Virus record (IMG/VR): IMGVR_UViG_3300044714_000031
Coordinates: 1-41,677 of that record
DNA: 41,677 nucleotides
Source: a virus
Reading direction: 5' to 3' (one strand)
Shown: in pieces, positions 1-41,677 of the stretch
Numbering within the stretch: the first letter of the stretch is position 1
Layout of the letters: every line of letters begins with the position of its first letter
Translations under genes and position numbers: made by a program
Notes under the pieces: generated by a model
Database searches by the model: none
Told to the model about the DNA's origin: nothing
The model's input: only the letters and a program-made list of their open reading frames with translations

Positions 1-3000
1 GAGACGGAGTAACCGACGACACGGCGTCGATACAGTCAACCATCAACGCCTCGTGTTCCAGCGGCGGGGCGGTCAATCTTCCGCAAGGAAAGTTCCTGGT
101 CACCATGCCGCAGACAGGGCCACTCAGCATTGCTCCTGTCTTTACAATACCCGTGGGATGCCAGGGAACAGAGGGAGGTTTCTACCTCACGGGCATGGGC
201 AACGGGGTTGGCTCCAGCCAGCAGTTCAGCATACCTCCACAAACAGAGATTATCGTCAATCCCGGACTTAGTCCCAGCATGGGTCCGGTCTTCAACTTCG
301 GCCAGAACCAGTTCAACAACCACGTCACTGGAATTTATTTCTCCTGCTACAACCAGTGCATTTCGACTTACGGGACGGCGGGAGTGTGGATGGATCACAT
401 CTCGACGGCCATTCAGAATACCGGGCAAGGAATCCAGCACGGCGCCTCGTTCATGGCCGACAACGTGGGTATCGCCATCTACGACACGTTCTGGGTCGGC
501 TGCGATTACTGCAACCTCGATGGCTATGCGGGGAACACCACTCTTCCCGTGCTTCTATTCGCTGGCGTCACTCCACTTGTCGGCGGTCGCAACATCTCCG
601 GACTATGGCTATCGCGCGGCGGAATCTGGGAAAGCGGAAACATCCTGTACGACCAACGCGTCACCCAGAACGCCGCTCCGGGAAACTTCCACTTCATAGA
701 TCTGACGCTGGAGGAGCCTGGAAACAACTTGCCGCTCATGCAGGTCACCAATGAGGCTGCTTCCGGAGACTTGGATGGCGTGGTGATGGATCAGGTGAAC
801 ATGTCGGACAGTAGTTCCGCCCCCTCTTCGGCCATCCAACTTGATGCCAATTTTACATACAGCGACTTCGAGTTGAACAACGTCCAGATTGGTTTCTTCA
901 CTCCGGCCATTCTTCTTAACTCTGGAACCATGCTGGGATGCCAGATGAAGGGTTCGGCGTCGATGGCTCGAAACATTGTGAACGGATCGGGGCAACTGGT
1001 GGCCGGGTGCGTGGGAGCGAACAACTACGGACTCGACATGGTCAGTTCATCAAGCGACACCGGGCCAGCTAGTCTCCCCTACATAACCAACATGAACTAC
1101 GGGGCCGGATTCTTCGGCTCCAACAACACCTCGACGCCAATCAGGATGACGAGCAGCGGGAACAAGTACGCGACCTTCGGAATCAGTCCAGTTGGAGGGA
1201 TCGTGTACAGCGGTGGAAATGCCTCGGGCTACGATGTCGAACTCTATCGCCCATCCGTACAAACCTTGGGAATCCGCTTAGCTCAAACAGTGGCTCCTAC
1301 TGGACTGAGCAGCGCCCTGTCTTCCGGTGGCTCGCTAAATTCGGGAACCACTTACTTCTACGTTGTGGAAGCCAACATGGTGGCCTCAACCTGCTTGGCA
1401 GCCAACTCCACGGGAACCTCTACGGAAACATCAGCCACTCCTGGCAGCGGCAATCTGACGATCAATCTGAGTTGGACTCCCTCGCCTGGAACCCCGGCTG
1501 GATACTGCGTCTACCGAGGAACCTCTTCTGGAGGTGAGAACGTTTTCTTCTATGTGGCCGGGAACCTCACTGCGAACTTTAGTGATACCGGGACCACAGG
1601 AACGGCGGGAGGTCCCGCGCCGGTCAACGCTACTTTCCCGACCACTTCGCAGCACGTTTTCAATCAGACATCGCTGGGAGTGAACACATCGACGCCTGCG
1701 TATAACCTCGACGTGAATGGAAACGGGCACATCTTCACTTACGTGGACGTGAACGAAATAGCGACGCCAGCGAATCCACCGTCAGGACTGGAGAGATGGT
1801 ACGCCAACTTCTCGACTCATCAGTTAAGTTGCATAACGAGTTCGGGAAGCAGTTGCGCGCCGACTGGTGGCGGTGGGGGATTCACCGCTGGGCAAGACCT
1901 TAGTGGAACGAGCACCGCCCAGACTGTAATCGGCTTGGAGACCATACCGCTGCCGACACTGGCCGCGAGCACCGGATTCCTTTACGACAACGCAGGAACA
2001 TTAGCTCTAAGCACAAGCGCATCCAACCTGACTACCGGGACATTGCCGCACACGCAACTTCCGGCGCTACTTTCCGCTGACATCCCCAACAACACGGCGA
2101 ACACTACTGGCACAGCGGCGAATCTCTCTGGCACTCCAGCCCTGCCCAATGGGACGACAGCCACCACCCAAGCACATGCCGACAACAGCACCTTACTCGC
2201 CACCGACCAGTTCGTCTTGCAGAACGTGTTCACTAATCCCATGAGCGGGCTGGGCGACACCCTATACGGGGGCACCGCTGGAACCGCTACCCGCCTGCCC
2301 GGTCCCACGGCACCTAACGGAATCCCCCAAGTGTGGACCGATACCCCAGCGGGTGGTGTGTCGCAGGCAGAGGCTTGGGGTATACCTGGCGTGGCTGTGG
2401 ATGAACAGTCTGGGACCAGTTACCCCATACCTATCACGGACGATGTTTCACTCTTGACTGGATGTAACGGCTCCGCAACTTCATGGAGCGGTTTCACTCT
2501 CGCCAACAACTACAGCTTCGCCTTCCTGAACCAGTGTGCGGGACTAATCACTTACACGCCAGCCTCTGGAACGGTCAATGGCAACGCAACGCAAATCATC
2601 CCCAACAAGTGGTTCGGCTTCCACTACACCGACAACACCAGCACGTTCATGCCGGTGATGCCCACGATACTCGCGTTCCCCAATTGCACGGACACCGGAG
2701 GTAATCACCTTAACTTCACCGCCGCGACTGGGGCGCTCAGTTGTGGGAACACGAGCAGCGGGGGTGGCGGCGGGTCAAGCGTGTGGAGTTCCTTGACCGC
2801 GCCCACAACCAACCTGACCTTAGCGATGGCCGGTAACACTTCGATCTTCTCAACCACTACGGCCCTCGCGCAAATGTTTGCATGGAAGAACTCGACAGCG
2901 GCCACTGTCAGCGCTAGTCAAGGTTCTCCCATCCCAGCCATCTGCGGGCGCGCGTGGACCGGATCGGACGTTGAGGACTGCATGACCTTCAGCGAGCTGC

Positions 3001-3671
3001 CAGGGAATGGATCAAACGCGCCCATCACTTTCACTATCGGCCACACGGGAACAAGCACGGGGGCGGTCACATTGAACATCCCGCCACTGCTCACTTCTTC
3101 ATCCACTCTCGGTATCTCGTCCACAGGGAACATGAGCATAAACGCCGGGGGCGGAGGCAGCATCACCATGGCCTCGGCCAAGATATTCATCTCCCAGAAC
3201 AGCGGCCTGTTTGGAACCTACGGCGGAATAGCCACGGCGGGTAAGGGTCTGCTCTCGGAACTCTACAACACTGCGGCCACCAGTCAAACAGCTTCGATTG
3301 GTTCTACCACCATGATTACCAACGCCGCAAGCGATCAGAACTATCGCTTCTCTGCCTATGTGGGTCAACTGAATATCGGGACTAGCTGCACAGGAGCAGG
3401 CAGCATCGGCGTCAACCTGATCTACACCGACCCCGTGACCGGGAACTCCTACACAGTTGTCGTAGTACCACAAGTGAGTGGAGTAACTTCTCTCGCTACG
3501 ACAATCCCGTTGACCAACGTCACTCCGGCAGTCGGCAACACCGGCTCCTTCGTCTATCAGTTCCGCTCGAAAGCCTCGACGACCATCTCTTACTCAACGA
3601 CCTACGCAGCCGGAAGCGGTTGCTCTCCAGGGCAGGCTTACAACATCTACCCGGTGCTGGAGAGTCAATGA
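1..3671 (+). CDS. Tailspike/tail fibre with pectate-lyase-type beta-helix (5' partial)
   Basis: The frame is open from the first bases (codons from position 3), so the true start lies outside the window. The first visible residues read DGVTDDTASIQ, followed by a GGAVNLPQGKFLV-like stretch. This is the N-terminal signature of the pectate_lyase_3 / right-handed beta-helix tailspike family. A beta-helix of about 400 residues follows, then a fibronectin-III-like domain (SGTTYFYVVEA, GYCVYRGTSSGGEN), then a region with SLGVNTSTPAYNLDVNG, which resembles the segment before fibre-tip domains. Long Thr/Ser/Gly-rich fibre repeats complete the protein. Its likely role is receptor binding and perhaps polysaccharide cleavage; no catalytic residues could be assigned. 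It contains more cysteines than usual for a fibre. Its TGA overlaps the next ATG. Confidence 0.8.
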   Translation, partial: DGVTDDTASIQSTINASCSSGGAVNLPQGKFLVTMPQTGPLSIAPVFTIPVGCQGTEGGFYLTGMGNGVGSSQQFSIPPQTEIIVNPGLSPSMGPVFNFGQNQFNNHVTGIYFSCYNQCISTYGTAGVWMDHISTAIQNTGQGIQHGASFMADNVGIAIYDTFWVGCDYCNLDGYAGNTTLPVLLFAGVTPLVGGRNISGLWLSRGGIWESGNILYDQRVTQNAAPGNFHFIDLTLEEPGNNLPLMQVTNEAASGDLDGVVMDQVNMSDSSSAPSSAIQLDANFTYSDFELNNVQIGFFTPAILLNSGTMLGCQMKGSASMARNIVNGSGQLVAGCVGANNYGLDMVSSSSDTGPASLPYITNMNYGAGFFGSNNTSTPIRMTSSGNKYATFGISPVGGIVYSGGNASGYDVELYRPSVQTLGIRLAQTVAPTGLSSALSSGGSLNSGTTYFYVVEANMVASTCLAANSTGTSTETSATPGSGNLTINLSWTPSPGTPAGYCVYRGTSSGGENVFFYVAGNLTANFSDTGTTGTAGGPAPVNATFPTTSQHVFNQTSLGVNTSTPAYNLDVNGNGHIFTYVDVNEIATPANPPSGLERWYANFSTHQLSCITSSGSSCAPTGGGGGFTAGQDLSGTSTAQTVIGLETIPLPTLAASTGFLYDNAGTLALSTSASNLTTGTLPHTQLPALLSADIPNNTANTTGTAANLSGTPALPNGTTATTQAHADNSTLLATDQFVLQNVFTNPMSGLGDTLYGGTAGTATRLPGPTAPNGIPQVWTDTPAGGVSQAEAWGIPGVAVDEQSGTSYPIPITDDVSLLTGCNGSATSWSGFTLANNYSFAFLNQCAGLITYTPASGTVNGNATQIIPNKWFGFHYTDNTSTFMPVMPTILAFPNCTDTGGNHLNFTAATGALSCGNTSSGGGGGSSVWSSLTAPTTNLTLAMAGNTSIFSTTTALAQMFAWKNSTAATVSASQGSPIPAICGRAWTGSDVEDCMTFSELPGNGSNAPITFTIGHTGTSTGAVTLNIPPLLTSSSTLGISSTGNMSINAGGGGSITMASAKIFISQNSGLFGTYGGIATAGKGLLSELYNTAATSQTASIGSTTMITNAASDQNYRFSAYVGQLNIGTSCTGAGSIGVNLIYTDPVTGNSYTVVVVPQVSGVTSLATTIPLTNVTPAVGNTGSFVYQFRSKASTTISYSTTYAAGSGCSPGQAYNIYPVLESQ

Positions 3672-6600
3672 GTAAGGTACTACTCTTAGTCGTCTTGGTG
3701 GGAATCCTCGCGCCCATCTCGACTCTCGCGGCGAACTCCGTCTATCTCTCGCAAGCGGGCGGCGGAACCGGAACTTCCTGCGCGAGCACGCTGGCAGTTT
3801 CCTACTTCAACACATCGGGCAACTGGTCCGCGACCCCCACGGGTACGCAGATCGGCCCTGGCACGACCGTATTCCTCTGCGGCGCTTCCATCACGACGAA
3901 CCTGACCTTCCAGGGCAGCGGTTCTGCCGGAGGATCGGGCGTCTGCGGATTTGCGGCCACAGCGTGCACGCCCGTGACGCTTGACGGCTCGAATCTAACG
4001 GCGATGAGCGCCTTCATCGACCCGAATACTTCCTATCTGGTCATTCAGAACATTACGTGGGGCACGAGTTATGCGACGAACAGCTCAACGCAGGCAGTAA
4101 TTCAATCGAACGCCGGGTCATTCATAACCATCCAGGGCAACCACATGGATGTCATCAACTCCGCTCAACTAATCTTCATGGAGAACGGCGTACACGACAT
4201 CCTGATTCAAAACAACTACCTCCGAATCAGCACGGTCCCAAGCGATGGTTTCGACACAGACGGCATTGATGCCTCGGGTGCCTTCAACGTTCTCATTCAG
4301 GGCAACACCATAGCGATGAACACAGGCTCGGGTGATGCCAGCTGCGGCGGATGTCATAACGACCTTACCCAAGTCTGGTCCAGCCAGTGCGGATCGTTCA
4401 CGCAGTACACCTGCACGCATGATTGGACCTACCGCTACAACTACTTCATTCAGGAAAGCTCGCCGTCCGTCACCAACAACCTTTCGTGGATGATTATGGA
4501 GGAAATAAGCGCCGGTAATTGGAACGTCTACGGCAATGTATTCCAGTACATTTCTGGAGGCACCAGCGGCAATGGCGCTGTCTTCGACGGGAATTGCGGC
4601 ACTGGCAGCGGTAACCCCGGAGCTTGCGGTACAGGGACGCCTTCAGCGTTCAATATTTTCAACAATACGATGGTAGGCGAATCCGGCGCGGGAAACAATC
4701 TATTAAACCTAAGCGGAGTCGGCACTTTCACCCTCAAAAACAACATCGTTTATTCCACGACGCAAGGGAACTCTTGCACAGGCGGAGTCTGCACCACGGC
4801 CACGCGCGGATACAATCTTTGGTTCGGTCCGGCATCTCCTTCCTGCGTGGCTACGGAACTTTGCGGACATGATCCATTGTTCACAAATTATTCTGCCGGG
4901 GATTACAGCCTCCAATCCAGCTCTCCTGCGAAGCTACTAGGCACGAATCTCGGAACCAGCTACAACACCGCCCCCGTTGCGGAATCGACCTGGCCGAATC
5001 CAACTGTAGGAACCAGGGCGGCTAGCGGGAACTGGGATGCGGGAGCCTACGTAGCCAGCGCTGGGGGTTGCACTGGATCGGTGACCATTTCTCCCACGAC
5101 ACTCTCCCTGGGGACCATCTCGCAAGGGACCTTAAGCGGCTGGTCAACCATTAGCATCACTAATGGAACTACCTGCGTAGCGACTCCAACAAGTTACACC
5201 TTCACCGGAGCCAACCCTTCTGACTTCCTCGCGTACTCGGCCTACAACAATACGGGTGTATGGGCAGCCTCGACCGCTTGGACTCAGGGCCAGTTTATCG
5301 TGGATTCCAACGGCTGCATGGAAACAGCGACGACACCAGGGACTGGAGGATCTACCGTTCCAGCTTGGTCGAGTCCTACCTGCATACCGGGGCCAGTGAC
5401 GGCGGACGGCGGCACGGTCAAATGGAACTCTATTGGCACCTACCCGAACGGCTGCGGGGCCACGATAGCGATAGGAGTGTCCTGCAATGCCGTGGTGGCT
5501 TTCAAGCCTACAACTTCCGGATCTGAGTCAGCCACCTTGAACTTCAACTACGCGGGCGGGGGCACATCTCCTGCGACTATCAGCGTCTCTGGCACAGGCA
5601 GCACTGCATTCGTCTCACCCAATCTTCCGGTAGCTCCAGTACAAGTGAACCTGCCACTCAAAATCATCTCCACTCCGGTGACACCATATCTTGCGTCACT
5701 GAACCAGTCACTACTGGCCCCGTCTACGACCTACACAGTGTGCGCCTCGGGATGCAGTTACACGGATGCGAACCTACAGGCGGCTCTTACTCAAGGATTC
5801 TCCGACTGTCAGACGAACAACTCGCTGGTGCAATTGTTCAACACTGAGACAGTCACCTTAAACATATCCCTCGGCGGTCTGAATATCGGAAACGGGACAA
5901 ACGGCTGCGCTGCGGGAAAGTATCTGCGCTTCGAGACTAATCATCCCGAACTGCTTCCTGCTGATGGGGTGCGCGTCAACCATTCCTACTGTAGCGCGAT
6001 GCCGCAGATCGTGGTGGGAACCTCGACTGGTTACGCGGTTCAGCTTGGTCACAACATGTCGGGCTTCGAGATGCGGGGCATCTGCTTCAGCAACGCGAAT
6101 ACCTACGTCACGCAGACGCAACAGACTTTCCGCTGTTCAGATGAATTGGTCACGGCAACAGCTTCAATCCCCAAGAACGTCATCATAGATCAGAGCGTCT
6201 TTTGGGCCGGTGGTCCTACCGGAAACCTCTCGCACACCGCGATTCTCGCAGAATGCAACAACATGGCGATCATCAACAGCGATATCGAGAATTATCAGTA
6301 CACCACGAACGACAACCAAGCTATCAACATGTTTTGCTCAAATGGGCCTGGCCTAGTCTCGAACAACACCCTTTCGGCCACGACCGAAAACACCATGATA
6401 GGGGGCCTTGGCTGCGCCATAACAGACGGCGGATTGTCGGGTAATCCCTTTCCCAATCCGGCGAATTGGACATTCGCCTCGAACTATATTTACAAGCCTC
6501 TACGCTGGAGGGTGCTGACTTGCGGTGCGGTAACGGGCAACTGCGGCGCCGGATTCTCGTTCGTGACCCTGACTCCCCAGCCCACCACATCCGCCTGCAC

Positions 6601-8080
6601 GGGAAGCCAGTGTCAGGTGAATGTCTCGTTCTTCGCCGCAAGCCAGCGGCCCGATATGCACCCGTACGACAATGCGTTAATCGCCAACTGCGCGAACACC
6701 CTGTTCAACGGTACTTTCCCGGTTTTGGCTAGCCCGTTGCCCACGAACTCAGTGAACCCGTTTACCTTCTCGGTCATCAACACAGCCCTCAACTCAACGA
6801 ACGCTCCGAACGGAACAACCACCACGGGCTGCACGATTTCAGGATTCTACGATCCCCAATGGGTGCCACCTGGAGACGGCGCTTTCAACTACACGGTCAA
6901 GGACTGCGTCGAGCAAAAGCAGGGCGTAAACGTTCTCTATATCGGCAACTGGATTGGACCGTGCTGGCAGGGCGGGCAATCCGAGATGCTGATTTTTCAA
7001 GAGGGCAATCCAGTACTTGCCACCACGAACTATGCGCCTTGGGACGCCACTGGGAACATTCGGATAACTACAAACACTTGGGACGACGCGGACATCAACG
7101 GCTACGGCCTGGAGATGTGGACCGCCTTCAACCCTGTCGTCAACGGTAGTGGCGTCGGCAGTTCCCTGGGAACCAATGGTCCTATCGAAGCAGACAACAA
7201 CATGGTGTACGCGCTAGGGCCTGAGTTCACCTTCTACGAGGAATGGCTAAGTCACAGCGGCACGGCCACGCCTCTTGCCAACGGCCAGTTGCAAGACTTG
7301 TTCGTGAATCACAACGACATTTTCCAGGCTTCGGTGAACACCGCTCTTTCCACCTTTGACCTAGTTCAGTTCGCATCTCCCAACAACTTGCAGCCAGGGC
7401 AGACGCCGTTTCTAAGGGCAGCCGCCGACAACAACATCATCGACTTTGGGCAAGTCGCCAACGGTTCGGTAGCTTTCCCCTATGGTAGCCAGAAGTGTGA
7501 GATTAACAGCGGTCTCGCGGTGCCTTGCTGGGCACCAGCAGAATGGGCGGCGAACATTCCGATTGGTACTATAGCTGGAAGCACCGCGCCCTACGGCTGC
7601 ACTACCGCTAACTCTGTAGCCACCTTCCAACCGAACGCAGGACCTGCTGGAGTGGGGAGCACTTGGTGTCCGACCGCTAATCTCTCGGCTATCGGCCTCG
7701 CCAACACTACGATCAACACGGCCAGCTCGCCCATCTCACCGGGGATCGTAACGGTGACACCGGCCTCCATGGCCAACATCACGGCCCCGGGGCTTTTGTT
7801 CGTGGGCAGCGCTACGAACGCGGAGTACGTGCCGGTCATATCCACTACAGGGACTACCTTCACAGCCCTGTTTCAGAACGCGCATACATCACAAATCACC
7901 ACAGTATTCGGCACCACTCCTCCAGTTGGCTCCATTGCCCACCTTAATGGGACTGATGGCTTGGACGTGGGCGCGAACGCTGCGGCGGTGGCCTTGATGA
8001 CTAGTTGGGTGCCATCCGGAGTGCCTCCGACCATCTCGCATTTAGCTCCTGCGCCAGCGATATTCGCGGAGACGAAATGA
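3668..8080 (+). CDS. Giant exported beta-helix protein with anchor-type and carbohydrate-binding-like domains
   Basis: The product has about 1470 residues. I chose ATG 3668 because it forms an ATGA overlap with the previous stop and gives a clean signal peptide, MSKVLLLVVLVGILAPISTLA, with cleavage before ANSVYL. Residues 25-460 are a right-handed beta-helix with repeated LIQNN/ILIQGN turns. Residues about 475-680 form an Ig-like (ASH/choice-of-anchor D style) domain, SVTISPTTLSLGTISQG, interrupted by a WAASTAWTQGQFIVDSNG module of the kind seen in phage carbohydrate-binding segments. A second beta-helix fills the C-terminal half. The many cysteines suit an oxidising compartment. It sits where a second tail fibre would, but a cleavable signal is odd for a virion protein, so it could be a surface protein of the infected cell. 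Confidence 0.7.
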   Translation: MSKVLLLVVLVGILAPISTLAANSVYLSQAGGGTGTSCASTLAVSYFNTSGNWSATPTGTQIGPGTTVFLCGASITTNLTFQGSGSAGGSGVCGFAATACTPVTLDGSNLTAMSAFIDPNTSYLVIQNITWGTSYATNSSTQAVIQSNAGSFITIQGNHMDVINSAQLIFMENGVHDILIQNNYLRISTVPSDGFDTDGIDASGAFNVLIQGNTIAMNTGSGDASCGGCHNDLTQVWSSQCGSFTQYTCTHDWTYRYNYFIQESSPSVTNNLSWMIMEEISAGNWNVYGNVFQYISGGTSGNGAVFDGNCGTGSGNPGACGTGTPSAFNIFNNTMVGESGAGNNLLNLSGVGTFTLKNNIVYSTTQGNSCTGGVCTTATRGYNLWFGPASPSCVATELCGHDPLFTNYSAGDYSLQSSSPAKLLGTNLGTSYNTAPVAESTWPNPTVGTRAASGNWDAGAYVASAGGCTGSVTISPTTLSLGTISQGTLSGWSTISITNGTTCVATPTSYTFTGANPSDFLAYSAYNNTGVWAASTAWTQGQFIVDSNGCMETATTPGTGGSTVPAWSSPTCIPGPVTADGGTVKWNSIGTYPNGCGATIAIGVSCNAVVAFKPTTSGSESATLNFNYAGGGTSPATISVSGTGSTAFVSPNLPVAPVQVNLPLKIISTPVTPYLASLNQSLLAPSTTYTVCASGCSYTDANLQAALTQGFSDCQTNNSLVQLFNTETVTLNISLGGLNIGNGTNGCAAGKYLRFETNHPELLPADGVRVNHSYCSAMPQIVVGTSTGYAVQLGHNMSGFEMRGICFSNANTYVTQTQQTFRCSDELVTATASIPKNVIIDQSVFWAGGPTGNLSHTAILAECNNMAIINSDIENYQYTTNDNQAINMFCSNGPGLVSNNTLSATTENTMIGGLGCAITDGGLSGNPFPNPANWTFASNYIYKPLRWRVLTCGAVTGNCGAGFSFVTLTPQPTTSACTGSQCQVNVSFFAASQRPDMHPYDNALIANCANTLFNGTFPVLASPLPTNSVNPFTFSVINTALNSTNAPNGTTTTGCTISGFYDPQWVPPGDGAFNYTVKDCVEQKQGVNVLYIGNWIGPCWQGGQSEMLIFQEGNPVLATTNYAPWDATGNIRITTNTWDDADINGYGLEMWTAFNPVVNGSGVGSSLGTNGPIEADNNMVYALGPEFTFYEEWLSHSGTATPLANGQLQDLFVNHNDIFQASVNTALSTFDLVQFASPNNLQPGQTPFLRAAADNNIIDFGQVANGSVAFPYGSQKCEINSGLAVPCWAPAEWAANIPIGTIAGSTAPYGCTTANSVATFQPNAGPAGVGSTWCPTANLSAIGLANTTINTASSPISPGIVTVTPASMANITAPGLLFVGSATNAEYVPVISTTGTTFTALFQNAHTSQITTVFGTTPPVGSIAHLNGTDGLDVGANAAAVALMTSWVPSGVPPTISHLAPAPAIFAETK

Positions 8081-8262
8081 ACGAATGGGCCTGCGAGTTT
8101 CCGCCATGCAGCCGGGTGGCGTCTAGGAGGATAGGTGGTCGCAATTACTGCCGTAGCCATTTCTTTGTTGTTAAGAAACTACGTGAAAATGCGGTGGACG
8201 GTGTTTTTGGAAGGCCCAACCCCGAAGTTATTTGCTTGCTGATGAAGTGGAGGGAAAAATGA
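8077..8262 (+). CDS. Small zinc-binding protein
   Basis: A 61-residue protein whose ATG overlaps the previous stop (ATGA) and whose stop overlaps the next ATG in the same way. It reads MNEWACEFPPCSRVASRR, then YCRSHF, a Cys/Cys/Cys/His pattern that could bind one zinc ion. The rest is basic and helical. It has no signal peptide, unlike the exported genes on both sides. Its function is unknown. Confidence 0.6.
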   Translation: MNEWACEFPPCSRVASRRIGGRNYCRSHFFVVKKLRENAVDGVFGRPNPEVICLLMKWREK

Positions 8263-8648
8263 AAAAGATATTCGCAGTAACGATGTTGGTATTGGCACTC
8301 GCGGGCTGCTCGTCATCCCCGCAAAAGTCGCTTAGCCTCAAGGCCACTGCGCACTCAGTCACGCTCGCATGGACCCAAGGGACAGTCGCTTCCGGTTCAC
8401 CAGCAATTACTGGGAACAACGTCTATCGCGGGACCACGAGCGGAGCAGAAACCATGCTTATCTCACTCACCAGTCCCGCAGCCACTTATGTCGATGGCAC
8501 GGTCGCTGCTGGCACGACTTACTTCTACGAGGTAACCGCCGTTAACTCAGTAGGAGAGTCAGCGAAGTCCAATGAAGCCTCCGCTACTGTCCCGGTAGCT
8601 ACAACCGCACCGAATCCTCCAACGGGACTAACCGGCACAGCGCAATGA
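8259..8648 (+). CDS. Lipoprotein with one fibronectin-III domain
   Basis: A 129-residue protein that starts at ATG 8259 behind GGAGGG. The N-terminus MKKIFAVTMLVLALAGCSSS is a lipoprotein signal with lipobox LAGC, so the mature protein should be lipid-anchored. Residues about 30-115 form a fibronectin-III domain of the surface type (HSVTLAWTQGT, NNVYRGTTSG, GTTYFYEVTAVNSVGES). A Pro-rich tail ends the protein. It is coupled by ATGA overlaps to the genes on both sides. An infected-cell surface adhesin or exclusion factor is possible; no function is shown. Confidence 0.7.
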   Translation: MKKIFAVTMLVLALAGCSSSPQKSLSLKATAHSVTLAWTQGTVASGSPAITGNNVYRGTTSGAETMLISLTSPAATYVDGTVAAGTTYFYEVTAVNSVGESAKSNEASATVPVATTAPNPPTGLTGTAQ

Positions 8649-9298
8649 GAATACTAGCGCTTCTGTTCCTGCTTCTCATGCCACCGGTGACGACCTACAA
8701 CTATGTTCTCAAGGCACAAGACTCTAAGGGGAACCCGCTGACAGCTATGACGTTTGCCTACACGGTGGGCGGTGCTGCTCCCGCCGCGCAGACCTTCAGG
8801 CTGTTCGACACCTCGCCATGTCCACCGATGTCAGGCGTGCCGTACTGCGCCTGGCCTAATACGACCGTGACCTCGGACTCTTCGTGGTTGATGGTGTCTC
8901 CCGCGAGCGGTACTACAGCTTTCACCGTGACCGTAACCGTTAACCCTGCATCACTCAATACGACTCAGACAGGGCACGTCATCGCAACTCAGCCTTTATT
9001 CTCAACTCCAACTCTATCTATCCCGGTAACTGTGACTGTTACCGGCGCTGCTCATTCGGTTTCTCTTACGTGGACGGCTGGGGCGGTGGACGCAACTCAT
9101 CCGGCAGCTACCAGCTACAACATTCTTAAATCTACCGGCTTCCCTGGAACTTTCGCGCAGTTCGCAACAAGCACCAGCACTAGCTTCAAAGACTCGACTG
9201 TTTCAGCCGGACAGAATGTTTGCTACCAAGTCGAAGCAGTAGCGGGAGGAAACTCGTCCGCTCCAGCACTGCCTACGATTTGCTTCACCGTCCCTTAA
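8645..9298 (+). CDS. Exported BACON-like plus fibronectin-III protein
   Basis: A 217-residue protein. The N-terminus MRILALLFLLLMPPVTTYN is a hydrophobic signal or anchor, without a lipobox. Residues about 75-135 (SSWLMVSPASGTTAF followed by TVTVNPASLNTTQTG) match the BACON/Ig-like pattern WLxVSPxSG...VxVNPxxL. Residues 138-217 form a fibronectin-III domain (HSVSLTWTAG, SYNILKSTGFPG, CYQVEAVAGG) closely similar to the one in the preceding lipoprotein. It overlaps that gene by ATGA. It is probably presented outside the cytoplasm or carried on the virion; this is inference from the domains. Confidence 0.7.
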   Translation: MRILALLFLLLMPPVTTYNYVLKAQDSKGNPLTAMTFAYTVGGAAPAAQTFRLFDTSPCPPMSGVPYCAWPNTTVTSDSSWLMVSPASGTTAFTVTVTVNPASLNTTQTGHVIATQPLFSTPTLSIPVTVTVTGAAHSVSLTWTAGAVDATHPAATSYNILKSTGFPGTFAQFATSTSTSFKDSTVSAGQNVCYQVEAVAGGNSSAPALPTICFTVP

Positions 9299-9308
9299 AA
9301 GGAGCCAC

Positions 9309-9623
9309 ATGAACCCCAACCCGCTTGCTGCAATTTATGATTTCGTAGTAGCTCATCCTATCGTGACCTTGACTATGTATATGTGCTTCAACGCGTTTGT
9401 GGGTTCTCTCAAGGCTCCCAGCTCAACAAGCGGTCAGTTTTACATTTCCTTATTTGCCGTGCTCAATGCTCTCGCCGCCAACTTTGGCCGCATGTTCCCC
9501 AAGGTCGAATCATCTCCTAACTTTGAACCAGCCGTTAACTTGCAGCAGAAGATGGCGGGACAACTTCAGACTCCCGTTAAGGTACCTCCAACAGTGGAGG
9601 ACCTTAAGGCAGGAACTCCATGA
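9309..9623 (+). CDS. Small membrane protein, holin candidate
   Basis: A 104-residue protein with a good ribosome site (AAAAGGAG) before ATG 9309. Two hydrophobic segments are visible at about residues 14-34 (VVAHPIVTLTMYMCFNAFVG) and 44-62 (FYISLFAVLNALAANFGRMF), followed by a hydrophilic C-terminus with a Pro/Val stretch. It begins the block that ends in the endolysin, so holin or antiholin is the natural guess from size, topology and position. No holin family motif was recognised. Confidence 0.6.
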   Translation: MNPNPLAAIYDFVVAHPIVTLTMYMCFNAFVGSLKAPSSTSGQFYISLFAVLNALAANFGRMFPKVESSPNFEPAVNLQQKMAGQLQTPVKVPPTVEDLKAGTP

Positions 9624-9943
9624 TCCAAGGCCCGTCTCTTCAGTTGCCCTGGTGGGATTCCCAACTCTTTGGTTCGGCGGTGATCGGTCTGGTTGTCGCC
9701 GCCAGCCACTGGCTCACCAACCGCAAGCAGAACACTATTAAGTCCGTGGTGGATGACACGCACACTCTGGTCAACAGCCAGATGGGGACACAGCTCAAGG
9801 TGAACGTGGCTAGTGCGCTAGCTCTGTACGAACTGACCAAAAAGCCTGAGCACTTGCAGCTACTCAATGACGCGAAGCAAGCGCTCGACTACCACAACCA
9901 AAAACAGGCTCTAGTTGATTCAGGTAAAGGAGAATCGCAATGA
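9620..9943 (+). CDS. Membrane-anchored small protein of the lysis block
   Basis: A 107-residue protein coupled by ATGA to the gene before it. One membrane segment lies at about residues 16-32 (LFGSAVIGLVVAASHWL), followed by a basic stop and a cytoplasmic or periplasmic helical domain with heptad-like Leu/Ala/Val spacing. The N-out or N-in topology is unclear. Position suggests a holin partner or inner-membrane spanin-like part; this is inference. Confidence 0.6.
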   Translation: MIQGPSLQLPWWDSQLFGSAVIGLVVAASHWLTNRKQNTIKSVVDDTHTLVNSQMGTQLKVNVASALALYELTKKPEHLQLLNDAKQALDYHNQKQALVDSGKGESQ

Positions 9944-10131
9944 TTGGAATGCTTATTACTTTGTTGGTCCTGTGCCTAGTGTTCGGTCTGATCTGGTACC
10001 TCATAGGCATTCTGCCCATCGCGCAGCCGTTCAAGAACGTAATCATCATCATCATGGTGATCATTGCGATTGTCGTGCTGCTTTCGTTCGTGCCGGGGAT
10101 GCCCTGGGGACACTACAACTGGAATCGGTGA
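9940..10131 (+). CDS. Two-helix 63-residue membrane protein, holin-like
   Basis: ATG 9940 overlaps the previous stop (ATGA) and is preceded by AAAGGAGAATCGCA. The protein is almost entirely two hydrophobic helices, residues 3-26 and 33-54, separated by PIAQPFK, with a short GHYNWNR tail. It resembles the small two-helix membrane proteins found in many phage and proteobacterial genomes (Thivi_2564-like pattern). It lies directly upstream of the endolysin and is the best class-II-holin-like candidate in the block. Confidence 0.65.
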   Translation: MIGMLITLLVLCLVFGLIWYLIGILPIAQPFKNVIIIIMVIIAIVVLLSFVPGMPWGHYNWNR

Positions 10132-10138
10132 GTTCGAC

Positions 10139-10169
10139 GGGGCGGCCTAACCTGGACGGCGACCGCCCC
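10139..10169 (+). other. GC-rich hairpin between holin-like gene and endolysin
   Basis: GGGGCGG (10139-10145) pairs perfectly with CCGCCCC (10163-10169) around a 17-nt loop. No T-tract follows, so it is not a standard intrinsic terminator. It lies in the only real intergenic gap of the lysis block (10132-10233), ahead of the endolysin start. Confidence 0.45.
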
Positions 10170-10233
10170 TAGTCTTGAAGCGCGCGAGTACTAGCGTAGC
10201 AAGGGTACTAAACGGGAGGCAATAAGGTTTTTC

Positions 10234-10650
10234 ATGGATGCCCGATCATACAACGACCTGAGCGACTTGCAGCTTTGCAGCCTCTGTGTATGGCGCGAGG
10301 CGCGCGGGGAAGGGCTGCTCGGGAAACGTGGCGTGGCTCACGTTATCAAGAACCGCTCCGACAATCCCGGATGGTGGGGCCACACCGTTAGCAGCGTGAT
10401 CCTGTGCCCCTGGCAATTCTCCAGTTTCAACCCAAGCGATCCAAACGCCGACAAATGGCCCGCAGATAACGATCCGTCCTACTCCGACAGCTTGACGGTG
10501 AGCGAAGACGTTCTAGTCAATGGAGACGAAGACATCACTAATGGCGCGACCTCTTATTTTGACACGTCGATACCGCCCCCGGCCTGGACAGACAACATGA
10601 CGCTGACACTTTCGGTTGGAAGGTTGAGATTTTACAAGGAGAACGTATGA
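10234..10650 (+). CDS. Endolysin, SleB/CwlJ-type cell wall hydrolase
   Basis: A 138-residue protein. The stretch CVWREARGEGLLGKRGVAHV followed by IKNRSDNP and CPWQFSSFNPSD is the hallmark of the Hydrolase_2 (SleB/CwlJ) family, whose members cleave peptidoglycan glycan strands as lytic transglycosylases. The Glu of REARGEG (about residue 27) is the expected catalytic acid. It has no signal peptide, so release should depend on the membrane proteins encoded just upstream. The start ATG is preceded by TAAGG at short spacing and GGGAGG further up. The C-terminus overlaps the next gene by ATGA. Confidence 0.85.
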   Translation: MDARSYNDLSDLQLCSLCVWREARGEGLLGKRGVAHVIKNRSDNPGWWGHTVSSVILCPWQFSSFNPSDPNADKWPADNDPSYSDSLTVSEDVLVNGDEDITNGATSYFDTSIPPPAWTDNMTLTLSVGRLRFYKENV

Positions 10651-11234
10651 AAGAGAATCGCAGGGAGTTCATTGGACATTTGACAGCGGGCACGCTGATG
10701 GCGACGCTGTCTTCGGGCTTTATGCTGGAAGGTTGCTCGACCAGTTGGGTTACCACCGCACTGAACGACCTTCCGGTTATCGTCAACATTGCCACGACCA
10801 TTGCCACCATCGTGGCCGATGCGCTGGGCGGGGGTATCATCTCGCCTGCCGTGGCCGCGATTATCAAGACAGCGGCAGGAGCGGTGCAGGCTGGCCTCGC
10901 GCTCGCCCAGCAACTCATCAGTGACTACAACGCGAATCCCTCAGCGTCCATCATCGCCAAGATCAAGCAGGCCCTGGTGGACGTGCAGGCGCAGCTTACC
11001 AACATCCTCCAAGCGGCTCACATCGACAACGCTGCCCTCCAAGCCACCATCGCGGGAGCCATCGGCCTAGCGATTACCGTGGTGACGGCCATTATGTCGC
11101 TACTGCCGGCAGTTACGACTGGCGGGGCAATGACTGCTCCCCGGGCGGCAATCAAGCCTTTGACACCTTCGCAGATTAAGGCTCAGTTCGATTCGATCCT
11201 GACTGAGAACGGGTACGGGAAATACGCGCTGTGA
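10647..11234 (+). CDS. Tat-type lipoprotein in the lysis block
   Basis: A 195-residue protein. The N-terminus MKENRREFIGHL carries a twin-arginine motif (RREFI), followed by a hydrophobic stretch and a lipobox-like LEGC at about residues 28-31, implying folded export and lipidation. The mature part is Ala/Ile-rich with long helices (residues about 45-165), including a stretch that could insert in a membrane. It ends with a hydrophilic tail KAQFDSILTENGYGKYAL. Its position right after the endolysin suggests an outer-membrane lysis lipoprotein (o-spanin-like), but no spanin family was recognised. It overlaps the endolysin by ATGA. Confidence 0.65.
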   Translation: MKENRREFIGHLTAGTLMATLSSGFMLEGCSTSWVTTALNDLPVIVNIATTIATIVADALGGGIISPAVAAIIKTAAGAVQAGLALAQQLISDYNANPSASIIAKIKQALVDVQAQLTNILQAAHIDNAALQATIAGAIGLAITVVTAIMSLLPAVTTGGAMTAPRAAIKPLTPSQIKAQFDSILTENGYGKYAL

Positions 11235-11434
11235 TGTTGACCAATGCAGTCGTGCCGTTTGATGGCGATCCCATTGAGATACCAGATGTATCCAAGATCA
11301 CGGATGTCTCAATAGATCACACGCTGGCAAACGCGGATTGCACAAGGGTAGCAATGGACAACGGCGATGTTTTCCAAGTCCAGGAGTCAGTGGAAGAAAT
11401 TGGCGAAATGATTTCTCAGGAGAACTCAAAGTGA
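11231..11434 (+). CDS. Hypothetical acidic protein
   Basis: About 67 residues. GTG 11231 overlaps the previous stop (GTGA) and ATG 11234 is one codon further on; either could be the start. The protein is acidic, with a small beta-rich core (VSIDHTLANADCTRVAMDNGDVFQV) and a Glu-rich tail. There is no recognised family and no signal. Confidence 0.5.
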   Translation: MMLTNAVVPFDGDPIEIPDVSKITDVSIDHTLANADCTRVAMDNGDVFQVQESVEEIGEMISQENSK

Positions 11435-11766
11435 TGCTGGGCGATCTAGAACGTATCGGGCCACCGTCGAAGACTGGCGATGTCAACGTCATCGACCCCG
11501 CCTTCTTCAACGAGGTAGCTCAGTTCGCTCACGCTGGGGTAGCTTGCTCAATTTACCTTTCCATCGGCTACATCGCGGAGAAGCACAGTGTTTTCAGCTG
11601 GCTCTGGTACGGAATCTTGATTCTCACCGGAGTTGTGGCGGCAGGAGTCAAAGAATTTTGGTACGACGCAAATTTTGAGAACCAGGCCACGCGCGGCTCC
11701 GACCTTGAGGACTTTTCCTTCTACGTACTCGGGATCGTAATTGCCGTAATCGTGCTGTGGTTATAG
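11434..11766 (+). CDS. Two-helix membrane protein
   Basis: A 110-residue protein starting at ATG 11434 behind AGGAGAACTCAAAG, sharing one base with the previous stop. Hydrophobic segments lie at about residues 48-67 (WLWYGILILTGVVAAGVKEF) and 90-110 (FYVLGIVIAVIVLWL). A weaker one (VACSIYLSIGYIAE) precedes them. The loop is acidic. It follows the lysis lipoprotein and could be a further membrane component of lysis or an accessory protein. Confidence 0.6.
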   Translation: MLGDLERIGPPSKTGDVNVIDPAFFNEVAQFAHAGVACSIYLSIGYIAEKHSVFSWLWYGILILTGVVAAGVKEFWYDANFENQATRGSDLEDFSFYVLGIVIAVIVLWL

Positions 11767-11774
11767 GAGAACAC

Positions 11775-12533
11775 ATGCCTAGAATGAAACTTGGCAAGCT
11801 CGCACCAAAGCCTCACTACAAAACTATTCCATTCTCTGCGTTCCTCAAGGATGTAGCTCTGCCAATCCCACCAGAGAAATCGTTTTGGGAATACAAAATA
11901 CCTCCCGCAACCATTGGAATGTTTGGTAACGATCAGTACGGTGATTGTACGTGCGCAGAAGTAGCTCACCATCTCATGCTCCTTACTGCTCACAGCGGAT
12001 CGATGGTAGTTCCCACCGAGGACGAGATCATAGATTTATACAAGTTAGCCTGCCCCGGATTCGATCCATCGACGGACGCGAATGACAACGGTGCGGCGAT
12101 CACCGATGTATTGAATCTTTGGCAGACGGTCGGACTCGCGGGCCATAAGATCGACGGCTGGGCTTCGATTGATCCTACGAACTACGTCCACCGCAACCTA
12201 GCCACCTATCTATTTGGTGGCTGCTCGGTAGGCGTACAGCTCCCCAATGCCGCGCAAGATCAATTTAGCGCGGGACAAGCATGGACCGTGGTGGCTGGCG
12301 ACAGTATCGAAGGCGGCCACTGCATCATGGAATCGGGGTACGGCAGCGCGGGGCGCAACTTTGAAACTTGGGGCAAGGGTGACCAGAAGGCGACAAACGA
12401 TTGGGACAAAGCCTATGTCGATGAGGTCTACGTCCCTCTCACTCACGATTGGGTCGACGCGGCAACTGGCATTTCCCCGACCGCGATGGACTACGGAGCA
12501 TTGCAGGACGTACTGACGGGACTCAGAGCATAG
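11775..12533 (+). CDS. Papain-like cysteine-peptidase-like protein
   Basis: A 252-residue protein. ATG 11775 is chosen because GGAGAACAC stands just before it. The segment GMFGNDQYGDCTCAEVAHHL (Cys58) looks like the active-site helix of a papain-like (C1-type) fold, and GGHCIMESGYG near residue 180 supplies the expected His strand. A later WGKGDQKATNDWD segment is where the third polar residue of the triad normally lies. It has no signal peptide. Related proteins occur in phages and soil bacteria without assigned roles. It could be a virion-maturation or lysis-related peptidase, or a bacteriocin-like effector. Activity is inferred from motif order only. Confidence 0.55.
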   Translation: MPRMKLGKLAPKPHYKTIPFSAFLKDVALPIPPEKSFWEYKIPPATIGMFGNDQYGDCTCAEVAHHLMLLTAHSGSMVVPTEDEIIDLYKLACPGFDPSTDANDNGAAITDVLNLWQTVGLAGHKIDGWASIDPTNYVHRNLATYLFGGCSVGVQLPNAAQDQFSAGQAWTVVAGDSIEGGHCIMESGYGSAGRNFETWGKGDQKATNDWDKAYVDEVYVPLTHDWVDAATGISPTAMDYGALQDVLTGLRA

Positions 12534-12541
12534 GGGATGGA

Positions 12542-13051
12542 ATGGTGCGCAGAGTCCTCATCCTCTTTTTGCTGGTGCCGGTTCTGGTCTTCGCACAGGT
12601 GCCGCAGAAAGCGAACTCTCCGAGTTCCAAACTCGATCCTCCGCTTACCGAGGAACAGATTGCAGCGGCCATGGTACGGGTGAAGCACCAGAAATATCTG
12701 CACCGGGTCGCGGATTCGTTCGACCAATTCATAGGCTCGTTGCTCGGGCGGCAGGACGATCAGACTATTTCCTCCGCTGTCGAGATTGCCGCACACAAGA
12801 ACGCTTGGTACGACAAGCCCGCCGTGCTGGTGAATTCCGGTTTGGACCTCTTGCAGCGTAGTCATGGCCAGCTTGCGCAAAGTGGTGATTTGGAACGCTG
12901 CGCCGAACTGGTTGCCACGGACGCTACCGCCTTGACGACTGAGACCGGGGTGCAGGTGGTACCGATAGTAGGCGGCGCGGAACTCAGGACGCGGGGCAGG
13001 GAGTTGAAGATAACCATCGAGGAGAACCAATGGAAGACACCAGAGAAGTAA
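12542..13051 (+). CDS. Exported protein of unknown function
   Basis: A 169-residue protein starting at ATG 12542, nine bases after the previous stop. The N-terminus MVRRVLILFLLVPVLVFA is a signal peptide with cleavage before QVPQK. The mature protein is mostly helical (EEQIAAAMVRVKHQKYLHRVADSFDQFI) with one Cys. No family was recognised. Its end overlaps the next gene by 22 bases. Confidence 0.6.
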   Translation: MVRRVLILFLLVPVLVFAQVPQKANSPSSKLDPPLTEEQIAAAMVRVKHQKYLHRVADSFDQFIGSLLGRQDDQTISSAVEIAAHKNAWYDKPAVLVNSGLDLLQRSHGQLAQSGDLERCAELVATDATALTTETGVQVVPIVGGAELRTRGRELKITIEENQWKTPEK

Positions 13052-13227
13052 GCCTACTCCGCGAAATCCTCCAAGAGCTTCAGGAGAGAAGCGGAGAGCA
13101 CCGGGATGAACACGACCGGGACAGGGAATTCAGAAAGCAAGTTATAGAACTCCTAAACGATATTCTTGCAGCCCTTACGGAGCAGGAACAACCCGCAACA
13201 ACATTCAGCGTTACCCAATTAAGTTAA
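13030..13227 (+). CDS. Small coiled-coil protein with C-terminal tag
   Basis: A 65-residue protein behind GAGGAGAACCA. Residues 5-50 form a charged coiled coil (LLREILQELQERSGEHRDEHD). The last 14 residues, EQPATTFSVTQLS plus the residue before it, reappear almost unchanged at the end of the next protein, which is otherwise unrelated. It probably oligomerises through the coil and uses the tail as a recognition element; this is inference. Confidence 0.65.
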   Translation: MEDTREVSLLREILQELQERSGEHRDEHDRDREFRKQVIELLNDILAALTEQEQPATTFSVTQLS

Positions 13228-13240
13228 GGAGAGACACACC

Positions 13241-13597
13241 ATGCCACGAATGAAAGCGACTTTTCCAGGACCAATCGTAGGAACACCGCTCGGCGGGACC
13301 AGTACCTTCGGTCTTGAGCCGGTCGGCGCAAACGGACAGCCAGGGCTATTGCAGGCCGGGAACATCCCCGCATACACCGTGGATGACCCCAACGTAGCCC
13401 TCACGCCCTCGGCAGACGGCTCATCCGTCGCGGCGGCGGTAGCGGCTACCGACACGGCCACCAGCTACAACGTGACCGTATCCGGAATCAATTCGTTGGT
13501 AGTGGCTATCTCGTTTACTTTCAACGTTCCGATTCTGCCCGCTGTCGTGCCACCGGAACAGCCCGCGACAACGTTTGCCGTAACGCAGTTGTCCTAG
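13241..13597 (+). CDS. Ig-like beta-sandwich protein with the same C-terminal tag
   Basis: A 118-residue protein behind AAGGAGAGACACACC. Residues about 45-103 (VALTPSADGSSVAAAVAAT, SYNVTVSGINSLVVAISFTF) look like a single Ig-like beta-sandwich. The C-terminus EQPATTFAVTQLS repeats that of the preceding coiled-coil protein. It has no signal. It is the last gene of the late or accessory run before the 13.6-13.8 kb control region. Confidence 0.65.
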   Translation: MPRMKATFPGPIVGTPLGGTSTFGLEPVGANGQPGLLQAGNIPAYTVDDPNVALTPSADGSSVAAAVAATDTATSYNVTVSGINSLVVAISFTFNVPILPAVVPPEQPATTFAVTQLS

Positions 13598-13654
13598 ATT
13601 TGTAGTAGAGAAAGGAGGTGATGCGACGAGAGTATCTTGAATCCCCCAAAAAGA

Positions 13655-13707
13655 GCGGGGCCGGTGACATTCCTGTTCTGAGCAGGGATGGCTGGGAACG
13701 GCCCCGC
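13655..13707 (+). other. Two-tier RNA hairpin in the control region
   Basis: The outer stem GCGGGGCCG (13655-13663) pairs perfectly with CGGCCCCGC (13699-13707). The inner stem CATTCCTG (13668-13675) pairs with CAGGGATG (13683-13690, one G-U pair) around the 7-nt loop TTCTGAG. An asymmetric internal loop (GTGA opposite GCTGGGAA without its ends) separates them. No uninterrupted T-tract follows. It could end or process the upstream transcript, or be a regulatory element. Confidence 0.55.
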
Positions 13708-13713
13708 CGAATA

Positions 13714-13739
13714 CTTTACAATTCTTTACCCTTCTTTAC
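13714..13739 (+). repeat. Three CTTTAC direct repeats at exact 10-bp spacing
   Basis: CTTTAC occurs at 13714-13719, 13724-13729 and 13734-13739, so the copies fall on the same face of the helix. The array ends 10 bases before the -35 box of the promoter at 13750. This geometry suits cooperative binding by a ribbon-helix-helix dimer or an activator; the downstream gene encodes such a protein. Confidence 0.6.
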
Positions 13740-13749
13740 CAATCTCCTA

Positions 13750-13777
13750 TTGACACCGTTTTCTACTTTGCTATACT
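13750..13777 (+). promoter_or_regulatory. Strong sigma-70-type promoter
   Basis: TTGACA (13750-13755), a 16-bp spacer, then TATACT (13772-13777). The -35 is a perfect consensus and the -10 differs at one or two positions. The predicted transcript start is about 13784-13785, on or next to the ATG of the following gene. It is the best promoter in the window and probably drives the early region. Confidence 0.75.
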
Positions 13778-13784
13778 CCTGCGC

Positions 13785-13922
13785 ATGGCACCCACAAAAT
13801 CAGTCAAGCTCAGCGCTCCGGTGCACGAGGTTCTCGCCGCTCACGCTCTAAAGACAGGCAAGAAACTTCAGTTTCTCTTGGAACGCGCGGTGCTCCGGTG
13901 CTACGGGACGGAGAAAGCATGA
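13785..13922 (+). CDS. Ribbon-helix-helix regulator, apparently leaderless
   Basis: A 45-residue protein. KSVKLSAPVHEVLAAHALKT followed by GKKLQFLLERAVLRCY has the strand-helix-turn-helix layout of Arc/MetJ/CopG ribbon-helix-helix proteins, which bind tandem DNA sites as dimers. ATG 13785 coincides with the expected transcript start and no Shine-Dalgarno sequence precedes it, so translation is probably leaderless. The three CTTTAC repeats just upstream are a candidate autoregulatory operator. Its stop overlaps the next ATG. It is too short for most gene callers. Confidence 0.6.
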   Translation: MAPTKSVKLSAPVHEVLAAHALKTGKKLQFLLERAVLRCYGTEKA

Positions 13923-14044
13923 ACTTCAAAGTCACCATCCTGGCAAGCGGACAGACTGAGTTCTTTGGCACTTATCAGCAGGCTTGGGATTGGGTCTGCT
14001 GCCGCTACGGCTTAGACAGCGTGCGGATCGAGGAAGTCCAATGA
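13919..14044 (+). CDS. 41-residue hypothetical protein
   Basis: ATGA-coupled to the ribbon-helix-helix gene before it and to the PEP-CTERM gene after it. The sequence MNFKVTILASGQTEFFGTYQ, then AWDWVCCRYGLDSVRIEEV, has a beta-helix-beta pattern reminiscent of small phage proteins of this size. It is aromatic-rich with a CC pair. Overlaps at both ends argue it is real. No function is assigned. Confidence 0.5.
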   Translation: MNFKVTILASGQTEFFGTYQQAWDWVCCRYGLDSVRIEEVQ

Positions 14045-14595
14045 AACCGCTTCTCGCCATTGCTGCGCTAGCCCTCCTAGCGCCTCTAGCGCACGCGGAC
14101 TCTAGCCAAAGCGATTACATCATTCAGGTAACTGGCGGCTTTTCAGCGCAGGGTGAGACGTTCTCCGTAAGCTACCAGGCGGATCTCTCCGGCTACCAGC
14201 AGCCCTACGGCCTAGTGGCTGGGACTTTCGACTATTCAGCTTCCGGCCCCTTGGGCACAATCACGGCGGCTAGCGCCGAGGCCTCAGACGCTGGTTGGAT
14301 ATTCTCAAACGGTGATGAGATCATCCTGCAGATGTTCCGCACGCCGGGCTGCGGCATCGACCCTGGCAACGAGTGCCAGCCGGAAGTAGGACCAGCAGAA
14401 GGCTTCGCGCCTGGCTTCACCGACGCCCACCTAAACGCCTTCGCTAATGGATTCTTTGAAGTTCTGCAGCCCGGGCAGACATTCTCTCCCGGCATGTTCG
14501 GGGATGTGCAAGTCAGTTTCGTACCAGAACCATCTTCGCTGTATCTCCTCGCAGTTGCCTTAGCAGCACTCACACTCAAAAGGAAGCAAGCCTAA
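14041..14595 (+). CDS. PEP-CTERM surface protein encoded by the phage
   Basis: A 184-residue protein. It has a signal peptide (residues 1-19, ending PLAHA before DSSQ). A beta-rich domain at about residues 25-155 holds one CGIDPGNEC pair that could form a disulfide. The C-terminal sorting signal is VPEPSS at 161-166, a hydrophobic helix LYLLAVALAALTL, then the basic tail KRKQA. That tripartite end is the PEP-CTERM signal recognised by exosortase (EpsH/XrtA family) in Gram-negative hosts. No exosortase is encoded here, so the host must supply it. It starts by ATGA overlap behind GAGGAAGTCCA. It may modify the host surface during infection; this role is inference. Confidence 0.8.
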   Translation: MKPLLAIAALALLAPLAHADSSQSDYIIQVTGGFSAQGETFSVSYQADLSGYQQPYGLVAGTFDYSASGPLGTITAASAEASDAGWIFSNGDEIILQMFRTPGCGIDPGNECQPEVGPAEGFAPGFTDAHLNAFANGFFEVLQPGQTFSPGMFGDVQVSFVPEPSSLYLLAVALAALTLKRKQA

Positions 14596-14691
14596 CAATG
14601 AACGACGCCTCTCATCATAATATGCCATTTCTCGGGAATCACTTCCGGGAATACATATGTGTTATGTTGCAATTTCGCCAAGTCTTCGCCT

Positions 14692-14934
14692 TCAGGCTGC
14701 ATTGCTTTTCCCTTCTTGCAGTTGCGGGCTTTCCTTTTCCGGCACGGTCAATTTTCCCAACAGGATCAGCGAAGCGACCTCGGCATCTACCAGTGCCTGC
14801 ACCATCTTGTCGATATCGCCACGAATGTCCTTTCGCAATATGGCGGCCACTTCCAGCCGCTTCATCATAAACGCTTCGATAGAGGTTTTAGACAGGTCTC
14901 GTAAGTACTCAAACGGTACATCAGATTTCATCAT
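14692..14934 (-). CDS. Small helical protein on the minus strand
   Basis: An 80-residue protein beginning MMKSDVPFEYLRDLSKTS. It is largely amphipathic helix (EYLRDLSKTSIEAFMMKRLE, IDKMVQALVDAEVASLILLG) with normal composition. Plus-strand readings of the same stretch are Ser/Cys/Arg-rich and look like shadows. A plausible minus promoter lies 40-68 bases upstream. The ribosome site is weak (GAGGG, distant). It is one of only two minus-strand genes in the window. Family unknown. Confidence 0.5.
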   Translation of the reverse strand: MMKSDVPFEYLRDLSKTSIEAFMMKRLEVAAILRKDIRGDIDKMVQALVDAEVASLILLGKLTVPEKESPQLQEGKSNAA

Positions 14935-14973
14935 CGAGTGGCAGGCCCTCGTGAGCGAGTCAGCGGAATCGCC

Positions 14974-15002
14974 AAGTTACTCAAGTGTGAATGGCGCGTC
15001 AA
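14974..15002 (-). promoter_or_regulatory. Candidate minus-strand promoter
   Basis: Read on the minus strand: TTGACG (15002-14997), 17-bp spacer, TAACTT (14979-14974). The predicted start near 14967 gives a leader of about 30 nt to the minus-strand gene. The -35 is good and the -10 is mediocre. Confidence 0.4.
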
Positions 15003-15117
15003 GAACTGATTGCAACTATCACTTTTAAGGCTGTGGAAGGTACTAGGACCGGGTGGGACTGAGGGCTCTGGGGTGGTCATATACGTAACAGTACCGGGCG
15101 GTAAAGGTAGTCCGAAT

Positions 15118-15342
15118 ATGCTTTCCAAGAAAAGTTCCCGAACGATGGTCAGGATACCGGAAGAGGAAGGGCTAATCATCCGCTTGTCGTCCGAGGACGA
15201 TACGAGAACGGTCAGCGACCAGACTTTGTTTCTCATCAGGGAAGGGATTAAAGCAAGAGGACTGAAATTGGTCAACGGAACTGATGGCAAACCTTCGCTA
15301 CTACGAGCAACAGATAGCAGCAAGCAAAAGAGGACCGCATGA
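15118..15342 (+). CDS. Possible ribbon-helix-helix DNA-binding protein
   Basis: A 74-residue protein if started at ATG 15118, preceded by GGTAAAGGTAGTCC; a longer form from ATG 15010 is possible but begins with low-quality sequence. [20 protein letters not shown] followed by [20 protein letters not shown] resembles the strand and two helices of Arc-type repressors. The C-terminus is basic (DSSKQKRTA). It lies opposite the minus-strand gene at 14692-14934, so the pair could be a small switch. It overlaps the pentapeptide gene by ATGA. Confidence 0.5.
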
Positions 15343-15890
15343 AATACGAAATAAAATCGCGATGGAATTCAACGGTCCTTTTTACTGCCGAGGCCGCTAG
15401 TCTTCTGCTCGCAATGGAAGCAGCAGTTAAATCCGGCGCGGACCTCTCCGGCGCGAACCTCTCCGGCGCGGACCTCTCCGGCGCGGACCTCTCCCGCGCG
15501 GACCTCTCCGGCGCGAACCTCTACGGCGCGAACCTCTACGGCGCGAACCTCTCCCGCGCGAAAAATGCGGACCTTGCACAGGCACAGACTGTGATTGTTC
15601 CTGAAGGGAATATTGTCGGCTGGAAGAAATGCAGGGATGGCGTAATCGTCAAGCTGCTTGTTCCGCAGAAGGCAAAACGTTCTAACTCTACTGGCAGGAA
15701 ATGCCGCGCCGAGTTCGTGAAGGTCCTCCGTCTTTTCAACGGCGAAGTCGGTATATCGCAACATGACGGAAAGACCGAGTACCGCAAGGGCGAGACGGTA
15801 ACTTGCGATAAGTGGAATGAGAACCGCTTCACCGAATGCGGCGGCGGTATTCACTTTTTCATTACTCGCGCAGAAGCGGAGGCTTACTAA
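15339..15890 (+). CDS. Pentapeptide-repeat protein with DUF5758-like domain
   Basis: A 183-residue protein. Residues 33-72 are eight near-perfect A(D/N)LSG pentapeptides, expected to fold as a square right-handed beta-helix. The C-terminal part ([57 protein letters not shown]) matches the domain that commonly follows such repeats in phage proteins, annotated as DUF5758. Some pentapeptide proteins mimic DNA and inhibit gyrase, but eight coils are few and no such role can be claimed here. ATGA overlap with the gene before; TAATG overlap with the gene after. Confidence 0.8.
15435..15554 (+). repeat. 15-bp tandem repeat encoding pentapeptides
   Basis: Eight contiguous 15-bp units of the type GGCGCGGACCTCTCC, nearly identical at the DNA level, inside the pentapeptide-repeat gene. 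The high nucleotide identity points to recent expansion or ongoing slippage. Confidence 0.8.
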
Positions 15891-16051
15891 TGAGCAACCT
15901 AATAGAAATACCCGCACGCCTGGACGCACACCGGCAAGACGGGCTGGTAAACCCGCGCAAGAGTAAACCGCGCGACAAAGTACGTGAGTGGGCCATAGGC
16001 ATTCTCATGGGCGTGGTGCTGGGCTGTGCGCTCGCGTGGGTGGTGCGATGA
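15890..16051 (+). CDS. Small single-span membrane protein
   Basis: A 53-residue protein starting at ATG 15890 (TAATG overlap with the previous stop). A basic N-terminal half (NPRKSKPRDKVRE) precedes one membrane helix, WAIGILMGVVLGCALAWVV. It is coupled by ATGA to the next membrane protein. Unknown function. Confidence 0.6.
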   Translation: MSNLIEIPARLDAHRQDGLVNPRKSKPRDKVREWAIGILMGVVLGCALAWVVR

Positions 16052-16398
16052 AAAAGATTCGCACCTTGCTAGGAATTGCCTGTATTCCTGTCCCTTTCGT
16101 CTGCGCGCTAATAGCGAAAGACCGGCTCATGCTCCCAGCGTATTTCTTACTCATCGTAGGAGCCACTCTCAATCGCCTAGCCCTGCATTCAAACGGGGGA
16201 AAGATGCCGGTCAAGGGATATGAGGGCTTTGCTGGCGATTCAACTCACTGCCTTATGACTGAGGCGAGTCGCTTCCAGAGGCTGTGCGATGTCTACAACG
16301 TTCCTTGGGGCGTTTGCAGCGTAGGCGACCTAATTCTGTACGGAAGCATTCTGGCATTGGTTATTGGCACTGTTTTGCACCTGTGGAGGCTGCGATGA
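16048..16398 (+). CDS. Multi-span membrane protein
   Basis: A 116-residue protein starting at ATG 16048 (ATGA overlap). Membrane segments are visible at about residues 7-24, 29-46 and 91-111. The middle contains ALHSNGGKMPVKGYEGF, similar to the NGGxMPV motif seen in small DUF5317-type membrane proteins; I treat that as a resemblance only. It forms a run of three membrane genes with its neighbours. Confidence 0.6.
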   Translation: MKKIRTLLGIACIPVPFVCALIAKDRLMLPAYFLLIVGATLNRLALHSNGGKMPVKGYEGFAGDSTHCLMTEASRFQRLCDVYNVPWGVCSVGDLILYGSILALVIGTVLHLWRLR

Positions 16399-16523
16399 GA
16401 CACCCAAATTATGACGGAGAACCTGATCGCTTGGGCACCTTGTTTGGAGCGGTGATCCTACTGGCTACGGCGCTTGCATCCATCAAGGGCTTATACCTTT
16501 TGTATCACTGGCTGTTCAGCTAA
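16395..16523 (+). CDS. Tiny membrane protein
   Basis: A 42-residue protein (MRHPNYDGEPDRLGTLFGAV start) with one membrane helix, GAVILLATALASIKGLYLLY. Coupled to the gene before by ATGA. Family unknown. Confidence 0.5.
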   Translation: MRHPNYDGEPDRLGTLFGAVILLATALASIKGLYLLYHWLFS

Positions 16524-16532
16524 GGGGGCTTT

Positions 16533-16715
16533 ATGCACGAACTAGAGAAGGAATTCCAGCGCAGAAATCACGAGAACATGAAAGAGCTTTTCGAGCTGCT
16601 CTTGAAACCTAAACCGCGCGAAGCATACACCACGCGCGAACCTGAAGAGTTTGACAGAGAAGCCGGAGCGCACACCGAGGACTGCGAAGACACGGAAGAT
16701 TTGCCAGGACATTGA
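16533..16715 (+). CDS. Small charged protein
   Basis: A 60-residue protein behind AAGGGGGCTTT. It has an amphipathic N-terminal helix (LEKEFQRRNHENMKELFELL) and a Glu/Asp-rich tail. It is the last gene before a 166-bp structured gap. No family recognised. Confidence 0.5.
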   Translation: MHELEKEFQRRNHENMKELFELLLKPKPREAYTTREPEEFDREAGAHTEDCEDTEDLPGH

Positions 16716-16719
16716 GTTT

Positions 16720-16861
16720 GGCTCAGGCGAAAGCCCTTCCCCAAGGACAAGGCTCTGAGCCAGGGGCACTGCCGCTACCCATCGTTTGCGAGACGAGGCA
16801 CGGGCCGAGCGGTGCCCCCAAAGTTTGCAGCACACCCGGGCAGGCCGTAGAAACCCCCGGG
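16720..16861 (+). other. Three consecutive hairpins upstream of the ERF gene
   Basis: Perfect stems are: GGCTCAG (16720-16726) with CTGAGCC (16755-16761); GGGGCAC (16763-16769) with GTGCCCC (16812-16818), extended inside by CCGCT/AGCGG and by TCGT/ACGA; and CCCGGG (16835-16840) with CCCGGG (16856-16861). No T-tract follows. The ERF ribosome site AGGAGG comes 10 bases after the last stem. The gap between genes (16716-16881) is otherwise empty. Candidate structured leader RNA. Confidence 0.5.
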
Positions 16862-16881
16862 CGCAATTATAGGAGGAAGTC

Positions 16882-17820
16882 ATGGAAATAGAAGAGTTGC
16901 TTCAAGAACCAACGGCCCCTGTAGAGGAAATGCGTTCCAAGACAATCGGAACACTCGCTGAGGCTCTTGCCAAAGCACAACTGAAGTTCAAGCCAATCAA
17001 GAAGCAGGTAGAAAACGCCTTCTACACGACCGAAAAGAAGAAAGCGATGTATGCCGATCTTGCCGCAATCATTGAGGCCACGCAGGGCGCTCTCGCCGAG
17101 AACGGACTGGTAGTCATCCAGCTGCCAGTTATTAGGCCATCGCAAAAAGCGGCTGGAGTGCAAAGCCTTCTTGTCCACACTTCGGGCGAATGGCTAAAGA
17201 ACGAGGTAATCCTGCCGGCCACGGAACGACGAAAGGAATATGACGCTGCCGGTAAAGCTGAGTACAAAGACCAATTTAACGCCCAATCGTGCGGCAAGGC
17301 CATCACCTACAGTCGTCGCTATTCGTACGGAAGCATCATCGGTGTAGCGGCGGAAGAGGACGACGACGGCAACAGCATATCCATCAAAGAAAATGGCTCG
17401 GTGGAAGCTGCCAAGGCCGTGGGCGAGCGTAAGGTAGCCGCTATGAAGCAGCGCGTGGCGCAGCAAGTCACCGAGAAAGAAGTGGAATCCAACGGAGCCA
17501 GCGAGTCCCTAGAGGCTTCTGGTGAGGTTTACGGGATTCTCAAGCAGGCCAAGAAGATCAAAAACGGCAAAGCTATGGCCCTTCAAATTGTTGACCCGAA
17601 TGACCAAACCATTGTGCTGTTTTGCTTCGATGACAAGAAGTACCCATTTGGTTCCAGCCTGTTCACCTTACTGGAGCTGGCCGCAGAAGGGAACGGACAG
17701 AGCATCCGTGGCCGGATCAAGCAGAGCGGCAAGTATACGAATCTGGTAATGCCGATCGCGGTTGGTAGCGTCAATTTTGACGATGACGGAGTGCCGATGT
17801 TGGATCGCACCAGTGCCTAG
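16882..17820 (+). CDS. erf: ERF-family single-strand annealing recombinase
   Basis: A 312-residue protein behind AGGAGGAAGTC. MYADLAAIIEATQGALAENG (about residues 55-75) and GKAITYSRRYSYGSIIGVAA followed by EEDDDGN (about 138-164) are the signature segments of the ERF superfamily (P22 Erf type), which coats and anneals single-stranded DNA for phage recombination and genome circularisation. The linker after residue 165 is charged. A C-terminal domain (GEVYGILKQAKKIKNGKAMA onward) looks like an additional OB-like or accessory fold. It pairs functionally with the RusA resolvase downstream. Confidence 0.85.
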   Translation: MEIEELLQEPTAPVEEMRSKTIGTLAEALAKAQLKFKPIKKQVENAFYTTEKKKAMYADLAAIIEATQGALAENGLVVIQLPVIRPSQKAAGVQSLLVHTSGEWLKNEVILPATERRKEYDAAGKAEYKDQFNAQSCGKAITYSRRYSYGSIIGVAAEEDDDGNSISIKENGSVEAAKAVGERKVAAMKQRVAQQVTEKEVESNGASESLEASGEVYGILKQAKKIKNGKAMALQIVDPNDQTIVLFCFDDKKYPFGSSLFTLLELAAEGNGQSIRGRIKQSGKYTNLVMPIAVGSVNFDDDGVPMLDRTSA

Positions 17821-17827
17821 CAAGCGC

Positions 17828-18133
17828 ATGGCGAAAGCGTACCTCGACATTGAGATACGCGAAGGACGCGGAGACGAGCCTTGCCACATCGTGGACATAC
17901 AGAAAGAGGCCAAGAAGCGCAGCGAGAACGATGGGCCGCAGCCAAAGACGCGCTTCCAGATGGAGTGCGACGACGGAGAAATGTACTCAAGTCTAAACCT
18001 AGAGAAAGACAGAATAATCAAGCGGGCAAGGAACAAGAGCGTGGCATTGAGCTTAATGCTCTTGGCTTGGCGCAGACTGACAGACCCGATGATAGACAAA
18101 ATCCTCGCCGAGTACGAAGGCCCGCCCACGTAG
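17828..18133 (+). CDS. Hypothetical early protein
   Basis: A 101-residue protein if started at ATG 17828; upstream in-frame starts inside the ERF gene are possible because the ribosome site here is weak. The N-terminal half is beta-rich and acidic (AYLDIEIREGRGDEPCHIVD); the C-terminal half is a basic helix pair (KRARNKSVALSLMLLAWRRL). It follows ERF, so a recombination accessory role is possible. Family unknown. Confidence 0.5.
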   Translation: MAKAYLDIEIREGRGDEPCHIVDIQKEAKKRSENDGPQPKTRFQMECDDGEMYSSLNLEKDRIIKRARNKSVALSLMLLAWRRLTDPMIDKILAEYEGPPT

Positions 18134-18185
18134 AGATATTCTTGGAAGCAGTAGGCACGCGCACTTGGAGGTTCTGAGGGGACCG

Positions 18186-18677
18186 ATGAGCGTGAGGGTG
18201 ATGACTGCTGTGTGGGAGCTAAATATTCCTGTGACTGACAAGTTTATTCTCCTAGGATTTGCGGACCATGCCGATGACTCGGGATTCTGCTACCCGAGCT
18301 ACGGTCGCATAGCTTGGAAGTGCGGTGTTTCACAAAGGACCGTGGCGCGCTGTATGGCTAACTTCCGGCAGTCTGGCCTAGTGGAACTGCTCGAAGATGC
18401 TCATCGAGGGCACACGCAGCGATTCCGCATCCATCCCAATAAGGTTGCCAAATTGGCACCCTTTACGCCAGAAGGTATGCCAACCACGACAGGAAAGGTT
18501 GCCAACCACGACATAAAGGTTGCCACAGCTATGGCAACCGAATCATCAGTATTAGAACCATCAGTTAACCGTAGAGCGTACTTCACAAATCCCAGGTATG
18601 GGGAACTGCGGCAAAAGAGATGGTCAAACGAGCATAACGGAACGCCTTTTACTTTAGAGCGGGCGGGTGTCCGATGA
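18186..18677 (+). CDS. Winged-helix protein, replication-initiator-like
   Basis: A 163-residue protein starting at ATG 18186 behind GAGGGGACCG. MSVRVMTAVWELNIPVTDKF, then LGFADHADDSGFCYPSYGRI, then KCGVSQRTVARCMANFRQSG is the helix-turn-helix (HTH_36-like) domain common at the N-terminus of phage replication proteins and plasmid initiators. The C-terminal half is low-complexity and basic, probably a DNA or partner contact. With no polymerase or helicase in the window, it is the best candidate for recruiting host replication machinery; this is inference. Confidence 0.7.
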   Translation: MSVRVMTAVWELNIPVTDKFILLGFADHADDSGFCYPSYGRIAWKCGVSQRTVARCMANFRQSGLVELLEDAHRGHTQRFRIHPNKVAKLAPFTPEGMPTTTGKVANHDIKVATAMATESSVLEPSVNRRAYFTNPRYGELRQKRWSNEHNGTPFTLERAGVR

Positions 18678-18889
18678 GCCGAGGCGTACCTCACTACTGC
18701 CCTTCCGAAGCACGCGATAAGGGCTCGCTACTGAAAGAGGCCAATCCTCTGCGGATGAACTTCGACGGGACCAAGGTGCTGTGCGGCTTCGACTGCAAGA
18801 GGGTGGCCACGCAGATGACTCCCCGCTTGCGGCTCAATAAGCAGGGGGATTTTGAGGAAGTACAGATCCCGTGGTGCGGAGTTTGCTGA
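18674..18889 (+). CDS. Small Cys-rich protein
   Basis: A 71-residue protein with an ATGA overlap. Cysteines occur at HYCPSE, VLCGFDCKRV and IPWCGVC-end, consistent with a four-Cys zinc site, two of whose ligands sit at the extreme C-terminus. Unknown family. Its stop shares a base with the next ATG. Confidence 0.55.
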   Translation: MSRGVPHYCPSEARDKGSLLKEANPLRMNFDGTKVLCGFDCKRVATQMTPRLRLNKQGDFEEVQIPWCGVC

Positions 18890-19071
18890 TGAGAGGGCGT
18901 CCTAGTCACGGCAGGACTGAGCAGTTAATCGAGCGTGGCCTATCGCGAGACGCAGCTCTTCGGCTTTCAGCGAGCGAGTATATGCGTAGGCGTTATGCGA
19001 ATGATCCGAAGTTCAGAGAAAAGCAAAAAGAGTACTCGCGCCAGCGTTACTGGGCGAGCAAGGAGGCTTAA
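18889..19071 (+). CDS. Small basic helical protein
   Basis: A 60-residue protein, TGATG-coupled to the gene before. Arg/Lys-rich helix RRYANDPKFREKQKEYSRQR resembles the basic N-terminal helix that precedes some phage HNH domains, but no HNH follows. It may be a DNA- or RNA-binding fragment or a stand-alone helix protein. Confidence 0.5.
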   Translation: MRGRPSHGRTEQLIERGLSRDAALRLSASEYMRRRYANDPKFREKQKEYSRQRYWASKEA

Positions 19072-19073
19072 AT

Positions 19074-19082
19074 GGGGGGGGG
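19074..19082 (+). repeat. G9 homopolymer directly after a start codon
   Basis: ATG 19072 stands 5 bases after AGGAGG (19061-19066) and its G begins a run of nine G. As written, this start enters a frame that stops after 28 codons. With one more G it would join the zinc-finger reading frame at 19086. Confidence 0.7.
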
Positions 19083-19085
19083 CAA

Positions 19086-19289
19086 TTGTACAAACCACTG
19101 TATCCATCTGAGGGCGGTCCTCTTGCCGGGTTTGCGTGCGGTGAGTGCAAGGCCGTGACGCGTACCCAGCGCGGGATGCTGATTCATTTGGCGGTATGTC
19201 ACGGCATACGAATGCAGGCGCAGATGTTTCCGGCAATTCCCGAATCGTTCAAGCCGGACACTGGACAAGATTTACCGAGGTCAATTTGA
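19086..19289 (+). CDS. C2H2-like zinc-finger protein, start shifted by a G tract
   Basis: About 67 residues in the open frame, with only TTG 19086 as a local start. CGECKAVTRTQRGMLIHLAV followed by CHG gives Cys-x2-Cys-x12-His-x4-Cys-His, a zinc-finger pattern. The well-placed ribosome site and ATG (19061-19074) belong to a different frame because of the G9 tract. Either frame slippage, length variation between phage copies, or a sequencing error in the homopolymer could explain this. The stop overlaps the next TTG start (TTGA). Confidence 0.5.
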   Translation: MYKPLYPSEGGPLAGFACGECKAVTRTQRGMLIHLAVCHGIRMQAQMFPAIPESFKPDTGQDLPRSI

Positions 19290-19858
19290 GCAATTGCCCT
19301 AAATGCGGAAGGCGAGTAAGCGGCGGCTTCGGAACGCGCATGACCAAGAACGGACTCGCTCACAACATCTGCCCCAGCCGCAAGCACATCGCGATGAAGA
19401 TGGGCGAGCGTCGGCCGGCGCGGAGACGGCAAGGGTGTCGCGGCTTCAAGCGCAACGAGGCGGCGACCGTGAAGCGCAACTTCGAGGACCCTCGTTCCTA
19501 CGTGAGCCTGGATGAACCGCCGCACCTGATCCTCTTCGGCAAGGATAAAGAAGCCCAGCGTCAAATCATCTTTGCCACGCGCGACGGCATCTGCCAGATC
19601 CAAGGCGAGCACTGTTTGGGGCGGATTGACTTCTACTCAGGCGAATGGCACCACGTCTCGAACGCGCACAACCAGTTCCGCCGCTGCGATTGCAAGGAAG
19701 GCGCACTGGTGATCTGCAAAAACTGCCACTTAGAGCAGCACGTGCAGGTGAAACTCGGAAGGATTCCGCAACTCGTCACAGATCAGAATTTTTGCGATGA
19801 AACGGACGCGCGCGTTACCGACAGCATAGGGGAGTCGAGCCATGACGCAGGCCAATGA
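19286..19858 (+). CDS. HNH endonuclease
   Basis: About 190 residues from TTG 19286 (TTGA overlap, ribosome site CGAGGTC). An N-terminal zinc ribbon (NCPKCGRRV, later NICPS) leads to a basic linker. The HNH core follows: GICQIQGEHCLG, GEWHHVSNAHNQFRRCDC and LVICKNCHLEQH, with the HH pair and the final N..H in order. Such nucleases nick or cut DNA and in phages act in homing or packaging. It sits among early genes in line with transcription. Confidence 0.7.
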   Translation: MSNCPKCGRRVSGGFGTRMTKNGLAHNICPSRKHIAMKMGERRPARRRQGCRGFKRNEAATVKRNFEDPRSYVSLDEPPHLILFGKDKEAQRQIIFATRDGICQIQGEHCLGRIDFYSGEWHHVSNAHNQFRRCDCKEGALVICKNCHLEQHVQVKLGRIPQLVTDQNFCDETDARVTDSIGESSHDAGQ

Positions 19859-20039
19859 AAGCACGCTTCGTGAAATTGCCGAGAAGTTAGGTGATGCATT
19901 GGAACTGATTGATGACGCGATAGCTATACGCGAAGGCAAGCAAATTGCCAACCTGAAAGACCTTGATATGCTCAGAGCAGAGATTCACGTGCTGACATGT
20001 AGGCCACAGTTTCAGGGATTTTACAGGAGACGCCCATGA
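19842..20039 (+). CDS. Small helical protein
   Basis: A 65-residue protein starting 17 bases inside the HNH gene behind GGGGAGTCGAGCC. It has helical heptads (LREIAEKLGDALELIDDAIA, LKDLDMLRAEIHVL). Overlaps the next gene by ATGA. Family unknown. Confidence 0.55.
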   Translation: MTQANESTLREIAEKLGDALELIDDAIAIREGKQIANLKDLDMLRAEIHVLTCRPQFQGFYRRRP

Positions 20040-20554
20040 GCGAAAACAGGGAGCAGCAGGCCGCGCAGCCCGCACCCCCATGTTGGCACAAGGAGATTAA
20101 CGATGAAGGAATCTGCAAAGCGTGCGGAGCAAAGGCGGCAATTTCTATCGAAGGGCTGCACGAGAACAGGAAACCTTTGGGTGTGCTACAGCCTGCGGCA
20201 ACCGCTAAAGCCCAAGAAGAAATAACCCCGGCGCAGCCCGCACCCGAAGAACTGGAACACTTGTGCTACGTCTATTTGCTCCATTTAGATATGCGCTGGG
20301 GCAACGGCGACGAATCGCACATACGCACTTTCGGCATCGGCAATGCGAAACTCAACAAAAAATCTCTAGCTGCGTTCGTCATGCGCCAAATCTCCGCAGC
20401 CCAGACGAAGCGGACGCCGCTGCGCGAGGCGCTGGAATTGCGGCGGGAGTTAGAAATATTGGCGTCAGCGGCGGAAACGATCAGCATTGAACTTTCTCAG
20501 TCGCTTCATAAGGTAATCAGCCATTACTTTCCCGCAGAATTAGGTGGCAAATGA
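20036..20554 (+). CDS. Hypothetical protein with N-terminal zinc ribbon
   Basis: A 172-residue protein behind AGGAGACGCCC. PCWHKEINDEGICKACGAKA gives a Cys-x-His / Cys-x2-Cys zinc knuckle near residues 15-32. Low-complexity PAQPAP linkers follow, then a helical C-terminal domain (TPLREALELRRELEILASAA). It opens a run of small coupled genes sharing AAQPAP/APPAQ-type tails. Confidence 0.6.
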   Translation: MSENREQQAAQPAPPCWHKEINDEGICKACGAKAAISIEGLHENRKPLGVLQPAATAKAQEEITPAQPAPEELEHLCYVYLLHLDMRWGNGDESHIRTFGIGNAKLNKKSLAAFVMRQISAAQTKRTPLREALELRRELEILASAAETISIELSQSLHKVISHYFPAELGGK

Positions 20555-20811
20555 CCATAAGCGTAGAAACACGGAGCGTTTGGGTAGTTGAACACACTCG
20601 CGGAGATGGCTCTAGGCACTACATCGCTTGCCTAGACGAGTGGATATTTGAGTCCGCAGAAGAAGCAGTTAGAGCCTGCAACGCGCAGTTCCCAGTCGGC
20701 GAGCAACTAACCCTAGAGAAACCTACGGAGTGGCTGAGAGTTGTTGAGCTGGTGCCACGAGAAATTCTGCGTGCGGCGCTGGCCCCACCCGCCCAGGAGG
20801 AGAAGAAATGA
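20551..20811 (+). CDS. Hypothetical protein
   Basis: An 86-residue protein, ATGA-coupled. TRSVWVVEHTRGDGSRHYIA then WIFESAEEAVRACNAQF suggests a beta-hairpin with a following helix, a pattern frequent in small phage proteins. The tail APPAQEEKK encodes the ribosome site CAGGAGGAG of the next gene. Confidence 0.55.
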   Translation: MTISVETRSVWVVEHTRGDGSRHYIACLDEWIFESAEEAVRACNAQFPVGEQLTLEKPTEWLRVVELVPREILRAALAPPAQEEKK

Positions 20812-21242
20812 GCCGGTCAGGTTACACAGACGAAATGGATGACCAATGGGCTTTGATTCGCTGGCGTGGAGCCGTCAAGAGTGCGATTCGCGGTAAGCGC
20901 GGGCAATCGTTCTTGCGCGAGATGGCCTCAGCCCTAGACGCCATGCCGGATAAATCTCTAATTGCCGAAGAATTGGAGCAGGACGGAGAAGTATGCGCGT
21001 TGGGCGCAGTCGGGAAACTTCGCGGTATTGATATGAGCCAAGTTGACCCGGAAGAATACGATATCGTAGCGAATCTATTCGGCATTCCGCACGCCTTAGC
21101 GCAAGAAATCATGTACGAAAACGACGAAGGCTCTTTGCGAGAAGAAAAGCCAGAAGACAGATGGCAGCGGATTCGTAAATGGGTAGATAGAAACATTGCC
21201 GCCCCGCCACCCGCCCAGAGCGGCAAGGAGAGCGAGCGATGA
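20808..21242 (+). CDS. Conserved phage hypothetical protein
   Basis: A 144-residue protein. MSRSGYTDEMDDQWALIRWR, GKRGQSFLREMASALDAMP, then EVCALGAVGKLRGIDM matches a family I recognise from many phages that is still without function. Acidic and helical throughout. ATGA overlaps at both ends; the C-terminal tail APPPAQSGKESER carries the next ribosome site (AAGGAGAG). Confidence 0.65.
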   Translation: MSRSGYTDEMDDQWALIRWRGAVKSAIRGKRGQSFLREMASALDAMPDKSLIAEELEQDGEVCALGAVGKLRGIDMSQVDPEEYDIVANLFGIPHALAQEIMYENDEGSLREEKPEDRWQRIRKWVDRNIAAPPPAQSGKESER

Positions 21243-21418
21243 TCAAATGTTATGCGGTTGTGTTTATGAACTATCGCCCGCTCGAAGTGGATTCGCTTTG
21301 GGAAACTAAAGAGGCGGCACAAGAGCACATTCAGCAGTTAACCAATCCTGGCAACTGGGACGTTTGCGAAATGGAGATCAGGCGCGCCGCCCAGAGCAAG
21401 ACGCCGGAGGGCCAATGA
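21239..21418 (+). CDS. 59-residue hypothetical protein
   Basis: Starts at ATG 21239 (ATGA) and reads MIKCYAVVFMNYRPLEVDSL, then a helix WETKEAAQEHIQQL and a strand WDVCEMEIRR: a beta-alpha-beta small fold. The tail RAAQSKTPEGQ closely resembles that of the next protein. Overlaps at both ends support it. Confidence 0.5.
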   Translation: MIKCYAVVFMNYRPLEVDSLWETKEAAQEHIQQLTNPGNWDVCEMEIRRAAQSKTPEGQ

Positions 21419-21615
21419 GCGAACCAAAAGCAATACGCATTGAGATTGAGTACGACGACGGCCTTATCGAATTTGCCGAAGGAGATGCGGCGGAGCAGAT
21501 TGTGAGTTGGTACAAGGGATGTGAAGTTATGAATTGTGTACACGGCGCGCGATATAGAGGGCAGAGATTCGAGGAGAGGCGCGCGGCGGGCAAGACGCCG
21601 GAGGGACGCACGTGA
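21415..21615 (+). CDS. 66-residue hypothetical protein
   Basis: Starts at ATG 21415 behind CCGGAGGGCCA, overlapping the previous stop. EPKAIRIEIEYDDGLIEFAE is a beta-rich start, followed by a helix and a basic tail RRAAGKTPEGRT. That tail shares GCAAGACGCCGGAGGG with the previous gene's end, and it contains the ribosome site for the next GTG start. Confidence 0.5.
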   Translation: MSEPKAIRIEIEYDDGLIEFAEGDAAEQIVSWYKGCEVMNCVHGARYRGQRFEERRAAGKTPEGRT

Positions 21616-22007
21616 GAGCGCTAAGTCTGTGGCAACCGTGGGCATCGTTAATCGCAGATGGCCGCAAGAAGATCGAGACGCGGCATTGGGAGATGCTTTA
21701 TCGCGGGCCGCTGGCAATTCACGCAGCGAAGAAGGTGGACAAACAGGCGTGCGAAGAGTTCGGCTATGATCCGCTCACTATTCCTCGCGGGGCGGTCGTG
21801 TGCATCGTGAACGTGGACAACTGTGTACGCTTCCCGCATCCAAGTGCGCCGCCGGACGAGTACGGTGATTTTTATGAAGGCCGATTTGGATTCTTGCTGA
21901 CCCTAGTGGAGAAGTTTGAGATTCCGAAACCGGCGAAAGGCTATCAGGGAATTTGGGATTGGTCGCGCGCGGCACGCCAGACGGAGCAGCCCAGGGGCCA
22001 CGAATGA
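21612..22007 (+). CDS. ASCH-domain protein
   Basis: About 131 residues from GTG 21612 (GTGA overlap, GGAGGGACGCAC upstream). MRALSLWQPWASLIADGRKK then IETRHWEMLYRGPLAIHAAK is the diagnostic start of the ASCH fold (PUA-like), implicated in RNA or modified-nucleoside binding; bacterial relatives include N4-acetylcytidine amidohydrolase. The conserved basic and aromatic pocket residues appear intact. It could act on host RNA or modified bases; no substrate can be named. Confidence 0.75.
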   Translation: MRALSLWQPWASLIADGRKKIETRHWEMLYRGPLAIHAAKKVDKQACEEFGYDPLTIPRGAVVCIVNVDNCVRFPHPSAPPDEYGDFYEGRFGFLLTLVEKFEIPKPAKGYQGIWDWSRAARQTEQPRGHE

Positions 22008-22189
22008 GGGTTAAGCCGCCATTTATGCTGCATACCTGGACCGATGAGATATTGAATCCCGCACACCCAAGAATCTATTGGTACTTAGAGTCGTATCTCA
22101 TGTGGACTTACGAAACCAGCCAGGAGTTAGGCTATGTCTGGAAGAGTACTGGAAGGCGCGCGGAGCAGCCCAGGGGCAGCAAGGCGTGA
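22004..22189 (+). CDS. 61-residue hypothetical protein
   Basis: ATG 22004 overlaps the ASCH stop and follows CAGGGGCCACGA. Rich in Trp/Tyr (LHTWTDEI, IYWYLESYLMWTYE). The tail RRAEQPRGSKA copies the ASCH tail EQPRGHE, with 17 identical bases (CGGAGCAGCCCAGGGGC). Confidence 0.5.
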   Translation: MRVKPPFMLHTWTDEILNPAHPRIYWYLESYLMWTYETSQELGYVWKSTGRRAEQPRGSKA

Positions 22190-22232
22190 AGCAAGCCGCT
22201 GGCAATGATTTGTTTTGGAGGAGAGTGAACCG

Positions 22233-22391
22233 GTGAAACCTAAAACATCGAAGCGGAAGAGGCAGAAGCAAAAGAAGCATGTGGAGCTTTTGAACATAGA
22301 CAGCAGAAACAAAAACGGAGTCAGTATTCTTAACCCTTACGGAGTTAACGCCTACGGAGAATTGCCGATGGCACATCATCGAAAGGTTTGA
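22233..22391 (+). CDS. Small basic protein
   Basis: A 52-residue protein from GTG 22233, preceded by GGAGGAG at 22217-22223. The N-terminus KPKTSKRKRQKQKK is strongly basic; the rest is NPYGVNAYGELPMAHHRKV. Possibly nucleic-acid binding. The start is uncertain. Bases 22392-22527 after it hold nothing I can support. Confidence 0.4.
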   Translation: MKPKTSKRKRQKQKKHVELLNIDSRNKNGVSILNPYGVNAYGELPMAHHRKV

Positions 22392-22527
22392 AACAAGAAC
22401 AGGCGATACGCCAAACTTCGCAGGATGCGAAGACAGAAAATGAAACAGTTTCAACGACCTACCGGAAGGCAGCGGTGAAGAGTTCGCGAAGACTACCCGA
22501 CCGGCGAGCGCAAGGAGGGGGAACGCG

Positions 22528-22734
22528 ATGGAAGTTAACGTAGGATTTGGCAGGTGGGGAGAGACCTTTACGTGTTGCAAATGCGGGCTTTACTTGAAGG
22601 ACTTGCCGAGCTGAGATTTGCAGCACTTTCACGGCAAGTACGGTGTCCTAATACGCAAAGAGATTACGTGCGAATTTGCGGGCAAGATATTCAAGAATCC
22701 ATTCAAGCGGATGGCCCTGGAGGCTGCGCCATGA
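22528..22734 (+). pseudogene. Zinc-finger ORF interrupted by an in-frame TGA
   Basis: ATG 22528 follows GGAGGGGGAACGCG. The frame reads MEVNVGFGRWGETFTCCKCG, then LYLKDLPS, meets TGA at 22612-22614, and continues as DLQHFHGKYGVLIRKEITCE to a final TGA that overlaps the next ATG by ATGA. Cys-x2-Cys before and His-x-His after the stop would make one zinc site only if the codon were read through. Standard code applies elsewhere, so a recent nonsense mutation is simplest, with readthrough as an alternative. Confidence 0.5.
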
Positions 22735-23201
22735 ACTCCCTAACTGCATTGCTCTATATGGTGATGGCGTGGCAGCAGCAGACTGTGACAGCTAGGACCA
22801 CAGGAACTACCATAGCCCTTTACCACTACAATTTAAACGCCAACAGGAAGGACTGCACGCCTCTTTGGGTAGACAAGCTTCATAGCGATTGGTCAATTGG
22901 GTTTGATGCAAAGTGGTGCTATATCGAAATCGCTCCTCCTCCTCCATTCGACGTTCCACCCGTGGAGATAGAGCACGACCATTATGAGTTCAAGATAGAT
23001 TCAGTAGACCGCTACTACCTACAGGGCGCGCGAGAGGGTTGCGGTATGCTTTCCACTGCCAATGTCAACGTCCAGTGCCGCGAAAAGGATGGATGGTTTT
23101 ACAGGGTGGAGAAGGAGAAATCCTGTAAAGATAAATACCGGTTCCTTCTGATGAGCGAAGACGGAAAATGGCACTGCCTCGCGCTGGGGCAAAAGCCATG
23201 A
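22731..23201 (+). CDS. Hypothetical protein with several cysteines
   Basis: A 156-residue protein; ATG 22731 follows TGGAGGCTGCGCC and overlaps the preceding TGA. Beta-rich (DWSIGFDAKWCYIEIAPPPP, HDHYEFKIDSVDRYYL, DGWFYRVEKEKSC). The first 20 residues are moderately hydrophobic (LTALLYMVMA) but not a convincing signal peptide. Family unknown. Confidence 0.55.
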   Translation: MNSLTALLYMVMAWQQQTVTARTTGTTIALYHYNLNANRKDCTPLWVDKLHSDWSIGFDAKWCYIEIAPPPPFDVPPVEIEHDHYEFKIDSVDRYYLQGAREGCGMLSTANVNVQCREKDGWFYRVEKEKSCKDKYRFLLMSEDGKWHCLALGQKP

Positions 23202-23242
23202 AGAAAGCCACCGAGAAGAACGAAGCCGAGGAGCGGCAATGA
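23198..23242 (+). CDS. 14-codon coupling ORF
   Basis: MKKATEKNEAEERQ, joined by ATGA to the gene before and to rusA after. It holds rusA's ribosome site (CGAGGAGCGGCA). It may only relay ribosomes into rusA and need not make a functional peptide. Confidence 0.3.
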   Translation: MKKATEKNEAEERQ

Positions 23243-23607
23243 GACTTGAGATTTCCAAAGCACCGCCCAGTGCTAATGAACTCAGGCGAAAGTACCGAAC
23301 AGTCTTTGCCTACAGGGATTTGCGCATGGCTTGGGAGAAGGATTTAACTTTCTGCACTAGCGGAGCCGTCGAGACGATTGCATTCAAGAGTCAAGCCGCC
23401 AAAAACAAGCGTTTGAGTTTGGTGATACATGTATATCGCAGGAGAGAATTGGACTTCGACAATATGGTAGCCGGATGCAAGCCGATCATAGATGCGCTCG
23501 TGAACATCGGGTATCTGGGCGGCGATTCATCAGAGCGCCTACACTGCGAAATAAAGCAAGCCTCGCCATTTAAGCCGCGCACCGTCATTGAGATAAACCC
23601 GGCATGA
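23239..23607 (+). CDS. rusA: RusA-type Holliday junction resolvase
   Basis: A 122-residue protein, normal length for the family. APPSANELRRKYR at the N-terminus and ELDFDNMVAGCKPIIDALVN followed by GYLGGDSSERL carry the RusA core. The Asp residues of DFDN and of the DALVN and GGDSS segments form the metal-binding acidic cluster, with basic residues beside them. It resolves recombination junctions and branched DNA before packaging and completes the pathway started by ERF. ATGA overlaps at both ends. Confidence 0.85.
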   Translation: MRLEISKAPPSANELRRKYRTVFAYRDLRMAWEKDLTFCTSGAVETIAFKSQAAKNKRLSLVIHVYRRRELDFDNMVAGCKPIIDALVNIGYLGGDSSERLHCEIKQASPFKPRTVIEINPA

Positions 23608-23798
23608 AAAGAAACGCACACATCGAAGTTCCTCATTGTCCCTTGCATGTCGGCCATTTCATGCGGCCATTCTTAGACGAGCACAAGATGATCGTGGGAA
23701 AGAACTTCAGCGAGCACAATGTCTACTATCGTTGTCCCGTGGTGCAGAACGGCCACAAGTGCGAGCAGGTTGCAGTGAGAGACCAGGAGGACAAGTGA
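23604..23798 (+). CDS. Small Cys/His-rich protein
   Basis: A 64-residue protein with ATGA overlap. PHCPLHVGHF and YYRCPVVQNGHKCEQ give a Cys-x2-His / Cys-x7-Cys zinc-binding candidate. Lies between rusA and another zinc ribbon gene. Confidence 0.55.
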   Translation: MKRNAHIEVPHCPLHVGHFMRPFLDEHKMIVGKNFSEHNVYYRCPVVQNGHKCEQVAVRDQEDK

Positions 23799-24022
23799 CC
23801 GAAGCTATCGAACCCAAGCTGCACGAGAATCCTAAATGTGCGTACTGTAACGCTGATCCCATGATGCTAGGCTCACGCGAGGTTCCTACCGGCGCTGGGC
23901 TACTCTTGGGCATCGTCTGGTGCGCCAACTGTGGAACCATGCTCAGCACTCAGGTTGTTGGCAAAATGGCTCCGATGCAGTTGCCACATCTCAAAGGCGG
24001 AAAGCCTGGATTAATCATTTGA
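23795..24022 (+). CDS. Zinc-ribbon protein
   Basis: 75 residues from GTG 23795 (GTGA overlap, ribosome site CAGGAGGACAA). KCAYCNADPMM and VWCANCGTML form two Cys-x2-Cys knuckles 25-30 residues apart, a classic zinc ribbon. Unknown partner. It is the last early gene before the candidate promoter at 24.03 kb. Confidence 0.6.
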   Translation: MTEAIEPKLHENPKCAYCNADPMMLGSREVPTGAGLLLGIVWCANCGTMLSTQVVGKMAPMQLPHLKGGKPGLII

Positions 24023-24028
24023 CGCAAG

Positions 24029-24037
24029 TGCTAAAAT
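24029..24037 (+). promoter_or_regulatory. Candidate extended -10 promoter before the packaging genes
   Basis: TGCTAAAAT (24029-24037) is an extended -10 element in the 44-bp gap before the packaging operon; the -35 region is poor. The predicted start is near 24044, with a leader of about 23 nt to ATG 24067. Confidence 0.35.
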
Positions 24038-24066
24038 GACTCTGTCTAGTACGAGGTAAATATTGC

Positions 24067-24387
24067 ATGTCTAGGAAGTTAGAGCGTGACGTACAACTCT
24101 TCGTTCACCGCGTGGAGAACCAGCTCGATAAGGCAGGGCATTCGGGAGGTTTAGAGGCGCTAACCTGTCGCTTTCTCATGGGCAAAGACCTGAAAGTTGC
24201 TGCGTTCGTTTGGGCGAAGCTTCTCAGTTACAAGTACGGACTTCCCAAGCAAACTGTCCAAGTCGCCGGGGAAGTGAAGCACACCATGACCGCCGAAGAC
24301 CGCAAGGAAGCGAACGAAGCTATCCAGAAGTTGCTCGGGCCAGGAAGCGAAACAATCGAGGTTGAGGGCAAGGAGGTGGTGAATTGA
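24067..24387 (+). CDS. Small terminase subunit candidate
   Basis: A 106-residue protein behind ACGAGGTAAATATTGC. VAAFVWAKLLSYKYGLPKQT, VQVAGEVKHTMTAEDRKEAN is similar to the C-terminal part of small terminases and other proteins placed just before large terminases. An N-terminal DNA-recognition helix-turn-helix is not obvious. Mainly position supports the call. Confidence 0.5.
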   Translation: MSRKLERDVQLFVHRVENQLDKAGHSGGLEALTCRFLMGKDLKVAAFVWAKLLSYKYGLPKQTVQVAGEVKHTMTAEDRKEANEAIQKLLGPGSETIEVEGKEVVN

Positions 24388-24995
24388 ACGCAGCTCCGGG
24401 CACCGTTGTAAGAAACGCTACTCACGATATTATCCCTGCCGATCTGGGCATTACTCCTCAACAAGCCTTAGATATGTACAATTGGCACGATAACGAGAAC
24501 ATATTCTCTACCGGCCCGACAGGTTGGGAAGCGACTTTTGAGCGCCTGTTAATCCTCGAAGACCAATTCCGCTCTGGATACGAATGTGACACGTGCGAAT
24601 GGACTGGCAAGCTCGTGTGTCCTGACTGCGATGATGGAAGTTCCAGACTCAACCCGGATATGAAGTGCAAATCCTGCAACGCAACGCGAAAGATCGATTG
24701 TCCCGACTGCAAAGGCAAAGGGATGCTGCTTGAGATCCCCGATGCAGCGCAGCGCAGGCCCACGACCGGAACGGTTCTCTCCATCGGCGAAGACGTAAAG
24801 ACCATCAAGCGCGGCGACACGGTCGTTTACTCGAACTTCGTGGGAGAGGTTTACGACCTTACTGGGATTGACTCTGTAGGCCGCGAGAAGAAGATCGTCA
24901 TCCGCGTGATGAAAGAGCGCGAAATCATCTGCCGCATCTACGGCCACATGGAACTCAAGCGTGTGAAACGCCACCAGACGCAGGCGGGAGGATGA
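24384..24995 (+). CDS. GroES-like co-chaperonin with an inserted DnaJ-type zinc finger
   Basis: 203 residues from TTG 24384, supported by AAGGAGGTG seven bases upstream and the TTGA overlap. Residues 52-60 (FERLLILED) match the first strand of Cpn10. Residues 113-135 (GMLLEIPDAAQ, GTVLSIG), 141-159 (IKRGDTVVYSNFVGEVYDL) and the end (VIRVMKEREIICRI) follow the GroES order: GGIVLP, GxVLAVG, VKVGDxVxY, ILxESDILAxI. Where GroES has its mobile GroEL-binding loop, this protein has four CxxC knuckles (68-71, 79-82, 95-98, 106-109) as in DnaJ. A 50-residue N-terminal extension precedes it. It may assist capsid or portal folding, as T4 gp31 does; this is inference. Confidence 0.65.
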   Translation: MNAAPGTVVRNATHDIIPADLGITPQQALDMYNWHDNENIFSTGPTGWEATFERLLILEDQFRSGYECDTCEWTGKLVCPDCDDGSSRLNPDMKCKSCNATRKIDCPDCKGKGMLLEIPDAAQRRPTTGTVLSIGEDVKTIKRGDTVVYSNFVGEVYDLTGIDSVGREKKIVIRVMKEREIICRIYGHMELKRVKRHQTQAGG

Positions 24996-24996
24996 G

Positions 24997-25272
24997 ATGG
25001 CAAATGAAGAGAAAATCCCATTAATTCAGTCAGAGTACAAAACTTACACCACGCGAGTTTACGATCCCGAGTTGCAAAAGAGCCTGGACGAGTATTACGC
25101 AGTTATGTCTGAAGGGTTAGATCGTCTCGGCATACAAAAAGAACAAGTACCCGGAGCCATGTTTTACATGCCCGAGGAGTTCATTGAGCGCCAGGACGTA
25201 AACGTAGCCCCCGAAGAGACCGAAGGCGATGACGAAGAGTTGAGCGAAGATGTTGGAGAGGATGATGAGTAG
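24997..25272 (+). CDS. Acidic hypothetical protein
   Basis: A 91-residue protein behind GGGAGGATGAG. The N-terminal part is mixed (SEYKTYTTRVYDPELQKSLD); the last 25 residues are almost all Glu/Asp. Lies between the chaperone-like gene and the terminase. Unknown. Confidence 0.55.
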   Translation: MANEEKIPLIQSEYKTYTTRVYDPELQKSLDEYYAVMSEGLDRLGIQKEQVPGAMFYMPEEFIERQDVNVAPEETEGDDEELSEDVGEDDE

Positions 25273-25432
25273 CGAAGCAAGAGAATGGGCGAAGTTGATA
25301 GAGGAAATTGAACAGCAGACCTTTAAGAAGTACGAGAGGGCAAAGAAGCTGATGGATCGGCAACTGCTTGAGAATGTTTTCTTTTTGAGCGACGACAGAA
25401 CGATTTGTTTTATGCAGTACGAGCGATGGTAG
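25250..25432 (+). CDS. Small helical protein ahead of the large terminase, same frame
   Basis: 60 residues from ATG 25250; ATG 25262 or 25265 are alternatives close to GGAGAGG. Charged helix (EWAKLIEEIEQQTFKKYERA), then LMDRQLLENVFFLSDD. It overlaps the acidic gene. It is in the same frame as the terminase and separated from it by a single TAG and a three-base gap before GTG. Confidence 0.5.
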   Translation: MLERMMSSEAREWAKLIEEIEQQTFKKYERAKKLMDRQLLENVFFLSDDRTICFMQYERW

Positions 25433-25435
25433 CTT

Positions 25436-27079
25436 GTGCAATCCTGGCGCATCCTCAAGCTCTGCGGCGATCCGGCAGCCGATGAGATAGCCGTAAGGCT
25501 CAACTCGCTTGGCTCGCTGTTCTTCTTCCTGCATTACACCCTCAAGCGCGACAAACTCTCCACAATCCACAAGCTGGTGTGCAAGTCTTTAGAGCGCGAG
25601 CGCCTTCGCCTGGTCCTGGAATTGCCACGCAATCACTACAAGACAACCATCGTAGCCGAAGGCTTGCCGATCTGGTGGGCTTTGCCCTTCACCGAGAACG
25701 ATGAATACCTAATGCGGCGCATGGGCTACGGCGATTCGTGGGTTAACTGGATGCACTATGCGCACGACGCTGACACGTCCACGCTGCTGATAGCCGAGAC
25801 CGAGAAGAACACGGTGCTGAACGGAACGCTTGTGGACCATCACTACCAGAACAACGAGCGGTTCAGGCACATCTTCCCCGAAATCATCCCGGACGGCACA
25901 ACGACCTGGAACACCGAGATTAAGATTCACCGTAGGAGCGCACATGGACAAGTCAGAAAAGAGGGTACTTATCATTATCGCGGGGTCGGACAAGCGGTCA
26001 CGGGATTACACCCTGCTAGAGCGATTGAAGATGACTTGTTTGGCCTGGAAGCTCAGCAGTCCGAGGCAGTCGCTGAAGCAACCATCCGCTACCACAGAAT
26101 GCTTGGAGGAGTTATCGGGAACGGAGATAACGTCGTTGATGGCAATCGCTGGAGCGTGGCCGACCTTGATGGCTGGATTCGTGAAAATGACAAGACCTTC
26201 GTCGTAGAATCGCACTCAGCGGAAGGAGGATGTTGTGAACTACATCCGAGCGGGGAAGCTTTGTTTCCCGAAGAATGGCCGATGGAGCGTCTACTTTATC
26301 AGAGGGCGCGCATGGGCGATTATGATTACTCTCACCAGTATCTCAACGTTCCCTTACTACAAAGCGACATCGTATTTAGAGCTGAATGGCTCAGGTATTA
26401 CCGTTTCAAGCAGTCCAATCCGAATAAGCCGCTCGACGATCCCACCAACTTCCTACTAGTAGAACACGAGGTCTACAATGGCAAAGCCAGAGAAGACATT
26501 GACTGTGGAGTGCTCGACCTGCGGATTATTGTGGACCCGAACCATGCCGGTAAAAGAGGCCGATGCGCTCATGCGATCTCTGTTATTGGGTACGACCAAG
26601 AAACCCAGCGATTTTACCTGCTTGATGAGTGGAGCAAATCATGCGGATACCGGGACTTCTGTGAGGAAATATACGCTACAGCTTACAAATGGGGCCTGTT
26701 TGACGTTTGGATCGAGACTGTCGCCGCGCAAGTCTATCTCAAGCTCTACCTCGAAGAGTTGAACCTCCGCAAGTCCAAGCGTCTGCGCTTCCACGACCTG
26801 CCCCTGGACAACCGCGCGGCGGCCAAAGACAGGCGCATTGAGAGCTTGGAGCCTTATATCCGCAACGAACAATTCTGGATGCACCAGTCACATTCCATTG
26901 CGCGCAAACAGCTTCTCGGCTATTATCGCGGCAAGGACATGGACGTTGATCTTATCGACACGCTCGGCTACGCGCCGCAGCTCTACAACCTCATCCGCAA
27001 GCGTGAGGTGTTGAAGAACATGCGCGAGCGGCAAGAAGAGTTCGAGAAGGTTACGGCAGATAGTCAGACGGGGTACTGA
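25436..27079 (+). CDS. terL: Large terminase subunit (packaging ATPase/nuclease)
   Basis: 547 residues from GTG 25436. ELPRNHYKTTI at 62-72 is a Walker-A-like loop with Tyr in place of the usual Gly before Lys, a variant seen in T7-like and environmental terminases. ARAIEDDLFG is Walker B with the catalytic acid. RIIVDPNHAG starts the C-terminal RNase-H-like nuclease with its metal Asp, and a further acidic pair lies near the end (DVDLIDTLGY). It drives DNA into the prohead through the portal encoded next. No clear ribosome site is present; translation may depend on reinitiation after the TAG upstream. Confidence 0.88.
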   Translation: MQSWRILKLCGDPAADEIAVRLNSLGSLFFFLHYTLKRDKLSTIHKLVCKSLERERLRLVLELPRNHYKTTIVAEGLPIWWALPFTENDEYLMRRMGYGDSWVNWMHYAHDADTSTLLIAETEKNTVLNGTLVDHHYQNNERFRHIFPEIIPDGTTTWNTEIKIHRRSAHGQVRKEGTYHYRGVGQAVTGLHPARAIEDDLFGLEAQQSEAVAEATIRYHRMLGGVIGNGDNVVDGNRWSVADLDGWIRENDKTFVVESHSAEGGCCELHPSGEALFPEEWPMERLLYQRARMGDYDYSHQYLNVPLLQSDIVFRAEWLRYYRFKQSNPNKPLDDPTNFLLVEHEVYNGKAREDIDCGVLDLRIIVDPNHAGKRGRCAHAISVIGYDQETQRFYLLDEWSKSCGYRDFCEEIYATAYKWGLFDVWIETVAAQVYLKLYLEELNLRKSKRLRFHDLPLDNRAAAKDRRIESLEPYIRNEQFWMHQSHSIARKQLLGYYRGKDMDVDLIDTLGYAPQLYNLIRKREVLKNMRERQEEFEKVTADSQTGY

Positions 27080-27339
27080 TGCGTAGGGATGACAAAGGGA
27101 ATCCGCTATACCGTCACGTTGACATCAAAGTTATCCTTCCAGAAGGTCGCAAGTCCATTCATCAGGTTGTTCACGCACCACCACGCCAAGGTTTCCATCC
27201 CGATGGCATAGATGAAATTGTTAGCAAGACAATTGAACAGCTTGACGCTCGGTTCAAATACTGGAATTTCCGTATGATTCAAAGAGGAGCAAACGCCTTC
27301 ACGTTCGTTTACGATGGATTAAGGGATCAAAGTGCCTGA
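27079..27339 (+). CDS. Hypothetical protein between terminase and portal
   Basis: An 86-residue protein, TGATG-coupled to the terminase and overlapping the portal start by 8 bases. RHVDIKVILPEGRKSIHQVV, then AFTFVYDGLR suggests a small alpha-beta fold. Basic N-terminus. Unknown. Confidence 0.6.
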   Translation: MRRDDKGNPLYRHVDIKVILPEGRKSIHQVVHAPPRQGFHPDGIDEIVSKTIEQLDARFKYWNFRMIQRGANAFTFVYDGLRDQSA

Positions 27340-29359
27340 CGCCTCCAAGCCCGAGTCAAACGTAAAGGCCAGCTTCCCCGCCCAGAAGGATTTCCAGCCC
27401 ATCACAGCCGACTTCGGCGAAGACAAGAACCAAGAAATAGAAGAATGGCTGCACGAGTCCATCCGCGTTTATAAAGACACCTTTGCCGTTATGTTCGAGA
27501 AGAAGGTTCCTGAATGGCGGAGGCTCGCCGATGGCAAACCGAAAGAAAAATCGAAGTCCTTCCCCTGGCCCAACGCTTCCAACCTGGTCGTACAAGTCAT
27601 CGGACAGCGCTGCGATGACATTGCTGCTCGCGTACTGGGTCTCGTTTGGTCAACTTCCCCGGTGGCTATGTTCCGCAGTCAGTTCGCAAAGCCTCAGGAC
27701 CCGCATCGAGAATCTGAGAAAGTGCGGATACTCGAACAGTTCATTGATAACCAGGCTTTTGACCACGAAGCCCTCGACCTCTATCGCGTCGAATGTGTTG
27801 GTTTTGCCGACAGCGCGAGGCTCGGCACCCACTTCTTCAAAGTCGTTCCCGAACATCGCATGGAAGTGACGGAAGTATCGCTCATGGGCAGCGACAAAGG
27901 CTCGAAGCGCACCAAGCTGACCGAGTCCACGATCTATACCGGGCCGCGCGTCGAGAACCTGGAGTTTGAGCACGTGATGGCCGATCCCGACGCGCCTACG
28001 TGGGACAAGTCGAGGCTCAAGACCCAGAAGCGCACGCTGCGGAAGTACGAGCTGGAAGAGAGAGTCTTCGCCGGATTCTACGACAACAAGAAGGTCCAAG
28101 AGATCATCGACCATCCCGACCGGCAAGGGCCGGAGTTTGCCAAGCAGCGCCAGGAAACAAAGAAAGGCATCAACGCCCCGCAAGCTAGGATACTGGCTGA
28201 GTGGGACATCTACGAGTGCATATTCTGGTGGTGGATCAACGGCCCGGGAGGCAAGAAGGTCAAGGTGCACCTGTTCGCTTCCTACCACTTCACGACCCGC
28301 ACCATGATCCGGCAAGTGTTCAACTTCATGCCCGACAACGCCTGCCCGATCATCCCCACCAAGCTGGACATCTCATCCAAAGGCATCCACGGCAGGGGCT
28401 ATGCGGACATGCTCGAAGCCGACCAGAACGGGATTTCAACTTGGCGTAACCAGAGGATTGATGCGCGAACTATGGCGATCACCGGTATCATTCGTTCCTC
28501 AAACCCCAACTTGGATAAAGACATCAAAGTATTCCCGTTCTGCATCATCCCCGGGGACGCTGACGAAATAGAGTTGCTAAAGAATCCGAACGACATCGGC
28601 ACAGGCGGAATCGAGGAAGAGCAGTTCATGCTCAAGACCGCTGACGACCGCGCCGGAGTATCGCAGGCCATCATGGGCATGGGCGCGGGAGGATTGAACA
28701 AGAAAGGACAATATGGCGCAGCAGGAACATTGGCACTACTTCAAGACGGGAACACTCGTAATAACCTTCGAGTCTCCGACTTTCGATATTCCCACATCAA
28801 ACTCGTATCACTATGCACGAAAGTCTTCGGCAAGTTCGGGGTCAACAACATCGAGGAGGTCTACGGCAAGGACGCGGCGCTCCTCGAAGAAGCGTTAGGG
28901 GACTTCTACAAGAACCACATCAAGATACCCATCCGCGCAACCACCGCAAGCGTCAACAAGGAAGTCGAGAAGCAGAACGACATGCTCTTGCGCAGCGCCC
29001 TGTCTCAGCATTTCCAGGAGTCGGCGCAAATCATTCAGAACATCTCAACCAATGCGGCGATGCCTCCCAACGCCAAGAAGTTCTTCACCGACGCGCTCAA
29101 GAGCCAAGACGCCATGATGATGCGCGTGCTGCGGAACTTCGGCTACGACCAGCCTAGAGAGTTTGTCCCGGAGTTCGAGACAGGAGAAGCAAATGCCCCG
29201 CAAGCCCAAGGACAGCCCAACCCGGATGCCATCAGGAAATTCCTTAGCATGGCCGGTGCTCAGCAGCTACCCGGAGCGGGCGTACCAGTGGACGCAGGCG
29301 GAGGAGTGGGGAATGTTCCGGGCGGACCTGCAAGCCCACCGCCAGGCCCACCTCAATAG
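27332..29359 (+). CDS. Portal protein
   Basis: 675 residues from GTG 27332. WRRLADGKPKEKSKSFPWPN, DMLEADQNGISTWRNQRID and TADDRAGVSQAIMGMGAGGL are typical of large podovirus-type portals, with the crown/stem core in the middle and a Pro/Gly-rich tail at the end. It forms the dodecameric vertex that docks the terminase and the tail adaptors. The last 167 bases are shared with an overlapping gene in another frame. Confidence 0.85.
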   Translation: MPDASKPESNVKASFPAQKDFQPITADFGEDKNQEIEEWLHESIRVYKDTFAVMFEKKVPEWRRLADGKPKEKSKSFPWPNASNLVVQVIGQRCDDIAARVLGLVWSTSPVAMFRSQFAKPQDPHRESEKVRILEQFIDNQAFDHEALDLYRVECVGFADSARLGTHFFKVVPEHRMEVTEVSLMGSDKGSKRTKLTESTIYTGPRVENLEFEHVMADPDAPTWDKSRLKTQKRTLRKYELEERVFAGFYDNKKVQEIIDHPDRQGPEFAKQRQETKKGINAPQARILAEWDIYECIFWWWINGPGGKKVKVHLFASYHFTTRTMIRQVFNFMPDNACPIIPTKLDISSKGIHGRGYADMLEADQNGISTWRNQRIDARTMAITGIIRSSNPNLDKDIKVFPFCIIPGDADEIELLKNPNDIGTGGIEEEQFMLKTADDRAGVSQAIMGMGAGGLNKKGQYGAAGTLALLQDGNTRNNLRVSDFRYSHIKLVSLCTKVFGKFGVNNIEEVYGKDAALLEEALGDFYKNHIKIPIRATTASVNKEVEKQNDMLLRSALSQHFQESAQIIQNISTNAAMPPNAKKFFTDALKSQDAMMMRVLRNFGYDQPREFVPEFETGEANAPQAQGQPNPDAIRKFLSMAGAQQLPGAGVPVDAGGGVGNVPGGPASPPPGPPQ

Positions 29360-29483
29360 GCTCCTGCACATGAGCGGTAAGCCCGAGAAAGAGAACCAGA
29401 TTCGCGGGGCGATACAGGCGATAGACTTTATCCTGGATATACCGGAGACGGCGCGAAAGTGGCAAACGGACCAGAAACGCTAG
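29193..29483 (+). CDS. Small helical protein overlapping the portal 3' end
   Basis: 96 residues from ATG 29193, which follows AGGAGAAGCAA; ATG 29313 behind GGAGGAGTGGGGA is a shorter alternative. QWTQAEEWGMFRADLQAHRQ, HLNRLLHMSG and IRGAIQAIDFILDIP make an amphipathic helical protein. The long overlap means the portal's low-complexity tail is constrained in two frames. Function unknown; a portal partner is possible. Confidence 0.55.
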   Translation: MPRKPKDSPTRMPSGNSLAWPVLSSYPERAYQWTQAEEWGMFRADLQAHRQAHLNRLLHMSGKPEKENQIRGAIQAIDFILDIPETARKWQTDQKR

Positions 29484-29647
29484 TTCCTGATTCGGTCACC
29501 ATCACCCGCGTGCAGGTCTTCCGCGTGCGGGAGGAGTGGCCGGAAGTGGTGCGTGTCTTGCTACACCGCAAGTTTACCGGGAACATCTTGATTCATTGCA
29601 GTCAGGGAGTAGTGGGGGCAGTACATGTGCAGGAGAATCAAAAGTAG
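29459..29647 (+). CDS. 62-residue hypothetical protein
   Basis: GTG 29459 follows CCGGAGACGGCGCGAAA and lies within the previous gene. Beta-rich (SVTITRVQVFRVREEWPEVV, GNILIHCSQGVVGAVHV). Its stop abuts, without a gap, the stop of the minus-strand homing endonuclease. Confidence 0.5.
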   Translation: MANGPETLVPDSVTITRVQVFRVREEWPEVVRVLLHRKFTGNILIHCSQGVVGAVHVQENQK

Positions 29648-30175
29648 CTAACAGTTGGTCATCGCGAATTCCCCATGATATTCGGTGGCAGCCTTATCGT
29701 AAGCTCTCGCCGCATCTTCTGCATAATTGAAGCGTCCTAAATACCGGAGTTTTCCATTCGCCCTTACGAAACCCATCCAACACGAATTCTTCTTGTCCCA
29801 ATACACACCCTTAAATCCAGATGTGTTATTCCTCTGAATCCTTCGATTCATGAGGTTTTGTTGTCTAGTGCATTTCCTCAGATTATCTCTTCGATTGTCC
29901 AACGTGTTGTGGTTTTTGTGATCGTTTTCTCTACCCATCCCAGGAGGAGAAAGTAGATTATGCATGGATACCATGTGTCCTTCGTGATTGGTAGAAGCGT
30001 AGAAACTTTTGGAAGTTTTGCTCCACCTAGCGTGCCAATTCCACTGAGACAACCACTCGAAGTCGGACATATCCACGATGGCGTTCTGTCCTTGCGTCAG
30101 CGCGATAAGTCGGTAGGATTGGTCAAGAGGCTGCGTTACTTTGTGTCTGTGGACACGACGGACATGAGGTTTCAT
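29648..30175 (-). CDS. HNH homing endonuclease with AP2 domain
   Basis: A 175-residue protein. HNLLSPPGMGRENDHKNHNT, then DNRRDNLRKCT is the HNH motif of the HNH_3 type; SGFKGVYWDKKNSCWMGFVR, then YLGRFNYAEDAARAYDKAA is an AP2/ERF DNA-binding domain. The ribosome site is GGAGGT 7 bases before its ATG. The gene opposes all neighbours and splits portal from scaffold, which is typical of a freestanding homing gene that moved in. It has its own promoter candidate at 30211-30239. Confidence 0.85.
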   Translation of the reverse strand: MKPHVRRVHRHKVTQPLDQSYRLIALTQGQNAIVDMSDFEWLSQWNWHARWSKTSKSFYASTNHEGHMVSMHNLLSPPGMGRENDHKNHNTLDNRRDNLRKCTRQQNLMNRRIQRNNTSGFKGVYWDKKNSCWMGFVRANGKLRYLGRFNYAEDAARAYDKAATEYHGEFAMTNC

Positions 30176-30210
30176 GGACCTACCTCCAGTAGGTTCGTGA
30201 AGCAGCCTCT

Positions 30211-30239
30211 ATTCTAAACTTTAAGTTGACAACTGACAA
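30211..30239 (-). promoter_or_regulatory. Minus-strand promoter for the homing endonuclease
   Basis: Read on the minus strand: TTGTCA (30239-30234), 17-bp spacer, TAGAAT (30216-30211). It sits 35-64 bases before the endonuclease start and overlaps the + strand promoter at 30226. Confidence 0.5.
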
Positions 30240-30255
30240 CGGTTTGCCGTAGATT
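30226..30255 (+). promoter_or_regulatory. Plus-strand promoter upstream of the terminator
   Basis: TTGACA (30226-30231), 18-bp spacer, TAGATT (30250-30255). The -35 is perfect and lies in the near-palindrome GTTGACAAC. Predicted start near 30262. Confidence 0.5.
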
Positions 30256-30261
30256 TACAAG

Positions 30262-30340
30262 CGATAGGCCGACTGAAGTCCTCTCCACGAGGAAAACTAC
30301 AAGGCTCGACGCCGAAAGGTGTCGGGCCTTTTTTGTTTTT
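30262..30340 (+). ncRNA. Candidate 80-nt small RNA or attenuator leader
   Basis: Between the predicted start (30262) and the strong terminator ending at 30340. Inside, TCCTC pairs with GAGGA around TCCAC, giving one small hairpin before the terminator hairpin. No ORF fits. It could be a small RNA or an attenuated leader of the capsid operon. Confidence 0.4.
30301..30340 (+). terminator. Intrinsic terminator
   Basis: AAGGCTCGACGCC (30301-30313) and GGTGTCGGGCCTT (30318-30330) form a 13-bp stem with two G-U pairs and a GAAA tetraloop, followed by a T-rich run to 30340. It is the clearest terminator in the window and stands 12 bases before the next ATG. Confidence 0.85.
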
Positions 30341-30351
30341 ACGGAGCAAAA

Positions 30352-31044
30352 ATGTGGGGCGATAAGAAAGACGAAAAGAAAGAGGAAGTAAAGCCGCCCG
30401 AGCAGTCCAAAGCCGAAGCCGACGATTTGATAGCCCGCATGTCCGCATCGTTCCAGGAAACCATCAAGCCCCTGCAAGCCAAGATTGATTCCTACGAAAC
30501 TCGTTTCTCGACCATCGAGCAATCGGTCAAGCGTCCCGAACCGAAAGTGGAACAGCCTGAAGTTCCCAGCGTGCTCGACGACGAAGACGCCGCCTTCGCC
30601 CGCCGCCAGATGCCGCAGAACGTCGCCATCGTGCAACTGAATGCCCGCATCACTGAGGGCGAAATATTCCGCGAGATGGAAGCAAACGGCTGGGGCGGAT
30701 ACATCCCAGAGGTCCGCGAACAACTCGACAATACCGACATCGTAGTCAAGGGCCAGCCCACCTATCCGAACTACGTCCGCAACACGGTGACGATGGTGAT
30801 CGGAAAAAGGGCCATGGAAAAGGGCCTCAAGTTCGATTCCGGAAAGAACAGCTTCTTCCTCGAAGATTCGAGCAAAGGCACCACAAGTTCATCGGACAAC
30901 GCAAGCCGCAACAAGCTGATGGAACTTGCCTCGGACGGAAAGATTGCGCTGTTCAAGGGCAATAACCCCGAGGATGCGGTTGAGTTCCTGCAAAAGAAGC
31001 TGGGCATCAAGGACGTTGACGCCTTCCTCAAAGGAATTGCCTAA
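30352..31044 (+). CDS. Scaffold-like head protein
   Basis: 230 residues from ATG 30352 behind ACGGAGCAAAA. A charged N-terminal helix (DKKDEKKEEVKPPEQSKAEA) and coiled coil (QETIKPLQAKIDSYETRFST) precede an acidic linker and a small C-terminal domain. Composition and place before the capsid gene suggest the scaffold or a head morphogenesis factor. TAATG overlap with the next gene. Confidence 0.6.
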   Translation: MWGDKKDEKKEEVKPPEQSKAEADDLIARMSASFQETIKPLQAKIDSYETRFSTIEQSVKRPEPKVEQPEVPSVLDDEDAAFARRQMPQNVAIVQLNARITEGEIFREMEANGWGGYIPEVREQLDNTDIVVKGQPTYPNYVRNTVTMVIGKRAMEKGLKFDSGKNSFFLEDSSKGTTSSSDNASRNKLMELASDGKIALFKGNNPEDAVEFLQKKLGIKDVDAFLKGIA

Positions 31045-31688
31045 TGTCTACCAGCCAGTCGTTCGACATCTCGAAGCTGCCCAAGAGTTACCGCGAAAAC
31101 CTCAAGGAATCGCATCACACACCGGATCAGTACAGTCCTGAACTAAGGGCGCTGCTTGACCCGAACATCGTAGCTCGGCGCGTGAATCTACCGCTCACCA
31201 ACATGTTCGAGATCATCAACCGCGAATACGTCTACCACCTCGCGCGCAGGATCATGGGCAAGTCTGCGGACCACAACAACTACAAGCAATTGCTGATGCA
31301 GGGCTACTCGAACGCGACCTGCAAGCCTGGATGCGAAGACACCACGGGCAAGTGTGGCTGTGACGTACACCCGCTGGTAGCGGAAGCCACCGGAGACGGC
31401 ACGGAGATAACCGTGGGCACGGACCTTGTGCTGGTCAAAGCCCGTCCCGACGTGCATTACGGGCGGCAGAAGACCTACCTGCAAAAAGCACTCAACATGA
31501 CGAATCCCGGAATGGCCGTTGGCGCTCTTCCCATGGAAGACCAGGCGGCTCTCGCTGGAACATTCACGCGTGTCCCCAGCGTTGAGGATCAGGAAAGAAT
31601 CTCAAGCCGCGCCACGCCCGAGAACTCGATACGTCGCGGCACCCCGCAATGGAACAAGATCGCCAAGACTGAGAAGGAGAACAGCTAA
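31044..31688 (+). CDS. Head-region hypothetical protein with Cys cluster
   Basis: A 214-residue protein. NATCKPGCEDTTGKCGCDVH (about residues 90-110) holds four cysteines that could bind metal. The rest is mixed, with a basic C-terminus. It lies between the scaffold-like and decoration-like genes, so it is probably a minor head protein. No family recognised. Confidence 0.6.
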   Translation: MSTSQSFDISKLPKSYRENLKESHHTPDQYSPELRALLDPNIVARRVNLPLTNMFEIINREYVYHLARRIMGKSADHNNYKQLLMQGYSNATCKPGCEDTTGKCGCDVHPLVAEATGDGTEITVGTDLVLVKARPDVHYGRQKTYLQKALNMTNPGMAVGALPMEDQAALAGTFTRVPSVEDQERISSRATPENSIRRGTPQWNKIAKTEKENS

Positions 31689-32303
31689 ATGGCAAACTTT
31701 GCCGGACCAATCGAACCAGTTCAGAACATCGGTGGTGCTCTGTCGTTTCTCCTTCGGCGCATCATTGAAGAGGCCGGTCAGACCGCACCCTACGGCACTC
31801 CTGTAACGATCAGCGCAACCGATGGCGGCTTGCAGGCTTGGGGCGGCGTCACGGTGGTGGACAACATCGCCGGGTTCCTGGCGGAAGGCAACGGCTTCTC
31901 GAACCTTGGCACAACTGGCGCGGGTGCTCCGTCTGGATTTTCTGGAGTTACCGGACCAGGTTCTGTCGTCGGAAACTACGCGGCCAATGCTAACCAGCCT
32001 CTTGCCGTAATCACGCCTTCGCTTGTCCCGATCAACGATGGGCGCGCAGGCTACTACGTCGCATCTCCGACTACGGTATTCGTGGGCAAGTACGGAACGA
32101 CCGGCAGCGCGACGGCGACCACCAACCAGATCGTGGGCACTCTGGCGGGCTTGACCAAGGACACCAACAACTACTGGTACGTCGATAGCGCGAAGACTAA
32201 CACGGTTGAGATTGTGGGCTTGGACCCGCGCGATGCGGTAGGAACAGTGGGCGGACGCGTGTTCTTCACGGTCCTGGCATCGGCACAACAGATCAACGCT
32301 TAA
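31689..32303 (+). CDS. Head decoration-like protein
   Basis: A 204-residue protein behind AAGGAGAACAGCTAA. Gly/Thr/Ala-rich beta protein (PYGTPVTISATDGGLQAWGG, VFVGKYGTTGSATATTNQIV, RDAVGTVGGRVFFTVLASAQ) resembling capsid decoration proteins by composition and by its place just before the major capsid gene. No motif is decisive. Confidence 0.55.
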   Translation: MANFAGPIEPVQNIGGALSFLLRRIIEEAGQTAPYGTPVTISATDGGLQAWGGVTVVDNIAGFLAEGNGFSNLGTTGAGAPSGFSGVTGPGSVVGNYAANANQPLAVITPSLVPINDGRAGYYVASPTTVFVGKYGTTGSATATTNQIVGTLAGLTKDTNNYWYVDSAKTNTVEIVGLDPRDAVGTVGGRVFFTVLASAQQINA

Positions 32304-32316
32304 ATAGGAGAGTACT

Positions 32317-33279
32317 GTGGCGAACAATTTAGCGTCACGAAATACCTTCGCACCGCTACTGAAGGAAGGAATAAAGCACATTTTTGTAGAACACATCGAC
32401 TTTCAGATGCGCGAACCGCAGTACACTCGATTCTTGAAGGTGGACAATTCCGAGGACGCCTACGAAATCGACTACCACCTGGCTGGCACCGGGCCAATGC
32501 CCGAGATGCCGGAAGGAACCAGGCCGGTAGCGGACAACATCATCCAGTCGGGCACCAAGAAGTACTTGCACCTTCCCTACGGGTTGCTGTCGCAATTCAC
32601 CCGGCAACTGGTGGAAGACGACAAGTACGGCATCATCGTGCAGACCACCAAAGCCCACGCGCGCTCCGCGCTCTACGCTCGCGAGGCGGTCTCGGCGAAC
32701 GTGCTGAACCTTGGCGGAACCCTGCAATTGACCGATGATGGCGTGACGCTGTTCAACACCGCGCATCCTCTCCCGGGTGGAACGGAAGCAACTAGCGTAG
32801 GGCCGGGCCTTGCGAACATCATCAACTCGGCAGGCACCTATCCCAACCGGCCATCGCCAGACGCGGACTTCTCCTTCACTTCCTTGCAGCAGGCCATCAA
32901 CTACTTCTACCGCTTCACCGATGGGCGCGGCATCCCATCGATGGTTCGGCCCAAGCATGCGGTGATCCCGCCTGAACTCATCATGATTGCCCGCGAGATT
33001 CTGGGCAGCCCGGGCAAGCCGTACACTGCGGACAACGAACTTAACGCGCTCCAGGGCGAGAACCTGAACTTCTACCACCTGAACTACCTGACCAGCCCTA
33101 GCGCATGGTTCCTGCTGGCGGAAAAGGATGAGACTTACCTGCGCTTCTACGAGCGCGTCGAGATCCAGGGGCAGACCGATGACGACTTCCAGACTCAGGT
33201 TCTTTTGCTCCTGACCACGCAGCGGTTCAGCGCTGGAGCAACAAGTTGGATCAACACATTCGGCAGCTACGGCCCGTAA
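32317..33279 (+). CDS. Major capsid protein (HK97 fold expected)
   Basis: 320 residues from GTG 32317 with a strong ribosome site AGGAGAGTACT. DFQMREPQYTRFLKVDNSED, LLSQFTRQLVEDDKYGIIVQ, TLFNTAHPLPGGTEA and PKHAVIPPELIMIAREILGS match capsid proteins of the Mu gpT-like / HK97-fold group. It forms the icosahedral shell. The strong ribosome site fits high expression. Confidence 0.85.
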   Translation: MANNLASRNTFAPLLKEGIKHIFVEHIDFQMREPQYTRFLKVDNSEDAYEIDYHLAGTGPMPEMPEGTRPVADNIIQSGTKKYLHLPYGLLSQFTRQLVEDDKYGIIVQTTKAHARSALYAREAVSANVLNLGGTLQLTDDGVTLFNTAHPLPGGTEATSVGPGLANIINSAGTYPNRPSPDADFSFTSLQQAINYFYRFTDGRGIPSMVRPKHAVIPPELIMIAREILGSPGKPYTADNELNALQGENLNFYHLNYLTSPSAWFLLAEKDETYLRFYERVEIQGQTDDDFQTQVLLLLTTQRFSAGATSWINTFGSYGP

Positions 33280-33280
33280 G

Positions 33281-33661
33281 ATGCCGGTTGCAAAGACGCA
33301 GAGCATTGCAACTTTCGCGGAGGTTAACAACGTGGCTCACGCAATAACTATCAGGCCGGACGGCAAGCACGACACCGACAAGTTCCTGACTGCCTGCACC
33401 TGCGGAACTGAGGGACGATTTCCGACCATGGAAGAAGCCAAGCAGTACGCCGAGCTTCACCGCAGCAACTACCGCTTGCCAGTGGACTCAATCAAGGTCC
33501 TGGACACGCCCTACGTTGTTCCTGGACTTTCTCCACAGCCTGCGATGGCCGGTAAAGTCGGAGAACCAAAGTCTGGGGCACCGCCTGCTCCGCCACCTTA
33601 CAAACCGGGAGGAGCCGCGCAGATGACTCCGGCTCCTTCTCAAGTCAAGAAGGCAAACTGA
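33281..33661 (+). CDS. Hypothetical head protein with Pro-rich tail
   Basis: 126 residues from ATG 33281; GTG 33332 behind GCGGAGGTTAACAAC is a strong alternative start (109 residues). A small domain (HAITIRPDGKHDTDKFLTAC, TCGTEGRFP) carries three Cys/His positions; the C-terminal 40 residues are Pro/Ala/Gly-rich. Follows the capsid gene immediately. Confidence 0.55.
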   Translation: MPVAKTQSIATFAEVNNVAHAITIRPDGKHDTDKFLTACTCGTEGRFPTMEEAKQYAELHRSNYRLPVDSIKVLDTPYVVPGLSPQPAMAGKVGEPKSGAPPAPPPYKPGGAAQMTPAPSQVKKAN

Positions 33662-33813
33662 TGTCGAGCGAATGCCCCAAATGGATGGCGGGTCACATCG
33701 TTCATAATCCTGCGAAGGTTCATGCCATCAGGCCGCATCAGAAGTCTAGCGGCAAGGGAACGTTCCACAGTTCGATACAGAAGGGCAAGATCACGCACGA
33801 GCCGGTGAGATAG
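33661..33813 (+). CDS. 50-residue basic protein
   Basis: ATG 33661 shares its A with the previous stop (TGATG). MSSECPKWMAGHIVHNPAKV then basic GKGTFHSSIQKGKITHEP. Contains Cys and several His. Probably real because of the coupling; unknown. Confidence 0.45.
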   Translation: MSSECPKWMAGHIVHNPAKVHAIRPHQKSSGKGTFHSSIQKGKITHEPVR

Positions 33814-33817
33814 GCGG

Positions 33818-34327
33818 ATGGAGCTATCGTCAAAACAGCGCTGCCGAAGATGCGGGAAGGGAAAATATCTGCATCAGTTTCGAGTGAGGATTAAACATTA
33901 CGGGAAACCCAACAAGATTTACGTTGCCAGAACTTGTTCTGCATGTTGCGGTCGGCAATTTTTTCAACAACTCAGAGCAGAATTTCTAAAAGCATTTGGA
34001 GGTAAGTGCGGATGTTGCGGTCAGGATCATCCCTACTTCCTTACTTTGGAACATATCTACGGGTACGAAGCGAAGTTGAGAAGTCGAAAGACGCACGGGC
34101 TGCATGGTTATATCATTGCCAGACGCGAGAAGTGGGACAAGAATAAGTATGAATGCTTGTGCATGAACTGCAATTTTGCCAAGGGCCGTTACGGTCAATG
34201 TCCGCATAGAAGTGGGGTAACCGCAGAGCGAGCTAGGCAGGAATTGCTTATCGGTTCAACTGGCGTCCGAGAATTGCTTGGCGGAGTCAAGAGAGACAAC
34301 CTTTCTATCAGCGAGGCGATAAACTAA
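33818..34327 (+). CDS. Second HNH endonuclease in the head module
   Basis: A 169-residue protein. N-terminal zinc knuckles (RCRRCGKGKY, RTCSACCGRQ) and the core CGCCGQDHPYFLTLEHIYGY, then YECLCMNCNFAKGRYG show an HNH-type, zinc-stabilised nuclease. Base composition is lower in GC than the flanking structural genes. It probably is a homing-type insertion that kept the orientation of the operon. Confidence 0.75.
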   Translation: MELSSKQRCRRCGKGKYLHQFRVRIKHYGKPNKIYVARTCSACCGRQFFQQLRAEFLKAFGGKCGCCGQDHPYFLTLEHIYGYEAKLRSRKTHGLHGYIIARREKWDKNKYECLCMNCNFAKGRYGQCPHRSGVTAERARQELLIGSTGVRELLGGVKRDNLSISEAIN

Positions 34328-34600
34328 ATGCCGCTTTGGAGAGGGTTCTGCGAAGAAGTTTATTTTACCTGCCAGAGATGTCAGGTGAAATGGCCTATCT
34401 CTGACGGAGTATGGGATGCTGGTCTTTTGGTCTGCTCTCGACGCTGCGCTGACAGAAATATCAATGGCGCATTCGAGGTGGCCGTGGCGCAAGAGGCTTC
34501 ACGCGACGGGCAGGAACTACAGCCCGATCCCAAGCTCGTGAATCCGACCGACGTTTCTCTTCAAATAAATCATATAAGTGCCGAGGCGGGAACTTTCTAG
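34328..34600 (+). CDS. Zinc-binding head-region protein
   Basis: 90 residues directly abutting the HNH gene. YFTCQRCQVKWPISDGVWDA then LLVCSRRCADRN forms a Cys-x2-Cys / Cys-x3-Cys zinc site. The remainder is polar. Unknown. Confidence 0.55.
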   Translation: MPLWRGFCEEVYFTCQRCQVKWPISDGVWDAGLLVCSRRCADRNINGAFEVAVAQEASRDGQELQPDPKLVNPTDVSLQINHISAEAGTF

Positions 34601-34609
34601 GAGACTTGA

Positions 34610-35050
34610 ATGCCGACGTATCCACTGCAAATGAACGAAGGCCAAGCTACTCGGTTTCAATACGGGGTAACTAACGCTGGCCGCGTACTCTCCGGAGTCG
34701 CCGACGCTATCGGTTTTGTTCCAGGTTCGGCAAACTATATGATTTCAGGGAACTGGTGGATTACGACAGGTTCGGCGGATGCCATCACCCTTGCTGCTCC
34801 TATCTCCGGGGGCGGTTTTGCTGGAGCTTCTGGAGCCGTTTTCCCTAACATGCAGGGCAATGATGAATTCGAGCTGAACTTTTACTCCACCACCGCCTTC
34901 GCGCACACGATCACGACTCCACTGCTAAAGATTAACGGCTCTCTGCACATTGCGACGTTTGGAGCAGCGGTGGGAAACAACATCACGTTCGTAGCTCATG
35001 CCGGAGTCTGGTATGTGCAGGGAGCACCCGTAGGAGTGACGCTTTCCTAA
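34610..35050 (+). CDS. Beta-rich structural protein
   Basis: 146 residues behind AGGAGACTTGA. Gly/Ala/Thr-rich beta sequence (VPGSANYMISGNWWITTGSA, NDEFELNFYSTTAFAHTI, NITFVAHAGVWYVQG) typical of phage virion decoration or tail proteins. No family assigned. Confidence 0.6.
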   Translation: MPTYPLQMNEGQATRFQYGVTNAGRVLSGVADAIGFVPGSANYMISGNWWITTGSADAITLAAPISGGGFAGASGAVFPNMQGNDEFELNFYSTTAFAHTITTPLLKINGSLHIATFGAAVGNNITFVAHAGVWYVQGAPVGVTLS

Positions 35051-35127
35051 TGGCGCAATTGGTTGGTATGGATTCTGTCCGCATCAGAAGGAAACACTAG
35101 AAATCGTTTTAGGGATAGCGTGCTAAA

Positions 35128-35622
35128 TTGCAAATTCAAACCAATCCTTGGAGTTTCACGAACGCAGACCAAGCCACGACGGTTGCGATATCAAGCATCG
35201 TGAACCTTGGTGCATCGGCATTAGTTACGACCGCCTTGGCGCATGGATACGTTTTGGGCCAGAACATCAGCCTGCAAGCGCCAGCGGTAGCTGGGTACGC
35301 GAACGGCTACAAGGTCCTTTCAATTCCCAGCACGACCACGTTCCTGGTTGCCTTACTCCCGAATCAGATTTTGCTTGCGAATGCTGGAGCGGGCGGTAAC
35401 TCGTTGAGCGTAGCCTACCCCTACAAAGTTCGCATCGAGCAATTGATTTGGCAGGATGCGACCGCTGCTCAACTCACGGTAACGGACACCAACGGATTCA
35501 TCGTATGGAGTTATCTGCCCGCCGCGATTGGTGGCGTGTACACCTACGGGAAGCTGTATTGGGTCGATGGGTTGGTACTGAACGCACTGCCTGCTGGGAT
35601 TTTGCAAGCGACAATCAACTGA
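35128..35622 (+). CDS. Structural protein with TTG start
   Basis: 164 residues; no ATG or better start lies near, so TTG 35128 is used, after weak AGGG. VNLGASALVTTALAHGYVLG, QNISLQAPAVAGYANGYKVL looks like a repeat-type beta protein of the tail or neck. Overlaps the next region at its TGA. Unassigned. Confidence 0.55.
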   Translation: MQIQTNPWSFTNADQATTVAISSIVNLGASALVTTALAHGYVLGQNISLQAPAVAGYANGYKVLSIPSTTTFLVALLPNQILLANAGAGGNSLSVAYPYKVRIEQLIWQDATAAQLTVTDTNGFIVWSYLPAAIGGVYTYGKLYWVDGLVLNALPAGILQATIN

Positions 35623-35623
35623 T

Positions 35624-36832
35624 GTGTCGAAACCTTTCACTATCTCGTACCCGCCTGATGACATCCAGCCCGGATGGTCCTGGAAAGGTCTGAACAACAA
35701 GACTCCCGCTATTTTCCTGACGCAACTGGAAGCCGCTGCCATGTCGAATATCTGGCTGCGCAACCAAGAGATACGCTCTACTCCTCCGTTTATCCTGGCC
35801 TTCCCCGGACCAAACACGTCTAACGCAACGCTCGGGCAGACCAGTTTCATGGACGCGAACGGAACTATACATACCTGTGCGTTCACATCAGACGGAATAT
35901 GGCAATTAAATCCCTACAACACGACGTTCGTTCCTCCGCCGTGGACGTTTGTGGGAGGCCCGAACCTGACGCAAGGAGTTCCGGTAGCCTCGCGTGACTT
36001 CGCCAACATTCTGTACTACACCAATGGTGCTCCTTACGTTCAGAGTTGGGACGGTATCGGCACGAGCACCACGCTTGTTTCGGGGCTTACCAACGCAATA
36101 TTCGGCGGGGCCGGTTCCAGCATCGGAAGCCAGTTCCTATATGAAATAAACAACCAAATCTGCCTGCTGAATGTTTCTCTGTTCAACGTCGCGTCTGTCA
36201 CCAACCCGATACCGGGAACAGGAGCAACGACTCTCGCGGCGGGAGACGTCACGAACTACCCGCAATTGCTCTGGTACAGCGCGAATGGCATACCAAACCA
36301 GTTCGACCCGAGCGTAAACACCAGCGCAGGATTCAATAACTTCCTGGACGTGCCCGACCAGTTTACGGGCGTGATGGCGTTCGGTGAGGTGGCCTACCTG
36401 TTCCGCAATAACGGCATAACCTACCAGACGATTTCAGAGAATACTTCTCTCACGCCTTTCTACTTCGATCATCTCTGGTCCAGCGAAGAAGGCATGGGAA
36501 ACGTCTATCCTTGGAGCATCGCACAGTACGGCTCGACCGGATTCTTCATCTCGACCGACAACGTGTACAAGGCGACGGTGCAAGGGTTCAATCCCATAGG
36601 CGGAGGAGCGCGCGACGCGATCATGGAGGACCTCTCAAACGCCACGCTCAACCCGGTTGCATCCATCATTCCCAAATTCAATCAGGGCTACGTGTATCTG
36701 CGTTATGAGCTGTGTATACCGATGGGCAGCAGCACGAGAATCTATTCTTACTCTCTTGAGGATGACAACTGGATGCCGCAGGACTTGACAAATTCTTTGG
36801 TGACGGCACGGCCATCACTATGCTGGCGCTAA
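35624..36832 (+). CDS. Tail stabilisation or hub protein, propeller-like
   Basis: 402 residues from GTG 35624. Repeating blade-like strands (MDANGTIHTCAFTSDGIWQL, DFANILYYTNGAPYVQSWDG, PQLLWYSANGIPNQFDPSVN, GEVAYLFRNNGITYQTISEN) point to a beta-propeller such as the podovirus tail-stabilisation proteins (P22 gp10 position). It probably closes the portal channel or links the spikes. Confidence 0.6.
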   Translation: MSKPFTISYPPDDIQPGWSWKGLNNKTPAIFLTQLEAAAMSNIWLRNQEIRSTPPFILAFPGPNTSNATLGQTSFMDANGTIHTCAFTSDGIWQLNPYNTTFVPPPWTFVGGPNLTQGVPVASRDFANILYYTNGAPYVQSWDGIGTSTTLVSGLTNAIFGGAGSSIGSQFLYEINNQICLLNVSLFNVASVTNPIPGTGATTLAAGDVTNYPQLLWYSANGIPNQFDPSVNTSAGFNNFLDVPDQFTGVMAFGEVAYLFRNNGITYQTISENTSLTPFYFDHLWSSEEGMGNVYPWSIAQYGSTGFFISTDNVYKATVQGFNPIGGGARDAIMEDLSNATLNPVASIIPKFNQGYVYLRYELCIPMGSSTRIYSYSLEDDNWMPQDLTNSLVTARPSLCWR

Positions 36833-36835
36833 TAA

Positions 36836-37459
36836 ATGGCTCTTCCCAATCAGACTTTACCAAGCCCGCGCTACCCGCCATATCCGGGCGGAGGTCCTAC
36901 GAAACCGCCCAGCGGCGGTGGCGGAGGAACGGGAGGTTCCGGTGGATCGGGCGGAGGAGTCGCCAGCACGACCAGCGGAGTGGGCGTATTTGTTCCCACA
37001 TCGAACGGCGGGGTATTCGCTTCGAGCCAGTTGGCTCTTTATCCCTGCACCAACATCCTTACGGGACTCACCGAGTACCGGACTTTCGACCCGACGCAAC
37101 CGGCGAACGATCCTCTACTTCCGTCATCCTATGCGTGGCGCGTCGAGCAGATTGGCGGGCAGTACCGCAATCCCACGATAAGAAAACTGCTGTGGACTTT
37201 TACCGACCTTGGGCAAGTTTCGGTCACTTGGACGATCACGGGGGTAACCGAACAACAGCAGGTTATTTCATCGTCCACGCCCATCGGGGTAGGGAATGCA
37301 GTACCAACCTACGCTACGATGACGGTGGAAATCGACATCGTTGGCGGAGTCTGGACAGGGATGAACTTGCAATTGTCAGTTTCTAAATTGGCTGGAGCTG
37401 GGCCGCTTTCTATTTTAAAGGTGGCAATCATCGGAGAGGTGGAAAACACAACTTTATGA
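36836..37459 (+). CDS. Gly/Pro-rich tail protein
   Basis: A 207-residue protein. Residues 8-45 are Pro/Gly-rich (PSPRYPPYPGGGPTKPPS, then GGGGG repeats), a flexible arm; the rest is beta-rich (WTFTDLGQVSVTWTITGVTE). Starts three bases after the previous stop. Likely a minor tail or neck protein. Confidence 0.55.
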   Translation: MALPNQTLPSPRYPPYPGGGPTKPPSGGGGGTGGSGGSGGGVASTTSGVGVFVPTSNGGVFASSQLALYPCTNILTGLTEYRTFDPTQPANDPLLPSSYAWRVEQIGGQYRNPTIRKLLWTFTDLGQVSVTWTITGVTEQQQVISSSTPIGVGNAVPTYATMTVEIDIVGGVWTGMNLQLSVSKLAGAGPLSILKVAIIGEVENTTL

Positions 37460-37791
37460 GAGCTAACCGCGCCAATCTTCCTGTTGATTCTCAGTTACGC
37501 AACATCCGTCGCGTAATCATGGGCATCAGTTTCGGAACAGGGAACTCTGATTTGGGTAAAAACATTCAAGGATGGGACTCGGGGAATATCGTGACTCCGG
37601 CAACACCCAACACGGCGTTCAGTGTTCCGCACAACTTGGGATATGTTCCGACGCGCTTTCAGGTGCATTACATCAGCGAGATTGCCAATGTGGGCGACGG
37701 TGTTTCGGTGGGCGGCGCGGCCTGGTCCAAGACAGCTATATCCCTTGCGTGCTCGGTCGCGAGCGCAACCGTGAGAGTGTTCATACTTTAG
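37456..37791 (+). CDS. Hypothetical tail protein
   Basis: 111 residues, ATGA-coupled. FSVPHNLGYVPTRFQVHYIS, then VRVFIL at the end, is the compact beta pattern of small phage tail proteins (H-N-L-G-Y-x-P motif). Function unknown. Confidence 0.55.
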   Translation: MRANRANLPVDSQLRNIRRVIMGISFGTGNSDLGKNIQGWDSGNIVTPATPNTAFSVPHNLGYVPTRFQVHYISEIANVGDGVSVGGAAWSKTAISLACSVASATVRVFIL

Positions 37792-37800
37792 GAGAGACTG

Positions 37801-38208
37801 ATGGCTGGAAACGTCCAAACGAATTTGAGTCTAGGCATTCAGGCAGTAGATACCGTTTCTGCGGTGACGGTGTTCAACCGCAACGTGACAGGGTTTCAGC
37901 TTGCCGCGACACTATGGCAGGCGTCCGATTGGTTCCAGGTTCCTACTAGTGGGGTGAACATCGCTCTCCCGGCTACCGTTGTTTACTTCGTGTATGTCAG
38001 GAACTTGGGCGTTAATCCGGTACAGCTAAATTACGTCTCTTCTGGCGGAGCTGGTGGAGGAGTTCTCCTGCTTCCGGTGGGATCAAACGTCGGTGGAATT
38101 TTCCTATACGCCCTGTCTGCGGAAACGGGGAGTTTTGCGGGGCTAACCGCCCTCAGCTTCACGGCGACAACGGCGACAACTCCGATAGAGTACTTTGTGG
38201 CGGCTTGA
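37801..38208 (+). CDS. Small beta-rich virion protein, copy A
   Basis: 135 residues behind AGGAGAGACTG. The C-terminal half (VVYFVYVRNLGVNPVQLNYV, LLLPVGSNVGGIFLYALSAE, IEYFVAA) follows the same order of motifs as the next protein (copy B). Probably a virion decoration or tail-tip protein. Confidence 0.6.
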   Translation: MAGNVQTNLSLGIQAVDTVSAVTVFNRNVTGFQLAATLWQASDWFQVPTSGVNIALPATVVYFVYVRNLGVNPVQLNYVSSGGAGGGVLLLPVGSNVGGIFLYALSAETGSFAGLTALSFTATTATTPIEYFVAA

Positions 38209-38630
38209 TGCCAAACAGCACAGCACAACTCAATGCGACATTGCAGATCCTGGATAACCTGGGAGTGTCGGCAATCCCTCTGCTCAACAGGGTTGTTCCT
38301 CCGCTTGCCTGCCAGTCTTCCAGCGTAGCTATTTACAGCGGATATACCTACGTTGCTGCAACGGGTACTCCACTTACGATAGTTTCAGCTCCTGCGAAGT
38401 GCCTTTTCCTTTTCGTCCGGTGCGTTAACGGTGGTCCGCTTATTTTAGGATTCACTCCCGGAGCCACACTGGTGGCGGTGAACATGACGCTGCTTCCAGG
38501 AGGAATATTCTTCTACGGGAATACGGCCATAGACCAAAACGATGGCGGCATTGATTACGTTACCAGCGTTGGCATGACCGCATCCCTAGCAGGGCAGCAG
38601 GGAACCTTCGAGTACCTAGCGGCATACTGA
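38208..38630 (+). CDS. Small beta-rich virion protein, copy B
   Basis: 140 residues from ATG 38208 (TGATG). KCLFLFVRCVNGGPLILGFT, MTLLPGGIFFYGNTAI and TFEYLAAY align in order with copy A, so the two look like old tandem duplicates. Confidence 0.6.
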   Translation: MPNSTAQLNATLQILDNLGVSAIPLLNRVVPPLACQSSSVAIYSGYTYVAATGTPLTIVSAPAKCLFLFVRCVNGGPLILGFTPGATLVAVNMTLLPGGIFFYGNTAIDQNDGGIDYVTSVGMTASLAGQQGTFEYLAAY

Positions 38631-39448
38631 TGAGCACAACCGCCCTAGTGGTTACGCCTCCTGGAAACAACCTGCCAGCGCAGAATCCGCGCACGCTCAA
38701 CGATCTTGTTCCCGGAGTTCTTAACATCCTGCAAAAGAAGCAGAACATTTCGGCTACTGACGTGTGCTACTGGCTGCGTGATGCGATCCTTAACTTCACC
38801 GAGAACCAAAACTTCAGAGAACTGGAAGTGGCGAATCCTCCACTGGTACAGATTGGTCCTGGACTAGGATTCAACGGCTCGAACTACCAGTATCTAGTCA
38901 GCTACTTCCTAAATCCAGGCGACGATTACACTCTGATGGAAGACCCGGTTATCTTTCTTAATCAAACGCAGGCTTTGCAGGTTGGCCTCGTTGGCGCGGG
39001 GATTTCATTCTCGGGAGGCACGAGTTTCGTAGGCTATCCAATGGACTACATGACCCCCAAGGCAATTCAGTCCATGCTGTTCGTTCCCGGAGGAGTTCCC
39101 TACAAGTACACGCGCTACCAGAATCAGTTCTGGTTCGGCAGCCAGCCGGGGCAGCAATACCAAGTCTATTTGCCTTACCAGCGCAGGCATCCGTTCGTGC
39201 AAGGAAATCTTCCGGGATCGCAACTCTACATTCCCACCTCGTGGGAACTTGTGGCAAAGTACAGTGCTGCAATTTTAGGAGCGGTAGAGAACAGATGGAG
39301 CGACATGCTTCCGATTCTCAAGTCTACTCTGTTCGGCGACCCGAAAGACCCGACGAGACCGGGATTGATAAAGGCTCTTGAACCCAGCATCAAGCGCGAT
39401 CAGAACAAGAGCACGAGGCAGTTGATGCCGATGGTACAATCCTACTAA
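38630..39448 (+). CDS. Head-to-tail adaptor
   Basis: 272 residues, TGATG-coupled. ISATDVCYWLRDAILNFTEN, MDYMTPKAIQSMLFVPGG, WELVAKYSAAILGAVENRWS are helical segments typical of podovirus portal-binding adaptors (P22 gp4 / T7 gp11 role). Places the tail below the portal. Assigned by layout and helices rather than a strict motif. Confidence 0.6.
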   Translation: MSTTALVVTPPGNNLPAQNPRTLNDLVPGVLNILQKKQNISATDVCYWLRDAILNFTENQNFRELEVANPPLVQIGPGLGFNGSNYQYLVSYFLNPGDDYTLMEDPVIFLNQTQALQVGLVGAGISFSGGTSFVGYPMDYMTPKAIQSMLFVPGGVPYKYTRYQNQFWFGSQPGQQYQVYLPYQRRHPFVQGNLPGSQLYIPTSWELVAKYSAAILGAVENRWSDMLPILKSTLFGDPKDPTRPGLIKALEPSIKRDQNKSTRQLMPMVQSY

Positions 39449-40164
39449 TGGGTGCGACAGCAAATCCGGTATGGTCGATGCAGAACCCCGGCCAACAGCC
39501 GAACATGGGCAGCACTCCAAATACTGGATTGCCTCCAATAGTTCCATCAACTGGTCCGACCTCATCGAGCAACGCCAACCCCTACGGAAACTTCCCAGCA
39601 TTCGGCAGTCCCTACGGAGCGCCGACTCCTCCGACATCCATCGGCACATCTCCCGGAACTTCCAGCGCACCGGGAGGCGGGGGATCGACGCCTGGCAGTC
39701 CCATCGCAGCGGGAACGGGAGGAATAGGCTCGCTCAGTCCCAGCCAACTATCCGCACTCGGAAGTCAACTGGACAAGACGTATGGCAAGGGCATGGGCGC
39801 TCTGCTACAAAATTTCCTGTCGAGTGGAGCTGGCTACAACCCGCAAGTTTTTAGTGACCTCGTGGCTCAGTTGCAGCCGCAATTCGCGCAGCAGAAACAA
39901 GATTTGCTCGGATCGTTCAGCGCGGGAGGAAACAGATTCGGCTCGGGTGCAGAGCTTGGGATGGCGAGTCTTGAGAGTCAGCAGACCACGGATGTAACGA
40001 CGATGGCGACACAGCTCTACGAACAGTCCATCCAGAACTACATGAGCATTTTGGAAGGGACATCGCAGGCCGATGCCTCGCGCATCGCGAACACTCCGTC
40101 CACTTTCGATGATATCGCGTCGTTCTTAAGCGCGGTGAAGCCAAACTTTATACCGATGCCATAA
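39448..40164 (+). CDS. Internal virion or ejection protein
   Basis: A 238-residue protein. A Pro/Ser/Gly-rich N-terminal 85 residues, then Gln-rich helices (LSPSQLSALGSQLDKTYGKG, AQLQPQFAQQKQDLLG, QLYEQSIQNYMSILEG). This layout resembles ejection proteins that leave the capsid with the DNA. It precedes a similar larger protein. Confidence 0.6.
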   Translation: MGATANPVWSMQNPGQQPNMGSTPNTGLPPIVPSTGPTSSSNANPYGNFPAFGSPYGAPTPPTSIGTSPGTSSAPGGGGSTPGSPIAAGTGGIGSLSPSQLSALGSQLDKTYGKGMGALLQNFLSSGAGYNPQVFSDLVAQLQPQFAQQKQDLLGSFSAGGNRFGSGAELGMASLESQQTTDVTTMATQLYEQSIQNYMSILEGTSQADASRIANTPSTFDDIASFLSAVKPNFIPMP

Positions 40165-41677
40165 ATGGATACGATACCTAATCCGTTAGTACCGCAAGGT
40201 GGTGGAGCACCAGCCATCGTTCCCGGGGCCACGCCTGGCACGACTCCGCCGACCATGCCCGGCCAGCAGCAAGACCCCATGCAGCAAATCCTGAAGATGA
40301 TCCTCTCGGGAGCGCAGCAGCGCCCGCAGATGGCGCAGCCCACTCCCGCTCCGACACCCAGCAGCGCACCACCACAACCTACTCTCGTAGGGAAGCACAC
40401 CGGACCCGCGAATCTAGGGAACGCCATAGGCAGCACCATCCAGAACGCCGTGGCCTACGAGAAGAAAAAGAAGCTCGCTGCGGCCACAAGCGATTGGACT
40501 GACCTGCTCACGTCCACGCAGAAGTACACCGGCCCCGATGGCAAGGTAGACCCTAAAGCCTACCAGGACCCTGCCGTGATGCAGATTCTAGGCGATCCCA
40601 AGAAGCTGAAGCGCATGGCGAAGGCGCTCAACCAGGACTGGCTCAACCCCAAGCCGGATGAATACGCGGACGGCCTGAAGATTGCCGTGAAGCAGCACCA
40701 GGACAAGCAGGGAGCCATCGCTGGAATAAACCAGACCGTGCAACAGATGATTCAGCACATCAAGGGGCAGGGCCAGCAGCAACAGCAGACCATCGGACCC
40801 AAGGGCGCTGAGAGCATTATGAGCCGAGCACCTATCGCGCAGCCTCAGCAAGACCCCAAGCAGGCAGCGCAGACTATGAGCGCGATGGCCGACATGGAAA
40901 CGGCTCAAGCCAATCTAACGAAGGCGCAGGCAGCGGCGCGGGAAAAGTATGATGTGAAACCGGACAAAGATGGGAATCTCGTCGCCATCAACAAGGCGGA
41001 CCCGACCGACGTTGTTCGTGTGACGACTCCAGATGGAAAGGCGGTAACTTCCGTCCCCAAGGTAGGATTACAGCCGAAAGTGGTCAGCATCGGAGGTGTG
41101 CCCTACGGCATTGCCAGGGACGGTAAAACCGTAACTCCAGGTGACGCGGAGTGGACAGGACAGGATGCTAAGTTATTCCAGTCTGCCAAGGGCGCGCAAG
41201 CCGCAAGCGATGCTGGGAAAGACCATCGCATCCAACTTGCCGGCCAGTCTAGGGCCTTGTCCTACATGCAATCGAGGATGTACCCGGTTCTTGATGCACA
41301 GGGAAATGAGACGTTCGCAAACGCTCAACAGATCATCGCCAATCAAGGTAGTTATGCTCCTCTAACCGGAGCGGTTAAGGTCAAGAGCCAGCAGGCCATT
41401 TTCCAAGACTTGCATTACACTTCCGGCCAGCTAGAGGAAGCAATCAATGGATTGGGAGAGCAGGGCTTCGATGCCAAGTCTCGCGCGCAATTGCTTCTCG
41501 CCTTGCGCTCAAATGATCCTCGTTCGGCCCTCTCTGAATTCCTTTCCTCCGAAGGCGCATCGTCTCTCACCGATGCTCAGATGAATTACGCAACCGCTCT
41601 GACGGCCGCAACGGAAGGCGCGATGATGCTCCGAAACCTTGGCGGCATGGGCGCCGGTTCCGACACGTTGCGCGAGG
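40165..41677 (+). CDS. Large ejection-type protein (3' partial)
   Basis: Starts at ATG 40165, one base after the previous stop, and is open for 504 codons to the window end. A Pro/Gln-rich N-terminus (GGGAPAIVPGATPG) is followed by long helical stretches (AKALNQDWLNPKPDEYADGL, AMADMETAQANLTKAQAAAR) and a Gln/Ala-rich region to the end (GAMMLRNLGGMGAGSDTLRE). Length and composition fit a podovirus internal virion protein that extends the ejection channel. The likely continuation reaches toward the tailspike genes at the left end of the window. Confidence 0.65.
   Translation, partial: MDTIPNPLVPQGGGAPAIVPGATPGTTPPTMPGQQQDPMQQILKMILSGAQQRPQMAQPTPAPTPSSAPPQPTLVGKHTGPANLGNAIGSTIQNAVAYEKKKKLAAATSDWTDLLTSTQKYTGPDGKVDPKAYQDPAVMQILGDPKKLKRMAKALNQDWLNPKPDEYADGLKIAVKQHQDKQGAIAGINQTVQQMIQHIKGQGQQQQQTIGPKGAESIMSRAPIAQPQQDPKQAAQTMSAMADMETAQANLTKAQAAAREKYDVKPDKDGNLVAINKADPTDVVRVTTPDGKAVTSVPKVGLQPKVVSIGGVPYGIARDGKTVTPGDAEWTGQDAKLFQSAKGAQAASDAGKDHRIQLAGQSRALSYMQSRMYPVLDAQGNETFANAQQIIANQGSYAPLTGAVKVKSQQAIFQDLHYTSGQLEEAINGLGEQGFDAKSRAQLLLALRSNDPRSALSEFLSSEGASSLTDAQMNYATALTAATEGAMMLRNLGGMGAGSDTLRE

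Follow-up and report, generated by a model that had tools for sequence, protein, structure and literature searches.

Co-chaperonins of the GroES/Cpn10 family grip GroEL with a part called the mobile loop. The bacterial members (PF00166) share a barrel, a hydrophobic tripeptide preceding the return of the chain to the barrel, and T-x-G and G-D motifs; the tripeptide of GroES, I25-V26-L27, contacts helices H and I of GroEL (PMC3514286). The T4 protein gp31, which serves head-protein folding, is a phage-encoded Cpn10 barrel that lacks the roof hairpin and has a flexible loop of 22 residues without a zinc module (PMC6318259). Chloroplasts possess Cpn20 (7ekq), a tandem double barrel also without a zinc module, as well as BSD2, in which four CxxC pairs are arranged as a cysteine-rich domain like that of DnaJ. 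Phage Cpn10 proteins and DnaJ-type modules are each known, and our searches of structure libraries, named phages and open-access literature returned no case of the two combined in the mobile loop.

The window analyzed here is a stretch of 41,677 nucleotides from the IMG/VR virus record IMGVR_UViG_3300044714_000031. Its open reading frame at 24384-24995 was confirmed to encode a protein of the Cpn10/GroES family whose mobile loop contains an inserted zinc-type module of four CxxC pairs. As with gp31, the barrel is phage-encoded and devoid of the roof hairpin, and the gene lies among head and packaging genes, but the loop carries a zinc-type module of 45-60 residues. The barrel, the tripeptide and both sequence motifs of bacterial GroES are kept, and the protein differs from GroES in its loop module, its N-terminal extension and its missing roof hairpin. 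The best PDB sequence match of the zinc-type barrel is Cpn20. The module resembles BSD2 and the DnaJ cysteine-rich domain in its four CxxC pairs and its predicted fold (Z ~6), and is set apart by its shorter spacings, the lack of a J-domain and its embedding in a co-chaperonin loop. Plain Cpn10 proteins of sister phages (L052-L054, L057-L060) accompany a related capsid gene set and have the same loop flanks and a shortened roof, but they contain no zinc module and their gene is found elsewhere in the genome.

In single-protein scans, the window protein matched Pfam Cpn10 above the gathering cut-off (E 2.8e-5, residues 117-160) and the co-chaperonin Cpn20 in the PDB (E 4.7e-10, residues 102-185), and a PDB profile search returned Cpn10 (E 1e-13). 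Twenty further distinct homologues were collected from IMG/VR contigs of uncultivated phages, at first through the neighboring large terminase and portal genes and later with a family alignment. All 20 rows of the family alignment matched Pfam Cpn10 separately, and 19 matched an NCBIfam GroES model. The DnaJ_CXXCXGXG family (PF00684) was matched by 14 of the 20 aligned members (E 0.01 or better), and BSD2_CRD and the NCBIfam model DnaJ_bact by 11 each; the window protein alone fell below the cut-off for DnaJ_CXXCXGXG (E 0.066). Pfam scans of the window protein and the 20 aligned members detected no J-domain family, and the homologues show no full-length alignment to DnaJ. One phage protein (L050, ORF ~5610-6378) was dropped as a family member, having a CxxC stretch and no Cpn10. 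That stretch is DnaJ-like in its own right (CDRCDGFG ... CPTCKGKG), and the protein is perhaps a small terminase.

The open reading frame is a real gene under purifying selection. A chance origin is contradicted by the 20 other distinct viral homologues, by the independent Cpn10 matches in every aligned member and by the low dN/dS (0.04-0.10 across the whole gene in four closely related homologous pairs, synonymous sites being near saturation in pairs that include the window protein). The ribosome-binding site AAGGAGG is located 7 bases 5' of the TTG start, which overlaps the TGA stop of the upstream gene, and the GC content of the gene is 54%, against 55% for the window.

Features of the co-chaperonin gene and its surroundings, in window coordinates
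Feature	Position	Strand	Basis
Upstream overlapping gene, small terminase-like	24067..24387	+	Position and look of its relatives; without database match
AAGGAGG ribosome-binding site	24370..24376	+	
Co-chaperonin gene with zinc-type module	24384..24995	+	203 aa, TTG start; ORF, Pfam/PDB scans, family alignment
First Cpn10 barrel strand, ERLLILED, residues 53-60	24540..24563	+	Alignment to E. coli GroES; predicted strand 54-59
Inserted zinc-type module, residues 64-112, four CxxC pairs (C68-C109)	24573..24719	+	Alignment, Pfam scans; BSD2 fold match over model residues 64-117
L-E-I before P119, in place of the GroES IVL tripeptide	24729..24737	+	Alignment to E. coli GroES
Rest of Cpn10 barrel, residues 119-187	24738..24944	+	Pfam scan, predicted model
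Shortened roof-hairpin position, GEDVKTIK	24786..24809	+	Profile search, alignment
Terminase large subunit	25436..27079	+	phrog_38, E 9.8e-47
Portal protein	27332..29359	+	phrog_1216, E 1.4e-8
Major head protein	32317..33279	+	phrog_371, E 4.5e-10

The insertion was mapped against E. coli GroES from the MG1655 record. In this alignment the module enters after approximately residue 19 and ends just before G23-G24-I25-V26-L27, inside the mobile loop. Its CxxC pairs in the window protein are C68/C71, C79/C82, C95/C98 and C106/C109; seven of the eight cysteines are invariant among the 20 aligned members, and C82 is kept in 19, missing only in L049. An earlier, sequence-only reading of this DNA had proposed a GroES-like fold carrying a DnaJ-type zinc finger at the mobile-loop position. 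The barrel on both sides of the insert was borne out by the Pfam and PDB matches, the GroES alignment and the predicted barrel, and the location of the module by the alignment. The four CxxC knuckles that it named are present as well, but their spacing was said to be that of DnaJ and this part needs refinement: the window protein has CxxC-x7-CxxC-x12-CxxC-x7-CxxC and the spacings differ between members. In view of these spacings, the module is best called DnaJ/BSD2-like.

The same reading held that the GroEL-binding loop had been replaced, and here the alignments point to an interruption instead. Immediately after the module, almost all members keep a mostly hydrophobic tripeptide, usually followed by P-D/E, which argues that the mobile loop is split by the module, and the plain sister Cpn10 has the same flanks. 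The GroEL-binding end of the loop thus appears to survive the insertion. Tripeptides in other members are I/L/V-rich, including I-V-I and L-V-V. The window protein and its three closest relatives have an acidic middle residue (L-E-I or L-D-I), and in this clade GroEL binding could be weakened. Both the profile search and the alignment to E. coli GroES found the roof hairpin to be missing from the zinc type. Besides its mobile-loop module, one homologue (L047:5061-5729) bears a further pair of CxxC knuckles where GroES has its roof hairpin.

AlphaFold modeled the window protein with a mean pLDDT of 74; values exceed 90 in most barrel blocks, lie mostly at 84-90 in the module, and are low for the final 13 residues and for most of the N-terminal 38. 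The top PDB matches of this model are all Cpn10 proteins, including 1p3h (Z 11.2 over 87 residues), 3nx6 (1.3 A over 66) and the complex of gp31 with GroEL (2cgt, Z 10.3). Matched separately, the module resembles BSD2 (6ekb; Z 6.0 over 54 residues). The homologue L041, which like L042 is the more GroES-like, was modeled with a similar alignment and led to the same outcome at higher confidence (Z 10.6 to 1p3h; 1.2 A over 66 to 3nx6). The BSD2-like match recurs in both models at Z 6.0-6.5, scores that are modest by themselves. A Cpn10 barrel with a BSD2/DnaJ-like module is therefore the predicted architecture in two models, and the barrel-less fold that could have undermined the initial proposal was not seen. 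A viral structure library contains many Cpn10 proteins, and among the 50 matches listed none covers both parts (query-normalized TM-score <=0.36).

The genomic context agrees with the packaging operon to which the gene had been assigned. In the window the order is small terminase-like gene, zinc-type co-chaperonin, small acidic protein, large terminase (TerL) and portal, with the major head protein further along; this last would be the likeliest client of the co-chaperonin. In the window, as in the 18 related contigs of the phage group, the zinc-type gene precedes TerL by 0-2.3 kb. Two homologues (L048 and L049) occur in other phages with DNA polymerase and primase nearby, beside replication rather than packaging genes, which suggests that the zinc-type gene has moved between backbones or predates this phage group. 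Elsewhere in the window, two overlapping small cysteine-bearing ORFs without a PHROG match (64 and 128 aa, 23604-24022) are situated just 5' of the terminase region, and an ERF-type recombinase (16882-17820, E 8.1e-18) and a RusA-like resolvase (23239-23607) were identified. Two very large proteins of 1188 and 1486 aa (105-3671 and 3620-8080) have no clear family, the second having a weak Ig-like match, and their neighbor at 8645-9298 has a sub-threshold viral BACON match.

Three records whose TerL, portal and head genes are related to those of the zinc type (G009, G010 and G011) have, at another place in the genome, a gene for a plain Cpn10 of ~100-134 aa; a fourth (G026) has a close relative of it. 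The plain loop reads DEF[K/R]YSG-R-I-V-V-P, against DEFRSGYEC...GG-I-L-V-V-P in the zinc-type L041, so that the flanks match and the module is absent from the plain form. A tree of portal proteins puts zinc-type and plain phages on separate sides, with a single change needed (support 100/100). No zinc-type record contains a second Cpn10 over the cut-off, an absence that is not firm since the records are incomplete. The zinc type thus appears to stand in for the ordinary co-chaperonin, and the comparison with the sister phages is the strongest evidence for this.

We consider it probable that the protein is a phage-encoded GroEL lid, a counterpart of GroES and gp31, with a folded DnaJ/BSD2-type zinc module added in its mobile loop. 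Seven subunits would form a ring that caps host GroEL by means of the retained hydrophobic tripeptide, and the missing roof hairpin would leave an open dome as in gp31, suiting phage head proteins. From their attachment in the loop's N-terminal arm, the modules could add as many as seven contacts where GroEL meets the lid; a module might retain the client, a task that the DnaJ module partly performs, or might make the loop more rigid and let the phage lid bind GroEL more tightly than host GroES. The heptameric ring, zinc binding, GroEL binding, the head-protein client and the role of the module are parts of this model that we infer. Counting against the model, the N-terminal 38 residues, predicted with low confidence, are left without explanation, and capping might be hindered by a folded insert of 45-60 residues, since the loop has to become ordered on GroEL. 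A more far-reaching proposal, possible though doubtful, is that one polypeptide unites an Hsp40-like client-binding zinc module with an Hsp10 lid, so that the phage would deliver its own head proteins to GroEL, cap them with the same ring and outcompete host GroES. The module might instead be purely structural, ordering the loop and tuning GroEL affinity with no client contact, a sub-case of the GroEL-lid model whose likelihood overlaps with it and which seems somewhat unlikely. It is favored by the wide variation in module length and internal loops around fixed cysteines, and by the L041/L042 pair, in which the module evolves faster than the Cpn10 part (dN/dS 0.42 versus 0.07). In the L005/L037 pair, however, the module (dN/dS 0.02, the other end of the range for the module alone) is conserved to the same degree as the remainder of the protein; moreover, DnaJ-type modules touch clients elsewhere (PMC4428491) and other phage Cpn10 proteins manage with a short loop.

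Whether GroEL is involved at all bears on another explanation, which we regard as improbable: a GroEL-independent ring chaperone or assembly factor, in which the Cpn10 ring is only a scaffold and its zinc modules, presented to portal, terminase or capsid proteins, do the substrate binding. The zinc domain of DnaJ does contribute to client binding and BSD2 aids Rubisco assembly without a J-domain (PMC4428491), the gene adjoins terminase and portal genes, and the window clade has its acidic tripeptide residue. Against this stand the tripeptide and proline kept in nearly all members, I-V-I and L-V-V forms included, the plain Cpn10 used by sister phages, and the replication-side location of L048 and L049. 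Since the tripeptide is kept and a plain sister Cpn10 has the same flanks and no module, a protein that binds GroEL and has an additional module is a likelier reading than the bypass of GroEL that the sequence-only reading had also entertained. Far less credible is a nucleic-acid-binding or regulatory protein reusing a Cpn10-like barrel: the gene adjoins a small terminase-like gene and a few members match anti-TRAP and an antitermination Q-like family, whose zinc knuckles are of the same general kind, but these matches involve three to five members and concern the cysteine knuckles, while co-chaperonin models are matched by 20 of 20.

Relatives outside the IMG/VR contigs were sought in several collections. 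A peptide-pattern search of bacterial and archaeal genomes, a method that can miss divergent relatives, returned none. With five family members as queries, INPHARED phages yielded no zinc-type relative; the matches were partial and limited to the Cpn10 portion, and they occurred in Bacteroides phages (SJC03 has a plain Cpn10 of 87 aa), in DSL-LC05 (annotated GroES) and in the unannotated human fecal phage records MT838442.1 and MT837166.1. Cellulophaga phage phi18:3 (KC821620.1; L069 and L070) encodes two different Cpn10-like proteins (record positions 31117-31338 and 41800-42051), one of ~85 aa and one of ~200 aa, which were rejected as a second zinc type, there being no zinc module in either. 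A search of the open-access literature, which does not extend to subscription journals, turned up no description of a GroES with a zinc module.

If a folded zinc-type insert has been maintained throughout a diverse phage group, the junction between GroEL and its lid would prove able to accept an added domain. The plain and zinc-bearing Cpn10 proteins of sister phages offer a natural comparison, and the zinc type would allow a direct test of client selection by a lid, an issue that gp31 and gp23 have raised.
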